Below, piece after piece: positions 1 through 55,369 of a stretch of DNA of 55,369 bases. The translations under genes were made by a program, and so were the position numbers. Location of the stretch: positions 1-55,369 of the forward strand of contig JAGVBZ010000017.1 of assembly GCA_020059465.1 (NCBI GenBank), in the 5' to 3' direction. Numbering within the stretch: the stretch's first letter is position 1; every line of letters starts with the position of its first letter. The DNA is from Brevinematales bacterium. GTDB taxonomy: Bacteria; Spirochaetota; Brevinematia; Brevinematales; GWF1-51-8. The notes beneath the pieces are model-generated. The model saw only the letters and a program-made list of their open reading frames with translations. It ran no database searches and had not been told where the DNA came from.

Positions 1-8
1 AGAAAAAA

Positions 9-31
9 CCCCTCGCGAACAATGCGGGGGG
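9..31 (-). terminator. Rho-independent terminator
   Basis: An 8-bp stem (9-16 with 24-31, one G-T pair) has a 7-nt loop and, read on the minus strand, is followed by six T. It would end leftward transcription from the gene at 178-750, although it lies about 150 bases beyond that stop codon. Confidence 0.6.
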
Positions 32-177
32 TTGATTTTAGGAAAGTTTTGTGACATACTATTTGCGACTTTTAGGACAAAAAAAATACGGGACAATACA
101 AAGCGTAAGCGGGAATATTATTTTTCCAGATTAAACATTATATTCTATTGTTTTTTTTGATATTTTATGAGTTATAA

Positions 178-750
178 TTATCTTTCCATTCTTCCAATAG
201 TAAGTTCTTTGAAAACATTTACTAAATTTAATATTTGCCCATACCCTCTCCCTTCCTCATAGTTAATAGCTTTTCTTTGACACGAGATTACATGCCATGA
301 GTTTCCTTCAAGTCTACTTATAAATAATGATAAATCAAACACATCCCATTCTTTTAATCCAGTTACCTTTGCAAATTTCTTTTCAACATATTCATAGTTT
401 GTTTCATATTTCGATTTTGGTCGATAATCATGATACTTTATTAAAAAATTGACTTTAAAAATATAAGAAATTGGAGTTTCATAATCTTCTATTTTATAAT
501 CTTTTATTAATAGACAGATTTTATCATCAAGGTCAATCAAACGTGCATTATCAAATATATTTCTCTCGCTAAATACCTTTTTTAACTCATCAAACCATTC
601 TACTACCCTATAATAGATTAATTCAAGTCGATACTTTTTTGTCTTTTTATAAGTATATTCCTTGATTCGTGGAATAAATAGAAGTATAGCAATAAAACCG
701 CCCAAACCACCAAGAATAGTAAAAACTAGTATAATAGTATTATTATCCAA
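178..750 (-). CDS. AT-rich hypothetical protein with one N-terminal membrane segment
   Basis: I do not recognise this 190-residue protein. Residues about 6-27 form a hydrophobic membrane anchor, followed by a basic stretch (YKKTKKYR), so the rest is probably cytoplasmic. The remainder is rich in Lys, Tyr, Glu and Ile with no motif I can name. The start is a TTG at 750 with an AGGA about eight bases upstream. The gene is clearly more AT-rich than the GC-rich DUF2207 gene beside it and is separated from it by a block of inverted repeats, which suggests horizontal acquisition. That it is a real gene rests on length, start site and the downstream terminator. Confidence 0.6.
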   Translation of the reverse strand: MDNNTIILVFTILGGLGGFIAILLFIPRIKEYTYKKTKKYRLELIYYRVVEWFDELKKVFSERNIFDNARLIDLDDKICLLIKDYKIEDYETPISYIFKVNFLIKYHDYRPKSKYETNYEYVEKKFAKVTGLKEWDVFDLSLFISRLEGNSWHVISCQRKAINYEEGRGYGQILNLVNVFKELTIGRMER

Positions 751-1080
751 TTATTACATCCTAAAATACATTATTATCATTATTAGTTTCATACAATAAA
801 CGAATATGTTTATAGAATATGATTTTCCTTTCTTTATCCCCCGCGCTTTAAAGCGATTTACGCTACGGTATAATCCGATCTGCCAAAGGCAGAGGGCACT
901 TGTCCGACGACTCCGCGACTTGTCCCCGAGTTCACGAGAGGGAGCGGGGAAGGAGTTGTGCCCGAATCGGATTATACTGCTCTTCTATTGAGCTTTATCT
1001 GCGGGGCAGGCGCTTGTCCCGCGCTCCTCGCGGGATTCTTTGTAGCTTTCTTTCTGGTGTCAGAAAGAAAGCGAAATCAC
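751..1080. other. Intergenic block with several inverted repeats
   Basis: No convincing gene is seen in these 330 bases; the short Arg-rich reading frames here look spurious. The first part is AT-rich and fits a promoter zone for the leftward gene at 178-750. From 841 the composition turns GC-rich, with a 12-bp inverted repeat (868-879 with 965-976), a short GC hairpin (1018-1034) and a perfect 12-bp hairpin just beyond the stop of the neighbouring gene. Confidence 0.6.
1045..1072 (-). terminator. Perfect 12-bp hairpin after DUF2207 gene
   Basis: Bases 1045-1056 pair perfectly with 1061-1072 around a 4-base loop, starting eight bases past the stop codon at 1081. On the minus strand only mixed sequence follows, not a T run, so it may act as a 3' mRNA stabiliser or be part of the repeat block rather than a classical terminator. 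Confidence 0.45.
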
Positions 1081-2805
1081 TTACCAGCTCCCGCCGCCGC
1101 CGCCGCCGAACCCTCCGCCCGACGAGCCTCCCCAACTCCCGCCGCCTCCGCTCCATCCGCCGCCGCTCGATCCTCCCGAGCTCTGTGACGGCGATGAGTA
1201 CGACGCATGACTGATGCTCCCGACACTGCTCTGAAGGCTATAGATAAACTGTGACGGGCGGAATCCCGCGCGTCCGTAGTCGTAACGGTACCAGTCGGGG
1301 GGCTGGTTCATCAGCCCGTCGAACATGTTGCCCCACCGCCCTGCCATCCCGAATATCATCGCATACGGGATCGTATCGTCGAAATAAGTCGGGAACTCGA
1401 CGCAAAGCCGCTGGATTTTATCTTTTTCCGCGCGGCGCATAAATTCCCGGAAGCCCTTGACTTTCTGGTACATATCGAGGCCCCTACCGGTCTTTTTAGG
1501 CATGATCGCCGCGAAAATGATGCTGTTCACAAAACTGAAGGCCGCGAAGATCAGGTGATTCACCGGGTCTTCGAACATGAATATCGCGCCGATGAAATAG
1601 AACAGGGACGCGACCGCGAGAAACGCGTACATCCCCCTCCACATATTCCCGGCGACCTCGAAAAACCCCTTCGAATTGAAGTGCGCGGTGTACTGGCTGT
1701 CAATCGTAGCCGCGTCCGTATAGAACGAGTCCTTCAAATCGTCGGTGTATACCCTGGGGACTTCATCGTTCGTGATATAATCGTAGAGCGATTCGAGAAG
1801 TTTCTTCTCGTATGTCCGGCAGGTGTTGTCGGGATTCCTTTTCTTTTCAATATATGTCTTGTTTTTTTCCTTCCCGATAATGATAAATCCCCTCCGCGCC
1901 AGATCGACAAGGGTCGGTGAAATATCGAACTTTTCATTCTGTAATAGAATGGAATTTGCCTCCGAAGGAGTGATTTCCTTCGGCGGGAAGAACTCGGTCA
2001 TGATAGTAACCTGCTTATCTTTACCCCATTTCGCCCAGATCAGGAACGAAACAATGAAGAAAAGCCCGCTGACAATGAACGGCCAGTACCGTTTGAGGAA
2101 TTTCATAAATAGCTGCCATTGGCTGAGAGCGATAAAACCCTTCTTCAAACGTACCTGAAATGTAATCCCCTCGTAGGGGGATAACGAGTATGGGTGATTG
2201 TATACGAGTTTCTGCCCGATAAATTCGGCCTCAGCCTCGCGCCCACTCTCCCCCCCGAGGGCGCTGCCGGTCACACCGTAATAGATTCGGTAATCCACAT
2301 TCTCGAGATCCTTCACTTTATCGGGGAATACAACCGTAAACGACGAGGATTTAATCTTCACCCGCCACTCGTTTCCCGTGACATTCCAGTAGAGTTCGTC
2401 ATATTCCTTATTCTCGGTGATAAACGCCCCGTCTACGGTATAACGGATAACATATTCCACATCGTCCGAAACATATTTCCCCTTTGTGCCGAGGCGGATT
2501 TTCATATAATTCCCCTCGGTTGTAATAAAGGTTTCCTTATTTGCGGAGACCCCGCTGATATCGAGATTCCACGGATAGGTCTGCCATTCCCCGTTGATCT
2601 GTACCTGTGAGTCGCCCTTGTATGGGATTTCACGGTAAATCCCCTGTTTCGATTCGGTAAAATTAACGAGGATTTTTTCCTGCACATCTATCGTACCGTT
2701 GTCGTGCACATCTATCGTGACGTCAAACTTCTTAATTGTAAATCCCTCGCCCGCATAAAGGAACACGGGGAAAAACAACACCGCAAACAGTAATAATTTT
2801 TTCAT
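1081..2805 (-). CDS. DUF2207 domain membrane protein with glycine-rich tail
   Basis: Full-length DUF2207 protein of 574 residues. A signal peptide (about 1-18) is followed by the extracytoplasmic DUF2207 domain (about 22-230), a membrane segment near 240-260, a cytoplasmic part containing a winged-helix-like stretch (LVDLARRGFIII), two more hydrophobic segments near 400-445, and a Gly/Ser/Trp-rich C-terminus of about 40 residues. This order and the GGGGGGSW-type end are typical of the family, whose biochemical role is unknown. A good ribosome site (AAGGAG) precedes the ATG. It is the last gene of a leftward run of three DUF2207 paralogues separated by only 15-19 bases, so they are probably co-transcribed and may work together at the membrane. 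Confidence 0.9.
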   Translation of the reverse strand: MKKLLLFAVLFFPVFLYAGEGFTIKKFDVTIDVHDNGTIDVQEKILVNFTESKQGIYREIPYKGDSQVQINGEWQTYPWNLDISGVSANKETFITTEGNYMKIRLGTKGKYVSDDVEYVIRYTVDGAFITENKEYDELYWNVTGNEWRVKIKSSSFTVVFPDKVKDLENVDYRIYYGVTGSALGGESGREAEAEFIGQKLVYNHPYSLSPYEGITFQVRLKKGFIALSQWQLFMKFLKRYWPFIVSGLFFIVSFLIWAKWGKDKQVTIMTEFFPPKEITPSEANSILLQNEKFDISPTLVDLARRGFIIIGKEKNKTYIEKKRNPDNTCRTYEKKLLESLYDYITNDEVPRVYTDDLKDSFYTDAATIDSQYTAHFNSKGFFEVAGNMWRGMYAFLAVASLFYFIGAIFMFEDPVNHLIFAAFSFVNSIIFAAIMPKKTGRGLDMYQKVKGFREFMRRAEKDKIQRLCVEFPTYFDDTIPYAMIFGMAGRWGNMFDGLMNQPPDWYRYDYGRAGFRPSQFIYSLQSSVGSISHASYSSPSQSSGGSSGGGWSGGGGSWGGSSGGGFGGGGGGSW

Positions 2806-2824
2806 ATCCGCTCCTTGCTTATTT

Positions 2825-3502
2825 CTATTTCTGTATGTTTATATATCCTTTTTTGAACTTGATATAGACCGTGATTCCTTCATACGGGTTCAGTTTTACA
2901 GGATGGACATAGACTGCCTTATTTTCATACGGGTCGATGATCCATTGGGCGGTCTTGTCGCTTCCTTTTTTCCCGTAATATATCCGGTAATCAATATTTT
3001 TTCCGGAGCCGGCATTTTCGGGAAAAATGATTTCAAATCCAGCATGATCGATATCTACCGCCCACTCCACCCCGATAATATTATAGTAAAGTTCATCATA
3101 CGACTCATTCTCAGTCATAAACGCGCCGTAAACCGTATAGCTGAAATCGTACTCGACGTCCCCGAATACCGTGACATTTGTGTTTCCCTTGCGAATATAG
3201 CACTCATTATTGGTAACCCATGTTATCATTTCCTGATTTGCGGAAATATTCGAGATAGCCAGTTTCGTCGGAAGGGCGACACCCCTTCCGATTACTTTTT
3301 CTGTATAGCCGCCCCCTAACGGGATGTTCCGGTAAATCCCATGCTTTTTCTCATAAAAGTCCGCGATAATTTTCTCGTTAATATCCAACACCCCGTTTTG
3401 CGATATACTAATCGTCACATGATATTTTTCGATATTAAAACCTGCGCCGGTTTTTTGAATTGCGGATAATAGAAAAAAGAGCAGAATTACAGGGGTTTTC
3501 AT
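2825..3502 (-). CDS. Secreted protein, DUF2207 N-terminal domain only
   Basis: This 225-residue protein has a signal peptide (about 1-20) and then a single copy of the extracytoplasmic DUF2207 domain. Conserved landmarks shared with its neighbours are the F-I-K-Y-V-T start of the domain, the HGIYRNIPLGG motif and the MTENESYDELYYN motif. It stops where the full-length paralogue enters its first membrane segment, so it is probably periplasmic or secreted. A GAGG ribosome site lies before the ATG. It is the middle gene of the triad. Either it was duplicated and trimmed or the triad forms a multi-subunit complex; the sequence does not decide. Confidence 0.85.
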   Translation of the reverse strand: MKTPVILLFFLLSAIQKTGAGFNIEKYHVTISISQNGVLDINEKIIADFYEKKHGIYRNIPLGGGYTEKVIGRGVALPTKLAISNISANQEMITWVTNNECYIRKGNTNVTVFGDVEYDFSYTVYGAFMTENESYDELYYNIIGVEWAVDIDHAGFEIIFPENAGSGKNIDYRIYYGKKGSDKTAQWIIDPYENKAVYVHPVKLNPYEGITVYIKFKKGYINIQK

Positions 3503-3517
3503 TGCATCCTCTTTGAC

Positions 3518-4210
3518 TTATATATTCTTTATCATTCCTTTTTTCCACTTGAGAAAGAGCAGTATCTTACCGAGGGGTTCTACGGGAATAACATGATGAT
3601 AGACCAATTCGTTCCCGATTAAACTACCCTTCGTTTCCTTAATTTTTTTATTCTCGATATAGAGAATTGCATGCTTTTCGATTGTCGACGCCGTCTGTAC
3701 CGCCGGGAGAATAACCGTGAGATTCACTTTTTCAATACTGACCGGCCATTTATCCCCGAACAGGCTCCAGATCAGCTCGTCGTAATCGTCGTTCCCGAAG
3801 TTGATCGCGCCCTTTACGCAGTATGTCAATAGGAATTCTTTCTCGTTTCCGGGGTTTTCATGCATCAGGCTGAGTAAACGGATATAGAGGGTATTCATGT
3901 AAATATATTTTTTTATATTATCAGACGAAGCGATTTTATCTATTTTCAGGCTCCAGGGGAAATTAATATCGCTGCCGTTGATAAACGTCCTCCATTCGCC
4001 CGCAAGCGGTATCAATCTGAAAAATCCGTGATATGACTGAAAGAACCCTACGCGGTATTTTTCCGTGACAAGAAGCGACCCGTTAGTTTGAACATCGATA
4101 ATCACGTCATACTGCTTAATAACAAATCCTGCCGAGGTTGTCTCGGCGGATTCACCGTAGAACGGTAGAACGAAACAACAGATAAGAACGAGAACACGGA
4201 TAAATATCAC
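3518..4210 (-). CDS. Secreted protein, DUF2207 N-terminal domain only
   Basis: First gene of the DUF2207 triad, 230 residues, starting at a GTG with a GGGGGAA ribosome site about seven bases upstream. An N-terminal signal peptide (residues 1-20) precedes a DUF2207 domain with the family motifs YHGFFRLIPLAG and DDYDELIWS. It lacks the membrane and C-terminal parts of the full-length paralogue at 1081-2805. It is the most diverged of the three. It probably carries the promoter for all three genes, sharing a divergent intergenic region with the pseudopilin cluster. Confidence 0.85.
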   Translation of the reverse strand: MIFIRVLVLICCFVLPFYGESAETTSAGFVIKQYDVIIDVQTNGSLLVTEKYRVGFFQSYHGFFRLIPLAGEWRTFINGSDINFPWSLKIDKIASSDNIKKYIYMNTLYIRLLSLMHENPGNEKEFLLTYCVKGAINFGNDDYDELIWSLFGDKWPVSIEKVNLTVILPAVQTASTIEKHAILYIENKKIKETKGSLIGNELVYHHVIPVEPLGKILLFLKWKKGMIKNI

Positions 4211-4229
4211 GGTTTTCCCCCGATTTTCT

Positions 4230-4258
4230 ATTTTCCTCTATTTAAGCGGATTTGTCAA
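4230..4258 (-). promoter_or_regulatory. Predicted sigma70-type promoter of DUF2207 triad
   Basis: On the minus strand a TTGACA (4253-4258) is separated by 17 bases from GAAAAT (4230-4235). The start codon of the first triad gene lies about 20 bases downstream. The -10 box is weak. Confidence 0.4.
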
Positions 4259-4309
4259 TATAAAATTCTTATAATTGAAAAAATAGGTAGAATTTTTCTG
4301 AAATTGTAT

Positions 4310-4315
4310 TATAAT
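4310..4315 (+). promoter_or_regulatory. Candidate -10 box for pseudopilin cluster
   Basis: A perfect TATAAT lies about 30 bases before the first pseudopilin start codon. No good -35 hexamer is seen at the right distance. Confidence 0.35.
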
Positions 4316-4345
4316 ATTAGTGAAAAGAGTTTTGTGGAGGAGTCT

Positions 4346-4735
4346 ATGAAAAAACAAGAATCTTCGCCCCGCTTGGAGGCATTTACACTTTTAGAGATGC
4401 TGATCGTGTTAACCATTATCGGTATTCTCATGGCTGTCGGTATGGTGTCGTATGGAAGGATGCAGGAAATGACCAATAAGAAAAATGTCGAGATTGAGAT
4501 GAAGAATATCAATGTCGCGATAGTCACTTATAAGTCAGATTTCGGGTCGCCGCCGCAGACAGTAGAAGAATTATACCGCGCGAATATCATTCAGAAAGAA
4601 TTATTATCCGACATATGGGGCACAGATTACCTGCTGGAATATCAGCCGGGAAGTTATTCCGTAAAAATTATTTCAGCCGGCCCGGATAAAAAGTTCAAAA
4701 CACAGGACGACATAGTAAGTGAAGGAAACATCTAA
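4346..4735 (+). CDS. gspG: Type II secretion-like major pseudopilin (GspG family)
   Basis: I place the start at the ATG at 4346, which has TGGAGG five bases upstream, giving 129 residues; a longer reading frame from 4304 has no ribosome site. The N-terminus is a class III signal: a short charged leader, then AFTLLEMLIV and a hydrophobic helix, with the family Glu at +5. Position -1 is Ala rather than the usual Gly. The C-terminus (GPDKKFKTQDDI) resembles the calcium-binding loop of GspG. It heads a six-gene cluster and would form the pseudopilus shaft or a thin pilus. The next gene overlaps its 3' end by 17 bases. Confidence 0.8.
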   Translation: MKKQESSPRLEAFTLLEMLIVLTIIGILMAVGMVSYGRMQEMTNKKNVEIEMKNINVAIVTYKSDFGSPPQTVEELYRANIIQKELLSDIWGTDYLLEYQPGSYSVKIISAGPDKKFKTQDDIVSEGNI

Positions 4736-5183
4736 ACGGAAGCGCTTCAGGGGCTTTACACTTATCGAGACGCTGATCTCTTTATCCATAATTTCCGTAA
4801 CCATTCTTACGGTATTATCGATATATGCAAATATGTCCTCGTTGATCCAGTATGACCGGACCACCGAAAACGCAGTAAGCCAGGCGAATAATTATCTGGC
4901 TCAGATATATCTCGCATCCAATCTGAGGACAGCGCTGTTCGATAATGGCGAATTGTCGAACCTTTACTTTACGCAGGCATTCCCGGTTAAGTTCCGTGCA
5001 AAGGAAATCAAGATCGATGAAAACATTACTATGCTTGTTAATAAAAAGGTCGAGCGTCTCAATCCCCTATTGGTCTATGTCGGAATCGAGATGCTGATTA
5101 AACGGTCGGGAACGAATGTGAAACCCAAGTCGTACTGGGTAGAAACCACTTTTTCGGAAGTATATATGGATAGGATCAAATGA
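4719..5183 (+). CDS. Minor pseudopilin (GspI/GspH-like)
   Basis: The 154-residue protein starts at a GTG inside the end of the preceding pseudopilin gene. A basic leader is cut after Gly in RFRGFTLIETLIS, followed by a membrane helix of about 20 residues, which marks a prepilin-peptidase substrate. The rest is a small soluble domain without motifs I can assign. Position in the order G-I-J suggests a minor pseudopilin that caps or initiates the filament. The stop overlaps the next start by four bases (ATGA), so translation is coupled. GspI versus GspH cannot be separated by eye. Confidence 0.75.
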   Translation: MKETSKRKRFRGFTLIETLISLSIISVTILTVLSIYANMSSLIQYDRTTENAVSQANNYLAQIYLASNLRTALFDNGELSNLYFTQAFPVKFRAKEIKIDENITMLVNKKVERLNPLLVYVGIEMLIKRSGTNVKPKSYWVETTFSEVYMDRIK

Positions 5184-5650
5184 TGCCCCGCAGACGAAAG
5201 GCGTTTACATTAATCGAGATGCTGGTCACTCTGACGGTATTCTCATTGTCGATGATCACGATTGTCAATCTTCTGTCGAGCAGCATAAAAATAATGGATA
5301 GGATCACAGGGGGAGATAATTCTAAAACCTCGGCGGTGATATTGACAAAACTACTTGATAATACTTTTAAAAACTCTTATAATATCAAGAACATGACGAA
5401 TGGGATATTTTTAATCGATACATTCGATAATAAGACCCTTCAGTTAGTACTGAAGGAAAAGGTCGTGTTTTACGCGGATTATAACGACGGTAAGCTGATG
5501 AATACCCGACTCTTTAAAATCGACAGCGCGAAAAGCATAAAAGGCGAGGTTGTCGCATCCGGCGGGAAAAAAGGTTTCCGGCTTACCATCGAGTTCGAAT
5601 ATGGAAAGATTATTCGATTATTTGTATTAGGATATAAAAAGAAACTGTAG
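5180..5650 (+). CDS. Minor pseudopilin (GspJ-like)
   Basis: The 156-residue protein has a prepilin leader ending in KAFTLIEMLVTLTVF, with Ala instead of Gly at the cleavage position, and one membrane helix. The remaining 110 residues are soluble and beta-rich in appearance, compatible with GspJ, which is longer than GspI. It follows the other two pseudopilins and precedes the assembly-platform genes. Assignment to GspJ is from gene order and size; the prepilin-like nature itself is clear. Confidence 0.75.
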   Translation: MMPRRRKAFTLIEMLVTLTVFSLSMITIVNLLSSSIKIMDRITGGDNSKTSAVILTKLLDNTFKNSYNIKNMTNGIFLIDTFDNKTLQLVLKEKVVFYADYNDGKLMNTRLFKIDSAKSIKGEVVASGGKKGFRLTIEFEYGKIIRLFVLGYKKKL

Positions 5651-5658
5651 GAAATCTT

Positions 5659-7131
5659 ATGCTGAGTAAGCTAATTCGGATGGTTTTAGAATACCTGGGC
5701 ATTCTGAAAGTTATTATCGATATCGGTAACGAAGAAATCCGCATTATCGAAGCGGTTAAATTTCTTGTCTACTTCCGTATCATTTCGATAAAAAGCGAAA
5801 AAGTGTACGATGTCGATCAATTTTCGTTTATCATCGAGAGATTCCTCGAAAAGAATACGACGCATAAAATCCGCAGAATCAATCTGACCCTTTCCAGCAC
5901 CTCGATCATCCCGTTATTCTTCTCGTTCCCCGGCATACCGAAGAGCAAGATAGAATCCGCAGTTCTTTGGGAGATCGAACGCAATATTCCCCTACCCTTG
6001 GAGGAGGCCTATTTCTCGTATAAGACAATCTCCGAGGTGATGGAGGACGGAAAAAAAGTCTGGAATATCATGGCAGTAATCGCGAAAAAGGACGAAATAG
6101 AAAAATATCTTACTACGTTCCGCGGACTCGGAATCATTGTGGAAGATATCTCCTATCTCCCGATTAATATTCTGAGCGCAATTAAACTCGGCGGCAGCGA
6201 GAATGCGGTCGGGTATGTATATATTTGCGACCATTCCATAGAACTGCTCATTATTTTAAAAAACAAAATCATTAACTTCGCGCATTATATCGGCGACTTC
6301 CAGAATATCAACCAAATCACTCTCAGGAATATTGTCGAATACTATGCTTCGTTTATTAAAAAGCGTATCGCGTTTCTCGAGCGCATCATTGTCATATCCA
6401 AACATGAAATGGTGAGCGCCGATATCAGCGAATCGCTTTTCGATTCGTTGAATATCCTCACCCTTCCCGCGACACACGACGATTTCCTTTCGATCTTCGA
6501 TAAGGCGACCTACGATAAATCCATCTATGACCTCATCGGATTTGCGAACCAGAGCTACCTCAACCTTCAGATCAGTAACCAGAATATTCGGAATATGCAT
6601 ATCAGGGATGTCGCGCTTCGTATCGCCTTTCTTATTTTCCTTGTACTCGATTTTTTCTCGATCGCGCTTTTTCCCGCGATGATAATTTCGCAGCAGAGTT
6701 TTAATCTCATTAAGATCGCAAAGGAATCGACCATACCGATCAACGAGATTCCCGACCCTCAGGTACGCGAGATGGCGGAGAAACTGAAGGATGTCCAGGA
6801 ACTGAAGATGATGAAGGATAAACATGCCGATCTGGTTCGAAAGATCAACACGATCAAGTCTACGGGAATCGTATCCTCTTCCCTCAAGGTCGTACTTCAC
6901 GAGTTTTGCCGGAAAATTCCCGGCGAGGTTTGGATGAAAAAGCTTTCCATGCAGAATAACACCGGGGAAATTTCCGGGTATTCTTTAACCAGCGAGGGAT
7001 TGGAAAACTTTATTTTCGCGCTGGTTAATTCGCATGTGGTTCAAAAAGTGGTTCTGAAATCCGCTGACCTGATCAAAACAAAAAGCAATACGTTGATAAA
7101 GTTCGTAATCACATTCGGAGCACATCCATGA
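5659..7131 (+). CDS. PilM/GspL-like and PilN-like fusion, pilus assembly platform protein
   Basis: The 490-residue protein begins with an actin-like PilM/GspL cytoplasmic domain: VIIDIGNEEIRIIEA near residue 18 and the typical AVLWEIERNIPLPLEEA near residue 106. After about 305 residues comes one membrane helix (about 325-345), then a coiled region and a PilN-like periplasmic domain to the end. In type IV pili PilM and PilN are usually two proteins; joined like this they match the layout of GspL. It should link a cytoplasmic ATPase to the pseudopilus, but no such ATPase lies in this window. AGGAAATCTT precedes the ATG, and the stop overlaps the next gene by four bases. Confidence 0.75.
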   Translation: MLSKLIRMVLEYLGILKVIIDIGNEEIRIIEAVKFLVYFRIISIKSEKVYDVDQFSFIIERFLEKNTTHKIRRINLTLSSTSIIPLFFSFPGIPKSKIESAVLWEIERNIPLPLEEAYFSYKTISEVMEDGKKVWNIMAVIAKKDEIEKYLTTFRGLGIIVEDISYLPINILSAIKLGGSENAVGYVYICDHSIELLIILKNKIINFAHYIGDFQNINQITLRNIVEYYASFIKKRIAFLERIIVISKHEMVSADISESLFDSLNILTLPATHDDFLSIFDKATYDKSIYDLIGFANQSYLNLQISNQNIRNMHIRDVALRIAFLIFLVLDFFSIALFPAMIISQQSFNLIKIAKESTIPINEIPDPQVREMAEKLKDVQELKMMKDKHADLVRKINTIKSTGIVSSSLKVVLHEFCRKIPGEVWMKKLSMQNNTGEISGYSLTSEGLENFIFALVNSHVVQKVVLKSADLIKTKSNTLIKFVITFGAHP

Positions 7132-7628
7132 AACGAATAAATATTCCGTTTATTATCATATTGCTTTCTTCGGTTTGGCTTGTGTTTTTTATTTATAATT
7201 TCATCAATTACCAGACCGTCAACACAGAGCTGATGGAGCTTCAGGTAATTATCAATGATGTCGAGAACAAGAATTACTACGAGAAATCTCTCCAGAGCCT
7301 TCAGATCGAGTATGATAGCCTTGGGCAGAGCGGTTATGTAAAAAAGAGTTCCTCTGAATTTATCGCGACATTACCAAAAATAGCCGAAATGACCGGCATA
7401 CAAAAATTGAATATTAATAATAAGGGCGTACGGGTCGAGCAGGAATACGAGGTCACCGAGCTTGCTCTGACAGCCGTATCCTCGTTCCCGAACATCGCCA
7501 ACTTTATCGATGCGCTTGAAATGTCGGGGTTCCCGATCCAGATATCCAAGACTGAAATGGATTATGCGAATAACAATCTGAACACGACGCTTGAAGTGCG
7601 GGTTTTTAAAAAAATCATAGAGGAATGA
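7128..7628 (+). CDS. PilO/GspM-like inner-membrane protein
   Basis: The 166-residue protein has one N-terminal membrane helix (about 7-26), a predicted coiled coil (about 30-65, ELMELQVIINDVENK) and a small periplasmic domain that is probably ferredoxin-like. This is the standard design of PilO and GspM, partners of PilN and GspL in the alignment complex. Its start overlaps the stop of the PilM/N fusion, and the next gene begins one base after its stop. Sequence identity to named families is low by eye, so the call leans on topology and neighbours. Confidence 0.7.
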   Translation: MKRINIPFIIILLSSVWLVFFIYNFINYQTVNTELMELQVIINDVENKNYYEKSLQSLQIEYDSLGQSGYVKKSSSEFIATLPKIAEMTGIQKLNINNKGVRVEQEYEVTELALTAVSSFPNIANFIDALEMSGFPIQISKTEMDYANNNLNTTLEVRVFKKIIEE

Positions 7629-7629
7629 T

Positions 7630-8283
7630 ATGGATGAGAAGCAGAAACGATTACTGACTATCGTCCTGTTCTTAGTCAACATAATCGTATGGATCATTTT
7701 CATCGTACCGAATATCAGTTCGGTCAGCCAGGCAATTATTTCCCCGGAATCGGCGAATGTCTCGATCACTCCGATAGATTCATCGTCGTACAAAAAAGAA
7801 TCGCTGGGGCATATAAATTTCCATTCTCTTAGGGATCCGTTTACTCTCCCCGGCGGTATACCGAAGGGTATCGGTTTCGATAATAAGGCAGCGTCTTCAA
7901 AAGAGAGCGCCAAGCCCGGCGCAGTCAAATCCCAAGCCGGAATCACGCCTCCCGGTTATCCCCCTCAGCAGGGTACGGTACAGAATAATTTTATTTCGCG
8001 CTTCAAGCTGAAGGGAATATCGCAGATCAACGATAAATATGTTGCGACTCTTGAGGAATCATCTCACTACGGCTCGTCTGAAAATTCCGCGCCTTATTCC
8101 TACAAATGGGACGCCTCCGCATATCAGCAGAGTTCCGGGAAAAGCTACACAGTAAAAGAGGGGGATGAGGTTTTAGGCGAACGGGTGGTGCGTATCGGCG
8201 CGGATTTCGTGATTATGACTAAAAATAAAATGTACTACAAGATTACTTTTTCAGGCGGGTATTCCATCAGCGACCTGAAGTAG
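7630..8283 (+). CDS. PilP/GspC-like periplasmic link protein
   Basis: The 217-residue protein has an N-terminal membrane helix (about 8-27), a stretch with LRDPFTLPGG resembling the RDPF motif of PilP, a Pro/Gln-rich linker (about 100-120) and a C-terminal beta domain (about 125-217) like the HR domain of PilP/GspC that contacts the secretin. It is the last gene of the cluster. Its end overlaps the convergent birA gene by 17 bases, leaving no room for a terminator between them. Confidence 0.65.
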   Translation: MDEKQKRLLTIVLFLVNIIVWIIFIVPNISSVSQAIISPESANVSITPIDSSSYKKESLGHINFHSLRDPFTLPGGIPKGIGFDNKAASSKESAKPGAVKSQAGITPPGYPPQQGTVQNNFISRFKLKGISQINDKYVATLEESSHYGSSENSAPYSYKWDASAYQQSSGKSYTVKEGDEVLGERVVRIGADFVIMTKNKMYYKITFSGGYSISDLK

Positions 8284-9244
8284 TCCCCATCAGGTCCCCG
8301 GAATAAAATGTACGGGGCGCCCCGTCTATTTCCAAAGTTACCACCCCCTCCGGAGATACGTCCCTCAGGATGCCCCGAATCGTTTCATTTCCGGTATCGA
8401 TGCTCACTTCGGTTCCCAGCCACGCGAGATGCTCTTTCCAATCCGAATAAATTTCCGCAAACGCATCGGTTTTCAGTAATTCGTTATACGTCAGATATCC
8501 GGCAATTATCTCGGCCGCAATCCTATTCCTGTCGAACTTCCGCCCGGCTATCGAGCGCATAGATACAGATTTTTCTTCATCGCGGATAGAATTCACGTTG
8601 ATGCCGATACCTATGATCATGTTCCTGATCAGGTTTTCTTCGGTAACCATCTCGGAAAGTATGCCGCATATCTTCCTTTTCCCGACATACAGATCGTTCG
8701 GCCATTTTATATTCACACCCGTAATACTTTTTGATATTGCATGATACACTGCAAGCGACGAGTTCATTGTGAAACGGTAAAACATCGCTGAGGGTATCAT
8801 CGGCGCGGAAACGATGGTCAGAGCGATATCCTCTCCCTTTTCATTATTCCATACCCGTTCAAGGCGTCCCCGCCCCTTAACCTGATGATCGGTTATCACG
8901 ATGAATTCACTTTTTCCGTCACGCAGCAGACGTTCCTTTGCGTAGGTGTTTGTCGAGCCGATTTCCTCACGGTAGATGATCTCAGGGATACTTTTTCCGT
9001 GAAGGATTTCTTCCATAAAAAGAGTTATCAGTTCCGGGATAATAGTCTTCTCTGGAAGCGCGGTTATACGGTGCCCCTTTTTCGGCGAGGCGTCTATCCC
9101 GTACCCCTTTGCCTTCAATCCCTCCACCTGTTTCCATACCGCGGCGCGGGTCACAGAGAGTTCGTCTCCGATCGCTTCGCCCGAGACATACTTATCTTCA
9201 TCATTGAGATAGGATTTGATAAGAGAGTATAAGACTCGATTCAT
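8267..9244 (-). CDS. birA: Biotin-[acetyl-CoA-carboxylase] ligase / biotin operon repressor
   Basis: The 325-residue protein has a winged helix-turn-helix domain (about 1-60, VSGEAIGDELSVTRAAVWKQ) and a class II biotin-protein ligase domain. Visible motifs are GSTNTYAKE, the biotinyl-AMP loop GRGRLERVW and the catalytic-lysine stretch IKWPNDLYVGKRKICGIL. A C-terminal SH3-like domain ends the protein. It makes biotinyl-5'-AMP and transfers biotin to carboxylase lysines; the DNA-binding domain suggests it also represses biotin genes, none of which are in the window. Length and domain order are normal. Confidence 0.95.
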   Translation of the reverse strand: MNRVLYSLIKSYLNDEDKYVSGEAIGDELSVTRAAVWKQVEGLKAKGYGIDASPKKGHRITALPEKTIIPELITLFMEEILHGKSIPEIIYREEIGSTNTYAKERLLRDGKSEFIVITDHQVKGRGRLERVWNNEKGEDIALTIVSAPMIPSAMFYRFTMNSSLAVYHAISKSITGVNIKWPNDLYVGKRKICGILSEMVTEENLIRNMIIGIGINVNSIRDEEKSVSMRSIAGRKFDRNRIAAEIIAGYLTYNELLKTDAFAEIYSDWKEHLAWLGTEVSIDTGNETIRGILRDVSPEGVVTLEIDGAPRTFYSGDLMGTTSGR

Positions 9245-9265
9245 AGAATTTCCGTATAAAAAATT

Positions 9266-9287
9266 GAGGGATAGTCGCCTATCCCTC
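9266..9287 (-). terminator. Rho-independent terminator after M23 peptidase gene
   Basis: A perfect 9-bp stem (9266-9274 with 9279-9287) encloses a TCGC loop. On the minus strand it is followed by AATTTTTT. It lies between the stop at 9294 and the birA start at 9244. The plus strand also shows a T run after the stem, so it could act in both directions. Confidence 0.85.
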
Positions 9288-9293
9288 TTTTTA

Positions 9294-10550
9294 TTAGTAC
9301 CATTTTCCGGGTGCTTTCTTTAAGCCCTGATGGGTCAACGGGTCGGTGGGCATTCCGAATTTATGTACCTCGAAATGACAATGCGGACCTGTAGATTTTC
9401 CGGTGCTTCCGACTTTTCCAATGTATTGCCCGCCCTTAACATACTGGCCCACACTGACCAGTATCTTGGACATGTGTCCGTAAAGCGTGGTATATCCGAA
9501 CTGGTGCTCGATAATCACGACATTGCCGTAGCCGCTCTTCCATCCGGCATAAGTGACCTTTCCGTCTTTTGCGGCCTTGATCGGTGTTCCGTACGGAGCC
9601 GCAATATCGATACCGGCGTGGAACTTAGGCTTACCGGTAAACGGATCTTTGCGGATGCCGAAGGGCGAAGTAAACCGGCCGTTAAGAGGTTTAATGAAAA
9701 GATATCCGAATATCTTGGCTTTTTCCAATTCCGTCAGCGAAGCGCCCGGCAGGAACATAACATCACCCTTCTGGATAGTTTTCCCTTCAAGGTCGTTCGC
9801 CGTAATAATATCTTCCGTTTTTATCTTGTATGTCTTGGCTATTTTTTCGCATGTGTCGCCGGACTTTACCGTATAGAGTATCCCCTTCATATTCGGGACA
9901 AGGATACGGTTGCCGACGCTGATATTATGGGCGCTGCCCATACTGTTCAGGCTTACGATTGTGTCGCTCGATACGCCGAGCTTCTTTGCGATCGATGAAA
10001 TGGATTCGCCCTGTTTCACCTTATAGAAAAAGAACCTAAGTTCCGGGTCTTCTTTATTGTATGCGCTGATATCGTTTCCGCCTACCGCCATGGTGTTGTT
10101 CATGCTTTTAAATTCTTCCTTGATCTTCAAATCGCCTATGAACGATACGCTTTCAACCGCGGATGCGACAGTATTCGGGGCGGCGCTAAAAATCAGGGAA
10201 CGGAATCCTAGGAAAATTAAAAACAGCAGAACTGTGGCAACGGAGGGTAATACTGCTTTTCGTGCGATATGCACGTCGGGAATACGGATATGGGAAAAAT
10301 CGATCTTAGGAAGACAGATCTTCATGTTCTTCTCGCAGAAATTCTTAACTGCTGAGAAGGTAAGCGCATTTTTTATTTTATCGAAAAGGGATATTTTAGT
10401 TTTATTCTTTCTGCTCGCGAATACCTGATAGTTTTTCTTGTTTATTTTAAAATCTGCAGGCTTCTGTTTGTTCTGAACACGCTCTAACGAAGTTTCAATT
10501 TCTTTCTTGAGCGTATTCAGCCGCTTAGCGAAATTCTTATAATCCCTCAT
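9294..10550 (-). CDS. LysM-LysM-M23 cell wall endopeptidase
   Basis: The 418-residue protein has a basic cytoplasmic N-terminus, one membrane helix (about 104-122), two LysM peptidoglycan-binding motifs (about 174-218 and 224-265, YKVKQGESISSIAKKLGVS and YTVKSGDTCEKIAKTYKI) and a C-terminal M23 metallopeptidase domain. Zinc ligands are visible in HAGIDIAAPYGTPI and GPHCHFEVHK. The complete HxxxD and HxH set implies an active glycyl-type endopeptidase rather than a degenerate EnvC/NlpD activator. It acts in the periplasm on peptidoglycan during growth or division. A terminator follows directly. Confidence 0.92.
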   Translation of the reverse strand: MRDYKNFAKRLNTLKKEIETSLERVQNKQKPADFKINKKNYQVFASRKNKTKISLFDKIKNALTFSAVKNFCEKNMKICLPKIDFSHIRIPDVHIARKAVLPSVATVLLFLIFLGFRSLIFSAAPNTVASAVESVSFIGDLKIKEEFKSMNNTMAVGGNDISAYNKEDPELRFFFYKVKQGESISSIAKKLGVSSDTIVSLNSMGSAHNISVGNRILVPNMKGILYTVKSGDTCEKIAKTYKIKTEDIITANDLEGKTIQKGDVMFLPGASLTELEKAKIFGYLFIKPLNGRFTSPFGIRKDPFTGKPKFHAGIDIAAPYGTPIKAAKDGKVTYAGWKSGYGNVVIIEHQFGYTTLYGHMSKILVSVGQYVKGGQYIGKVGSTGKSTGPHCHFEVHKFGMPTDPLTHQGLKKAPGKWY

Positions 10551-10618
10551 TCCTTATCCCCTCGTAAATTATCAGCACCCCATATATTATCGGATTATAC
10601 ATTAAAAATATAAATAAA

Positions 10619-11815
10619 TCAACTATAAATCTTCATATTATTAAGTATATTTAACATATCGTAATGTTCCCGAACATCGTGCACTCTTATTATATTCGCA
10701 CCATTATGATACGCTAAACTATGAATTCCCAGCGTTCCCCATAACCTCTGCTCCGGGTCGCGGTCTAACAGCATCCCCACCATAGATTTCCGCGATACTC
10801 CCGCCGCTATGGGAAGGCTGTGTATTTTAAACGCTTCGAGATTCGCTATAATAGCGATATTATGCTCGAGCTTCTTTCCGAATCCGATACCCGGATCGAT
10901 CATCAGCCCGTTCTCGGGAATACCGTGCTTCATTGCAAGCGCGATACGTTCCGCGAAGTACTCGTTCATCTCCCCGATAACATCTTCGTATTCCGGGTCT
11001 TTCTGCATATCCTTGGGCGTGCCCTTGATATGCATAATCACAGCTCCGGCATGATAACGGGCGATTACCTCCGGCATCGCATTGTCGAACCCCAGCCCGC
11101 TGATATCGTTTATTATATGCGCGCCCGCTTTCAACGCTGCTTCCGCGACCTGCGATTTATAGGTATCGACCGATATGATCGTATCGAATTCCTTCGCGGC
11201 AAGCTCGATCACCGGGATAACCCTGTCAAGCTCGTGTTCGACCGAAACCGGTTCCGAACCGGGACGGGTCGACTCACCCCCGATATCGACGATGTCGGCG
11301 CCCTGCTTGATCATCTCCCTGCAGCGCTCAATCGCCTCGACGGTACCGTTATAACGCCCGCCGTCGTAAAACGAATCCGGCGTTATATTTACTATCCCCA
11401 TTATCCGGGGTTTATCCATCGTCAGGGTCTTTCCCCGGAACTGCAATGTTTTACCGGTGTCAAATTCGCGGGCGGTAATTCTTTCAATCTCGTCCGCCAA
11501 TCCCGTCAGCGTGGGATACCCCTGCGCGCGGGCCTTCCGAATAAAATCCTCGTAAACCGAGACTGTTCCGAGAAGGATTACGTCGGACTTTTCCACCCCA
11601 GCGGTAATCGCCTCGCGGTGAATGACCGCGTCCCCCTTCGAGGAAATCATTTCCTGCTTGATAATGACCGCCACGGACTGCTTAATACCGCGCGCCATAA
11701 TCGGGATAATCTCCGTCTTTTTCGCAAATACCGGCAAAGCCGCCGTGTCGCATCCGACCGAAGCAACCGCATCGCTCAGACTCTTTTTCTCCCGGGATAT
11801 CCGGTATATCCGCAT
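10619..11815 (-). CDS. folP: Dihydropteroate synthase with N-terminal extension
   Basis: The protein condenses 7,8-dihydropterin pyrophosphate with p-aminobenzoate in folate synthesis. Hallmarks are MGIVNITPDSFYDGG near residue 138, DIGGESTRPGS and the final KSMVG stretch with an HDV motif. At 398 residues it is about 120 longer than the classical enzyme: residues 1-120 form an additional domain with no motif I recognise. Such extended forms occur in several anaerobic lineages. It starts eight bases after the secreted protein gene at 11823-12743, so the two are probably co-transcribed although no functional link is evident. Confidence 0.93.
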   Translation of the reverse strand: MRIYRISREKKSLSDAVASVGCDTAALPVFAKKTEIIPIMARGIKQSVAVIIKQEMISSKGDAVIHREAITAGVEKSDVILLGTVSVYEDFIRKARAQGYPTLTGLADEIERITAREFDTGKTLQFRGKTLTMDKPRIMGIVNITPDSFYDGGRYNGTVEAIERCREMIKQGADIVDIGGESTRPGSEPVSVEHELDRVIPVIELAAKEFDTIISVDTYKSQVAEAALKAGAHIINDISGLGFDNAMPEVIARYHAGAVIMHIKGTPKDMQKDPEYEDVIGEMNEYFAERIALAMKHGIPENGLMIDPGIGFGKKLEHNIAIIANLEAFKIHSLPIAAGVSRKSMVGMLLDRDPEQRLWGTLGIHSLAYHNGANIIRVHDVREHYDMLNILNNMKIYS

Positions 11816-11822
11816 GTCCCGC

Positions 11823-12743
11823 CTACTTTACCGTATGGACGATGTAATCTTCGACCAGCCATTCCCCGTTATGATTCTTATACAGTACGAACGTATAACG
11901 GAAAACGTAGGAAACATTCCGCAGGAGATACCTGATATCGCACACAACCTGCGCCTTATCGCCCTCTATGGTACTTTTATTAATCGTGTAGCTTTCAACT
12001 ATATCCTGCCAGTAAACCGTCAGGTACTGCCTGAACCTCTCGAGGACTTCCAGCGCGTACTGCCCGGACTTGGCGTTCTTATACTCCAACGCGTAATTAT
12101 CGAACGAGTTTATCAATCGTTCCGCGTCAATATGAACCAGGAAACGGTCCCAGTCCTTTTTCATCTTCGCGTCTATCATATCCGCGACAACTTCATACGG
12201 CGGCAGCAGTTTAACCTGATTGAGTTTGGCGGTCTTCGCCTGTTCCTCTTTGATCAAATCCGCCTCTATCATCAGCGGCGGTTTTACTAATATCTTATAA
12301 TATACCGATTCCAGTTTCTTACTCTTATCGTCCGGGTTCGGGTAAAAAACACCTTTGATGAAGTAATATCCCGAATCCTTAATCTGGTACCATTGATTGA
12401 TATCGATGGTCTTTGAGAAGGATTCCCCGCTATTCAGCGTAATTTTCCGGTAATCCTCGCTGGACGAGAAATTGTTTTTCATCTCGATATGGAAAAGATC
12501 GTTGATGACAATATTCTCGTTCTTCGGCGTCTTTACCTCGAAAAAGAATGTCTCGTAGATCAGAGACGAGACGTCGAACTGAAACTTTTCTTTCGATGTA
12601 TTGACTACGTTCACCATCACCGGGATGGGATCGTTCAAACGGTACGTCTGGGTGAAAAACTGGAGTTCGACTTTTACGCCGTTTAAGCCGTACAAGCTGC
12701 CAATTACCGTAAAAAATATGAGAAACGCGATAAATTTCTTCAT
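11823..12743 (-). CDS. Secreted protein of unknown function
   Basis: I do not recognise this 306-residue protein. A signal peptide covers about residues 1-20. Residues 22-145 look like an immunoglobulin-type beta domain (LQFFTQTYRLNDPIPVMVNVVN). A short linker leads to an alpha/beta region of about 120 residues with the flavour of an NTF2-like fold (VADMIDAKMKKDWDRFLVHID, then repeated strands ending in GEWLVEDYIVHTVK). It would be periplasmic or surface exposed. It is followed after eight bases by folP. The NTF2-like reading is an inference from pattern only. Confidence 0.75.
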   Translation of the reverse strand: MKKFIAFLIFFTVIGSLYGLNGVKVELQFFTQTYRLNDPIPVMVNVVNTSKEKFQFDVSSLIYETFFFEVKTPKNENIVINDLFHIEMKNNFSSSEDYRKITLNSGESFSKTIDINQWYQIKDSGYYFIKGVFYPNPDDKSKKLESVYYKILVKPPLMIEADLIKEEQAKTAKLNQVKLLPPYEVVADMIDAKMKKDWDRFLVHIDAERLINSFDNYALEYKNAKSGQYALEVLERFRQYLTVYWQDIVESYTINKSTIEGDKAQVVCDIRYLLRNVSYVFRYTFVLYKNHNGEWLVEDYIVHTVK

Positions 12744-12796
12744 TTTTTCTCCCGAATCTTTTTTATATTTATCGGAATTCGGGCTATATCATTAAA

Positions 12797-13561
12797 CTAT
12801 ATCTCAATCGCGGGGATCGGATTTTCCCGCACCGCGATATGAAACTGTAAATCCCTGTAAAACGGGGCGAGGTTTTCCTCGATGCCGCTCTGAATAATAT
12901 CGAGCCGGTTATTATTTTCGCTCATATGCAGGAAACACACCTGCTCGGTAAACATCCCTGCAGTCTCACGTATAAAACGCGACGCATCAGGATTGGATAG
13001 ATGCCCGTGCGAATGAGCAATCCTGTCGCGCAGAAATTTCGGATAAACCGATTGGGAAAGCATGTCCGGGTCGTAATTGGACTCGACCGCGATGAGATTC
13101 GCTTCCTTCGCGAGCGCGGCAATCGACGGATTATACGAACCCATGTCGCTTGCGAAGAAAATCCCCCGGTTCTCCCTGCGGATAATAAATCCGAACGTGT
13201 TCGCCGCGTCGTGCGGAACCTCGAACGGCATTATCCTGAGATCGTTCCACTTCAGTACCTTTCCCTCTTCAAGAGGATAAAACATCCCCTCGTTCAATCC
13301 TAATTTCATCCAGCTCTTTTTATTTATGAATACGGGTATCTTCAAATTCCGTAATATACTCCGCAAACCCCGAACATGATCGCTGTGCTCATGTGTGATC
13401 AGGATCGTCCCGATATCGCGCGGGTCGCGCCCTATTTCGCCGAGAAAATTTCGCAGCATCGTGTAAGAGATTCCCGCGTCGATCAGCAGCGACGACCCCT
13501 CGCTCTCGATATAAAAGCAGTTCTGCTTACTGCCGCTCGATAGGCTGATAAACTTCATCAT
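12797..13561 (-). CDS. Metallo-beta-lactamase fold hydrolase, YycJ/WalJ type
   Basis: This 254-residue protein begins with SLSSGSKQNCFYIESEGSSLLIDAG, typical of the YycJ/WalJ branch of the metallo-beta-lactamase superfamily. The metal motif is HEHSDH near residue 56, with further ligands in ASDMG and HSHGHLS. The family is thought to act as a 5' exonuclease linked to DNA repair or replication timing. Its start overlaps the trpA stop (ATGA); a second Met one codon later is also possible. The coupling to trpA is unusual and gives no functional clue. Confidence 0.85.
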   Translation of the reverse strand: MMKFISLSSGSKQNCFYIESEGSSLLIDAGISYTMLRNFLGEIGRDPRDIGTILITHEHSDHVRGLRSILRNLKIPVFINKKSWMKLGLNEGMFYPLEEGKVLKWNDLRIMPFEVPHDAANTFGFIIRRENRGIFFASDMGSYNPSIAALAKEANLIAVESNYDPDMLSQSVYPKFLRDRIAHSHGHLSNPDASRFIRETAGMFTEQVCFLHMSENNNRLDIIQSGIEENLAPFYRDLQFHIAVRENPIPAIEI

Positions 13562-14322
13562 TTGCCGAGTAACCCGTTCACAAAAACCGCCGCATCGTTC
13601 AACGCCTGTTTCCTGTCGTCGGCCTTATCGAGAATCCGCTTCATTACAGCCGAACCGACAATTCCGCCGTCGGCATGCTCGCACAGCTTGAGGAACATCT
13701 CCCTCGTACTGATGCCGAATCCGGCATACACGGGCTTACCCGCGATAGACTTGACCGATGCCAGCTTCGCGAGCGAATCCTCGGGTATCCGGTCGCGCAC
13801 CCCCGTGGTACCGAATAAATTTACATAGTATACAAAGCTTCCGGAATTTGCGGCAATCCTGCGAATCCGTTCTTCTCCGGAATTCGGGAAAGCCAGCAGG
13901 ATAGGATCCAATGAATTCTTTTTTAATTCGCTAAAAACCTGCCCGCCTTCTTCGATAGTCAGATCGGGAAAAACCACGCCTTCTATCCCGGCATCTTTAC
14001 TCTTATCGATCATCTTATCGATACCGTAGGTATAAAGAGGCGAAAAGTAGCTCATCAGGTATACCGGGATACGAATATCGTTTTTTATCGCCGAAAGCGC
14101 CTGGAATATCTTATCCAGATTCGTACCGCGCTGAAGCGACAGCATAGAAGCCATAGCGATAACCGGGCCGTCTGCGACAGGATCCGAATACGGAATCCCC
14201 AACTCGATGGCGGAAACCCCGCAGCTCTGCAAGGCCAGTATCGCATCCAGTGTGAATTCCATATCGGGATAACCCGCGGTTATGTAAACGATCAACCCCT
14301 TTTTAGTGAAATCTATCGGCAT
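13558..14322 (-). CDS. trpA: Tryptophan synthase alpha chain
   Basis: TrpA cleaves indole-3-glycerol phosphate to indole and glyceraldehyde 3-phosphate. The family motifs YITAGYPD and ELGIPYSDPVADGP carry the catalytic Glu and Asp. The frame is open to a TTG at 14334 with in-frame ATGs at 14328 and 14322; I prefer 14322 because a GGGG lies six bases upstream, giving a normal N-terminus MPIDFTKKG and about 254 residues. It is not next to trpB, which lies 13 kb away on the same strand, although the subunits form one complex. Confidence 0.93.
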   Translation of the reverse strand: MPIDFTKKGLIVYITAGYPDMEFTLDAILALQSCGVSAIELGIPYSDPVADGPVIAMASMLSLQRGTNLDKIFQALSAIKNDIRIPVYLMSYFSPLYTYGIDKMIDKSKDAGIEGVVFPDLTIEEGGQVFSELKKNSLDPILLAFPNSGEERIRRIAANSGSFVYYVNLFGTTGVRDRIPEDSLAKLASVKSIAGKPVYAGFGISTREMFLKLCEHADGGIVGSAVMKRILDKADDRKQALNDAAVFVNGLLGK

Positions 14323-14440
14323 CCCCATCCCCAAAATAATTCACAATTATTATAATATGTTCCAAATAAAAATCAATACTTTTATTATAAATATTATAAA
14401 GTATTTTCACCATTATTTCAACTATCTAAAAGAATTATAC

Positions 14441-15283
14441 TTATTTCACCATACTGCCGGGCTTTATGCTTTTCAGGTACTCCGCAACATCATCGTTGCC
14501 CGCATTGACAGCGATATCGAGCGGTGTAAATCCGTTTTTATTCTTCATCCACGGATCAAGCCCTATCGAAACCAGATATTTCACAATCTCGATATCTTCG
14601 ATCCCGTGAAAAACACTCTGGCCGTCGAGTCCCTTATTATCGATCTCCGCGCCGCTCCCGACAATTATTTTGATTATATCCAGATTCTCACCCCGGACAG
14701 CGTATTTAAACGGGGTCTGCCCCGCAAAGTCCTTGAGATTTTTATTGATACCGACTCCGAGCAGGTAGCTGACCACTTCGGAGTTATCCCAATAGCACGC
14801 CTCGTGTATCGGATAAGCGCCTTTATTTGGTTCGCGATAGGTAATCGACGCGCCGTTCTCGAAAAGGTACTTCACGATTCCCACGTTTCCCGCCGCACAG
14901 GCGATGAAAAGCGGGGTACGCCCCTTCCCGTCTATCGCGTCGACCTCCGCGCCGTTCTCGACCAGCATTTTTACCGTATCCAAGTCGTCTTTCAGGCACG
15001 CCGTGTGCAGGACAGATATATTATAGTCGTTGCTGTTAACATACTCCTTAACTTTTACGTCCGCACCCATATCGATAAAAAATTCCGCTATCTCGGTGTT
15101 TTCAGTTTTCACCGCTAGATGCATCAGAGAATCCAGCCCCATATTCGCGGTATTCACCCCGGTATTGGTCATTAACATCGCCTTCACTTTCTCAATATCT
15201 TTCGCCTCAATCGCGCGGTCAAGTTCCGTTTTTGTACAGCTGATTATCATTAAAAGAGTAACCATGATTCCTAATAATCTCAC
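14441..15283 (-). CDS. Ankyrin-repeat lipoprotein
   Basis: The 280-residue protein starts at a GTG with GGAGG upstream. A short signal peptide ends in the lipobox IISC (Cys about residue 16), so it is probably membrane-anchored outside the cytoplasm. The remainder is about seven ankyrin repeats with the TPLFIACAAGNVGIVKYLFENGA pattern broken over several units (for example DGKGRTPLFIACAAGN and KNKNGFTPLDIAVNAGN). Ankyrin repeats bind proteins; the partner is unknown. It sits downstream of the MalK/UgpC ATPase gene but is separated from it by a strong terminator. Confidence 0.88.
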   Translation of the reverse strand: MRLLGIMVTLLMIISCTKTELDRAIEAKDIEKVKAMLMTNTGVNTANMGLDSLMHLAVKTENTEIAEFFIDMGADVKVKEYVNSNDYNISVLHTACLKDDLDTVKMLVENGAEVDAIDGKGRTPLFIACAAGNVGIVKYLFENGASITYREPNKGAYPIHEACYWDNSEVVSYLLGVGINKNLKDFAGQTPFKYAVRGENLDIIKIIVGSGAEIDNKGLDGQSVFHGIEDIEIVKYLVSIGLDPWMKNKNGFTPLDIAVNAGNDDVAEYLKSIKPGSMVK

Positions 15284-15305
15284 AATGCCTCCAAAAATAA
15301 AAAAA

Positions 15306-15327
15306 GGGGGGAAGCGAACTTCCCCCC
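15306..15327 (-). terminator. Rho-independent terminator after UgpC-type ATPase gene
   Basis: A perfect 9-bp stem (15306-15314 with 15319-15327) around a CGAA loop is followed on the minus strand by seven T, an A and five T. It lies seven bases past the ATPase stop codon and separates it from the ankyrin gene. Confidence 0.92.
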
Positions 15328-15333
15328 GGTTAA

Positions 15334-16440
15334 TTAAAAGATTGCCATTTCCGTTTCAATATCGAACAGGTGAGATTTCTTCATATCGAAGATGGTTTCC
15401 CTGTTGGTATCGCCGATATGCACGACCACTGAAGGATCGAACTTTGCGACATACGGATGATTCGCGGTGGTAAAGTAGACCTGTTCTTCCGAACCGAGAT
15501 GTTCGACGATTTCGACATTGGCAATAGCCTTGTTGCCGTCAACCTGATCGCTGTACATCGACGGATCGTAAATATCCTCGGGGCGGATACCGAATGTCGC
15601 ATGTTTGCCGATCTGGGGTCTCGCTTTTTCCGCGAACTCGGAGGGAAGCTTAAGCTGGAAATCGCCCATATCGAGCATAACATTTCCGCCGGATTCCTTG
15701 ACTTCGCAGTCGATAAAGTTCATGGGAGGAGTCCCGATAAAACCGGCGACAAACTTATTGATCGGTTTCCGGTAGACTTCGATGGGGCTTCCAACCTGCT
15801 GGATCAGTTTGTTGTTCATAACAACGATCTTATCGCCCATGGTCATAGCCTCGAGCTGATCGTGAGTAACATAAATGGTGGTAACTTTAAGACGTGCATG
15901 AATCTTAATCAGTTCGGCGCGCATCTGTACACGGAGTTTCGCATCCAGGTTCGACAACGGTTCGTCAAACAGGAACACCTTAGGTTTACGTACGATCGAA
16001 CGTCCTACAGCTACACGTTGACGCTGTCCGCCTGACAGTGCTTTCGGTTTTCTCTGAAGGTATTCCTTCAGACCGAGAATTTCCGCCGCTTCGTTCACAC
16101 GTTTCTTGATTTCTTCTGTGGGATAGTTGCGCAGTTTCAGACCGAACGCCATGTTCTCTTCCACCGTCATATGAGGATAAAGAGCGTAGTTCTGGAATAC
16201 CATCGCGATATCGCGGTCTTTCGGGGGTTTGTTGTTCACAATCGTCCCGTCAATCGTGATTTCACCGTCGGTAATCTCTTCGAGTCCCGCCACCATGCGT
16301 AAAGTCGTCGACTTCCCGCATCCGGACGGTCCGACGAGTACGACGAACTCCTTGTCCTTAATTTCAAGGTTTACGTCCTGGACCGCTACCACGTTCCCTT
16401 CGTAAACCTTGCTGACGTTCCTGAGAAATACCTCAGCCAT
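15334..16440 (-). CDS. ugpC: Sugar ABC transporter ATPase, MalK/UgpC/MsmX type
   Basis: The 368-residue ATPase has Walker A (GPSGCGKST), Q-loop, signature LSGGQRQRVAVGR, Walker B (VFLFDEPLSNLD) and H-loop (VTHDQLEAM), followed by the C-terminal OB/TOBE regulatory domain of the MalK branch. These ATPases energise binding-protein-dependent uptake of malto-oligosaccharides, glycerol phosphate or other sugars. It stands alone, with its own promoter and a strong terminator and no permease or binding protein genes nearby, like the shared MsmX ATPases that serve several importers. GGAGG lies six bases before the ATG. Confidence 0.93.
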   Translation of the reverse strand: MAEVFLRNVSKVYEGNVVAVQDVNLEIKDKEFVVLVGPSGCGKSTTLRMVAGLEEITDGEITIDGTIVNNKPPKDRDIAMVFQNYALYPHMTVEENMAFGLKLRNYPTEEIKKRVNEAAEILGLKEYLQRKPKALSGGQRQRVAVGRSIVRKPKVFLFDEPLSNLDAKLRVQMRAELIKIHARLKVTTIYVTHDQLEAMTMGDKIVVMNNKLIQQVGSPIEVYRKPINKFVAGFIGTPPMNFIDCEVKESGGNVMLDMGDFQLKLPSEFAEKARPQIGKHATFGIRPEDIYDPSMYSDQVDGNKAIANVEIVEHLGSEEQVYFTTANHPYVAKFDPSVVVHIGDTNRETIFDMKKSHLFDIETEMAIF

Positions 16441-16503
16441 CTATAGCCTCCTAAAGTTTTTTGCATATGAAGTGTTTCGCAAATACTTTCTCTTGTACGA
16501 TTT

Positions 16504-16531
16504 ATTTTAACGTAAAATTATTTTTGGTCAA
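16504..16531 (-). promoter_or_regulatory. Predicted promoter of ugpC-type ATPase gene
   Basis: On the minus strand TTGACC (16526-16531) and TAAAAT (16504-16509) are 16 bases apart, with the start codon about 65 bases downstream of the -10 box. The surrounding 250-base gap is very AT-rich and also must hold the promoter of the divergent permease gene. Confidence 0.6.
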
Positions 16532-16690
16532 TACTTTTCTTGAAAATTAACGATATTTTTATTTATTTTTACCCGCATTTTGTAATAGTTCAATAATTCT
16601 TTTAATTTATTAGTACATATACTAAATATTTTCTCATTTTAGTGCCGATAATTAAGATAATATAACCGTCCGGGGCACTGGAGGCGTGAT

Positions 16691-17701
16691 TTGATTTACC
16701 TGATTTCTATGAAAAAATATCTGTTCACTTTTCTGAAGGTTCTCATTTTTGTAGTCGTTATTCTTCTGCTCTACTTTCTGGAAGTGATGACATTTGAAAA
16801 GTATGCGGGTAATCCTAATTTTATCACTGCGTCTATCCTGAATTACCTGACCGTCCTTTTCTTCTCGCTGCCGTTTCTTCAGGTGGCGTCTACAGTGCTG
16901 TTTTTCGGGTTCAGCATCACGTTTGATAAACTCCTCCTCTACCGGATTATCCCGATTATCGGCGGATTAAACGCTGTATTATTAATCGTGTTTTTTGTAG
17001 TGGATGTCAGTTTTCAGAAACCCGTTCCCCCCAAGAGCATAACAATCCCCAGTACGATTCATCAAAACCATATTAATCCCGTCAATCAGTATAATATCTA
17101 TGTGATCAATATGCTCGATACAAAAATTAGAGAAGGTCTGCTCTTTTATAAAAACACCTACTTCATCAGCAGCGGCAAGATTCAGGAAGACCGTATCATA
17201 CTGGATTCCTCGAAAGCGATCGGCGCAGGAGGAGTATATAATAAGAACAGTCATTTTTCGATCCCTATAAACGAACCGATAGTGCGTTTGCCGGAATCGG
17301 GAATTTCTTCATTCTTGATCAACAGTTATCTCGATACTATCCAGCGTATCCGTCATATATTCAAAACCGCGTTTTTCTCGACAGGCTTATTCGTCTCGAT
17401 CATAGCCATTATTCTTCTCAGTGTGGGATTCTTCGGGATTGTCGGGAGTATCAGCTTTTTCATGAACGAGAAACAGATTTATATACTTTCAACCTGCGCC
17501 CTTGTGGTAGTGTCGTTTCTGTTCTATTATTCGCTGCCCTACTTCCTCAGTCTGGTCGAGGTTATTAAGTTAGGAATAAAAAGCCCGTTCGGAAGTCTGT
17601 TCCTGCCGAGCCTGTTTGTTGGCATTTTCGCGGGATTAATCGGTTTCGGATTACTCCAGTTGAAGGATATTCTGATGAAACGGTCTAAAGGAGCCATGTA
17701 A
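16691..17701 (+). CDS. Integral membrane protein, possible LptF/LptG-like permease
   Basis: The 336-residue protein starts at a TTG that has GGAGG exactly six bases upstream; the next ATG (16709) lacks a site. About three hydrophobic segments in the first 110 residues (for example LIFVVVILLLYFLEVM) are followed by a soluble stretch of about 130 residues and three more segments from about 245 to the end. Six helices split by a periplasmic domain is the layout of LptF/LptG, the lipopolysaccharide exporter permeases, and the next gene has the same layout. Sequence motifs are weak, so the name is an inference. It overlaps the second gene by one base (TAATG). Confidence 0.5.
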   Translation: MIYLISMKKYLFTFLKVLIFVVVILLLYFLEVMTFEKYAGNPNFITASILNYLTVLFFSLPFLQVASTVLFFGFSITFDKLLLYRIIPIIGGLNAVLLIVFFVVDVSFQKPVPPKSITIPSTIHQNHINPVNQYNIYVINMLDTKIREGLLFYKNTYFISSGKIQEDRIILDSSKAIGAGGVYNKNSHFSIPINEPIVRLPESGISSFLINSYLDTIQRIRHIFKTAFFSTGLFVSIIAIILLSVGFFGIVGSISFFMNEKQIYILSTCALVVVSFLFYYSLPYFLSLVEVIKLGIKSPFGSLFLPSLFVGIFAGLIGFGLLQLKDILMKRSKGAM

Positions 17702-18729
17702 TGAAAAAAGTACCCAAATTCCTGCTATTCCTCACGGGACTTTTAGTATTCACTTTTTTAGCATCTCTTATCTATCATCTTAGGGTGGATAAGGTCGATC
17801 AGACATGGCTTTTCTATACGATAATGCTCGATATCGTACGTTTTCTGCCGTTGATCACCCCGCTCAGTATTATCTGGAGCCTCGTTTTCCGCGGCACCGG
17901 ACAGAATACGCAGGGCGAAAAGTTGGGCTTCCTGTTCTCTTTTTTCTTCTATGTGATTTTTACCGCCGCGGGTGCATTTGCAATCAATGAAATGCTTCTT
18001 CCTTATCTCAATGATACCGCTGCTATGCAAACCCACCTCGCTCAATTAAAGGAGAAGAATCCCCCTTCACTCAAAGGGATTACCTATGATAAATTCGAAT
18101 ACAGTGAACTGAAGAACCTGAAATATTTCCTCTCAAAAGGGAATGTCGCCTTCATGATGGGACGTGTCGCGGTGACGTTTGACAGAATCTATAAAGTCGG
18201 GCCGTATTTTTATATGGAAGGCGTCCGTTTCATGGGCTTCGATAAGAATAATAAACTGGATTATATTATCAATGCCGGATACGGGAAATATTCCGACGGC
18301 AAGATTTTACTCCTCAACTCAAAATTTATCGAGTACAAGGGAGGAAGTATCTCCAAAGATATGAAAATGGCGGATTCAAAGAGCGTCCCGATTATCTATA
18401 ACATCAATGCCGTTTACAATCTTTCCAATCCGGTAAAAGAAATCAGCATGCTCGATATAATCCTGAACAGCGATTATGTCTTCGAATCGAAGTATAATTT
18501 CTTTCAGGTCGGAAATCTTATATTCAATAAAATCTCGTACTACATTATACTTGTGGTGCTGTTGATATTTTCCTCATCGGCGGGATTTGCGTTCCGGAAC
18601 CAGCGTCCCGTATCGCTACGGGATATTTTCCAGGCGGTATCGTTCTATCTGGTATCGTTTATCGTAACCGCATTCAGTCTGGATATGCTGATACGTTTAG
18701 CGAATATGATCTATTCTATGGCGCTCTAA
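17701..18729 (+). CDS. Integral membrane protein, possible LptF/LptG-like permease
   Basis: Second half of a probable permease pair, 342 residues. Three membrane segments (about 7-26, 40-62 and 78-101) precede a periplasmic domain of roughly 160 residues, then two or three segments end the protein (ISYYIILVVLLIF and later). The stretch LDIVRFLPLITPLSIIWSLVF resembles helix 2 of LptF/LptG proteins. Together with its partner it would form a heterodimer, as LptFG does. The matching ATPase LptB is not adjacent. The alternative is an unrelated two-gene membrane complex. Confidence 0.55.
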   Translation: MKKVPKFLLFLTGLLVFTFLASLIYHLRVDKVDQTWLFYTIMLDIVRFLPLITPLSIIWSLVFRGTGQNTQGEKLGFLFSFFFYVIFTAAGAFAINEMLLPYLNDTAAMQTHLAQLKEKNPPSLKGITYDKFEYSELKNLKYFLSKGNVAFMMGRVAVTFDRIYKVGPYFYMEGVRFMGFDKNNKLDYIINAGYGKYSDGKILLLNSKFIEYKGGSISKDMKMADSKSVPIIYNINAVYNLSNPVKEISMLDIILNSDYVFESKYNFFQVGNLIFNKISYYIILVVLLIFSSSAGFAFRNQRPVSLRDIFQAVSFYLVSFIVTAFSLDMLIRLANMIYSMAL

Positions 18730-18950
18730 TCGTTTCGCGCTAATCTGATATTCAGATACCCGGATGTTTCGTTTGAGAATATCAGCGATGTGCTGCTGTT
18801 CTGCGGTTTGGAATTTCCATTACTTTTCAAATCGTCGGAAAATCCGTTAAACAGATTTCCTAAAAGTATTCCATACAGCATTAAGGTCAGAACGGTAGCG
18901 GCTATGACCAATAATACGCTCAGGACATTCGGCGCTTTTTTCAGGCTCAT
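18726..18950 (-). CDS. Small single-pass membrane protein
   Basis: I place the start at the ATG at 18950, which has GGAGG about seven bases upstream, giving 74 residues. One membrane helix (about 12-35, VLSVLLVIAATVLTLMLYGILLG) is followed by a polar tail rich in Ser and Asn. No family is recognised. Its end overlaps the convergent permease gene by four bases. The ribosome site and clean helix argue that it is real, although it is short. Confidence 0.5.
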   Translation of the reverse strand: MSLKKAPNVLSVLLVIAATVLTLMLYGILLGNLFNGFSDDLKSNGNSKPQNSSTSLIFSNETSGYLNIRLARND

Positions 18951-19101
18951 TTTTTCCTCCTCTTCGCACCCGTTCAACCCCTAATATTAATTTACCCTCA
19001 TTTGTGCATATTTCAAGTAAATTTTTAAATATTCCAATCCTCGATATTTTATCCCGGATATGATAAAATATTATCTCAATTCCACTATCGGAGGCAAAAT
19101 A

Positions 19102-20859
19102 ATGAACGAATCAATCGAGAAACATATCCGCGAATGGACGTCGCCGCCCTACGACACGGACACGATCGCTGAGATAAACGCATTGGTCGCCGCAAATAAC
19201 GAAAAGGAATTGACGGACCGTTTCTACCGCGACCTCGAGTTCGGGACGGGCGGTCTGCGCGGCGTGCTCGGCGCCGGCACGAACCGTATGAATATTTACA
19301 ATGTCCGCAAGGTCACACAGGGCCTTGCGAATTATATACTGAGTAATAACGGGGCCTCGATGGGTGTTGTGATCGGGCGCGATTCGCGTCACCAGTCCGA
19401 CCGTTTCGCTGAAGCCGCCGCCGGGGTGTTTATCGCCAACGGAATAAAAGTTTTCTATTACGACGATATCCATCCTACCCCGACCGTCTCGTTCGCTATC
19501 CGCCATCTTTCCGCCGTCTGCGGCATCATGATCACCGCCTCGCATAACCCGCAGGAATATAACGGGTATAAGGTTTTCTGGGAGGACGGCGCGCAGGTTA
19601 CGCCCCCTCACGATACCGCGATTATCGGCGAAGTAAAAAACATCTCGGATCTGTCGATGGTTAAAGTGACTCCGTTCGACAAGGTAAAATCCTCGCCGCT
19701 ATTCAGGGTGATCGACGCCGAGGTTGACCCTGTATTCTATGCCAGAACAAAGGCTCTTTCCATACATCCCGAGGCAATCCCCGCCGCGCCTGTAAAAATT
19801 TGTTATTCCCCGCTTTACGGCACGGGGTATAAAATGGTGCCTGCAGCGCTGAGGGAGTTCGGATTTAAGGATATTTTGCTGGTCGAGGAACAGTCCGTTC
19901 CCAACGGAGACTTTCCCACTACACCTAAGCCCAACCCGGAGGAATTCTCCGCAATGAAGATGGGGATCGAATATGCAAAGAAAAATTCAGCAGACGTGTT
20001 TATAGCGACCGATCCCGACGCCGACCGCATCGGGGCCGTGCTCCGTAAGAGGGACGGCGACTACCTGCTTCTTAACGGCAACCAGATCGCCACTTTGCTT
20101 GTATATTATATCACCTCGGAACTGAAAAATACCGGTAAACTGCCCCCCAATCCCCGGATGGTCTCCACTATCGTGACCACCGACCTAATCTTCGAGATCG
20201 CCGAATCGAACGGGGTCAAGACCTACTCCACCCTGACGGGGTTCAAATGGATCGGGCTGATAACGCGCGGTTTCGAGAAGACGGGCGAATCATTCATTTT
20301 TGGATGCGAGGAGAGTCACGGGTATAACGCGGCGGAGTTCGTACGGGATAAGGACGCAGTCAACGCGGCCTGCCTGTTCTCCGAGATGACGGCTTATTAC
20401 GGGTCGAAGGGTTTATCGGTCGCCGAAGTCCTCGATAATATTTATAAGGAATACGGATACTACCGTGAATCGCAGGTATCGATCATGATGAAAGGAATGG
20501 ACGGCGCCGAAAAAATCGCCGGCCTGATGCGTACACTGCGGGCGGAAACCCCGAAAAAGGTCGGGAATTACGACGTTCTTACAGTTACCGACGTCCAGAA
20601 CAGTACGCTTATCGACCTGAAAACAAATAAATCGGCACCGATCGAACTGCCTAAATCCAACGTTATCCTGCTTCATTTATCGGATAAAGCGAAAGTGGTC
20701 GCGCGCCCGTCGGGGACAGAACCTAAAATCAAGTTCTATTTCACCACATACGGCAAATCCGGCACGGAGCCGCTTTCCGATGTGAAAGCCCGTACCGATG
20801 CGGAGCATGAGACGCTCAAGAAAGATTTTCTAGGGTCGCTGGGACTTCAGGAGGGATAA
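19102..20859 (+). CDS. Phosphoglucomutase/phosphomannomutase (alpha-D-phosphohexomutase)
   Basis: The start at 19102 has GGAGG seven bases upstream, giving 585 residues, the size of the PgcA-type phosphoglucomutases. Motifs of the alpha-D-phosphohexomutase family are all present: phosphoserine loop TASHNP, metal loop DPDADRIG, sugar-binding loop GCEESHGY and phosphate-binding RPSGTEPK. It interconverts glucose 1-phosphate and 6-phosphate (or the mannose forms), supplying GlgC at 41641-42972 or receiving glucose from starch breakdown. The following lipoprotein gene begins four bases after its stop. Confidence 0.94.
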   Translation: MNESIEKHIREWTSPPYDTDTIAEINALVAANNEKELTDRFYRDLEFGTGGLRGVLGAGTNRMNIYNVRKVTQGLANYILSNNGASMGVVIGRDSRHQSDRFAEAAAGVFIANGIKVFYYDDIHPTPTVSFAIRHLSAVCGIMITASHNPQEYNGYKVFWEDGAQVTPPHDTAIIGEVKNISDLSMVKVTPFDKVKSSPLFRVIDAEVDPVFYARTKALSIHPEAIPAAPVKICYSPLYGTGYKMVPAALREFGFKDILLVEEQSVPNGDFPTTPKPNPEEFSAMKMGIEYAKKNSADVFIATDPDADRIGAVLRKRDGDYLLLNGNQIATLLVYYITSELKNTGKLPPNPRMVSTIVTTDLIFEIAESNGVKTYSTLTGFKWIGLITRGFEKTGESFIFGCEESHGYNAAEFVRDKDAVNAACLFSEMTAYYGSKGLSVAEVLDNIYKEYGYYRESQVSIMMKGMDGAEKIAGLMRTLRAETPKKVGNYDVLTVTDVQNSTLIDLKTNKSAPIELPKSNVILLHLSDKAKVVARPSGTEPKIKFYFTTYGKSGTEPLSDVKARTDAEHETLKKDFLGSLGLQEG

Positions 20860-20862
20860 CTC

Positions 20863-21219
20863 GTGAAACTACGATTCCGGGTATCTTCGCTTTTAATACT
20901 CCTTCCCCTGCTGATGACCGTTCTTTCTCTATCGGGATGCGATAATAAAGGCTCCGGCGCGGAATCCTTACCGCCGAAGAATTGGCAGGTATTTCTCGGC
21001 GAGTATGAGACCGCGATCAACGAGTACCTGACACTCGCGCTAACCGTGACAAATTCAGCCGATCAGAATAGATTGAATAAAATGCTTCTGACTATCACAA
21101 ATTTACAGTCGATGGCGCCGAAGATTGCGGGATCGCTCTCAAATCAGGAATTGCAGGACTTCCTGCTGCGCTACGGGAAAATTAGCACACGCCTGTCGGA
21201 ATCCGCTAAATCCCCATAA
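20863..21219 (+). CDS. Small lipoprotein
   Basis: The 118-residue protein starts at a GTG four bases after the phosphohexomutase gene, with GGAGG overlapping that gene's end. A signal peptide ends in the lipobox LSGC (Cys about residue 26). The mature part of about 90 residues is mostly helical and polar, with no recognised domain. It is co-transcribed with the mutase, but a shared function is not evident. Confidence 0.75.
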   Translation: MKLRFRVSSLLILLPLLMTVLSLSGCDNKGSGAESLPPKNWQVFLGEYETAINEYLTLALTVTNSADQNRLNKMLLTITNLQSMAPKIAGSLSNQELQDFLLRYGKISTRLSESAKSP

Positions 21220-21239
21220 AAAACGCCCCTCCGGAGGGC
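21218..21239 (-). terminator. Probable leftward terminator
   Basis: A GC-rich palindrome (21225-21239) is followed on the minus strand by six T (21218-21223). It would end transcription coming from the superoxide reductase gene, about 190 bases away across the MITE-like repeat. The plus strand lacks a T run. Confidence 0.55.
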
Positions 21240-21270
21240 TTGATGACGAACATGAAAAACACTTATCTTC

Positions 21271-21376
21271 TTGTCACTGCGAGACGCAGCGCGGCGAAGC
21301 AGTCTGTTTAATTCCTTAGACGGCATGCTTCTGCCGCGCTTCAAAAAGCCGGTGCAACGCGGTATCGCAATGATAA
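21271..21376. repeat. MITE-like palindromic repeat with imperfect terminal inverted repeats
   Basis: The ends 21271-21282 and 21365-21376 match as inverted repeats at 10 of 12 positions. The left part (CACTGCGAGACGCAGCGCGG...) resembles the common bacterial repeat beginning GTCATTGCGAGCGAAGCG. No reading frame is supported. It lies between convergent genes, a typical resting place for such elements. Confidence 0.6.
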
Positions 21377-21429
21377 AAACAATTCGTCAACACGCCGTAA
21401 GAGGGGCTTTTCTCTCTGATATACGGTTT

Positions 21430-21822
21430 TCATTCAGCGGTAATATCCCATGAATTCTCCCAGAGACCGTGTACATTGCAGTACGAGACTGCAAAAATAG
21501 TCCCTGATTTTTCCGTTTTGAATACGAGGGATACATCCGGCTCGGTATAAACAGTGCTGGTATCGGCTCCGTTCGCGGATGCGCCGTGCGCGGCGAAATC
21601 GAACTTACCTAAGAGATAGGGAAACTTATCGTCGCTCCCCTTGAAGAAAACCTCAATGTACGAGATATGATGCGCGGTAGTGTTCGGATGCGCAATCTCT
21701 GCTCCGGTTACCACGCGGACTTTTACTTTCTCCCCTTTTTTGACCGATTTCGGCGCTTCGATAGCGGGAATATGCTTTTCCGTCTTCCAATCAGCCGACT
21801 GAACTAATTCTCCAATTTTCAT
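21430..21822 (-). CDS. Superoxide reductase (neelaredoxin/desulfoferrodoxin family)
   Basis: This 130-residue protein reduces superoxide to hydrogen peroxide without releasing oxygen. Iron ligands of the SOR centre are visible: His in EKHIP, His residues in HPNTTAHHISYIE, and Cys and His in YCNVHGLWE. It lacks the N-terminal desulforedoxin Cys4 domain, so it is the one-iron neelaredoxin form. It lies ten bases after the rubrerythrin gene, which would remove the peroxide, so the pair forms a short anaerobic oxidative-stress operon. Confidence 0.93.
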   Translation of the reverse strand: MKIGELVQSADWKTEKHIPAIEAPKSVKKGEKVKVRVVTGAEIAHPNTTAHHISYIEVFFKGSDDKFPYLLGKFDFAAHGASANGADTSTVYTEPDVSLVFKTEKSGTIFAVSYCNVHGLWENSWDITAE

Positions 21823-21832
21823 GATAGCCTCC

Positions 21833-22339
21833 TTAAAACGCTAAAAACTTCTCTTTCTTTACCTTACAGACAGGGCACTCGTCGGGCAAGTCTTCCCCGA
21901 TATGAGTGTACCCGCAAACCGGGCAGATATAGATTTTCCCTATCTCCCAATCCTTTCCTTTTTCAACATGGGACTTTGCTTTCTTATAGTAGTCGTAATG
22001 GATTTTCTCGGCCTCGATCGCATAGTGAATCGATTTAATCGCGCCGTCCTCTCTTTGGAGCTTTGCTATTGCGTCATATGCAGGGTACATTTCCTCCACT
22101 TCAAAGTTCTCTCCTCCCATCGCCGTTTCGAGGTTCTCAACAGTTTTATTAATATAGCCAAGATTCCTCGCGTGATTGGATGCATGTACCTGTTCAGCGT
22201 AGGCAATCGCCTGAAATAACCGGGCGACATTGGCAAACCCTTCTTTCTTCGCGGTATCGCTGAAGTTCAAGTATTTCATATGCGCCATCGATTCCCCGGC
22301 GAACGCTTCTCCCAACGATTTTTTTGTCATTTCCTTCAT
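21833..22339 (-). CDS. rbr: Rubrerythrin
   Basis: The 168-residue protein has a ferritin-like di-iron domain (about 1-125, with GESMAHMKY and EAEKIHYDYY) and a C-terminal rubredoxin domain with two CxxCG/CxxC knuckles (CPVCGYTHIG and CPVCKVKKEKF). It acts as an NADH- or rubredoxin-linked hydrogen peroxide reductase in the cytoplasm of anaerobes. GGAGG precedes the ATG. It is first in the operon with the superoxide reductase and has a good predicted promoter. Confidence 0.96.
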   Translation of the reverse strand: MKEMTKKSLGEAFAGESMAHMKYLNFSDTAKKEGFANVARLFQAIAYAEQVHASNHARNLGYINKTVENLETAMGGENFEVEEMYPAYDAIAKLQREDGAIKSIHYAIEAEKIHYDYYKKAKSHVEKGKDWEIGKIYICPVCGYTHIGEDLPDECPVCKVKKEKFLAF

Positions 22340-22377
22340 ATTCTATCCTCCTATTTCTGATTTTGTCAATAGGAAAT

Positions 22378-22406
22378 AATTTAATCAACATTTTGATTTT
22401 TGTCAA
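22378..22406 (-). promoter_or_regulatory. Predicted sigma70-type promoter of rubrerythrin operon
   Basis: On the minus strand TTGACA (22401-22406), a 17-base spacer and TAAATT (22378-22383) are seen. The rubrerythrin start codon lies about 40 bases downstream. No operator was identified. Confidence 0.7.
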
Positions 22407-22429
22407 GATATGTAATCATATTTTAATGT

Positions 22430-22460
22430 AAAAAAAAACGGGGCCGCTTTCCGCGGCCCC
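22430..22460 (-). terminator. Rho-independent terminator after first symporter
   Basis: A perfect 8-bp GC stem (22440-22447 with 22453-22460) and a 5-base loop are followed on the minus strand by G and nine T. It lies eight bases beyond the symporter stop. Confidence 0.92.
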
Positions 22461-22467
22461 ATATGTG

Positions 22468-24696
22468 TTAATTTTTTCCTATTCCTTTAAACGCTGCATC
22501 TACTGTCTTTGGATTTTCAACCTTTGTCAGCAGAGAAACGACTATTGTGAAAATAATCGAAACAGGCAGCGCAAGCACCAGAGGGTCGACCGATGCGAAA
22601 GGTTCCGCTATCAGGAACGGCTTTCCGAAAATTGCCTGACATACCCCGAAGTATGCGGCTTCTTTTGCATGGAAGAACAGGAACGCGATCGCCGAACCGG
22701 ATACGCCTGCGATAATTCCGGCAATAGCGCCCTTCCGGGTCAACTTTTTCCAGAATAACGACGCGGTATATGGCGCGAGGAAGCTCGACGCCATCAGTCC
22801 GAAGAATATGGCAGTCGCGCGGGCGATAATTCCGTCCTCAAGCTTCAATCCCAGAACAATAGTGAGGAGAATCCCCACAAGTATTCCGATGCGCGTCGCG
22901 AGGACTCCTCCGGAACCCTTTGCAGACTGGTCCTTCTTCGAGTAAAATGTCAGGAATATCAGGATGAGCCATGCGAATACAAGTACCAGAATAATAGTCA
23001 GTACCTGCATTTTTGCGCTGTTCATCATTAACGCAATGCCGACCGAAGCAATCGCGGCTAACGCAAAAATAATCACAGTCCGCAATGTCGTAGGCTTACC
23101 TGTCTCCTTTTTAGCTTCTTTTTCTTTTGCATTCGCCATGATGCCGTTCTCGAAAAAGTCGCGGCCGAACGATGTCCCGATAGTATGGAACTGCGAGCTA
23201 AGGGTGGACATACCCGCCGATAAAATAACCAGCATGAAGAGATACCCGAACCATTCGGGGAGCGCCGTGGCGATAAATTTCGGGATAACCTGGTCATGGT
23301 TCCCGCCGGCTAATGCGACCGATACCGACCCGAATTTCTCGAAGAAGTAGACGTTCGATAACGCGCCCACGATAAACGCGGTACCCACAGTCACGAGGAT
23401 GAAAATTCCCCCGATCAGGATAGCGCGGTTTAATTGCTGGTTGCTCTTCACAGTCATAAAACGTACGACCAGTTGAGGCTGTGCCAATACGCCGATACCC
23501 ACACCGAGTACGATAGTGGAGAATATTACCCACCATAACGGCGAGCCTGAGGGCGGAGACGCTGTCCATCCCCCGGCGGGAACGCCCATTTTACCGATCT
23601 TTACCATTTTAAGGTTATAAACTATTGTACCGTAGTCCTGTATTAAACCTTTTATATCGTTTGTTCCTCCGCCGCCCGACATTAATTGATTGAGCTTGAG
23701 GTTAAACGCGGCCAGGGTTTCACCGTAACGCTTCACAAGCTGGACATTCCCGTTTGTCGGGGCAATTCCGCTGAACGATGCATATATTTTCGCGTTGTTA
23801 TCGGCGAGCAGTTTCAGTTCGCCCAGCAATTCGGGCGACAGCTGATTTACCTTTGCATTGGTCATCTTAGTATAAAGTTTGCCTAAACGGGCTTCGACAT
23901 CCAGCATACCGCCGTAGACATCGGCCACCGAAACGGTATTAGTAACATTATCTTTGACTTCCATTTTGGTCAACTGTATACCGCCGGAGTTTAATAGCCC
24001 ACCCGTTTTCGTATCGGCGATACCGACCAGCGAGGGTTTCAGTTCGGTCAGTTTCTGGTGCGCGGGAGTGATTCCGCCGAGCATGACGTATATCCCGACA
24101 AGCAGGATAATCATTCCCACGAACATCAGCACGGCCTGAACCGCGTCGGTATACATTACCCCTTTTAGGCCTCCCATCATCACATATGCCGCGACAAGAA
24201 TACCGAATATCGCGATCCCCACATCATAGGGAATATTAGTCAATACCGTTAGCACCTGCGCTCCACCGATCAGTACCGCGGCCGCATACAGAGGCATGAA
24301 TATAAATATGATCAGACCGGCAAACCATTGAATAAATTTTGAGTCCAGCCGGCGTCCCAGAAATTCCGGGAACGTATGCGCATCGAGGTTCAATCCCATT
24401 CTGCGGGTACGTTTACCGTACACCACGAACGCGATAAAAATACCTACCCCGATATTACATACGGTCAGCCATAACAGGCTCATCCCGAAACGGGAAGCCA
24501 AACCCCCGAACCCGATGATCGCCGAGGTCGAGATAAAAGTCGCGCCGTACGACAGAGCCATGATAAACGGATGGATTTTACGTCCGCCTACCATATAATC
24601 CGAGGCGCTTTTCGTTTTCTTGAATCCCACATATCCAAGATAACCGATTACAGCAAGATAAACTACGACAATAATAATCAGCCAAACTATACTCAT
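22468..24696 (-). CDS. Sodium:solute symporter with large extracytoplasmic insert
   Basis: The 742-residue transporter belongs to the SSS family (PutP/SGLT fold). The N-terminal helices carry family patterns such as SDYMVGGRKIHPFIMALSYGATFIS and GGLKGVMYTDAVQAVLM. It is about 200 residues longer than usual because residues about 213-385, between helices 6 and 7, form a hydrophilic insert that should lie outside the membrane. Helices resume at PLWWVIFSTIVLG and continue to the C-terminus, about 13 in all. The substrate is unknown. Its start overlaps the stop of a small membrane protein gene (ATGA), and the two-gene set is repeated at 24971-27366. A strong terminator follows. Confidence 0.9.
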   Translation of the reverse strand: MSIVWLIIIVVVYLAVIGYLGYVGFKKTKSASDYMVGGRKIHPFIMALSYGATFISTSAIIGFGGLASRFGMSLLWLTVCNIGVGIFIAFVVYGKRTRRMGLNLDAHTFPEFLGRRLDSKFIQWFAGLIIFIFMPLYAAAVLIGGAQVLTVLTNIPYDVGIAIFGILVAAYVMMGGLKGVMYTDAVQAVLMFVGMIILLVGIYVMLGGITPAHQKLTELKPSLVGIADTKTGGLLNSGGIQLTKMEVKDNVTNTVSVADVYGGMLDVEARLGKLYTKMTNAKVNQLSPELLGELKLLADNNAKIYASFSGIAPTNGNVQLVKRYGETLAAFNLKLNQLMSGGGGTNDIKGLIQDYGTIVYNLKMVKIGKMGVPAGGWTASPPSGSPLWWVIFSTIVLGVGIGVLAQPQLVVRFMTVKSNQQLNRAILIGGIFILVTVGTAFIVGALSNVYFFEKFGSVSVALAGGNHDQVIPKFIATALPEWFGYLFMLVILSAGMSTLSSQFHTIGTSFGRDFFENGIMANAKEKEAKKETGKPTTLRTVIIFALAAIASVGIALMMNSAKMQVLTIILVLVFAWLILIFLTFYSKKDQSAKGSGGVLATRIGILVGILLTIVLGLKLEDGIIARATAIFFGLMASSFLAPYTASLFWKKLTRKGAIAGIIAGVSGSAIAFLFFHAKEAAYFGVCQAIFGKPFLIAEPFASVDPLVLALPVSIIFTIVVSLLTKVENPKTVDAAFKGIGKN

Positions 24697-24893
24697 TTGT
24701 CACCTCCGCCCGCAACCTCTTCCTCAAGCTCAATTTCTTCCTTACTCCACTGCTTCTCTTCTTTCTCTTCCTCTGCCGAGATTTCTCCCTCTTTGTTCCA
24801 ATTGAGGATCCCGTAGACGATACACAGCAGTGTGAGGGCAATAAGCAGCAAATAGGCTATCCAAATAGACGGATCAGGAATACCTAATACCAT
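24693..24893 (-). CDS. Symporter small accessory membrane protein
   Basis: I start this 66-residue protein at the ATG at 24893, which has GGAGG five bases upstream and aligns with its paralogue. The N-terminus MVLGIPDPSIWIAYLLLIALT leads one membrane helix, followed by NWNKEGE and a Glu/Lys-rich cytoplasmic tail. Small proteins of this form are found directly upstream of SSS transporters and are called symporter small accessory proteins; their role (stability or regulation) is not well established. It is translationally coupled to the symporter gene. Confidence 0.85.
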   Translation of the reverse strand: MVLGIPDPSIWIAYLLLIALTLLCIVYGILNWNKEGEISAEEEKEEKQWSKEEIELEEEVAGGGDK

Positions 24894-24970
24894 ATCCACC
24901 TCCATAGAGAATTATTTTTTCATTCCGTACCGATTTCCCTAGATAATACTATATCAATCTCTCGTAATTT

Positions 24971-27169
24971 TTACTTTTTTGCCCCTATCCCCTCGAATGC
25001 CTTCGATACTGTGCTGGGATTTTCCACCTTTGTCAGCAAAGAGATCAGCACAGTAAAAATAATCGATACCGGAAGACCGAAAACAAGCGGGTCGACCGAT
25101 GCAAACGTTCCCTCGATCAGGACGGGTTTTCCAAATACCGCCTTACATATTCCGAAATAGGCGGCCTCCTTCTCATGAAAGAATACGAACGCTAAAACAG
25201 TCGCGTTCACCCCGGATATGATCCCGGCTATCGCGCCCTTCCGGGTGAGACGTTTCCAAAAAACCGACGCTGTATACGGAGCGAGGAAACTCGACGCCAT
25301 CAGTCCGAAAAATATCGCGGTCGCCCGAGCGATAATCCCTTCCTCGAGCCTCAGTCCGAGCACCACAGTCAGGAGTATCCCGACTAGTATTCCGATACGA
25401 GTCGCGAGAATCCCGCCCTTTATCTTCGCCGCCTGTTTATCCTGACGGCTGACAAAAGTGAAGAATATCAGAATTAGCCATAAAAATACCAGTACGATGA
25501 TGATAATCATCGTCTGAATCTTCCATTCCGCCATCATGAACGCAAGCCCAACGGATAACAGCGCCGCAGCGCCGAATATTATCAGAGTCCTGATCGCAGA
25601 CGGCTTTACCGTCTCGTTTTTTACCTCTTTTGCAATTGCGTTCGCCATAACACCGTTCTCGAAAAAGTCGCGGCCGAACGATGTTCCGATCGTATGGAAC
25701 TGTGAACTCAACGTGGACATTCCTGCGGAAAGGATAACAAGCATGAAAATATATCCGAACCATTCGGGAAGCGCCGACCCGATAAACGCGGGCATTACCT
25801 GATCATGATTACCGCCGACATACGCTACCGAGATCGATCCGAATTTCTCGAAGAAGTACACATTAGTAAGCGAGCCGACGATATAGGCCGTACCCACAGT
25901 CACAAGGATAAACACCGCTCCGATCATCACAGCCCGGTTCAATTGCTGGTTGCTCTTGACGGTCATAAATCGTACGACAAGCTGGGGCTGAGCCAATACC
26001 CCTATCCCCACCCCGAATACGATGGTAGAGAAAATGAGCCACCAGAGCGGCGACCCCGACGGAGGGGATGAAGTCCAGCCTCCCGCGGGTACTCCCATTT
26101 TCGGGTTTTTCATCATTTTAAGGTTTAACGCTAACGATCCGTATACTTTTAACATGCCCTTTATTTCGTTCGTACCCCCGCCGTTCAGGATAAGGAGGTC
26201 GAGTTTCTGGTTGAATTCAGTTAAGGCCGCTATATAACGGCGGATAAACTCGGTGTTGGTATTCGTGGGATTTGCCGCCGCCAAAGCGTTAATCATCCGG
26301 AGATTGATATTGAATACGGCTTTTAACCCAGCGGACATCTCCGGGTTGAGATGGTTTATTTTTTGATTCGTCATACCTGAGAATATTTTACCGATTCGCG
26401 CCTCAACGTCAAGTACGCCGTCGTAAACGGTAGGTTCGCTTGATGGTTTAGCGGACAGTATGTCTGCAAGTGCAATTACAGGGGTATCCGCCGCAGCCGT
26501 CAGCGCGGGTTTCAATTCGGTGAGTTTCTGATGAGCCTTCGTAACCCCGCCGAGCATCACATAAATCCCGACAAGCAGGATTATCATACCGATAAACATA
26601 AGAACCGCCTGCAGGGCGTCGGTGTACATCACACCCTTCAGCCCGCCCATCAGCACATACGCGGATACGAGAATACCGAAGATGGCGATCCCCACATCGT
26701 AGGGGATATTCGTCAGTACGGTCAACACCTGCGCGCCGCCGATCAGCACCGCCGCCGCATAGAGAGGCATGATCAGGAAGATGAGCAGTCCTGCAAACCA
26801 TTGGATGAACTTAGAGTCAAGACGACGCCCGAGGAATTCCGGGAACGTATGCGCGTCGAGATTCAGCCCCATCCTGCGGGTACGTTTTCCATACACGATG
26901 AACGCGATGAATACGCCCAGCCCGATATTCAGAACTGTGAGCCAGAGCAGGCTCATACCGAAACGCGAAGCCAGCCCGCCGAAACCGACGATAGCTGATG
27001 TCGAGATAAATGTTGCGCCGTAGGAGAGCGCCATGATAAAAGGATGAACCCGTCTGCCGCCGACCAGATAATCTGTTGCGGTCTTGGTTTTTTTAAATCC
27101 CAGATATCCGAGATACGCGATAACCGCCAGGTAAATAACGATAATTACAATCAGCCACCCGATATTCAT
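24971..27169 (-). CDS. Sodium:solute symporter paralogue with large extracytoplasmic insert
   Basis: Second SSS transporter of 732 residues. Its membrane core is almost the same as the first copy: the first 210 residues differ at few positions and the block PAGGWT-SPPSGSPLWW onward is also close. The insert between helices 6 and 7 (about residues 213-380) is clearly more diverged, with different composition and spacing. That contrast suggests the insert sets ligand or partner specificity while transport chemistry stays the same. The gene overlaps its own small accessory gene by four bases and lies 77 bases upstream of the first cassette on the same strand. Confidence 0.9.
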   Translation of the reverse strand: MNIGWLIVIIVIYLAVIAYLGYLGFKKTKTATDYLVGGRRVHPFIMALSYGATFISTSAIVGFGGLASRFGMSLLWLTVLNIGLGVFIAFIVYGKRTRRMGLNLDAHTFPEFLGRRLDSKFIQWFAGLLIFLIMPLYAAAVLIGGAQVLTVLTNIPYDVGIAIFGILVSAYVLMGGLKGVMYTDALQAVLMFIGMIILLVGIYVMLGGVTKAHQKLTELKPALTAAADTPVIALADILSAKPSSEPTVYDGVLDVEARIGKIFSGMTNQKINHLNPEMSAGLKAVFNINLRMINALAAANPTNTNTEFIRRYIAALTEFNQKLDLLILNGGGTNEIKGMLKVYGSLALNLKMMKNPKMGVPAGGWTSSPPSGSPLWWLIFSTIVFGVGIGVLAQPQLVVRFMTVKSNQQLNRAVMIGAVFILVTVGTAYIVGSLTNVYFFEKFGSISVAYVGGNHDQVMPAFIGSALPEWFGYIFMLVILSAGMSTLSSQFHTIGTSFGRDFFENGVMANAIAKEVKNETVKPSAIRTLIIFGAAALLSVGLAFMMAEWKIQTMIIIIVLVFLWLILIFFTFVSRQDKQAAKIKGGILATRIGILVGILLTVVLGLRLEEGIIARATAIFFGLMASSFLAPYTASVFWKRLTRKGAIAGIISGVNATVLAFVFFHEKEAAYFGICKAVFGKPVLIEGTFASVDPLVFGLPVSIIFTVLISLLTKVENPSTVSKAFEGIGAKK

Positions 27170-27366
27170 GACTGACCTCCGCCGGAAACCTCTTCTTCAA
27201 GCTCGATTTCCTCTCTGCTCCACTGCTTCTCTTCTTGAGCCTCTTCCACGGAAATATCGCCTTCTTTGTTCCACATCACTATACCGTATACAACGCAAAG
27301 CAGAGTAAGAATGATGAGTAAGAGATACGCAATCCAAATAGACGGATCGGGAATACCGAGTATCAT
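27166..27366 (-). CDS. Symporter small accessory membrane protein paralogue
   Basis: The 66-residue protein MILGIPDPSIWIAYLLLI... matches the copy at 24693-24893 closely, differing mainly in the acidic tail (ISVEEAQEEKQ against ISAEEEKEEKQ). One membrane helix follows the conserved IPDPSIW start. Its stop overlaps the start of the second symporter gene. It begins 18 bases after trpB ends, so it may be transcribed from the oxidoreductase-trpB promoter. Confidence 0.85.
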   Translation of the reverse strand: MILGIPDPSIWIAYLLLIILTLLCVVYGIVMWNKEGDISVEEAQEEKQWSREEIELEEEVSGGGQS

Positions 27367-27384
27367 TTTCGTCTCCTAATCGAG

Positions 27385-28569
27385 TTATTTTCGCATGAGT
27401 TGGTAGATAGTATTTACGTCTTTATCGCCTCTCCCGGATATATTGACAATCACGATATCTTCTTTTTTAAATCTATTCTTATCCTTTAACAGATATGCAA
27501 CGGCATGACTGGACTCCAGCGCGGGAATAATCCCCTCCGTCCGGGTCAGATACCGGAACCCGTCGAGCGCCTCGTTATCGGTGACATTCACGGCTTCGAG
27601 ACGGCCTTCGTCGTGAAGGTATGCGATTTCAGGCCCCACGCCGGGATAATCCAATCCCGCCGATATGGAATGCACGTCGCTGACCTGCCCGTAATCGTCG
27701 AGGATTACCTTGCTCTTGGAACCGTGCAAAACACCCTTGCGCCCGTACATGAGGCTCGCGGCATTATCCCCCCGATTAGTCCCGCGCCCCCCGGCCTCGA
27801 CCCCGATCAGCGCGACTTTATCGTCGCTGAGAAACGGATAGAACAACCCCATCGCGTTGGAACCCCCGCCGATACATGCGATCAGATAATCGGGTAACTG
27901 CTTCTCTTTAAGCAGGATTTGCTCGCGCGCCTCGCGTCCGATAATCGCCTGAAAATCGCGTACGATAGTCGGATACGGGTGCGGCCCTGCTACAGTCCCG
28001 ATCAGATAATAAGTATGCTCGACATTGGTCAGCCAGTCCCTGAACGCCTCGTTCATCGCGTCCTTGAGAGTTCTGCTGCCGTCGGTGACCGAAACAACTT
28101 TCGTGCCGAGAAGCTCCATCCGGAACACGTTCAGTTCCTGCCGTTTCACATCCTCCGCGCCCATATAGACGACACATTCCATACCCATGATAGCCGCTGC
28201 GGTTGCGGTCGCGACACCGTGCTGTCCCGCCCCGGTTTCCGCTATGATACGCTTCTTCCCCATCCGCTTGGCGAGGAGAATCTGACCTATAGCGTTATTG
28301 ATTTTATGCGCGCCTGTATGGTTGAGGTCTTCGCGCTTGAGATAGACCTTGAATCCCAGATCGCGGGAAATGTTTTCCGCGTAGAATAACGGCGACGGAC
28401 GCCCGACATACTCCGCCAAATAATAATCGTATTCGCGGATAAAATCGGGGTCGTCTTTATATTTCTGATAAGCGTATTCCAGTTCGTCGAGAATGGGGAT
28501 AAAGCTTTCGGGGATAAACGCGCCCCCGAAATCCCCGAAATTTCGGGCGAGATCAAATTCCTTTTTCAT
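27385..28569 (-). CDS. trpB: Tryptophan synthase beta chain
   Basis: The 394-residue PLP enzyme joins indole and serine to make tryptophan. The PLP lysine is in [13 protein letters not shown], and the phosphate-binding loop is [23 protein letters not shown] at the N-terminus is typical of TrpB1, the form that partners TrpA. Its start lies inside the last codons of the upstream oxidoreductase gene (17-base overlap). trpA is elsewhere in the window, and no other trp genes are present. Confidence 0.96.
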
Positions 28570-29506
28570 ATATCCTCTTCGTGATATCCTTGGCGAGCTT
28601 CAACGCGCTGATATCAACCTCCGAGACGTAATCCGGTTCGCGCCCTTCGCTGATGCATTCGATAAAATGCTCGAGCTCCAGTTTCAATGCGTTATCCTTA
28701 TGCACGAATACGCGCTCGACGATGGATTCCTGGGTGTACTTGATCTCCTCCCGCATAACAAGGTACTCGGTATGCGGCTGACGGTGGATCGTGATATCCT
28801 GCGTGGCGTAATCGAGAAAGACGAACGAACTTTCCTGCGATATGGAAAGGGTGCGTACTTTATTATCAGTGACACGGCTTGCCGCGATATTCGCGATTAC
28901 TCCGTTTTCGAATAACAGGGATACGTTAGCGATATCCTCATAGTTGCTGTATATTTTCTTCCCGTAAGCGGAGATTTCCTTCACAGGCGCTCCCGCTATG
29001 GCAAGAATGATATCCACATCGTGAATCATTAAGTCGAGGACAACACCCACATCCATAATACGGCTGCGGGGGCCCAGACGCTGGGCTTGAATCAGGTAGG
29101 GATTTTTAACAATATGTTCGAGTTCCTGAACCGCGGCGTTGAAACGCTCGACATGCCCCACCTGAAGGAAAAGATCCTTTTTTTCGGCGATTTCAATCAG
29201 TTTCTCGGCGTCGGGAATATTCTCTGTGATAGGTTTCTCAACCAGAACATGCTTCCCTTTTTCCAACGCGATGGATGCAAATTTGAAGTGAAGATTAGTC
29301 GGCACAGCCACAATAACCGCGTCTACTTGTTCCAGAAACTCATTATAATCGGTATACCCTTTTATATTATAAGCCTCTGAGGTTTTCTTGACCGCCGCGG
29401 CATCGGAGTCGCAAACCGCGACCAGTTCCGCTTTGGAAATGATGGAGAGAATATTGACATGATACCGGCCCATATGACCGATTCCCACTACACCGATTTT
29501 CAGCAT
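28553..29506 (-). CDS. Gfo/Idh/MocA family NAD(P)-dependent oxidoreductase
   Basis: The 317-residue enzyme has an N-terminal Rossmann fold ([14 protein letters not shown]) and the family motif EKPITENI followed by the Gfo/Idh/MocA C-terminal fold ([14 protein letters not shown], the usual catalytic His/Asp region). Members oxidise or reduce sugars, inositols or related compounds; the substrate cannot be told from sequence. It heads a likely run oxidoreductase-trpB-symporter cassettes. The 17-base overlap with trpB implies coupled translation. Confidence 0.9.
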
Positions 29507-29516
29507 TGTTTTACCC

Positions 29517-29795
29517 TCAATTCGATCTTAGATCATGGTATTCTTTATTCGCCTGTATAAACTTATCTACAAAGGAACATGCAGGGATGACTTTCATATT
29601 TTTCGTACGCGCGAACTCCAGCGCCGCTTTGACAATTATCTGGGCGAGGCCTTTCCCGCGAAGTTCTTCGGGGACAAACGTTGTATAGTATTCGAGCACT
29701 GTATCAGATATCTTACGGTATTTCATATAGGAACGGTATCCGTCATATTCAATAAAAAACGTCAACTTCTCCGTGTCGTGTACGACTTCCTCCAT
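29517..29795 (-). CDS. Small GNAT acetyltransferase (YidJ/CG type)
   Basis: This 92-residue protein matches the short one-domain GNAT group found in bacteria and eukaryotes. The acetyl-CoA loop is VPEELRGKGLAQIIVKAALEFAR, and VIPACSFVDKFI near the C-terminus is also family typical. The substrate is unknown. GAGGAACGC precedes the ATG. It lies ten bases upstream of the oxidoreductase gene on the same strand, so it may be the first gene of that run. Confidence 0.88.
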   Translation of the reverse strand: MEEVVHDTEKLTFFIEYDGYRSYMKYRKISDTVLEYYTTFVPEELRGKGLAQIIVKAALEFARTKNMKVIPACSFVDKFIQANKEYHDLRSN

Positions 29796-29866
29796 GCGTT
29801 CCTCCTCGGTCTTATATTATGTATCAATAATAAAATATTTTCAAGGATATTTTTATTTCTCGCGCA

Positions 29867-30817
29867 TTAATTGAAACCTAAAACCCTGTATCCGCGATTG
29901 CTCAGATCGGTGAAAATATCCATCATCCTCCCGCTGGTTTCCAAAAAAACTATCTCAATCAACGGAGGATTTCCCTGATTATGATAGAGGATAAGATGCT
30001 GCGATACAGATACATTATTGCTCGGGAACTGCGGTTTGAGTCGGGTATCGTCTGAATAACAGACCCCTATTAATCCCCCGCTCCCGTTGGTAAAACCCCG
30101 CGCGGATGGAATGATAACCGGATACACACCCCCGGTATAAAACGCCGTCCTGATCAGCAGGAAATCCGCGGGCTGTTCCGATTTCCCGGCATAAAAATAC
30201 CCGTTATCACGCATCGCCGAATCCAGATCGGCGGTGTTTATTACCGCTGATTGTCCGGAAAGAAAACGATCCATTACTCCCGAGGCGATACCCGTTTTCA
30301 GTCCCGCCGACATCAGTAATACCGGGAGCACGAGCACAATCGTGAGAGTCACCGTACCCTGAATCAGTTCGCTCCATGTGGTTTCCTTGAGCTGGCGGAT
30401 AACCTTCAGCCCGATGAGCGCGCCGTTACCGCCCGCGAAAATAATCGCCGGATAGAACAGTATTCCTGTCAGAACAATATATACCCCCGCCGTCCATCCG
30501 TCAGTCCAACCCGGCAAAAGTAGAATCGTCATACCAAGTATCGTTCCCTGAAACAGCGTCATCAGGAGAGGAATAAATACGATTACACCGAATATCAGCA
30601 TGAGGAGCGCGATTTTTACGGAATCACCGAGCGTTTCCCAGAAACCGCCCGAGCCCGCACCGAGAATATCGTTTATCAGCATATTCATCGGAAACGGCCC
30701 GTAAATAAGCCCGAGCATACCGAGGATGATCCCCATGACAAATATCAGAGCCGTAATCAGATAGACATTTTTATAGGACTTGATCAGCCCGAACGCATCA
30801 TCGAGAAGCTGTTTCAT
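29867..30817 (-). CDS. SpoIIM-family integral membrane protein
   Basis: I start this at the ATG at 30817, nine bases after GGGAGG, giving 316 residues; a longer frame reaches 30838. Membrane segments occur near residues 13-37, 70-97 and 100-190, ending near 205. The N-terminal half, with LIFVMGIILGMLGLIYGPFPMN and the later GILFYPAIIFAGGNGALIGLK, fits the SpoIIM/DUF95 family. A soluble C-terminal part of about 110 residues follows (VIIPSARGFTNGSGGLIG). In endospore formers SpoIIM recruits peptidoglycan hydrolases; outside them the role is unclear. Last gene of the overlapping run from purL. Confidence 0.65.
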   Translation of the reverse strand: MKQLLDDAFGLIKSYKNVYLITALIFVMGIILGMLGLIYGPFPMNMLINDILGAGSGGFWETLGDSVKIALLMLIFGVIVFIPLLMTLFQGTILGMTILLLPGWTDGWTAGVYIVLTGILFYPAIIFAGGNGALIGLKVIRQLKETTWSELIQGTVTLTIVLVLPVLLMSAGLKTGIASGVMDRFLSGQSAVINTADLDSAMRDNGYFYAGKSEQPADFLLIRTAFYTGGVYPVIIPSARGFTNGSGGLIGVCYSDDTRLKPQFPSNNVSVSQHLILYHNQGNPPLIEIVFLETSGRMMDIFTDLSNRGYRVLGFN

Positions 30818-31796
30818 TTGGATGCACCTCCCGTTCATGCCATCCGTCCAACGCTTCGATCAATTCATCGACCGTACTGATACTCGATACTTTTCCCCGA
30901 ATCTCGCGCGTATTGCCCCGGCTTTTCACCGTACTCAGTACCGCCGAACGCATAGGCGACAGGCTTCTCGCGGACGATGTTTCGACAAAGAGGCGCGCGA
31001 ATTCGATCAAGCCTGTGCGAACTTCAGGGAGAGTGGGAGTATAGTACGCCCCCGTTTCATCAAGCTCGGCGATCTGCCTGAAAAGGTACGGTTTACCGAT
31101 TGCGGCGCGCCCTAACATAATACCGTCCGCTCCCGAATCCCGAAGCCGGTCGAGCGCGTTCTCCGGTGTATCGATATCTCCGTTCCCGATCAGTATCCGT
31201 CCGGTCATCTCCCGCGCGCGGGGAACAAGACTCCAGTCCGCCGTACCCGCGAACATCTGTGTCGCAAGACGCGGGTGAAGGATAATAATATCCGCGCCGG
31301 CCTTGTCGAGGATGGGAATGGTTTTTTCAATATTGACAGCCGAATACCCCGCGCGGATTTTCGCGGACACTACCGCGCCCGTTTCTTTCACTGCGCGTAC
31401 GATCTCTCCCATCGCCGACGGTTCTCTCAGGAGGCACGATCCCGCCCCGATACGGATCACCTTCCTGACGGGGCAGCCGAAGTTGATATCGATTATCTTA
31501 TATCCGTATTCTTCCATCATGATCTTCGCGGCGTGCTGGAATTTTTCCGGGTACGCGCCCCCGAATAACTGCACGGCGGTATTCCCGTCCTCAGGCGCCG
31601 CCATCCGGATCGTCCGTTTATCCCCGCGCACCACTCCCTCGACGCTGATCATCTCGGTATAGGTCAGCCCCGCGCCGTGCTTCTTCACAGTTATCCGGAG
31701 CGCCAAATACGAGTATCCCGCGAGAGGCGCGAACCACAGATTATTCGGGATGTGAACACCCGCTATATCAATCGCGCGAACTATTTTTTCTTGCAT
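30798..31796 (-). CDS. dusB: tRNA-dihydrouridine synthase
   Basis: The 332-residue flavoenzyme reduces specific uridines in the tRNA D-loop. The N-terminal FAPLAGYSYLALRI, the catalytic cysteine in INFGCPVRKV and GADGIMLGRAAIGKPYLF, which binds FMN phosphate, are all characteristic; the NFGCPVRKV form is closest to DusB. The annotated start overlaps the upstream gene by 29 bases and has only a distant GGGAGA, so it depends on coupled translation. The following SpoIIM-like gene starts inside its 3' end. Confidence 0.92.
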   Translation of the reverse strand: MQEKIVRAIDIAGVHIPNNLWFAPLAGYSYLALRITVKKHGAGLTYTEMISVEGVVRGDKRTIRMAAPEDGNTAVQLFGGAYPEKFQHAAKIMMEEYGYKIIDINFGCPVRKVIRIGAGSCLLREPSAMGEIVRAVKETGAVVSAKIRAGYSAVNIEKTIPILDKAGADIIILHPRLATQMFAGTADWSLVPRAREMTGRILIGNGDIDTPENALDRLRDSGADGIMLGRAAIGKPYLFRQIAELDETGAYYTPTLPEVRTGLIEFARLFVETSSARSLSPMRSAVLSTVKSRGNTREIRGKVSSISTVDELIEALDGWHEREVHPNETASR

Positions 31797-33489
31797 AGAT
31801 TTCGAATGTATCTCCCTTTCGCGTTAATTCCTGTATTTTTTTTATAATGCCCCATCCGGGCAGACCGATCCGTTCCGGGTGCAGGCCGAATATATTTTTC
31901 TGCATGACTGTAAACCCTTCCCGTGCAAGCAAATCGACGATAGCGGGTATCGACGGTTCGAATTCGTGCTCCTTCGGGCGCGCCGATACATAACCCTTCC
32001 TGTTCCCGGCGGCGAACCATCCCCGGGCATGCGGAATCCCTATCGCGAGTATTCCGCCGGGATTCATCATCCCGTGTATCTGACGAAGCATTCCCGCCGG
32101 GTCTTTGATATGCTCGAGGGTGAACCAAAGCGTGACCGCGTCGAAACCCCCGGAAAGTTCGTCCACCCCCGCGGCGGCCCGTATGCCGAAACGCTCCTCC
32201 GCCGCGCGCCGGGCATACCCGCTCACCTCTACGCCGGATATGTCCCATCCCCTCGCGCGCGCTTCGTCGAGAAACACCCCTATCGCGCACCCGATATCGA
32301 GGATTTTTTTCCCCTTCGGGCGGCCGATCAGCCTTTCGATGATACCGAGGCGGCGGGAAGAATAACTTCTGATTGCGCCGATATCCTCTTCGTAGGTCTT
32401 GCCGTACGCTTTTTTATAGGTCTCGTCGAAATAATTTTCCTGATACGCCTCTTCCGCGCGGACGACTCCGTAACGGTAGTTGCTCCGGCATTGTTCGCAC
32501 TCGAACAGGGTCATCGTCCCGTCCCGGAAAATCGCCGACCGCCGCGCGCTCCCGCATACCGGGCACACAGCCGCGCCGTTCTCCGCAAGGGTTTCAGCCG
32601 TTTCAGTAAACCATTCGCGCGATTTCTGCGTATCCCAAATATCTCCGCCGCCCATCGGAGAGGATTCCCCGCATGCCTTCCGAAGAGCGCGCGGCGAAAA
32701 CAGGGTGTGTATGCCGAGATCGATTACGCCCTCGACAGACGCGCCGACTCTTGCGTGATACAGCGTAGGGTGTATCGTGACTACTTTCCTGCCGCCCGCA
32801 AGCGCCTCGATCATCGTCATCCCCACCGTAGTAACAACCGTGCCGCATTTCGCAAGGTATGGGGTAATCATCGGGGGCGATTTGACAATCTCCACCCCGG
32901 GTAATACAGGAAACTTCTCGCCGGGCGTGAGCGGCCCTCGTATCCAAATGACGGGCCTGTCTTTTCCGGCAAGCGCCTTCGCCGCGCGGAGTCCTATCCC
33001 CGCAGGGTCGCTTCCGCCGAACGAGATCAGGATTCCACCTCCGCTGCCTTCGATGTTCTTTACAGGGTTGAGGCGGATATTGTCGAAATTCGCTTTTTTT
33101 ACGGTATAATGCGGCAGGATATTCGCGGCAGCCTCGGCGGTATCGCGCGCATACCGGTAATCGTCGAACACCATAACCGGTTTCCCCGCGCGTATCAGGA
33201 TATCGTTCAATCCGCGGGAAATCTCACGCATATCGGCGAATACGGTATCCGCACGGGAAAGATGCTCCGGCAACACATCGGTAAGTTCTTTCTCCCCGCA
33301 ATGGATTGCGTCGAGTCCTTCAATAATATTCGCAGTCTTTTTTATTATTCCGGTATCGTCCGAGACCACACACAGGCGTATGTCCCATTCTGCGGTTTTC
33401 AGCATGCGTGCGTAACGCGCCGACCTGACGAGATGCCCCATACCGTGGGAATGCCCCGACCGGCAGATAAACAACGCGGCGCGTCTCAT
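31768..33489 (-). CDS. PseG-like glycosyl hydrolase/transferase fused to zinc-ribbon methyltransferase
   Basis: The 573-residue protein joins two enzymes. Residues 1-290 match the PseG/SpsG group of GT-B proteins (SGHSHGMGHLVRSARYA at the N-terminus, GGSDPAGIGLRAAKAL near 158), which handle UDP- or CMP-linked diacetamido sugars. Residues 309-334 form a four-cysteine zinc ribbon (CPVC ... CEQC). Residues about 360-573 are a class I SAM methyltransferase with motif I ILDIGCAIG (396-404) and LWFTLEHIKDP. A role in making a methylated nonulosonic-type surface sugar is an inference. No other surface-sugar genes are near. It overlaps tsaD by four bases. Confidence 0.85.
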   Translation of the reverse strand: MRRAALFICRSGHSHGMGHLVRSARYARMLKTAEWDIRLCVVSDDTGIIKKTANIIEGLDAIHCGEKELTDVLPEHLSRADTVFADMREISRGLNDILIRAGKPVMVFDDYRYARDTAEAAANILPHYTVKKANFDNIRLNPVKNIEGSGGGILISFGGSDPAGIGLRAAKALAGKDRPVIWIRGPLTPGEKFPVLPGVEIVKSPPMITPYLAKCGTVVTTVGMTMIEALAGGRKVVTIHPTLYHARVGASVEGVIDLGIHTLFSPRALRKACGESSPMGGGDIWDTQKSREWFTETAETLAENGAAVCPVCGSARRSAIFRDGTMTLFECEQCRSNYRYGVVRAEEAYQENYFDETYKKAYGKTYEEDIGAIRSYSSRRLGIIERLIGRPKGKKILDIGCAIGVFLDEARARGWDISGVEVSGYARRAAEERFGIRAAAGVDELSGGFDAVTLWFTLEHIKDPAGMLRQIHGMMNPGGILAIGIPHARGWFAAGNRKGYVSARPKEHEFEPSIPAIVDLLAREGFTVMQKNIFGLHPERIGLPGWGIIKKIQELTRKGDTFEIYARKNSSRD

Positions 33490-34502
33490 CCGAATACCCT
33501 CTTTCCTTTCTTCACGAACGGCAGACGGGAGTACGCGTCGGTACGGAGGTCTCCGGTTTTCCCGGCGGTATAATCGGCATATCCGCGCCCTGCGACCATA
33601 GCGGCGTTATCCCCGCAGTATTCAAGAGGCGCGGTAAAAACTTCGATTCCGGCCTGTTTCATTAATTCAAGTTTCTCCCTGAGAAGCGAATTCGCCGCGA
33701 CGCCGCCCGACACGACAAGCCGTTTAATCCCGGTATCCTCGACCGCGTTCCCCGCCTTCAGGAGAAGCGCGCCCACAGCGGCGGCTTGAAAACTTGCCGC
33801 AACATTTTTCACAGTTTCTTGGTCGAGCGTCATCCCCTTCATCCGGAACGCGACCGCGGTCTTCAATCCGCTGTAGCTGAAATTGTACCGGTCTTCGGGA
33901 CGTTCCGCAAGCATACGCGGGAGTTTCATGAAATCAGGGTCGCCGCCCCGCGCCGCGCGGTCGATCTCCGGGCCGCCGGGATAACCCAGCCCCAGTACTT
34001 TTGCGACCTTATCGAACGCCTCGCCCGCCGCGTCGTCGATAGTAGTCCCCATCAGCTCATAGTCGTGGAACGAATCGGCGCGGAAGATTAGGCTATGCCC
34101 CCCGGACGCGACCAGCCCGATATACGGGAACGGAATATCATTCACAAGATGCGGGGCGTACATGTGGCTTTCGATATGGTTCACCGGGATGAGCGGGATA
34201 CCGCGCGTAAACGCAATCCCCTTCGCGGTGGAAAGCCCGACGAGGAGCGAACCGAGCAATCCCGGCCCGTTGGTGACCGCGACCGCATCGACATCAGCAA
34301 GAGGCACACTCCCCATCGCTTCTTCTATAATTTCGATGATTTTTATCAGGTGATTTCGCGACGCGACCTCAGGGACTACGCCGTCGAATTTTTTATGGAT
34401 TTCGATCTGGGAAAACACAGCGTTCGACAGGATATTTTTTCCATCCTCGACCAATGCCGCCGATGTCTCGTCGCAGGAAGTCTCGATCCCGAGTATCAGC
34501 AT
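33486..34502 (-). CDS. tsaD: tRNA N6-adenosine threonylcarbamoyltransferase
   Basis: The 338-residue protein completes t6A modification of ANN-decoding tRNAs with TsaB, TsaE and threonylcarbamoyl-AMP. The N-terminal ILGIETSCDETSAALV, the metal-binding histidines in NHIESHMYAP and LVASGGHSLIF are diagnostic, as is the SGGVAANSLLRE loop. Length is normal. It overlaps the ThiD2-like gene by seven bases upstream and the PseG fusion by four bases downstream. The other t6A genes are not in the window. Confidence 0.97.
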   Translation of the reverse strand: MLILGIETSCDETSAALVEDGKNILSNAVFSQIEIHKKFDGVVPEVASRNHLIKIIEIIEEAMGSVPLADVDAVAVTNGPGLLGSLLVGLSTAKGIAFTRGIPLIPVNHIESHMYAPHLVNDIPFPYIGLVASGGHSLIFRADSFHDYELMGTTIDDAAGEAFDKVAKVLGLGYPGGPEIDRAARGGDPDFMKLPRMLAERPEDRYNFSYSGLKTAVAFRMKGMTLDQETVKNVAASFQAAAVGALLLKAGNAVEDTGIKRLVVSGGVAANSLLREKLELMKQAGIEVFTAPLEYCGDNAAMVAGRGYADYTAGKTGDLRTDAYSRLPFVKKGKRVFG

Positions 34503-34969
34503 GACTTTTCCCCGCCGGAGGGTTTCCCGATAATTTCGTTCAATTCCTTCTCGATAGTGTATACCTCGAAACGCGCCCGTTCTATCGCGGCGATTTTATC
34601 GACAGGGATATTCAGTTCGGAAAGTTTCGAGAATTCCTCGATGACACGGAGGGCTTCCTGGGCGCGCTTGAGGTTCGCCCCGGCTATCGCGGGAATACCG
34701 TCGCGCTCTGCGGAGCCGTACTTCAGCACTCCCATCCCGACATCGTTCCCGCTGTCGCGGTTCGGCAGCAGAAGAGACATGTCGATCAGACCGCGTATAG
34801 TGTGACGGAGGGATTTCAGGCGTTCGGACATTTCAGTATGATTCAGCACAAAGCGCGCGACTTCCTCGACAACCCGCAGGCCTTCGCAGGCGCGGTTGAT
34901 ATTCGCGTCCAGTACGCGCAGAACGGAGCTGTCCAAGTCAGGCCCCGGCGACAGTCGTACTGATCGCAT
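34496..34969 (-). CDS. Stand-alone ThiD2-like protein (HMP-phosphate kinase family)
   Basis: This 157-residue protein shows the pattern RVLDANINRACEGLRVVEEVARF and a later repeat-like GANLKRAQEALRVIEEFSKL, which I recognise as the ThiD2 domain usually found fused in front of the thiamin phosphate synthase ThiE. ThiD2 proteins have been reported to phosphorylate hydroxymethylpyrimidine phosphate. Here no ThiE part follows. The ATG at 34969 gives a 32-base overlap with hisG and no ribosome site; a TTG at 34936, two bases past the hisG stop, starts nearer the conserved domain and may be the true start. Confidence 0.75.
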   Translation of the reverse strand: MRSVRLSPGPDLDSSVLRVLDANINRACEGLRVVEEVARFVLNHTEMSERLKSLRHTIRGLIDMSLLLPNRDSGNDVGMGVLKYGSAERDGIPAIAGANLKRAQEALRVIEEFSKLSELNIPVDKIAAIERARFEVYTIEKELNEIIGKPSGGEKSC

Positions 34970-35570
34970 CTTTGATCGATTCGATCGCTTCCAGTTCGCG
35001 GTAGAACGACGAACGGTTGCAGATGAGGCGGGCGGTCGATTCGAATAGCTCCTCGATAACCTCGAGACCGTTATCCTTCAGGGTCGCCCCGGTGGATACG
35101 ATATCCACAATACAGTCGGACATCCCCGTAACCGCGGCAAGCTCCACGGAACCGTACAGCTTGATGATTTCCGACTGAATGGAAATATTTGAAAAGAATT
35201 TTTTCGCGATGGAGGGATATTTCGTCCCGACCTTCAGAAAGTCCAGCGAGAAAAGATTCTCTTTTTTGGTGCCCTTTTTTGCGGCGACCACCATTTTACA
35301 ATAACCGATCTTCATATCGGTAATCTCAAGCACTTCACTGCTGTGCTCGACAAGTACGTCCTTGCCGACAATTCCGATATCGGCAGTGCCCATCTCGACA
35401 TAGGTCGCTACATCCTGCGCCCGGACCAGTAATATCCGTATCGTGTCGCTCAAATCGAAAATAAGTTTCCTGGAATCCTGCGGCACTTTCTTTTTGACAA
35501 CCCCCGCTTTTATCATGATCTCTTCAGCTTCTTCACCTAAACGCCCTTTCGGGAGCGCAATAGTTATCAT
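34938..35570 (-). CDS. hisG: ATP phosphoribosyltransferase, short form
   Basis: HisG makes phosphoribosyl-ATP, the first step of histidine synthesis. ITIALPKGRL at the N-terminus and the PRPP-binding loop VDIVSTGATLKDNGL are diagnostic. At 210 residues it is the short form, lacking the regulatory C-terminal domain, so it should need HisZ for activity and feedback; no hisZ or other his gene is in the window. Start and stop overlap the neighbours, with four bases shared with the thioesterase gene. Confidence 0.95.
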   Translation of the reverse strand: MITIALPKGRLGEEAEEIMIKAGVVKKKVPQDSRKLIFDLSDTIRILLVRAQDVATYVEMGTADIGIVGKDVLVEHSSEVLEITDMKIGYCKMVVAAKKGTKKENLFSLDFLKVGTKYPSIAKKFFSNISIQSEIIKLYGSVELAAVTGMSDCIVDIVSTGATLKDNGLEVIEELFESTARLICNRSSFYRELEAIESIKDAISTTVAGA

Positions 35571-35965
35571 ACAACACCTCTCTCTATTCCACCGTCGTCC
35601 TTCACCGAAACAGGATGGCCTTCGGAATCCACCGCGACCATCGTAAACCGCGCGTCCGCCACATCGAACATTTCCCCCGTCCGAAGTTTTTCCGCGCGGA
35701 TACAGATTTCCACATCCATCGACGTACGGCCGACCCTAGTGATCCGGCCGTTCATTTCCACCATATCGCCTATCTTAACCGGCGCTTTAAAGTTGATCTC
35801 GTTCACACGCGCGGTCACCACATTCTTCCGGCTGAAACGGCTCGCAATAAGATACGCGAGATTATCCGCGGCATGCATGATCTCGCCGCCGTGCACGTTC
35901 CCGTAATGGTTGGCCTCACGGGGCATGACCACAAACCGGTTGGAAAGGGCTGCTTCTTCTATCAT
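35567..35965 (-). CDS. Hotdog-fold acyl-CoA thioesterase (YciA/BACH type)
   Basis: The 132-residue protein matches the acyl-CoA thioester hydrolase group: MPREANHYGNVHGGEIMHAAD contains the catalytic Asn/His region, and VNFKAPV-type sequence (EINFKAPVKIGDMVEMNGRI) is the next hotdog strand set. It hydrolyses acyl-CoA in the cytoplasm; chain preference cannot be read. It sits between purL and hisG with four-base overlaps on both sides. Confidence 0.92.
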   Translation of the reverse strand: MIEEAALSNRFVVMPREANHYGNVHGGEIMHAADNLAYLIASRFSRKNVVTARVNEINFKAPVKIGDMVEMNGRITRVGRTSMDVEICIRAEKLRTGEMFDVADARFTMVAVDSEGHPVSVKDDGGIERGVV

Positions 35966-38175
35966 TCTTCGATATACCTCGTATTGTATGATTTTACAGC
36001 ATCGTCGATGCCGGCATCTATCAACGTTTTACCCTTTACTCGAATGACTATTTTCCTATCTGCGGTGACTTCGCCGATTTCCGTAAGCGGAATATCGTAT
36101 GATACGCAAAGTTCCTTCAATACATCCAAATTCGCCTTATCGTTCGCCGGATAGGAAATCAGGATACGAGACTGGGTTTCCCCGAAAAGAAGCGCATCGA
36201 GCGGGATATCGTCCTGAAGATCGAGTGACGCGCCGAGCCTCTTCGAGTTGACCGCGCATTCGCTCACCGCAACCGCGAGGCCGCCGTCGGAAATATCCTG
36301 TACGGAATGCACCCGCTGCTGCGCGATCAGCGCGCGAATCAATTTCTGGAGCCGCACTTCCGTATCAATATCGAGAGACGGGCATTCCCCGATCACCTTT
36401 CCGGCATATTTGGTCAGAAACAGGCTCCCGCCGATCTCGTTCTTATTTGTTCCGAGCATGGCGATCTTGTCCCCTGCCTTTTTAAACCCGTTAAACATCG
36501 AAAGGTTATAATCGTCGATCACACCGACAGCGCCTACAACAATCGTGGGCAATATCGGCTCGCCGTCGGTCTCGTTATATAATGAGGCGTTCCCCCCTGT
36601 CACAGGGGCTTCGAGTTTCCGGCACGCCTCGCCCATCCCCTCGATAGCCTTCACCATCTGGTAGTACGGCATCGGTTTCTCCGGGTTGCCGAAGTTCAGA
36701 CAGTTCGTGATCCCGTAAGGCTCTGCGCCCATGCATGAAATATTCCGGCATGCCTCCGCGACCGCCTGCATCCCTCCGGTGTACGGGTCGAGATAGGTAT
36801 AACGCCCGTTCCCGTCGGTGGATATCGCGATCCCCTTGGTCGTGCCCTTGACACGGAGCATCGCGCCCCCGGCCATCACCGGCTCGGCCAGCAGGTTCGT
36901 CTGGACATGATGATCGTACCGTTCGTACACCCACTCTTTCGATGCGATATTCGGGTCGGAAAGCAGTTCGAGCAGTACCTGCTTATATGAGGGAATTTTA
37001 TAATCTGGTATCTTCTTCACCTGATCGAGGTATTCGGGACGGATCATATCGCGGACGTAAAGCGGCACGTCATGCACGAGCGGGCGGAGCGGCAGATCGA
37101 CCACCGTCTTCCCATGCTCGCGCACAATCACCCTCGGATTATCGGTCACAGGGGACGCGACCTTCCCGATAACGGCATGATCCAGTTCGTACTTATTGAT
37201 TACTTCGATTACCTTGTTCAGCATCTTCGGTTCGACGGTCGCAAGCATACGCTCCTGACTTTCGGAGAGGAGAAACTCGTATGCGGACATATTCTGCTCG
37301 CGCGCCGGAACTTTATCGATATCCAGTTCTATCGTCGAATTACCGCGCGCGGCCATTTCGCAAGAGGAACTCGTGATTCCCGCGGCGCCCATATCCTGAA
37401 CACCGACAACGAGCTTTTTATCGATCAGTTCGAGAGTAGCCTCGAGGATGAGTTTCTCGGTGAACGCGTCTCCGACCTGTACCGACGGGCGTTTGTCCTC
37501 ACCCTCGCTGGAGAGTTCCGCCGACGCGAAGGTCGCTCCGCCCAGTCCGTCCCGGCCCGTCTTCGAGCCGTAGTAGAACAGCAGGTTGCCCTCGCCGATA
37601 GCCGTCGCCTTACAGATACCGTCCTTCTTCGCCAATCCGACGCACATGACGTTGACAAGGGGATTGCCCTCGTAGGAGTCCTCGAATACGAGTTCTCCGG
37701 CGACAGTGGGAACACCCACCCGGTTGCCGTAGTCGCTGATGCCCGCGATCACGCCGCCTACCAAGTAACGGGTGCGTTTCGAATCGCGCCGCCCGAACCT
37801 CAGCGAATCGACCATAGCGATAGGCATCGCCCCCATCGCAAATATATCGCGGAGGATACCTCCGACACCGGTGGCCGCGCCCTCGTAAGGCTCCACCGCC
37901 GACGGGTGGTTGTGGCTCTCGATCTTAAAGACGATCGCGTAGTCGTCGAAACCGACCACCCCCGCGTTCTCGCCCGGCCCCTGTATGATATGTCTGCCGG
38001 TTGTCGGGAGTTTCTTCAGCATGGGCTTGGTATTCTTATACCCGCAATGCTCGCTCCATAGCGCGCCGAACACCCCGAGTTCTTCGACGGTCGGTTTGCG
38101 TTCGAGAAGTTTCTCTATCAGTTGAATCTCGTTTTTCGATAGTCCGGAAAATTCGACGGCACGTTCGAAGGTCAT
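35962..38175 (-). CDS. purL: Phosphoribosylformylglycinamidine synthase subunit II
   Basis: The 737-residue synthetase subunit acts in purine synthesis, turning FGAR into FGAM with ammonia from PurQ. Motifs include the N-terminal ALWSEHCGYKNTK, KIESHNHPSAVEPYEGAATGVGG and GDFGVP-type ATP loops in both halves. Size fits the small PurL that works with separate PurQ and PurS, neither of which is nearby. It is the first gene of an eight-gene leftward run in which every neighbour overlaps or nearly so. The start lies 45 bases left of an AT-rich insert that may have displaced its original upstream region. Confidence 0.97.
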   Translation of the reverse strand: MTFERAVEFSGLSKNEIQLIEKLLERKPTVEELGVFGALWSEHCGYKNTKPMLKKLPTTGRHIIQGPGENAGVVGFDDYAIVFKIESHNHPSAVEPYEGAATGVGGILRDIFAMGAMPIAMVDSLRFGRRDSKRTRYLVGGVIAGISDYGNRVGVPTVAGELVFEDSYEGNPLVNVMCVGLAKKDGICKATAIGEGNLLFYYGSKTGRDGLGGATFASAELSSEGEDKRPSVQVGDAFTEKLILEATLELIDKKLVVGVQDMGAAGITSSSCEMAARGNSTIELDIDKVPAREQNMSAYEFLLSESQERMLATVEPKMLNKVIEVINKYELDHAVIGKVASPVTDNPRVIVREHGKTVVDLPLRPLVHDVPLYVRDMIRPEYLDQVKKIPDYKIPSYKQVLLELLSDPNIASKEWVYERYDHHVQTNLLAEPVMAGGAMLRVKGTTKGIAISTDGNGRYTYLDPYTGGMQAVAEACRNISCMGAEPYGITNCLNFGNPEKPMPYYQMVKAIEGMGEACRKLEAPVTGGNASLYNETDGEPILPTIVVGAVGVIDDYNLSMFNGFKKAGDKIAMLGTNKNEIGGSLFLTKYAGKVIGECPSLDIDTEVRLQKLIRALIAQQRVHSVQDISDGGLAVAVSECAVNSKRLGASLDLQDDIPLDALLFGETQSRILISYPANDKANLDVLKELCVSYDIPLTEIGEVTADRKIVIRVKGKTLIDAGIDDAVKSYNTRYIEE

Positions 38176-38219
38176 TGGGTGACTCCTAAGATTGATGGAA
38201 TATTATAAAGGAAAACGTC

Positions 38220-38234
38220 GGGTATCGCAAGGTA
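38220..38234. repeat. Left copy of 15-bp direct repeat
   Basis: GGGTATCGCAAGGTA occurs here and again at 39222-39236, bounding the AT-rich gene at 38257-39141. The distance between copies is 1002 bases. The first ten bases after G (GGTATCGCAA) also occur at the right end of the MITE-like repeat at 21361-21370. Confidence 0.7.
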
Positions 38235-38256
38235 TGGAATATCGAATAGAAATCCA

Positions 38257-39141
38257 CTAATTATCTAACATTGACTGTATTGCTTTCTTTAAGTCATTCT
38301 CCATTTTTCGCAAACCTTCACCATTGTTCATATAATACAAGTATCTATGGTGCTGTAAATCAAATGGAATATCTTCTTTGTTCTGGGTTATTGGTATAAC
38401 AATTTTTCCAAGAGTATGAGCAATACCAGCCTCATAAAAAACATTTGAATTACGTTTTGAACAGTCTATTATTACTATTCTTGAACAATAAATTAATTCA
38501 AAAATATCTTGTATAATTGTAGGATTTTTCCAAATATCATCTGCTCTTTTACAGTCTAAACTTAAATCATTACAGACACTTTTTATTGCGGTATATACAT
38601 CATCGAATTCTTTATTAAAAGGCATCATTACAGAAGCAAGTAAATTATCGATTTCTTTATCCGGTTTTTTAAAAACTAAAGGATTAATAATATAAATATC
38701 GCTTTTATGGTAATCTTGGTTTTTAAATGGTAAATCCGTATTATCTAATGAAAAAAGTGAAACACTATTATTCTTGATATTTTTTACTATTGCTAAATTT
38801 TGGGTCTTTAATAATTCGTTAATTTTATTTATTGCCTTATTTTGATTAAATTGCGTTGTTGATTGTTTTGGAATAAAATAAATTGGATTTAATAGATTTT
38901 CAATTATATTTTTTATTCCTAAGGATGGTAAATTTGGACTAATTTCAGGTAAATTATTTTGTATTTCTAAAACATTTTGAACCCACCATCTTCTAGTTGA
39001 TCCATCATGTGTATAGTCTAGATCTATATCTTTAAAAAACTGAGTTAAATAAGAAGATGAACGGTATGGGAAAACACTATCTGGAAAATCCCCGCAAATC
39101 ATCAGAGCTATTTGACCTAAAATACTTGCTTTTATTTTCAT
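38257..39141 (-). CDS. AT-rich protein with nucleoside deoxyribosyltransferase/TIR-like C-terminal domain
   Basis: The 294-residue protein has an unrecognised N-terminal half (about 1-150) and a C-terminal domain (about 165-290) with SVMMPFNKEFDDVYTAIK, CKRADDIW, IYCSRIVIIDCSKRNSNVFYEAGIAHTLGK and ITQNKEDIPFDLQHHRYLYY. That pattern belongs to the nucleoside 2-deoxyribosyltransferase-like group, relatives of TIR domains; the Glu in NVFYEAGIAH sits where the catalytic Glu is expected. Such proteins can split NAD or nucleotides and often occur in immunity genes, but activity here is an inference. Base composition is far more AT-rich than the flanking genes, and a 15-bp direct repeat bounds the gene. 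Confidence 0.75.
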   Translation of the reverse strand: MKIKASILGQIALMICGDFPDSVFPYRSSSYLTQFFKDIDLDYTHDGSTRRWWVQNVLEIQNNLPEISPNLPSLGIKNIIENLLNPIYFIPKQSTTQFNQNKAINKINELLKTQNLAIVKNIKNNSVSLFSLDNTDLPFKNQDYHKSDIYIINPLVFKKPDKEIDNLLASVMMPFNKEFDDVYTAIKSVCNDLSLDCKRADDIWKNPTIIQDIFELIYCSRIVIIDCSKRNSNVFYEAGIAHTLGKIVIPITQNKEDIPFDLQHHRYLYYMNNGEGLRKMENDLKKAIQSMLDN

Positions 39142-39475
39142 TTTGGTAGTCTCAAAATGAATATTTTTGTTTTCATAGTTGCTCCCATACCCAACGATAA
39201 TTAATTATAATAGAATACTGTGGGTATCGCAAGGTACTGCGCGCAGTACGTACGGGCTGATACCGATATTTGGCTGAGAGAGATTATCCAGTATTAGCCC
39301 GGGATGAAAAAGGCGCTGCGTGGGCTGATAGGTCAGCAATGCATCATTTGAGTTTTATTTTTCTAGGCGTAACCGGAGCTATGTTTGATTGTTTTCCTTT
39401 ATTTTTATATAATATTTCCAAAGATGCGTTTTTATACACTTTTATATTTCATTCAATATCAATCAGGAGTGCGAG
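39142..39475. other. Intergenic region with repeat copy, palindrome and pairable RNA segments
   Basis: No gene is supported in these 334 bases. The left part is the upstream region of the AT-rich gene. Then come the second 15-bp repeat copy (39222-39236), a perfect 16-bp palindrome (39234-39249), and three mutually pairable 9-base segments (39254-39262, 39292-39300, 39322-39330). The right part is AT-rich and probably holds the promoter of the hydrolase gene at 39476. Confidence 0.6.
39222..39236. repeat. Right copy of 15-bp direct repeat
   Basis: Identical to 38220-38234. Its last three bases overlap a perfect 16-bp palindrome, GTACTGCGCGCAGTAC at 39234-39249, which the left copy lacks. Confidence 0.7.
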
Positions 39476-40291
39476 ATGCCCAACACAAAACTGGAGTATA
39501 AGATTTCTTCCAACGGAATACCATATGTAAAATGGGGCAGCGGAAAAAAAACTATGCTGATTTTCGCTGGCGGCCCCGGGAACAGCCTGCCGAAAGGCTT
39601 CGGATTCCGCATGATGGTCGGAAAACTGGATAGCTTAACCGGCGATTATACCATGTATATGGCGATGCGAAAACAGGGCCTTAAACCGGGAGCGACAACC
39701 CGCGATCTTTCGGACGATTACGCCGAGATGGTGAAAAACGACTTTAACGGATATGTAGATACTGTGATCGGGATGTCGTTCGGGGGAATGACGGTGCAGT
39801 ATTTTGCCGCCGATCACCCGGAATGCTTCAAACATGCCGTAATCGCGTTAGCGGCGTATAGAATGAGCGAACAGGGAAGAAAGCTCGATATGGATTTCGC
39901 CCGTCTGGTCGCTATAGGGAAAAAACGGGAAGCCGCCTGTAAAATGATGGGCACTCTCGGTAAAAAAGGAATCGGGGGAGTATTCGTGAAAGCGATGGCT
40001 TGGCTTTTCGGAGGTACGATGTTCAAAGGGGAGTATGCCGCGTTCAACAGTGATATTATTATCGAGGCGGAAGCGGAAAATACCCATAACGCAAGGGAAG
40101 CGCTCGGCAGAATAAACGTACCGGTACTGATCGTTGGAGGTACGGCGGATTATTATTTCCCGGAGGAAAATATGCGGGAAACCCATCGCCTGATAAAGAA
40201 TTCGACGTTAAAACTCTATGAGGGAAAAGGGCATATCGATACTCTATCGGATAAGCGGTTTGTCCGCGATCTTAGGGAGTTTATCGGATAA
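39476..40291 (+). CDS. Alpha/beta hydrolase
   Basis: The 271-residue protein has the alpha/beta-hydrolase nucleophile elbow GMSFGGM (Ser about residue 102), an oxyanion stretch FAGGPGNSLPKGF near the N-terminus, the Asp region VLIVGGTADYYFP and the His region GKGHIDTL near the end. No signal peptide is seen, so it is cytoplasmic. The substrate is unknown; esterase, lipase-like or C-C hydrolase activities are possible. AGGAG lies six bases before the ATG. It is a single gene facing a minus-strand membrane protein gene. Confidence 0.88.
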   Translation: MPNTKLEYKISSNGIPYVKWGSGKKTMLIFAGGPGNSLPKGFGFRMMVGKLDSLTGDYTMYMAMRKQGLKPGATTRDLSDDYAEMVKNDFNGYVDTVIGMSFGGMTVQYFAADHPECFKHAVIALAAYRMSEQGRKLDMDFARLVAIGKKREAACKMMGTLGKKGIGGVFVKAMAWLFGGTMFKGEYAAFNSDIIIEAEAENTHNAREALGRINVPVLIVGGTADYYFPEENMRETHRLIKNSTLKLYEGKGHIDTLSDKRFVRDLREFIG

Positions 40292-40388
40292 TCGTTCATT
40301 GGTAGAATTGGTTACTGCCCCTCCGAGTGATGAATATTGTTGTGGAAGATGCCGGGTAAACGAGAGTAACTGATATTGAGCTCAGCCA

Positions 40389-40958
40389 TCATTTTTCTAT
40401 GTTTGCTTTGCGGGTATTGATAAAGTATAGAACGATGAATGTGAACATGATGGAAATGATAGACGGAAGTCCCTTCAAATCGCCGGTCATGATCAGGTTG
40501 ATAATCCTTACCGTAATATCTATCGCATACAATCCCAATAGCAGAATCCGCCCCCATTTCTGCCGGAGCAGAATACCGACGCCCCCTATGATAATTAACC
40601 CGCTGAAAACAATTGACACGTAAAACGCTGGCGGCAGCCAGAACCCGTTCCTGAAATTCATCACCTTTACGGGGATTGAGAATATCTCGGTCACTATCAG
40701 GAATACCGCAAGTCCGATCCGGACAATCGACGCCTTCCGTTCGGCGGCGGAAACAGCCCTCATATGAACTTCGATGTTGAATTCCTCGTCAGTCGGCACA
40801 TAGGATTGATCGATTTCTATATCGTCCGCTTGCGGGAGATTGGAAATATCGATCTTCTGGGAACCCAAGAAGGGATACTGCGGGATTGTCGAATCGGAAA
40901 ACATCCCGCCTTTCCGGGCCGTATCGGGTTGTTTATTATCAGGTACGTTATTTCCCAT
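40389..40958 (-). CDS. Membrane protein with polar N-terminal region
   Basis: I do not recognise this 189-residue protein. The first 75 residues are polar and acidic, without a signal peptide. About four membrane helices follow (near 80-97, 107-130, 135-150 and 165-182), with IIIGGVGILLRQKWGRILLLGLYAID in the middle. The pattern resembles small multi-pass proteins of the DoxX-like or DUF-type groups, but no name is justified. GAGGCGG precedes the ATG. Confidence 0.7.
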   Translation of the reverse strand: MGNNVPDNKQPDTARKGGMFSDSTIPQYPFLGSQKIDISNLPQADDIEIDQSYVPTDEEFNIEVHMRAVSAAERKASIVRIGLAVFLIVTEIFSIPVKVMNFRNGFWLPPAFYVSIVFSGLIIIGGVGILLRQKWGRILLLGLYAIDITVRIINLIMTGDLKGLPSIISIMFTFIVLYFINTRKANIEK

Positions 40959-41145
40959 AGTTCCGCCTCGATGGATTTCACCCGTCCTATCGAAATCAAA
41001 TTCTAACAGTTCTAGTATAGCATGTCCATATTTTTTTCGCCGCTTTCCATTCCTTTTTTATACTTCATTAGAACATTACTGATATAGTGGGAATACCGGA
41101 AACTAAAATAATATCTTGTTCCTGATTGAATGGCTAATAAAATAG

Positions 41146-41174
41146 TTTACCGGAGTTAAATTACTTGATATACT
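41146..41174 (+). promoter_or_regulatory. Predicted promoter of GNAT gene
   Basis: TTTACC (41146-41151), a 17-base spacer and TATACT (41169-41174) are seen. Transcription would begin near 41181-41182, that is, at the TTG that opens the reading frame and just upstream of GGGAGG at 41194-41199. Confidence 0.4.
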
Positions 41175-41181
41175 TGTAAAA

Positions 41182-41616
41182 TTGAAATTTCACGGGAGGT
41201 ATATCATAAACGAATTTACACTAAAAGAAGGAATGCCTGAAATAGAAGCCTATATGCGCTTATACGATACTACAGGATGGGATCCCCCGAAATATTACGG
41301 CGCGGAACGTGTGAAGCTCGCGCTAAGCCGAAGCTGGCTGATCCTTTGCGCCTATTCCGGCGGCGAACTGATCGGTTCGGGAAGAATTATCTCAGACGGG
41401 GTGATTCACGCGTTTATCACCGAGGTGTTCGTGCTTCCCGAATGGCAGGGGAAAGGAGTCGGGAAGGCGATTATGAAAGCGTTGGTCGAATATTGCGAGA
41501 AAGCCGATATTTACCTTGTCCAGCTTTTCGCGGCGCCGGGAAAAGCGGATTTTTACAGAAAGCTGGGATTCATCGATCGAACGGCCGACGCTCCCGGACT
41601 GGAGATACGCTTTTAA
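41182..41616 (+). CDS. GNAT family N-acetyltransferase
   Basis: The protein of up to 144 residues has a GNAT fold with the acetyl-CoA motif VFVLPEWQGKGVGKAIMKALVEY and the C-terminal FYRKLGFIDR. The substrate is unknown. The start is uncertain: the frame opens with TTG at 41182, but the only strong ribosome site, GGGAGG, lies inside the frame (41194-41199) and points to an ATA codon at 41206 (also ATC at 41203). The first ATG, at residue 18, would remove part of the conserved first strand. Confidence 0.85.
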   Translation: MKFHGRYIINEFTLKEGMPEIEAYMRLYDTTGWDPPKYYGAERVKLALSRSWLILCAYSGGELIGSGRIISDGVIHAFITEVFVLPEWQGKGVGKAIMKALVEYCEKADIYLVQLFAAPGKADFYRKLGFIDRTADAPGLEIRF

Positions 41617-41640
41617 CCCCTATCCGTCCGCAGGGCGGCA

Positions 41641-42972
41641 TCAGATAACCGTACCGTCATGGATGACCGTGCCCTTCGGGATGACGACTATCCCGTCGCG
41701 GATGACGTACATATTATCATGCCCGTCGTCGTTCTTTATCCCGGACTTATTGACGATATGCACATTGTTGCCGATCCGGCAATTCTTATCGATAATCGCC
41801 CTATGGATGACGCAGTTCCGCCCGATACCCAGATTGGGAATTCGGCGTTTGAGATTATTCTTTTTTTGTACCAGATTCTCATAGTAGTCGTTCCCGATGA
41901 CGATTGATTTCTCGATCTTGGTCTCTTTGTCGATTATACTCCGCACCCCGATAATACTGTCGATTATTTCGCAGTTGTCGAGATAGATACCGTCGCTGAG
42001 GATGACATTCTCGAGGATAGCGCGGTGTACCCGTCCGGGCGGAAGGAAACGGGGCTTGGTATAGAATAAGCGGCTTTCCTCGTAGAGATTAAAATCGGGA
42101 ATCTTATGCGTCAGCCGCATATTGGCGTTGTAGAATGTCTCGACAGTACCGATATCGTCCCAATAGTCGTCGTGCACCATGCCGTATACTTTATACTTGG
42201 GAATTATCCTCGGGATCACCTTTTCCCCGAAGTCCAGCGCTTCGATATCTCCCGCAAGCACTTCTTCTAAAACGTCAAGATTAAAAATATACATATTCAT
42301 CGACGCATAGAAATGGGGAAAGGAGAAAACTTTTCCGCAGAACGGCGACGGAATACGCCAATCCCGGATTTTATCCGCGCTTTCAGGTTTCTCTATAAAA
42401 TCGGTCACCCGCATCGATTTATTCATTTTCAGAATGCCGAAACGGTTTACCGATTTGTTATTCACCGGATGCGAGGCAAGCGTAATATCCGCGCCGCTTG
42501 CTATATGCCGCGCGAGGAGTTCGCGGAAGTTGAAACGGTAGAGCTGATCGCCCGCAAGTATGAGGACATATTTCATATCGCGTACCGCTTTCAGGTGCTT
42601 CATCGATTTCCGCACGGCGTCGGCGGTCCCGTGGGGGAATCCCGTATTCATGATTTCCATCGTTTCTTCTGACGCGAGCACCTCGACGAAACCCTTATGA
42701 AAAATATCGAACTTATAGGTTTGGTTGATATGGCGGTTTAGCGACGCGGAATTGAACTGGGTCAGTACGAATATCCGGTATACCCCGGAATGGAGACAGT
42801 TGCTGATTGGGATATCGACAAGACGGTAATTTCCGGCAAACGGGACTGCGGGTTTGGAACGGTCTTTAGTCAGCGGGTATAGCCGCGTGCCTACCCCCCC
42901 TGCTAAAACTACTCCCAGTACTTCATGAATGGGCGCGGAATTTATGAGTAATTCCCAATCCTTGTTCCGCAT
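41641..42972 (-). CDS. glgC: Glucose-1-phosphate adenylyltransferase
   Basis: The 443-residue enzyme makes ADP-glucose for glycogen synthesis. The nucleotidyltransferase N-terminal domain shows VLAGGVGTRLYPLT, KPAVPFAGNYRLVDIPISNC and FHKGFVEVLA; the C-terminal third is a left-handed beta-helix (hexapeptide-like IRIDNC pattern) for allosteric control and tetramer contact. GGGGAG precedes the ATG. It lies 46 bases after xthA on the same strand. Glycogen synthase and branching enzyme genes are not in the window, but an amylase and a phosphohexomutase are. Confidence 0.95.
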   Translation of the reverse strand: MRNKDWELLINSAPIHEVLGVVLAGGVGTRLYPLTKDRSKPAVPFAGNYRLVDIPISNCLHSGVYRIFVLTQFNSASLNRHINQTYKFDIFHKGFVEVLASEETMEIMNTGFPHGTADAVRKSMKHLKAVRDMKYVLILAGDQLYRFNFRELLARHIASGADITLASHPVNNKSVNRFGILKMNKSMRVTDFIEKPESADKIRDWRIPSPFCGKVFSFPHFYASMNMYIFNLDVLEEVLAGDIEALDFGEKVIPRIIPKYKVYGMVHDDYWDDIGTVETFYNANMRLTHKIPDFNLYEESRLFYTKPRFLPPGRVHRAILENVILSDGIYLDNCEIIDSIIGVRSIIDKETKIEKSIVIGNDYYENLVQKKNNLKRRIPNLGIGRNCVIHRAIIDKNCRIGNNVHIVNKSGIKNDDGHDNMYVIRDGIVVIPKGTVIHDGTVI

Positions 42973-43018
42973 GCGAAAACTCCCCGTTCGATTGAATCTT
43001 GTCTATATCTATTATATA

Positions 43019-43792
43019 CTACACTTCTATCTCGATTCCTAATGGACAATGGTCGGAACCCTGGACTTCGCTAAGTATACATGCGTCTTTCACATTTTTT
43101 AAGAATGAATCGTTGACAAAGAAATAATCGATGCGCCATCCGATATTGCGTTCCCGCGCCCTGACACGGTAAGACCACCATGTATACATTCCGGTCTCGC
43201 CGGGATGGAAATGACGGAACGTATCGACATATCCGTGCGAAATGAACTTATCCATCCACGCCCGCTCCATCGGCAGGAAGCCCGAATAACCCTCGTTCTC
43301 CTTCGGGTTGGCGAGGTCTATTTCGGTATGTGCGGTATTGAAATCTCCCGTGATAATCAGGTTTTTCCCGCTCTTCTTCATACCGTCGGCGTAATCGAGG
43401 AAGGAGTCGTAGAAATCCATCTTATACTTCAGCCGCTCCTCGTTCTTCTGCCCGTTGGGGTAATAGATATTCATCAGGGTGAACTTGTCGTATTCGGCGA
43501 CAATCACCCGTCCTTCCTCATCGAATCGCGGGATGCCGAGGCCCATCTTTACTTCCTTTGGTACATGTTTCGTGTAAAGCGCGGTACCGCTGTAACCCTT
43601 GCGTTTCGCGGGGTTCCAGTACGCCTGATACCCTTCCGGCTGGAGCAGGTCTTCGTGCAGCTGATCCGGCTGTGCCTTTATCTCCTGCAATCCGACAATA
43701 TCGTACGAGGTGGCGTCGAGCCACGCAAGAAAACCGTTCTTAACCGCGGCGCGAATCCCGTTTACGTTCCACGAGACCAGCGAAAGTTTCAT
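43019..43792 (-). CDS. xthA: Exodeoxyribonuclease III / AP endonuclease
   Basis: The 257-residue protein belongs to the EEP superfamily and repairs abasic sites. [10 protein letters not shown], the metal Glu in [15 protein letters not shown] and the catalytic Asp/His in GSDHCPLGI are all present. Size and order are normal for ExoIII. Its start overlaps the upstream lipoprotein gene by four bases, which puts it in the proS transcript. Confidence 0.96.
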
Positions 43793-44631
43793 GTTCCCCC
43801 CTTGTTCGTCTCAACAATAATAAATTCTCCGATCACCTGCACCGAAACGATCACTGAGAATATACCCTGAGATACCGGCATATTATATCGTACATCCACT
43901 GTTCCGGCTTTCTGGATAAACTTTCCTTTATTATAATTGAAAATGTCGGTGAAATTTAAAGTCGCCACACCCATTTTTATCGGTTCGACCGATTTCAGGT
44001 ACTGCATCTGATCGTAGGTCGTAAAGCTGATATGCGTTTTTATTTCCATATTTTTATCGTCGTACCCGGTGATCTCGGAAGTCCGTTCGTATGTGTTGAG
44101 GGTCATATTCCCGGCGACATCGGCGGGATAATTGGTTTTATAAGTATATACATCCCAAAGGGCGTCCATGTGCGAAAATTCGGGAAAAACCGACTGCCCG
44201 ATAGTATTCAGAACGATATGGGGAACGCCCATATGGAGTACGTTGATAACTCCCTGTTTCGTCATATATATCGTCGCAAACCATTCGCGAATCTTATTTA
44301 GATAGGCAATCAGGGCGGTATTGACCCTGCTTTCCCCGCCGTATATCTGGGGATTACGAAGCAGCATCTGGAGGGCCATCCCGTACTTTCCGTCGCCGGA
44401 AGGATTATGCCGGAGTTCCATCTCCGCCGTAACTTCCATCTTTCCCTCGTAACGGACTACCGCCGCGTCGACAGTTATATCGAATTTCCCGCTTAGAAGG
44501 TAATATTGAGAGACATTATTCTCCCAGACATACTGGGGATGGATATCCTGCCGGACGATCTGTTCGCCGCATGATGTAAAAACTACGGCGATAAAACTAA
44601 TTGCCGCTATACTTAGCCGTTTCTTCAGCAT
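43789..44631 (-). CDS. Lipoprotein of unknown function
   Basis: The 280-residue protein has a signal peptide ending in the lipobox FTSC (Cys about residue 21). The mature region looks beta-rich with alternating patterns ([25 protein letters not shown]), suggesting a LolA/LolB- or beta-sandwich-like fold, but no family is recognised. Its ATG, with AGGAG upstream, lies inside the 3' end of proS, giving a 35-base overlap in another frame. It is coupled to xthA downstream. Confidence 0.8.
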
Positions 44632-46321
44632 ATATTTCTCCTATCCGGCGTATTAAATCCGTTTCGCTCAAAACCTCTTTGTCTTTTCCTGCGCGAAGTT
44701 TCAGTTCGAATTTCCCCTCCGCCGCAAACGTCTTACCGACCGTTATACGGATCGGAATACCGATCAGGTCGGCGTCGTTGAATTTCACCCCGGCGCGTTC
44801 GTCACGGTCATCCATCAATACTTCGTAGTTCTGCTTCAGGGCAGCATAAAGTTTCCGCGACGCTTCCATTAAAGTTTCGTCGGAAACATTTACGGGAATA
44901 ATCGAGATATGAAACGGCGCGATGCTCATCGGCCAAATTATGCCGTTCTCGTCGTGCGACTGTTCGATAACACTCGCTATCGTGCGCCCGACCCCGATCC
45001 CGTAACACCCCATGATGGGTTTCTTTTCCTTTCCGTCCTTGTCGAGAAACACGACATTCATAGAATCGGTATACTTATACCCCAGTTTGAATATGTGCCC
45101 GACTTCGATACCGTGGTAGGCGTTGAGGGGCTTCCTGCATTCAGGGCAGAGGTCTCCCTCGCGGATTGACTGAATATCCGCTGCCTTCTCCCACTCGAAG
45201 TCGCGCCCGGGATTGACGTTTACAAGGTGAAGGTCTTTCCTGTTCGCGCCAGTGATCGCATTTACCATCGGCGGAACCGAAATATCCGCAATAATTCGGA
45301 TTTTCTTTATCCCGACCGGCCCTGCGAATCCCACCGGGGCACCGGTTATCTCATAGACTTTATCCTCCGATGCGAGTTCAAGCTCGATTGCGCCGGCGGC
45401 GTTCTTCAGTTTCACCTCGTTCACATCCATATCGCCACGTATCAGCGCGACAATCGGCGCGCCGTCCGCTATATAAATCAGGGTCTTGATAAACTTCTGA
45501 GGCGTGGTCTTGAAAAACGCTGTCAATTCATCGATAGTCCGTACAGACGGTGTCGAGGTCTCCGACAATACTTCGGGGGTTTCCTTCGATTCGGGGTATT
45601 CCCTGTACGCCGCCGCACGTTCGGTATTTGCGACATACCCGCATGAATTGCATTTGACGATCATTTCCTCGCCGACCTGCGAAGGAACCATGAACTCCTC
45701 GGAACCTGACCCTCCCATCGAGCCTGAATCAGCGAGCACCGGATCGACGCTCAACCCGCAGCGCCGGAAGATGTTCCGGTACGCGGTACGCATCGCCTGA
45801 TAGTTCGCCTCAAGCCCTGCCTCGTCGGCATCGAACGAATAAGCGTCCTTCATGATAAATTCTCGGCACCGCATGATGCCGTAACGTGGACGAATCTCGT
45901 CGCGGAACTTTGTATTGATCTGGTAAAGATTGAGGGGAAGGTCCCGGTAGGAATGAACGTTCTCGCGCACTATGTTGGTAAACGCTTCTTCATGTGTCGG
46001 CCCGAGAACCATTTCGTTATCGTGACGGTCTTTGAATCGGAGCATCTCCTTTCCCATTTTATCGAAGCGCCCGGATTCTTTCCAAAGGTCGGCGGGGGTG
46101 ACAAACGGCGGCAATAATTCCTGCGCGCCCGCGTTATTCATCTCCTCGCGGATAATCCGGGTAACCTTTAACAGAGAACGGAAGCCTAACGGCAGAAAAG
46201 TATAGAGACCGGCGGCGCTTTTCCGCACCAACCCGGCCCGCAGCATTAATTTATGGGAATCGATTTCCGCGTCTTTCGGTTCTTCACGCAGCGTGGGTAT
46301 CAGCATCTTCGAATAGAGCAT
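44597..46321 (-). CDS. proS: Prolyl-tRNA synthetase, bacterial type
   Basis: The 574-residue class II synthetase charges tRNA-Pro. GLYTFLPLGFRSLLKV, FRDEIRPRYGIMRCREFIMKDAYSF (motif 2 region) and GCYGIGVGRTIAS (motif 3) are visible. The insert between motifs 2 and 3, about residues 230-390, is the editing domain of bacterial ProS that removes Ala. A CPECRKP stretch follows the insert. GGAGG precedes the ATG. The gene diverges from tRNA-Pro(CGG), about 135 bases away, its own substrate. Confidence 0.97.
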   Translation of the reverse strand: MLYSKMLIPTLREEPKDAEIDSHKLMLRAGLVRKSAAGLYTFLPLGFRSLLKVTRIIREEMNNAGAQELLPPFVTPADLWKESGRFDKMGKEMLRFKDRHDNEMVLGPTHEEAFTNIVRENVHSYRDLPLNLYQINTKFRDEIRPRYGIMRCREFIMKDAYSFDADEAGLEANYQAMRTAYRNIFRRCGLSVDPVLADSGSMGGSGSEEFMVPSQVGEEMIVKCNSCGYVANTERAAAYREYPESKETPEVLSETSTPSVRTIDELTAFFKTTPQKFIKTLIYIADGAPIVALIRGDMDVNEVKLKNAAGAIELELASEDKVYEITGAPVGFAGPVGIKKIRIIADISVPPMVNAITGANRKDLHLVNVNPGRDFEWEKAADIQSIREGDLCPECRKPLNAYHGIEVGHIFKLGYKYTDSMNVVFLDKDGKEKKPIMGCYGIGVGRTIASVIEQSHDENGIIWPMSIAPFHISIIPVNVSDETLMEASRKLYAALKQNYEVLMDDRDERAGVKFNDADLIGIPIRITVGKTFAAEGKFELKLRAGKDKEVLSETDLIRRIGEIYAEETAKYSGN

Positions 46322-46410
46322 AATTCCTCCGGTAAAAAATAATACTCTTATTATACATCACATCAGCCCATAAAGGAAGTTTTCGGTTATTCCGCCGATA
46401 TATTGGAAAA

Positions 46411-46439
46411 TTGATATTTTTTATAAAACCTCCTATAAT
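46411..46439 (+). promoter_or_regulatory. Promoter of tRNA-Pro
   Basis: TTGATA (46411-46416), a 17-base spacer and a perfect TATAAT (46434-46439) lie 16 bases before the tRNA. Transcription would start near 46446. Confidence 0.8.
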
Positions 46440-46455
46440 AATGCTCATAAAATCT

Positions 46456-46529
46456 CGGGTTGTAGCGCAGTTCGGTAGCGCGCTTGGTTCGGGACCAAGA
46501 GGTCGAGAGTTCAAATCTCTCCAGCCCGA
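46456..46529 (+). tRNA. tRNA-Pro (anticodon CGG)
   Basis: A 74-base cloverleaf: acceptor stem 46456-46462 with 46522-46528 (one G-U pair), D arm with GCGC/GCGC, anticodon arm CTTGG-TTCGGGA-CCAAG giving anticodon CGG, and T arm GAGAG-TTCAAAT-CTCTC. Discriminator base is A; the CCA end is not encoded. It is a single-gene transcript with its own promoter and terminator. Confidence 0.96.
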
Positions 46530-46534
46530 ATATC

Positions 46535-46565
46535 GGGGTTAGCCTTTCAGGCTAACCCCTTTTTT
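46535..46565 (+). terminator. Rho-independent terminator of tRNA-Pro
   Basis: A perfect 10-bp stem (46535-46544 with 46550-46559) with a 5-base loop is followed by six T. It starts six bases after the tRNA. Confidence 0.93.
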
Positions 46566-46606
46566 CTTATGTACAATAAAATATTAATAAATTTCTTATT
46601 GCCTTG

Positions 46607-46634
46607 TTGACATATTTTCAGATTGTGTTATATT
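46607..46634 (+). promoter_or_regulatory. Strong predicted promoter of S24 regulator gene
   Basis: A perfect TTGACA (46607-46612), 16-base spacer and TATATT (46629-46634) are seen. The leader to the start codon is about 78 bases and very AT-rich, with room for operators, though none is clearly palindromic. Confidence 0.75.
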
Positions 46635-46718
46635 ATTACTGAACAATAAAGTTGATAATTTTTCTATGATTATCTATCGTTATACATGTTATATAATAAT
46701 ATATCGGCGGGTGTTATT

Positions 46719-47360
46719 ATGATTGCACAAAGATTTCGTCAGATACGAAAATATCTGTCCTTGAACCAGGATACTTTTGGACATAAGCTCGGTTTATCGC
46801 AAGACTCAATCAGCGCGATCGAGACCGGAAAAAACCGTCCGACTATTCCAGTGATGCAGATTATGAACAAAGAATGGAACGTCAATCTCGAGTGGCTGAT
46901 GCTGGGAAAGGGCGCTCCGTTTCATCATCATCCCGTACCTCTCAACGAAGAATCCATCCTGATGATACCTCTTATTTCCAACGAGACTCCTCTGACCCAG
47001 GAGGGTGAATCCCAAAATCCCGATATCCATGATTATTTCCCAATTTCATCATCTTTGGTAAAGGATGTGGATAAGGAAAAACTTTTCGTAATCCGGGAGA
47101 CCAGCGATTCGATGGAACCCACTGTTTTCCGCGGGGATTTTCTTTTCTTTCAATCCAATCCCGAGATGATGTCGGACGGGATTTATATCCTGAACCGGAG
47201 CGGATACCTTTTTTCACGGCGTATCTACTTCCGCCTCGACGGGAAAATACTGATCAATCCCGATAATACCCGTTATCCGTCGGAAGAGATCCCGGCGGCG
47301 GATATCAACAAGCTGAACATCTTCGGTAAGGTTATTTTGCGCATCCAGCAAATCACATAA
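46719..47360 (+). CDS. Xre-type HTH regulator with S24 (LexA/CI-like) domain
   Basis: I start it at the ATG at 46719 after GGCGGGTG; the frame is open to 46686. The 213-residue protein has an Xre helix-turn-helix (about 3-62, SLNQDTFGHKLGLSQDSISAIETGKNRP broken over two helices) and a C-terminal S24 peptidase-like domain. The nucleophile Ser is in ETSDSMEPT. Where active members carry the catalytic Lys (VKRL), this one has SRRIYF, so the Lys seems to be Arg and self-cleavage is doubtful. It may regulate the ParA gene that follows after 75 bases, itself, or unknown targets. Confidence 0.85.
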   Translation: MIAQRFRQIRKYLSLNQDTFGHKLGLSQDSISAIETGKNRPTIPVMQIMNKEWNVNLEWLMLGKGAPFHHHPVPLNEESILMIPLISNETPLTQEGESQNPDIHDYFPISSSLVKDVDKEKLFVIRETSDSMEPTVFRGDFLFFQSNPEMMSDGIYILNRSGYLFSRRIYFRLDGKILINPDNTRYPSEEIPAADINKLNIFGKVILRIQQIT

Positions 47361-47435
47361 ACTTATCCTATTTTTGATATTATTTCATTTTCTATTCATA
47401 ATAATACGTATCAAGAACGTGAAAAAAGGAACGTC

Positions 47436-48230
47436 ATGAATACGCAAGTTTTATTCAACACGAGTAAACGTGTCATCGGGTTTGTCAACCAGAAAGGCGG
47501 GGTCGGCAAAACCGCATCGACCCTCAGTATCGGCACCGGTCTTGCGCTCGCCGGGCAGAAGGTGCTGATTATCGACGGCGATCCTCAGGGTAATCTTACC
47601 ATGTTCTTTACCGCCGATAAAGCGCCGGGGTTTTACGACTTCCTGCGCGACCTGAACGATGGGACTTTTTCCGATACGGGAAAATATATCCTGCGCGATG
47701 TCCGCGAACGTCTCGACATCATACCCAACCAGCAGAGGGAGCTTCGTACCCTGCTCCACGATTCGCAGATCGCCGAGATCGCGCCGCGTTTTATCGAACT
47801 CCTGCGCGAGCTGAAAACATCGTACGACTGGGTACTTATCGACTGTTCTCCGTCCAACGGCGCTCTCGAGAGGACGCTTGTCTCCGCGTGCGATACCGTG
47901 ATAGTCCCGCTCGAATTCCAGGTATTCTCCATTTCAGGACTGAGCGGATTGCTGGATGAAATAAAAGTATGGGGCGGCGAGACCGGAAGGGATATTTCCG
48001 TCGAGGCGCTGATATTCACCAAGACCGAGAAGCGTATTAACCGGATGAACGAATACCGCGAGATATTCAGCAATTTCCGTATCCCGATCTTCGAGGTATG
48101 CAAGTCGGAATCGCTTCCGAAGTCGATTGAAACAGGACGCACGATTTGGGAATCCGCGCCAACCGGCTTCGCGGCCGCGGATTATTATGATATTATCACA
48201 CACGTATTTTTGGGGACTGACGATGAGTGA
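47436..48230 (+). CDS. ParA/MinD-family ATPase
   Basis: The 264-residue protein has the deviant Walker A FVNQKGGVGKTAST near residue 16, LIIDGDPQGNLT (A' motif) and WVLIDCSPSNGALER (Walker B), typical of ParA ATPases of Soj type. It binds DNA or another surface as an ATP dimer and positions cargo. AAGGA precedes the ATG. The next gene starts inside its last codons (eight-base overlap), but that gene is not a ParB: no helix-turn-helix or CTPase motif is seen. Alternative roles are positioning of a protein complex or cell-pole factor. Confidence 0.92.
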   Translation: MNTQVLFNTSKRVIGFVNQKGGVGKTASTLSIGTGLALAGQKVLIIDGDPQGNLTMFFTADKAPGFYDFLRDLNDGTFSDTGKYILRDVRERLDIIPNQQRELRTLLHDSQIAEIAPRFIELLRELKTSYDWVLIDCSPSNGALERTLVSACDTVIVPLEFQVFSISGLSGLLDEIKVWGGETGRDISVEALIFTKTEKRINRMNEYREIFSNFRIPIFEVCKSESLPKSIETGRTIWESAPTGFAAADYYDIITHVFLGTDDE

Positions 48231-49098
48231 AAAAAGAAAACGCATCAATACCGCAAATCTACTCCGGGAGAAACAGCGCCTGATTGAAGGCATCAAATCC
48301 AAGCTGAACGAGGAGACCCCGTCAGCCCCCGTACCTGTACGGTCGGACGATGAAACCGAACTGACGCTCCAGCCTGATTTTTCGGAAGTAGTCCTGGACG
48401 ATTCGCCGGTTGTCATCATCACCCCAGAGGGGAACGACGACCCTGTTATTGTGACTCAAACCCCAGACGCAGAGGAACCGGCATCTTCCGAAAAAGAACC
48501 CGATCCGAAGGAGGAAACACCCGCTGCGCCTGCCGCTCCCGCCGCACCTAAAGCGGAGGAAAAGCCTCCCCTGATCCGTATCCCGCCTCCCGAAAAGGAG
48601 AGGCACTCTCCTACCCCGCCTGTTTCCGCAAAGGATGAAACCGCACCCGCGGAACAGACCGGCGACCCTATGAAGAGATTGATCGGAAAATGGACCGTGA
48701 TATCCCATACGACGAGCGGCGACGACTTCCGCATGTATTTCGAAATGTCGCATCTAAACGGAGGCCGCTTCAAAACAGTAACCATCTCGGAAACTTTTAG
48801 TTTCCGCGACCATACCTGTATCAAAGAGACTGATATCGAGGGCGTTCTCGACGACGGCCAACAGTACCATTACCGACTCAATCTCAACACCAGCTTTAAA
48901 GTACCCCGTGACGGCGTACTCGAAATCACCGTCGATATCGGATCACTTCGGATCGATAAGGGCAACGAACCCCCGTCGGTGAAAGAATACATCGGAGACG
49001 GCAAGTCCGACGAGACGGGATTCCGTTTCGAGGGCGCTAAGCTGATACTCGAGGATGTGTACCGCGACGATAAGAAAGTCCTGGTCAAGTTAGGATAA
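48223..49098 (+). CDS. Unrecognised ParA-coupled protein with Pro/Ala linker and beta domain
   Basis: The ATG at 48223, within the end of the ParA gene, gives 291 residues. Residues 1-30 are strongly basic and helical (SEKRKRINTANLLREKQRLI), a plausible ParA-contacting or DNA-binding tail. Residues 30-145 are acidic and Pro/Ala-rich low complexity. Residues about 147-291 form a folded domain that looks beta-rich (LIGKWTVISHTTSGDDFRMYF), perhaps lipocalin-like. No signal peptide, so cytoplasmic. ParA cargo adaptors often have such a basic N-terminus; that it is the cargo adaptor here is an inference. Confidence 0.7.
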   Translation: MSEKRKRINTANLLREKQRLIEGIKSKLNEETPSAPVPVRSDDETELTLQPDFSEVVLDDSPVVIITPEGNDDPVIVTQTPDAEEPASSEKEPDPKEETPAAPAAPAAPKAEEKPPLIRIPPPEKERHSPTPPVSAKDETAPAEQTGDPMKRLIGKWTVISHTTSGDDFRMYFEMSHLNGGRFKTVTISETFSFRDHTCIKETDIEGVLDDGQQYHYRLNLNTSFKVPRDGVLEITVDIGSLRIDKGNEPPSVKEYIGDGKSDETGFRFEGAKLILEDVYRDDKKVLVKLG

Positions 49099-49193
49099 TT
49101 GAAATTTCTGCTATTCGGAGAAGATTATTTTTTCACGATGACCGGCGGCTAATGTGATTCCATTTTTCTACTAAGCGGACACCCTGCGGATTT

Positions 49194-49274
49194 CATTCTC
49201 TGCAATGAAATTATAGTGTATCGATCTATCTTCAATGATTTGGAGTTTTTAAGGCCGATTCTCGGATCCTTAAA
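49194..49274. other. Two small hairpins between convergent genes
   Basis: One short hairpin (TTCATT/AATGAA, about 49193-49209) and one longer stem (49248-49254 with 49268-49274, extended by CCGA/TCGG inside) lie between the ParA-coupled gene and the BLUF gene. Neither has a clear T run, so terminator function is uncertain. Confidence 0.35.
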
Positions 49275-49302
49275 TAAATTCTTATCTTCACGGAAATCAG
49301 TT

Positions 49303-49767
49303 TTATCTTTTGGCGTCGTATTCGCTTAGATGCTGCCTCCATTTCCCGTCTTTGAATGCATTAAGGATTTTCCTCGCCGTCGTTTCCTCAAGCTCCCGTA
49401 GGGTTTTCCCGCTCCGGAAAAAATCACTGCATCCGTGGATACCCTCAAGCTTACATGCCGGAAGATTTGCCACAGCTACGCACCACTCCTGAAAATATTC
49501 TCTATCTACGGATTCTTCATAGATTTTCAGAATATTTGTATGTCTGTAATCCTCCCTTATCCTCTCAAAAAGCCTATCGACCTCTTGACGTTTCCCTTCT
49601 ATTAATTGTAAGAACGATCCGTCCGAATACAGCACCATTCCTGTAATGCCGCGCGATGGAATTATCTTTAACAAGGTACGAATAATATTCCTAAAATCAT
49701 CCTCAGTGACTTCAATTGTCGCTGCGCTGACATAAACTAAATGTACAATATCACTCTTATTGTCCAT
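49303..49767 (-). CDS. BLUF-domain protein lacking the flavin-binding Asn
   Basis: The 154-residue protein has a BLUF domain over residues about 8-100: LVYVSAA, GITGMVLYSDGSFLQLIEG and DYRHTNIL. BLUF domains bind FAD and sense blue light. By ungapped alignment to AppA numbering, Tyr21 and Gln63 are kept but the position of Asn45, which holds the flavin ring, is Ile (LLKIIPSRGITG). Light sensing is therefore uncertain. The C-terminal 50 residues are helical with no output domain, as in short BLUF proteins. GGAGA precedes the ATG. Confidence 0.88.
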   Translation of the reverse strand: MDNKSDIVHLVYVSAATIEVTEDDFRNIIRTLLKIIPSRGITGMVLYSDGSFLQLIEGKRQEVDRLFERIREDYRHTNILKIYEESVDREYFQEWCVAVANLPACKLEGIHGCSDFFRSGKTLRELEETTARKILNAFKDGKWRQHLSEYDAKR

Positions 49768-49969
49768 CTTTTTCTCCTATAGCTGATACCGGATATACCC
49801 GGAAATACGCCGGAGGTTACAGAACGGGTAAAACATTTTTTCAGCGACAGGTAAATAGATTTAGAATGAGGTGATGATAAGTAAAATATGACGTCCGGGA
49901 ATGGGTAATATTCCAGTATAAACCTTGCGAGAAAATTTATAGAAGTTACCCGATCGTATACGAATCCCC

Positions 49970-50992
49970 CTACTTCCCCGCGTCCACGCAGTAGACATAT
50001 CCGTCGGCGCCCCCCATAAAGAGCTTTCCGCCGGCAATCACCGGCGGCGACACAAGCGGAAGTTTGCCCTTATAGGCCCAGAGTTTCTTGCCGTTCTTCG
50101 CGTCCAGACAATATACGCCGTTCAGCGCGCCCCCGACATAGAGCTTCCCCTCCGCCGCGCAGTAGAATACGTCCTCTCCCGTTTGGTATGTCCATACCTT
50201 TTTTCCGGTTTTCCCGTCGAGGCAGTAGAGTTTGCCCGCGGAACTCCCGATCATGACATTCCCGTCGACGGATACAGGACTTGCGTACACCGGCGCGCCG
50301 GTCTCCAGCATCCATTGCTGTTTCCCGCTCTTCGCGTCGAGACAGTACAGGACTGTATCGTAGCTCCCGATGTAAACCATTCCGCCTGAGACGCACGGGC
50401 TTGACGCGATGAAACTCATAGTCTCGAACACCCACACCTTCTTCCCGGTAACGGCATCCACACAGTAAACAGAATTATCGTAGGAACCGAAATATACCTT
50501 ATTATCCGCCATAACCGGATTGGAGTATATCATCGCCGATGCCGCGAACGTCCACAAAGTCGTACCCGCCTTGGGGTCGACGCAGTAGAGATTATTATCC
50601 TTGCTTCCTATAAGAATTTTATTGTTCCATATCAGCGGCGTGGAATGCACAGAGCCCCCGATTTTCAGCGTCCATATCTTCGTCCCGGTCTTGATATCCA
50701 CCGAATAGAGATACCCATGCGGGCTGCCGAAATAGACCGCTCCCGCGTATACTGCGGGGCTGGTGGAGATGCCCGCCTCCGTCTGGAATGTCCATAGAAC
50801 CTTCCCGGCAGCCGCGTCGAGGCAGTAGAGCGCTTTGTCATCGCTCGGAATATATACCTTCCCATCGACGACAGCAGGGCTGAAACGAATCGCTCCTCCG
50901 GTCTTGGTCTTCCATATCAGTTTGCCGATGTCGGCGGCATGGGCATTAGAAATGAAAAATAACGGAATTAACAGCGATATTGATAGACGCAT
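49970..50992 (-). CDS. PQQ-like beta-propeller periplasmic protein
   Basis: The 340-residue protein has a signal peptide (about 1-19, ending AHAAD) and about eight repeats of the PQQ/quinoprotein type, each with a YCLDAKTGKKVWTF-like unit in which YCVD or YCLD, GK and W recur. It should fold as an eight-bladed propeller in the periplasm. BamB-like scaffolding is possible, but no lipobox is present, and a quinoprotein dehydrogenase would need catalytic residues I do not see. GGAGGG precedes the ATG. Confidence 0.88.
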   Translation of the reverse strand: MRLSISLLIPLFFISNAHAADIGKLIWKTKTGGAIRFSPAVVDGKVYIPSDDKALYCLDAAAGKVLWTFQTEAGISTSPAVYAGAVYFGSPHGYLYSVDIKTGTKIWTLKIGGSVHSTPLIWNNKILIGSKDNNLYCVDPKAGTTLWTFAASAMIYSNPVMADNKVYFGSYDNSVYCVDAVTGKKVWVFETMSFIASSPCVSGGMVYIGSYDTVLYCLDAKSGKQQWMLETGAPVYASPVSVDGNVMIGSSAGKLYCLDGKTGKKVWTYQTGEDVFYCAAEGKLYVGGALNGVYCLDAKNGKKLWAYKGKLPLVSPPVIAGGKLFMGGADGYVYCVDAGK

Positions 50993-51079
50993 ACTTCCCT
51001 CCTGAAACTTCGTCGCTAGATAATTTATCGGTTCAAAAAGCGGATAATAAATACCAAACCGTATTCCGGGTATAAAAAA

Positions 51080-51099
51080 AGGAGGCCTTTCGGCCTCCT
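51080..51099 (-). terminator. Rho-independent terminator, first of two identical hairpins
   Basis: An 8-bp stem with TTTC loop (51080-51087 with 51092-51099) is followed on the minus strand by about seven T. It lies 19 bases past the methyltransferase stop. The same 20 bases recur at 51945-51964. Confidence 0.92.
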
Positions 51100-51118
51100 A
51101 AAAAAACAGCATTTCCTT

Positions 51119-51784
51119 TTATTTTGTAATAATGGCTGAAACAAAATTATCGGAAAGCGGGACATATCCGATTTTTGTTTCTTCACAGTACTTTCTGACC
51201 GCGTCCTTGACCCCCCGCACATAATCGTGAATAAATATGTATCCTCCGGGATTCAACCTCGGATAGAAGTATTTCAATCCTTCATAGGTGGGAAGATATA
51301 AATCCACATCTAGACTTACAAAACAGAATTTATCCTCCAGACCCTTAGCGGTCTCCGGGAAAAATCCCTGTTTTACGATACAATTCTCAGGATTTTTCAT
51401 TTTCGATAGAACCAGATCGACGCTTGTTTTTGAAAAGTCGCCGAATTCGGTAGTATAATCATTCTCTTTATCGAATTCCATATCCGATTTATCGAAGCCT
51501 TTAAAAGTATCGAAAAGGTAGATTTTTCTATCGGGAAATGCGATGTTTAGATATTTTGCAAAATCGCCTTTATGTACCCCGATTTCAGCAATATTCCCCG
51601 TTACCTTCCGGTCGTATATCTCATACGCGGCAAGTTCCAAAGTGGAGATACGCACATAATCCGAATAATCATGAATATCCAGCTTTCTCTCACGTCCGAG
51701 GCCGATCATATCGTCTATAATCAGCTTCTTCTGATTTTTTACCATCTTCCTCATGATACCCAGAATTGCTTTTTTAACACCCAT
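51119..51784 (-). CDS. TylF/MycF-like SAM-dependent O-methyltransferase
   Basis: The 221-residue protein matches the TylF family of macrocin/sugar O-methyltransferases. Visible are the SAM-binding IAEIGVHKGDFAKYLN, LFDTFKGFDKSD, and the metal-binding LDVDLYLPTYEGLKYFYPRL followed by GGYIFIHDY. The substrate is probably a sugar hydroxyl on a polysaccharide or a small molecule. It is a single gene with its own terminator. AAAGGAG precedes the ATG. Confidence 0.9.
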   Translation of the reverse strand: MGVKKAILGIMRKMVKNQKKLIIDDMIGLGRERKLDIHDYSDYVRISTLELAAYEIYDRKVTGNIAEIGVHKGDFAKYLNIAFPDRKIYLFDTFKGFDKSDMEFDKENDYTTEFGDFSKTSVDLVLSKMKNPENCIVKQGFFPETAKGLEDKFCFVSLDVDLYLPTYEGLKYFYPRLNPGGYIFIHDYVRGVKDAVRKYCEETKIGYVPLSDNFVSAIITK

Positions 51785-51944
51785 TTTTACTCCTTTAATC
51801 GTTCTATAACCGAAAAGTATTTTAGCGTTCCCCGCGAGAAAAACCGTAAAATTCGTTTCTTGCGACGATTCATTTTTACAGACAGTAAAATAGATTATTT
51901 TTATTTATTTGTCAAATAATAAATTACATTTCATGAAATAAAAA

Positions 51945-51964
51945 AGGAGGCCTTTCGGCCTCCT
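51945..51964 (-). terminator. Rho-independent terminator after amylase, second identical hairpin
   Basis: The same 8-bp stem and TTTC loop as at 51080-51099 (51945-51952 with 51957-51964), followed on the minus strand by T-rich sequence. It lies 22 bases past the amylase stop. Confidence 0.92.
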
Positions 51965-51986
51965 TACTATGAAAAATATCCGGAAG

Positions 51987-54900
51987 TTATGGGTGCAGGT
52001 ATGTCCCGTCCGCACCGATTTTACCGGGTGCGGGGTTGCCGGGCAGATTGAGTACATATATGCGCATATTTCCCTGGCCGGAGCACGAGCATGAAAGTAC
52101 GCCGTTACTCACGACTTTCGTATCGCCGGTGATAGCGTCTACATAAGTCCCGTTGGGGATACCGCTGAATGTCGCGCCGCCGGAAATGGTGACCAGCACG
52201 AAGCTGTCGATACCTTTAGCCGCATCGGTGAAACGTTTCTTGAACGCCATATATCCGCTGCATCCGTCTAACGAGTATTGTCCTTTCTGGAGTGCGGGTA
52301 TTTTCTTGCGAATCTGGTTCAGACGCTGGAGATGCTTGGCAAGCGGATGATTCAGGGTATTTGCCATTGTACCGCTGGCGTTGTTCCATACGCCGTAGTC
52401 GATGACGTTTACTGAACCCTCGATATGATTACCGAAATATGCACGGCCTGTGGTGGCAAGAGGAGCGCTAGGGCCCTTATCGCAGGGCGCGCCTTTCATG
52501 AACTGGATTTCACTGCCGTAGTAGATACACGGAATACCGCGGAATGTCCAGAGGAGGCTGAAATCTTCGGCAAAATCGCCTTCGCTCCCGGCGAAACGGT
52601 TATCCGTGCCCGGGCCGTAATCGTGTGAATCCACATAACAGACGTTCCATGTCGCATCGTTGAAATAATGATCGGTACTGGTTGCCGCGTAGAACGCGCT
52701 GCCCGCTGAGCTGAAGTTCCAATGCATATGGAAGTCGATCACACCCATCCCTGACGATTTGGAATAATCGGGTGTATGATAGTTATTTCCGCTGAGATAA
52801 TGGTTGCCACTGGTGGGCTGGTTGCCCGTGCCTATACCGCACTCGTAATTATACGCGGCCTGGGCGCATTCGGCGTCTGTTCCGCTGAACGTCTGACGTT
52901 CGTTCCATGTATAGAACGGCACCGACAACGGGGCTACGCCTTTATTCCATATTTCATGTACGCGGGTGCAGACCTCGCCGAAAATATAGAAGCCCTTGGG
53001 AGCATAGTTATTCCACGCGGGCAGGAAGCGCTGGGTAAGCGTCCAGCGGCTGATATGCTTGACAGTGTCCATTCTGAACGCGTCGACGCCCATATCGATA
53101 TACTTTTTGTATGCGTTGATCAGGAACTGCTGAACATCGGTGTCTTCCGTGTTCAGGTCGATACAATCCTCGTGGATCGATCCGATCTGGCAGGTATAAT
53201 CTTCCCAGTTTTTCAGCCAGTCCTTATGGAATATTTTAGGATTGAACAGTTTCAGGTTCGGCCACTGGTAATTATAGCACTTATAACCCTCGGGGCTATA
53301 GTAACCTGAAGGCAGGCCCCAGCCGGAAAGGCTGTCCCACGCGAGGTTGGGTTTGGTTTTAGTCCAAAGATCGCCGTTATAATAGTTTTTGCCGGAAATA
53401 GGTTCATAACTTTTTCCGTCATAGACGAAGTTGGGATTGGGAACATCGTAATAATCGATAGTTGTGCCGTCGCCCCACTGGGGATCGGCGGAATCGCCCC
53501 AATACTTCACGGTCTGAAGGCCGACCGCGCCGAAACGTGAGGTATGATTGATAACTATGTCCTGTATCACTTTAAGTCCCTTCGCATGCGCGGCGTTGAT
53601 CAGGTCCTGATAGGTCGCGCCGGGGGATTCGAGGCGGGCATCCACCTTATTGAAATCCCATGCATGATAACCGTGGAAATCGTAATCGCTTCTATTCAGC
53701 ACAACCGGGGTGATCCATACTGCGGAAAAACCTAAAGCCTTGATGTAGTCCAGTTTCTGGATGAGGCCCTTGAAGTCGCCTCTCCAACCGGGATCGTTGT
53801 TCGCCGCGTTGCCGCTGGTCACATAGCATCTGCTGGGACGGTTGTTCGCGGGATCGCCGTCATAGAAACGCGCAGTCATCAGGAAATAAATGGTTTCTTC
53901 ACGGAAATCGACACTTTTCGAAGGCGTCGGAATAGCGTTTACATAAACTATCACCTTATCGGTGGCTTTTCCGCCCTTATTATCGGTAACCGTAAGAGTC
54001 ACAGTATAGGTTCCGGCGGTGGAATAAACTTTCGACGGCGTCGCGCCGGTCAGCCCGTTATTCCATGCATAGGACGCAATAGAACCGTCGGGATCGTATG
54101 AAGCGCTTCCGTCGAAATATGCAGTCCCGCCGGGCTGGATATAAATATCATTGCCGGCATTGGCGACAGGAAGCTTATTAGTAACCGGAATCTGGTCGGG
54201 ATTGGTATCGTACCAAGTATTGTTGGCGAAATACCCCGTTTTATTCCGGGTCAGGTCTGCAGTCTGGGGAGAGCCGTTGTTATTGAAAATAAGCTTGGTG
54301 GTGGTACCGGTAAACGTATGCTTATACCACCCTGTGCCCGCTTCGGACGCGGCTGCCATCGTAATACCGGGCCATGTCGCGGTACCGCAGTCGCCGCCCC
54401 AGTAATAAACTTTTAACGTTGATGTCCATGTCGAGGGTTTTTTACAATACACAGTGAAGGTTGTTGTTACGGGAGTATCGGGGTTTGTGTCATACCACTG
54501 ATTGTTATAGAAATAACCGTTCTTACTGCGCGATAAATCCGCAGTCTGGGAATTGCCCTTATCGCTGAAAATAAGACTTGTCGTAGTGCCGGAGAACTGG
54601 AACTTATACCATCCGGTACCGGTCTCAGGTGACGCTGTCATGATCATACCGGGCCAGGTTGCGCTGCCGCAGTCGCCGCCCCAGTAATAAACATAAGGAG
54701 TATTCGCCCATGCGGTCGGTTTCTTCATATAGACTATGAGAGGATTTGTTACCGGAGCCTCAGGATTGGTGTCGTACCAAAGATTGTTAATAAAGTATCC
54801 CGTCTTACTCCGGGTCAGGTCGGCAGTCTGGGGAGAGCCGTTGTTATTGAAGATGAGCTTAGTAGTGGTGCCGGTAAAAGTAAACTTATACCAGTCCGTT

Positions 54901-55172
54901 CCAGCCTCAGTCGCCAGAGTCATAACCTGTCCGGGCCATGTCGCGGTACCGCAGTCGCCGCCCCAGTAATAAACCCGGGGAGTGTTGCCCCAGGTAGCGG
55001 GCTTTTTCAGGTAGACGACGAAAGAAGTTGTGGTCGCTTCCGAATTAACATTTTTACCCTTTGCATCATTCATTTCCAACTGGTCTTCCATGTTGGAACA
55101 GGAAAACATCAGCAAAGAAGCAAGAACCAAGGTAAAACGGGAGAGCATGTTGAAAATAATACTCTTTTTCAT
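51987..55172 (-). CDS. Lipoprotein alpha-amylase with three starch-binding modules and a PKD domain
   Basis: The 1061-residue protein has a lipoprotein signal (LMFSC, Cys25), three repeats of a starch-binding module (about 50-135, 144-229 and 239-325, each with YYWGGDCG and WYK), a PKD domain (about 334-412) and a GH13 catalytic domain (about 423-1000). Catalytic residues are visible: nucleophile Asp702 in FRMDTVKH, acid/base Glu733 in IFGEVC and Asp851 in VDSHDYG. The modules resemble CBM26. It should be anchored on the cell surface and degrade starch, feeding malto-oligosaccharide import (compare the ATPase at 15334-16440). GGAGG precedes the ATG. Confidence 0.95.
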   Translation of the reverse strand: MKKSIIFNMLSRFTLVLASLLMFSCSNMEDQLEMNDAKGKNVNSEATTTSFVVYLKKPATWGNTPRVYYWGGDCGTATWPGQVMTLATEAGTDWYKFTFTGTTTKLIFNNNGSPQTADLTRSKTGYFINNLWYDTNPEAPVTNPLIVYMKKPTAWANTPYVYYWGGDCGSATWPGMIMTASPETGTGWYKFQFSGTTTSLIFSDKGNSQTADLSRSKNGYFYNNQWYDTNPDTPVTTTFTVYCKKPSTWTSTLKVYYWGGDCGTATWPGITMAAASEAGTGWYKHTFTGTTTKLIFNNNGSPQTADLTRNKTGYFANNTWYDTNPDQIPVTNKLPVANAGNDIYIQPGGTAYFDGSASYDPDGSIASYAWNNGLTGATPSKVYSTAGTYTVTLTVTDNKGGKATDKVIVYVNAIPTPSKSVDFREETIYFLMTARFYDGDPANNRPSRCYVTSGNAANNDPGWRGDFKGLIQKLDYIKALGFSAVWITPVVLNRSDYDFHGYHAWDFNKVDARLESPGATYQDLINAAHAKGLKVIQDIVINHTSRFGAVGLQTVKYWGDSADPQWGDGTTIDYYDVPNPNFVYDGKSYEPISGKNYYNGDLWTKTKPNLAWDSLSGWGLPSGYYSPEGYKCYNYQWPNLKLFNPKIFHKDWLKNWEDYTCQIGSIHEDCIDLNTEDTDVQQFLINAYKKYIDMGVDAFRMDTVKHISRWTLTQRFLPAWNNYAPKGFYIFGEVCTRVHEIWNKGVAPLSVPFYTWNERQTFSGTDAECAQAAYNYECGIGTGNQPTSGNHYLSGNNYHTPDYSKSSGMGVIDFHMHWNFSSAGSAFYAATSTDHYFNDATWNVCYVDSHDYGPGTDNRFAGSEGDFAEDFSLLWTFRGIPCIYYGSEIQFMKGAPCDKGPSAPLATTGRAYFGNHIEGSVNVIDYGVWNNASGTMANTLNHPLAKHLQRLNQIRKKIPALQKGQYSLDGCSGYMAFKKRFTDAAKGIDSFVLVTISGGATFSGIPNGTYVDAITGDTKVVSNGVLSCSCSGQGNMRIYVLNLPGNPAPGKIGADGTYLHP
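54163..55023 (-). repeat. Three tandem copies of the starch-binding module coding unit
   Basis: Within the amylase gene a unit of about 285 bases occurs three times in the same frame, encoding near-identical modules. The first and third copies share long identical stretches, while the middle copy has diverged more. Such repeats are prone to change copy number by recombination. Confidence 0.85.
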
Positions 55173-55232
55173 GTGGTCCTCCTATCCTTTTTCATTATTT
55201 TCTATAAACCGGACTAATTTTTCATTTTGTAA

Positions 55233-55272
55233 AATGTAAGCGATAATGTAAGCGCTTTTATCTTACTTACAT
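55233..55272 (-). promoter_or_regulatory. cre-like/LacI-family operator cluster upstream of amylase
   Basis: AATGTAAGCG occurs twice (55233-55242 and 55245-55254), the second continuing as TGTAAGCGCTTTTA, which fits the catabolite-responsive element consensus at nearly all positions. CTTACTTACA (55262-55271) gives inverted half-sites. This suggests control of the amylase by a LacI-family regulator such as CcpA or MalR type. The amylase -10 and -35 boxes are not clear. Confidence 0.6.
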
Positions 55273-55369
55273 AGTTCCCCCTGAAAAAGGCAATAATTCA
55301 ATACGGAATATGGAAATAAAAGTAAAAAAGATATAAAATAACTCCCGGAAAGGCAGAAAAACGTATAAA

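Follow-up and report, generated by a model that had tools for sequence, protein, structure and literature searches.

Does a gene of foreign composition that is enclosed by identical direct repeats mark the insertion of a mobile defence unit, or do the repeats have another role? The question is raised by the locus upstream of purL in a Brevinematales bacterium (GCA_020059465.1, contig JAGVBZ010000017.1); the whole stretch of DNA analyzed, 55,369 nucleotides, is called the window. An earlier note on this DNA had described the locus as a one-gene, AT-rich insert that could be a non-autonomous mobile defence cassette. Its description was accurate: the 15-bp sequence GGGTATCGCAAGGTA occurs there in two exact copies (coordinates in Table 1), and a single intact ORF of 294 aa stands alone between them. 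The G+C content of this ORF is 26.7% vs 47.7% for the window, the lowest among window ORFs of at least 150 aa, and no transposase was found at the locus in the ORF list of the window. A second very AT-rich ORF (window 178–750, minus strand, 27% G+C, 190 aa, hydrophobic N-terminus) had no Pfam match.

Table 1. Features of the purL locus in the window and integron cassettes with the same protein architecture in other genomes
Feature	Position	Strand	Basis or remark
purL, downstream neighbour	35962–38175	-	
-10 hexamer TATAAT, purL (predicted)	38202–38207	-	17 bp from TTGCGA
33-bp direct repeat copy 1, predicted purL core promoter	38202–38234	-	82% identity to 39204–39236
Left 15-bp copy, predicted -35 region of purL promoter	38220–38234	-	TTGCGATACCC kept in congeners without the gene
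294-aa AT-rich gene: AbiJ-NTD1-like domain (residues ~1–135) and NDT/TIR-like domain (~150–294), candidate catalytic Glu E237 in NVFYEAGIAH	38257–39141	-	ORF, domain searches, structure model, Foldseek
12-codon leader ORF (MKTKIFILRLPK, then TGA)	39138–39176	-	GGGAG ribosome-binding-like site before; TGA overlaps ATG of the gene; read from sequence
-10 hexamer TATAAT, AT-rich gene (predicted)	39204–39209	-	17 bp from TTGCGA
33-bp direct repeat copy 2, predicted core promoter of AT-rich gene	39204–39236	-	
Right 15-bp copy (TACCTTGCGATACCC), predicted -35 region of AT-rich gene promoter	39222–39236	-	exact match, aligned promoters
Palindrome GTACTGCGCGCAGTAC and flank, directly upstream of right promoter	39230–39275		resembles short intergenic GTACGCAGTAC motif
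Alpha/beta hydrolase gene, divergent neighbour	39476–40291	+	common to GWF1_51_8; unmatched in both G001 and G002
Integron cassette with AbiJ-NTD1-like/NDT gene	L113:2216–3195		Alteromonadaceae
Integron cassette with AbiJ-NTD1-like/NDT gene	L114:4929–5903		Marinobacterium
Integron cassette with AbiJ-NTD1-like/NDT gene	L105:4289–5263		Idiomarina
Integron cassette with AbiJ-NTD1-like/NDT gene	L170:4968–5943		Vreelandella; frame broken
Integron cassette with AbiJ-NTD1-like/NDT gene	L109:4968–5940		another Alteromonadaceae bin

The C-terminus of the product matched the Pfam nucleoside 2-deoxyribosyltransferase (NDT) family PF05014 below threshold (E 0.15; 12.6 bits, cut-off 28.8) and a PADLOC TIR effector at 7.7e-6. 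The PADLOC TIR effector was matched by all 13 members with the same architecture. In the structure model (mean pLDDT 82), both domains were well modelled and the linker was of low confidence. Foldseek matched the C-terminal domain, which has a flavodoxin-like alpha/beta fold, to an NDT (E 3.2e-4) and also to DNPH1, TIR-APAZ, and TIR-STING structures, with TM-scores on the target that were moderate (about 0.5–0.74); a PDB sequence search with the product gave no significant match. The NDT/TIR-like domain named in the earlier note was thus supported. E237, which we take to be the equivalent of the NDT nucleophile Glu, lies in the motif N-V-x-Y-E-x-G-I-A-H and was invariant in 13/13 members.

No relatives were found by a single-sequence scan of genome and viral contigs; an alignment scan succeeded, and the N-terminal domain (residues 1–135) was located at 72 genome loci in many phyla. 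Three viral contigs carried this domain, and phage records matched the C-terminal domain only. When the C-terminal parts of the relatives were read, three types were distinguished: the NDT/TIR-like type of the window gene, a majority type with a conserved GKD...Q-x-K pattern, and a DUF4145/HEPN-like type. The majority type had no Pfam match and, from its sequence, looks like a PD-(D/E)XK (REase-like) nuclease. NDT-like, REase-like, and HEPN domains make up the repertoire of AbiJ-NTD1 fusion partners in the 2013 survey of the HEPN superfamily (PMC3710099). By analogy in repertoire and size (~140 aa), the N-terminal domain may be called AbiJ-NTD1-like; no AbiJ model in Pfam matched it. Plasmid relatives of the C-terminal domain adjoin restriction or caspase/TIR genes. 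Because the N-terminal domain is fused to three effector-like domains, and because of the PADLOC matches, the NDT/TIR folds, and these plasmid neighbours, the product is most likely a single-gene abortive-infection protein, as judged from sequences and models; a role in abortive immunity, suggested in the earlier note, is therefore probable. The AbiJ-NTD1-like domain would serve as sensor and restraint, and the C-terminal domain would be the toxic enzyme that, upon phage infection, hydrolyses NAD+ or a nucleoside/nucleotide, so that the cell stops.

The repeats were examined separately from the gene. Since the window holds five repeat pairs of at least 15 bp placed 300–1500 bp apart (vs 0.12 in Markov shuffles of the window), the 15-bp pair is by itself suggestive, not extraordinary. 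Its similarity extends to 33 bp at 82% identity, the outer flanks of the two 15-bp copies are unrelated, and neither terminal inverted repeats at the ends of the repeat-bounded unit nor a match to an Rfam RNA element were found. Exact matches to GGGTATCGCAAGGTA in the 3.19-Mb genome numbered two, both at the purL locus, and matches with two mismatches were present at about the chance number. A dispersed repeat family was rejected on these counts, and the same repeat with other cargo, expected from a mobile cassette, was found at no other locus in the genome. Other repeats in the window include exact direct repeats of 29 and 44 bp, 564 bp apart (54259–54974), within an amylase-like protein of 1,061 aa in which modules are repeated, and identical 25-bp terminator-like hairpins AAAAAAGGAGGCCTTTCGGCCTCCT at 51075–51099 and 51940–51964.

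On the minus strand, both 15-bp copies read TACC-TTGCG-ATACCC, and TATAAT follows 17 bp downstream of TTGCGA in each. The arrangement recurs in this genome: in the 451 kb of the 3.19 Mb on which the promoter statistics are based, TTGCG preceded -10-like sites in front of genes at a spacing of 17 in 11 cases and at spacings of 16 or 18 in none, and TTGCG..ACCC-N12-TATAAT with up to two mismatches gave 29 matches vs 5 for the reversed control. Among 1,485 pairs drawn from 55 promoter candidates, identity at 15 positions was seen once, in the pair formed by purL and the AT-rich gene (runner-up 13). Two congeners without the gene at purL, G001 and G002, carry TTGCGATACCC-N12-TATAAT once each, in the purL promoter, from which it follows that the left copy belongs to the native purL promoter. 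From these comparisons, purL and the AT-rich gene have sigma70-type promoters that align with each other, and the 15-bp repeats are their predicted -35 regions; the proposal that the repeats are the ends of a mobile unit was not supported. A duplicated core promoter would be their likeliest origin, because the identity of the copies exceeds the promoter consensus. As a side observation, GTACGCAGTAC, often after TTTAGCC, is a short intergenic motif just upstream of the -35 in several promoters of this genome (L077:17555, L079:13290, L086 and L093 on the minus strand, L095:92, and the palindromic region of the window locus); it may be a regulatory element or a dispersed repeat of small size.

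The earlier note proposed to look for relatives that lack the gene and have one copy of the repeat; G001 and G002 have one copy, in the purL promoter, but the closest gene-less congener is also devoid of the adjacent hydrolase gene, so a clean, precise excision is not indicated. Neither G001 nor G002 is a clean empty site, because the hydrolase gene is absent from G002 as well and the contig of G001 ends 193 bp before purL. In a divergent congener, Spirochaetes bacterium GWF1_51_8 (G003), the gene (68% aa identity) occupies this site in the same orientation, between the promoters TTGCGCTACCC (purL) and TTGCGCAACCC. These are diverged versions of both window promoters, in which TTGCG..ACCC is retained and other positions have diverged. 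Proteins encoded next to the gene are 60–83% identical between the two genomes (hydrolase 60%, GNAT 63%, glgC 72%, purL 83%), so that the divergence of the gene is what a resident would show. It thus appears from the sequences to be an old resident of the genus and not a recent insertion. TTCCATACC, beside the left copy, is common to both carriers, unlike the non-carriers.

The N-terminal domain was matched strongly in 2 of 393 Spirochaetota genomes, namely the window genome and GWF1_51_8, and the closest matches outside these two were mostly from Gammaproteobacteria (46–48%). Because of this distribution, we infer that the gene arrived in the genus horizontally, followed by loss or patchy presence. 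Two separate insertions at one hotspot, in place of one acquisition, are a remote possibility.

The reading that we consider probable is that the AT-rich gene encodes a horizontally acquired single-gene defence protein at purL, and that the repeats are a duplicated purL core promoter, not the ends of a mobile element. The gene would predate the split between those two species that are the most divergent ones sampled in the genus. The purL core promoter would have been duplicated as the gene settled upstream of purL, where its own sigma70-type promoter would drive it, and promoter function would have kept the copies alike. A target-site duplication by a non-autonomous mobile cassette, in which the gene with its -10 entered the purL promoter and 15 bp including the -35 were doubled, each gene keeping a promoter, is unlikely. 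The exact copies, the unrelated outer flanks, the foreign composition, and the single gene agree with it, as does the promoter function of both copies, and in sequence a target-site duplication that contains the -35 looks the same as a promoter duplication; yet the unit has no terminal inverted repeats, the similarity runs beyond 15 bp, the genome holds no further copy of the repeat, and the gene has long been resident in the genus. It is likewise doubtful that nothing was duplicated and that the two promoters are alike through a -35 habit of the genus or a common regulator. TTGCG at spacing 17 is indeed a recurrent -35 here, and its conservation with ACCC in both GWF1_51_8 promoters despite divergence elsewhere agrees with such a habit. 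However, TACC and ATACCC, which both copies share, do not belong to the surrounding consensus, as the latter is AT-rich, and full identity was confined to one promoter pair. That defence genes enter the genus by an insertion independent of any known transposase or integrase and copying the core promoter of the target, both genes staying expressed, is improbable.

Even less credit is given to the gene being the toxin of a toxin-antitoxin pair. In GWF1_51_8, a 73-aa DUF2281/VapB-like ORF (L045:8955–9176) takes the place of the leader ORF and overlaps the gene start by ATGA, the same type of overlap as in the window; against a paired function, the window copy is intact without the VapB-like ORF, and inspection of 13 loci outside Spirochaetota revealed no conserved partner.

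At no fewer than five loci of marine Gammaproteobacteria, the AbiJ-NTD1-like/NDT architecture was found as a stretch of homology of ~970–980 bp that ends at attC-type cores (GTTACGT ... GCGTTA) with differing flanking genes (Table 1), and therefore the protein travels there alone as an integron cassette. The Alteromonadaceae (L113) and Marinobacterium cassettes were 99% identical from core to core, and two other loci (L107 and L110) had attC-like ends 3' of their genes. The description as a one-gene mobile defence cassette is consequently true of the family; at the window locus, the part of that proposal in which the repeats delimit the unit was not supported. The attC scan required exactly complementary cores and missed cassette sites read by eye, so the negative result at the window gene is a reading of its 3' flank, in which no attC was seen. 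Integron integrases above the TIGR02249 cut-off were found in 0/4 congeners, where tyrosine-recombinase matches were sub-threshold only, as in 14/14 control genomes. A relic of an integron cassette with a decayed attC is therefore highly improbable at purL, despite the gammaproteobacterial cassettes and their gene end TAACAAG, which the GWF1_51_8 gene has as well, as the repeats also lack a GTT core and the left one is native to gene-less purL promoters.

Among known systems, the protein is closest in plan to the AbiJ-NTD1-NDT fusion (PMC3710099), with which it has in common an N-terminal domain of ~140 aa whose relatives are fused to NDT-like, REase-like, and HEPN (DUF4145-like) domains; the likeness is one of repertoire and size, and the flanking promoter repeats are local to the window locus. 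Anti-phage cassettes borne by integrons (Darracq 2025, Getz 2025, and Kieffer 2025, as cited in PMC12444791 and PMC12409362) resemble the one-gene cassettes of Alteromonadaceae, Marinobacterium, Idiomarina, and Vreelandella, and the cassette mobility of the family is in keeping with the work cited in those two papers; the window locus differs from such cassettes by having no attC, array, or integron integrase above the cut-off. SpbK, a TIR-domain single-protein defence (PMC12847820), similarly combines a sensor part and a TIR/NDT-fold enzyme in one polypeptide with predicted abortive infection; the window protein differs in its N-terminal domain, and the structure search placed its C-terminal domain nearest to NDT/DNPH1.

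The locus gives reason for caution, as a foreign gene can be flanked by direct repeats that are paired promoters and not insertion scars. The gene would be a spirochaete representative of a one-gene defence family that is poorly characterised; in marine bacteria, integron cassettes carry its AbiJ-NTD1-like/NDT architecture.
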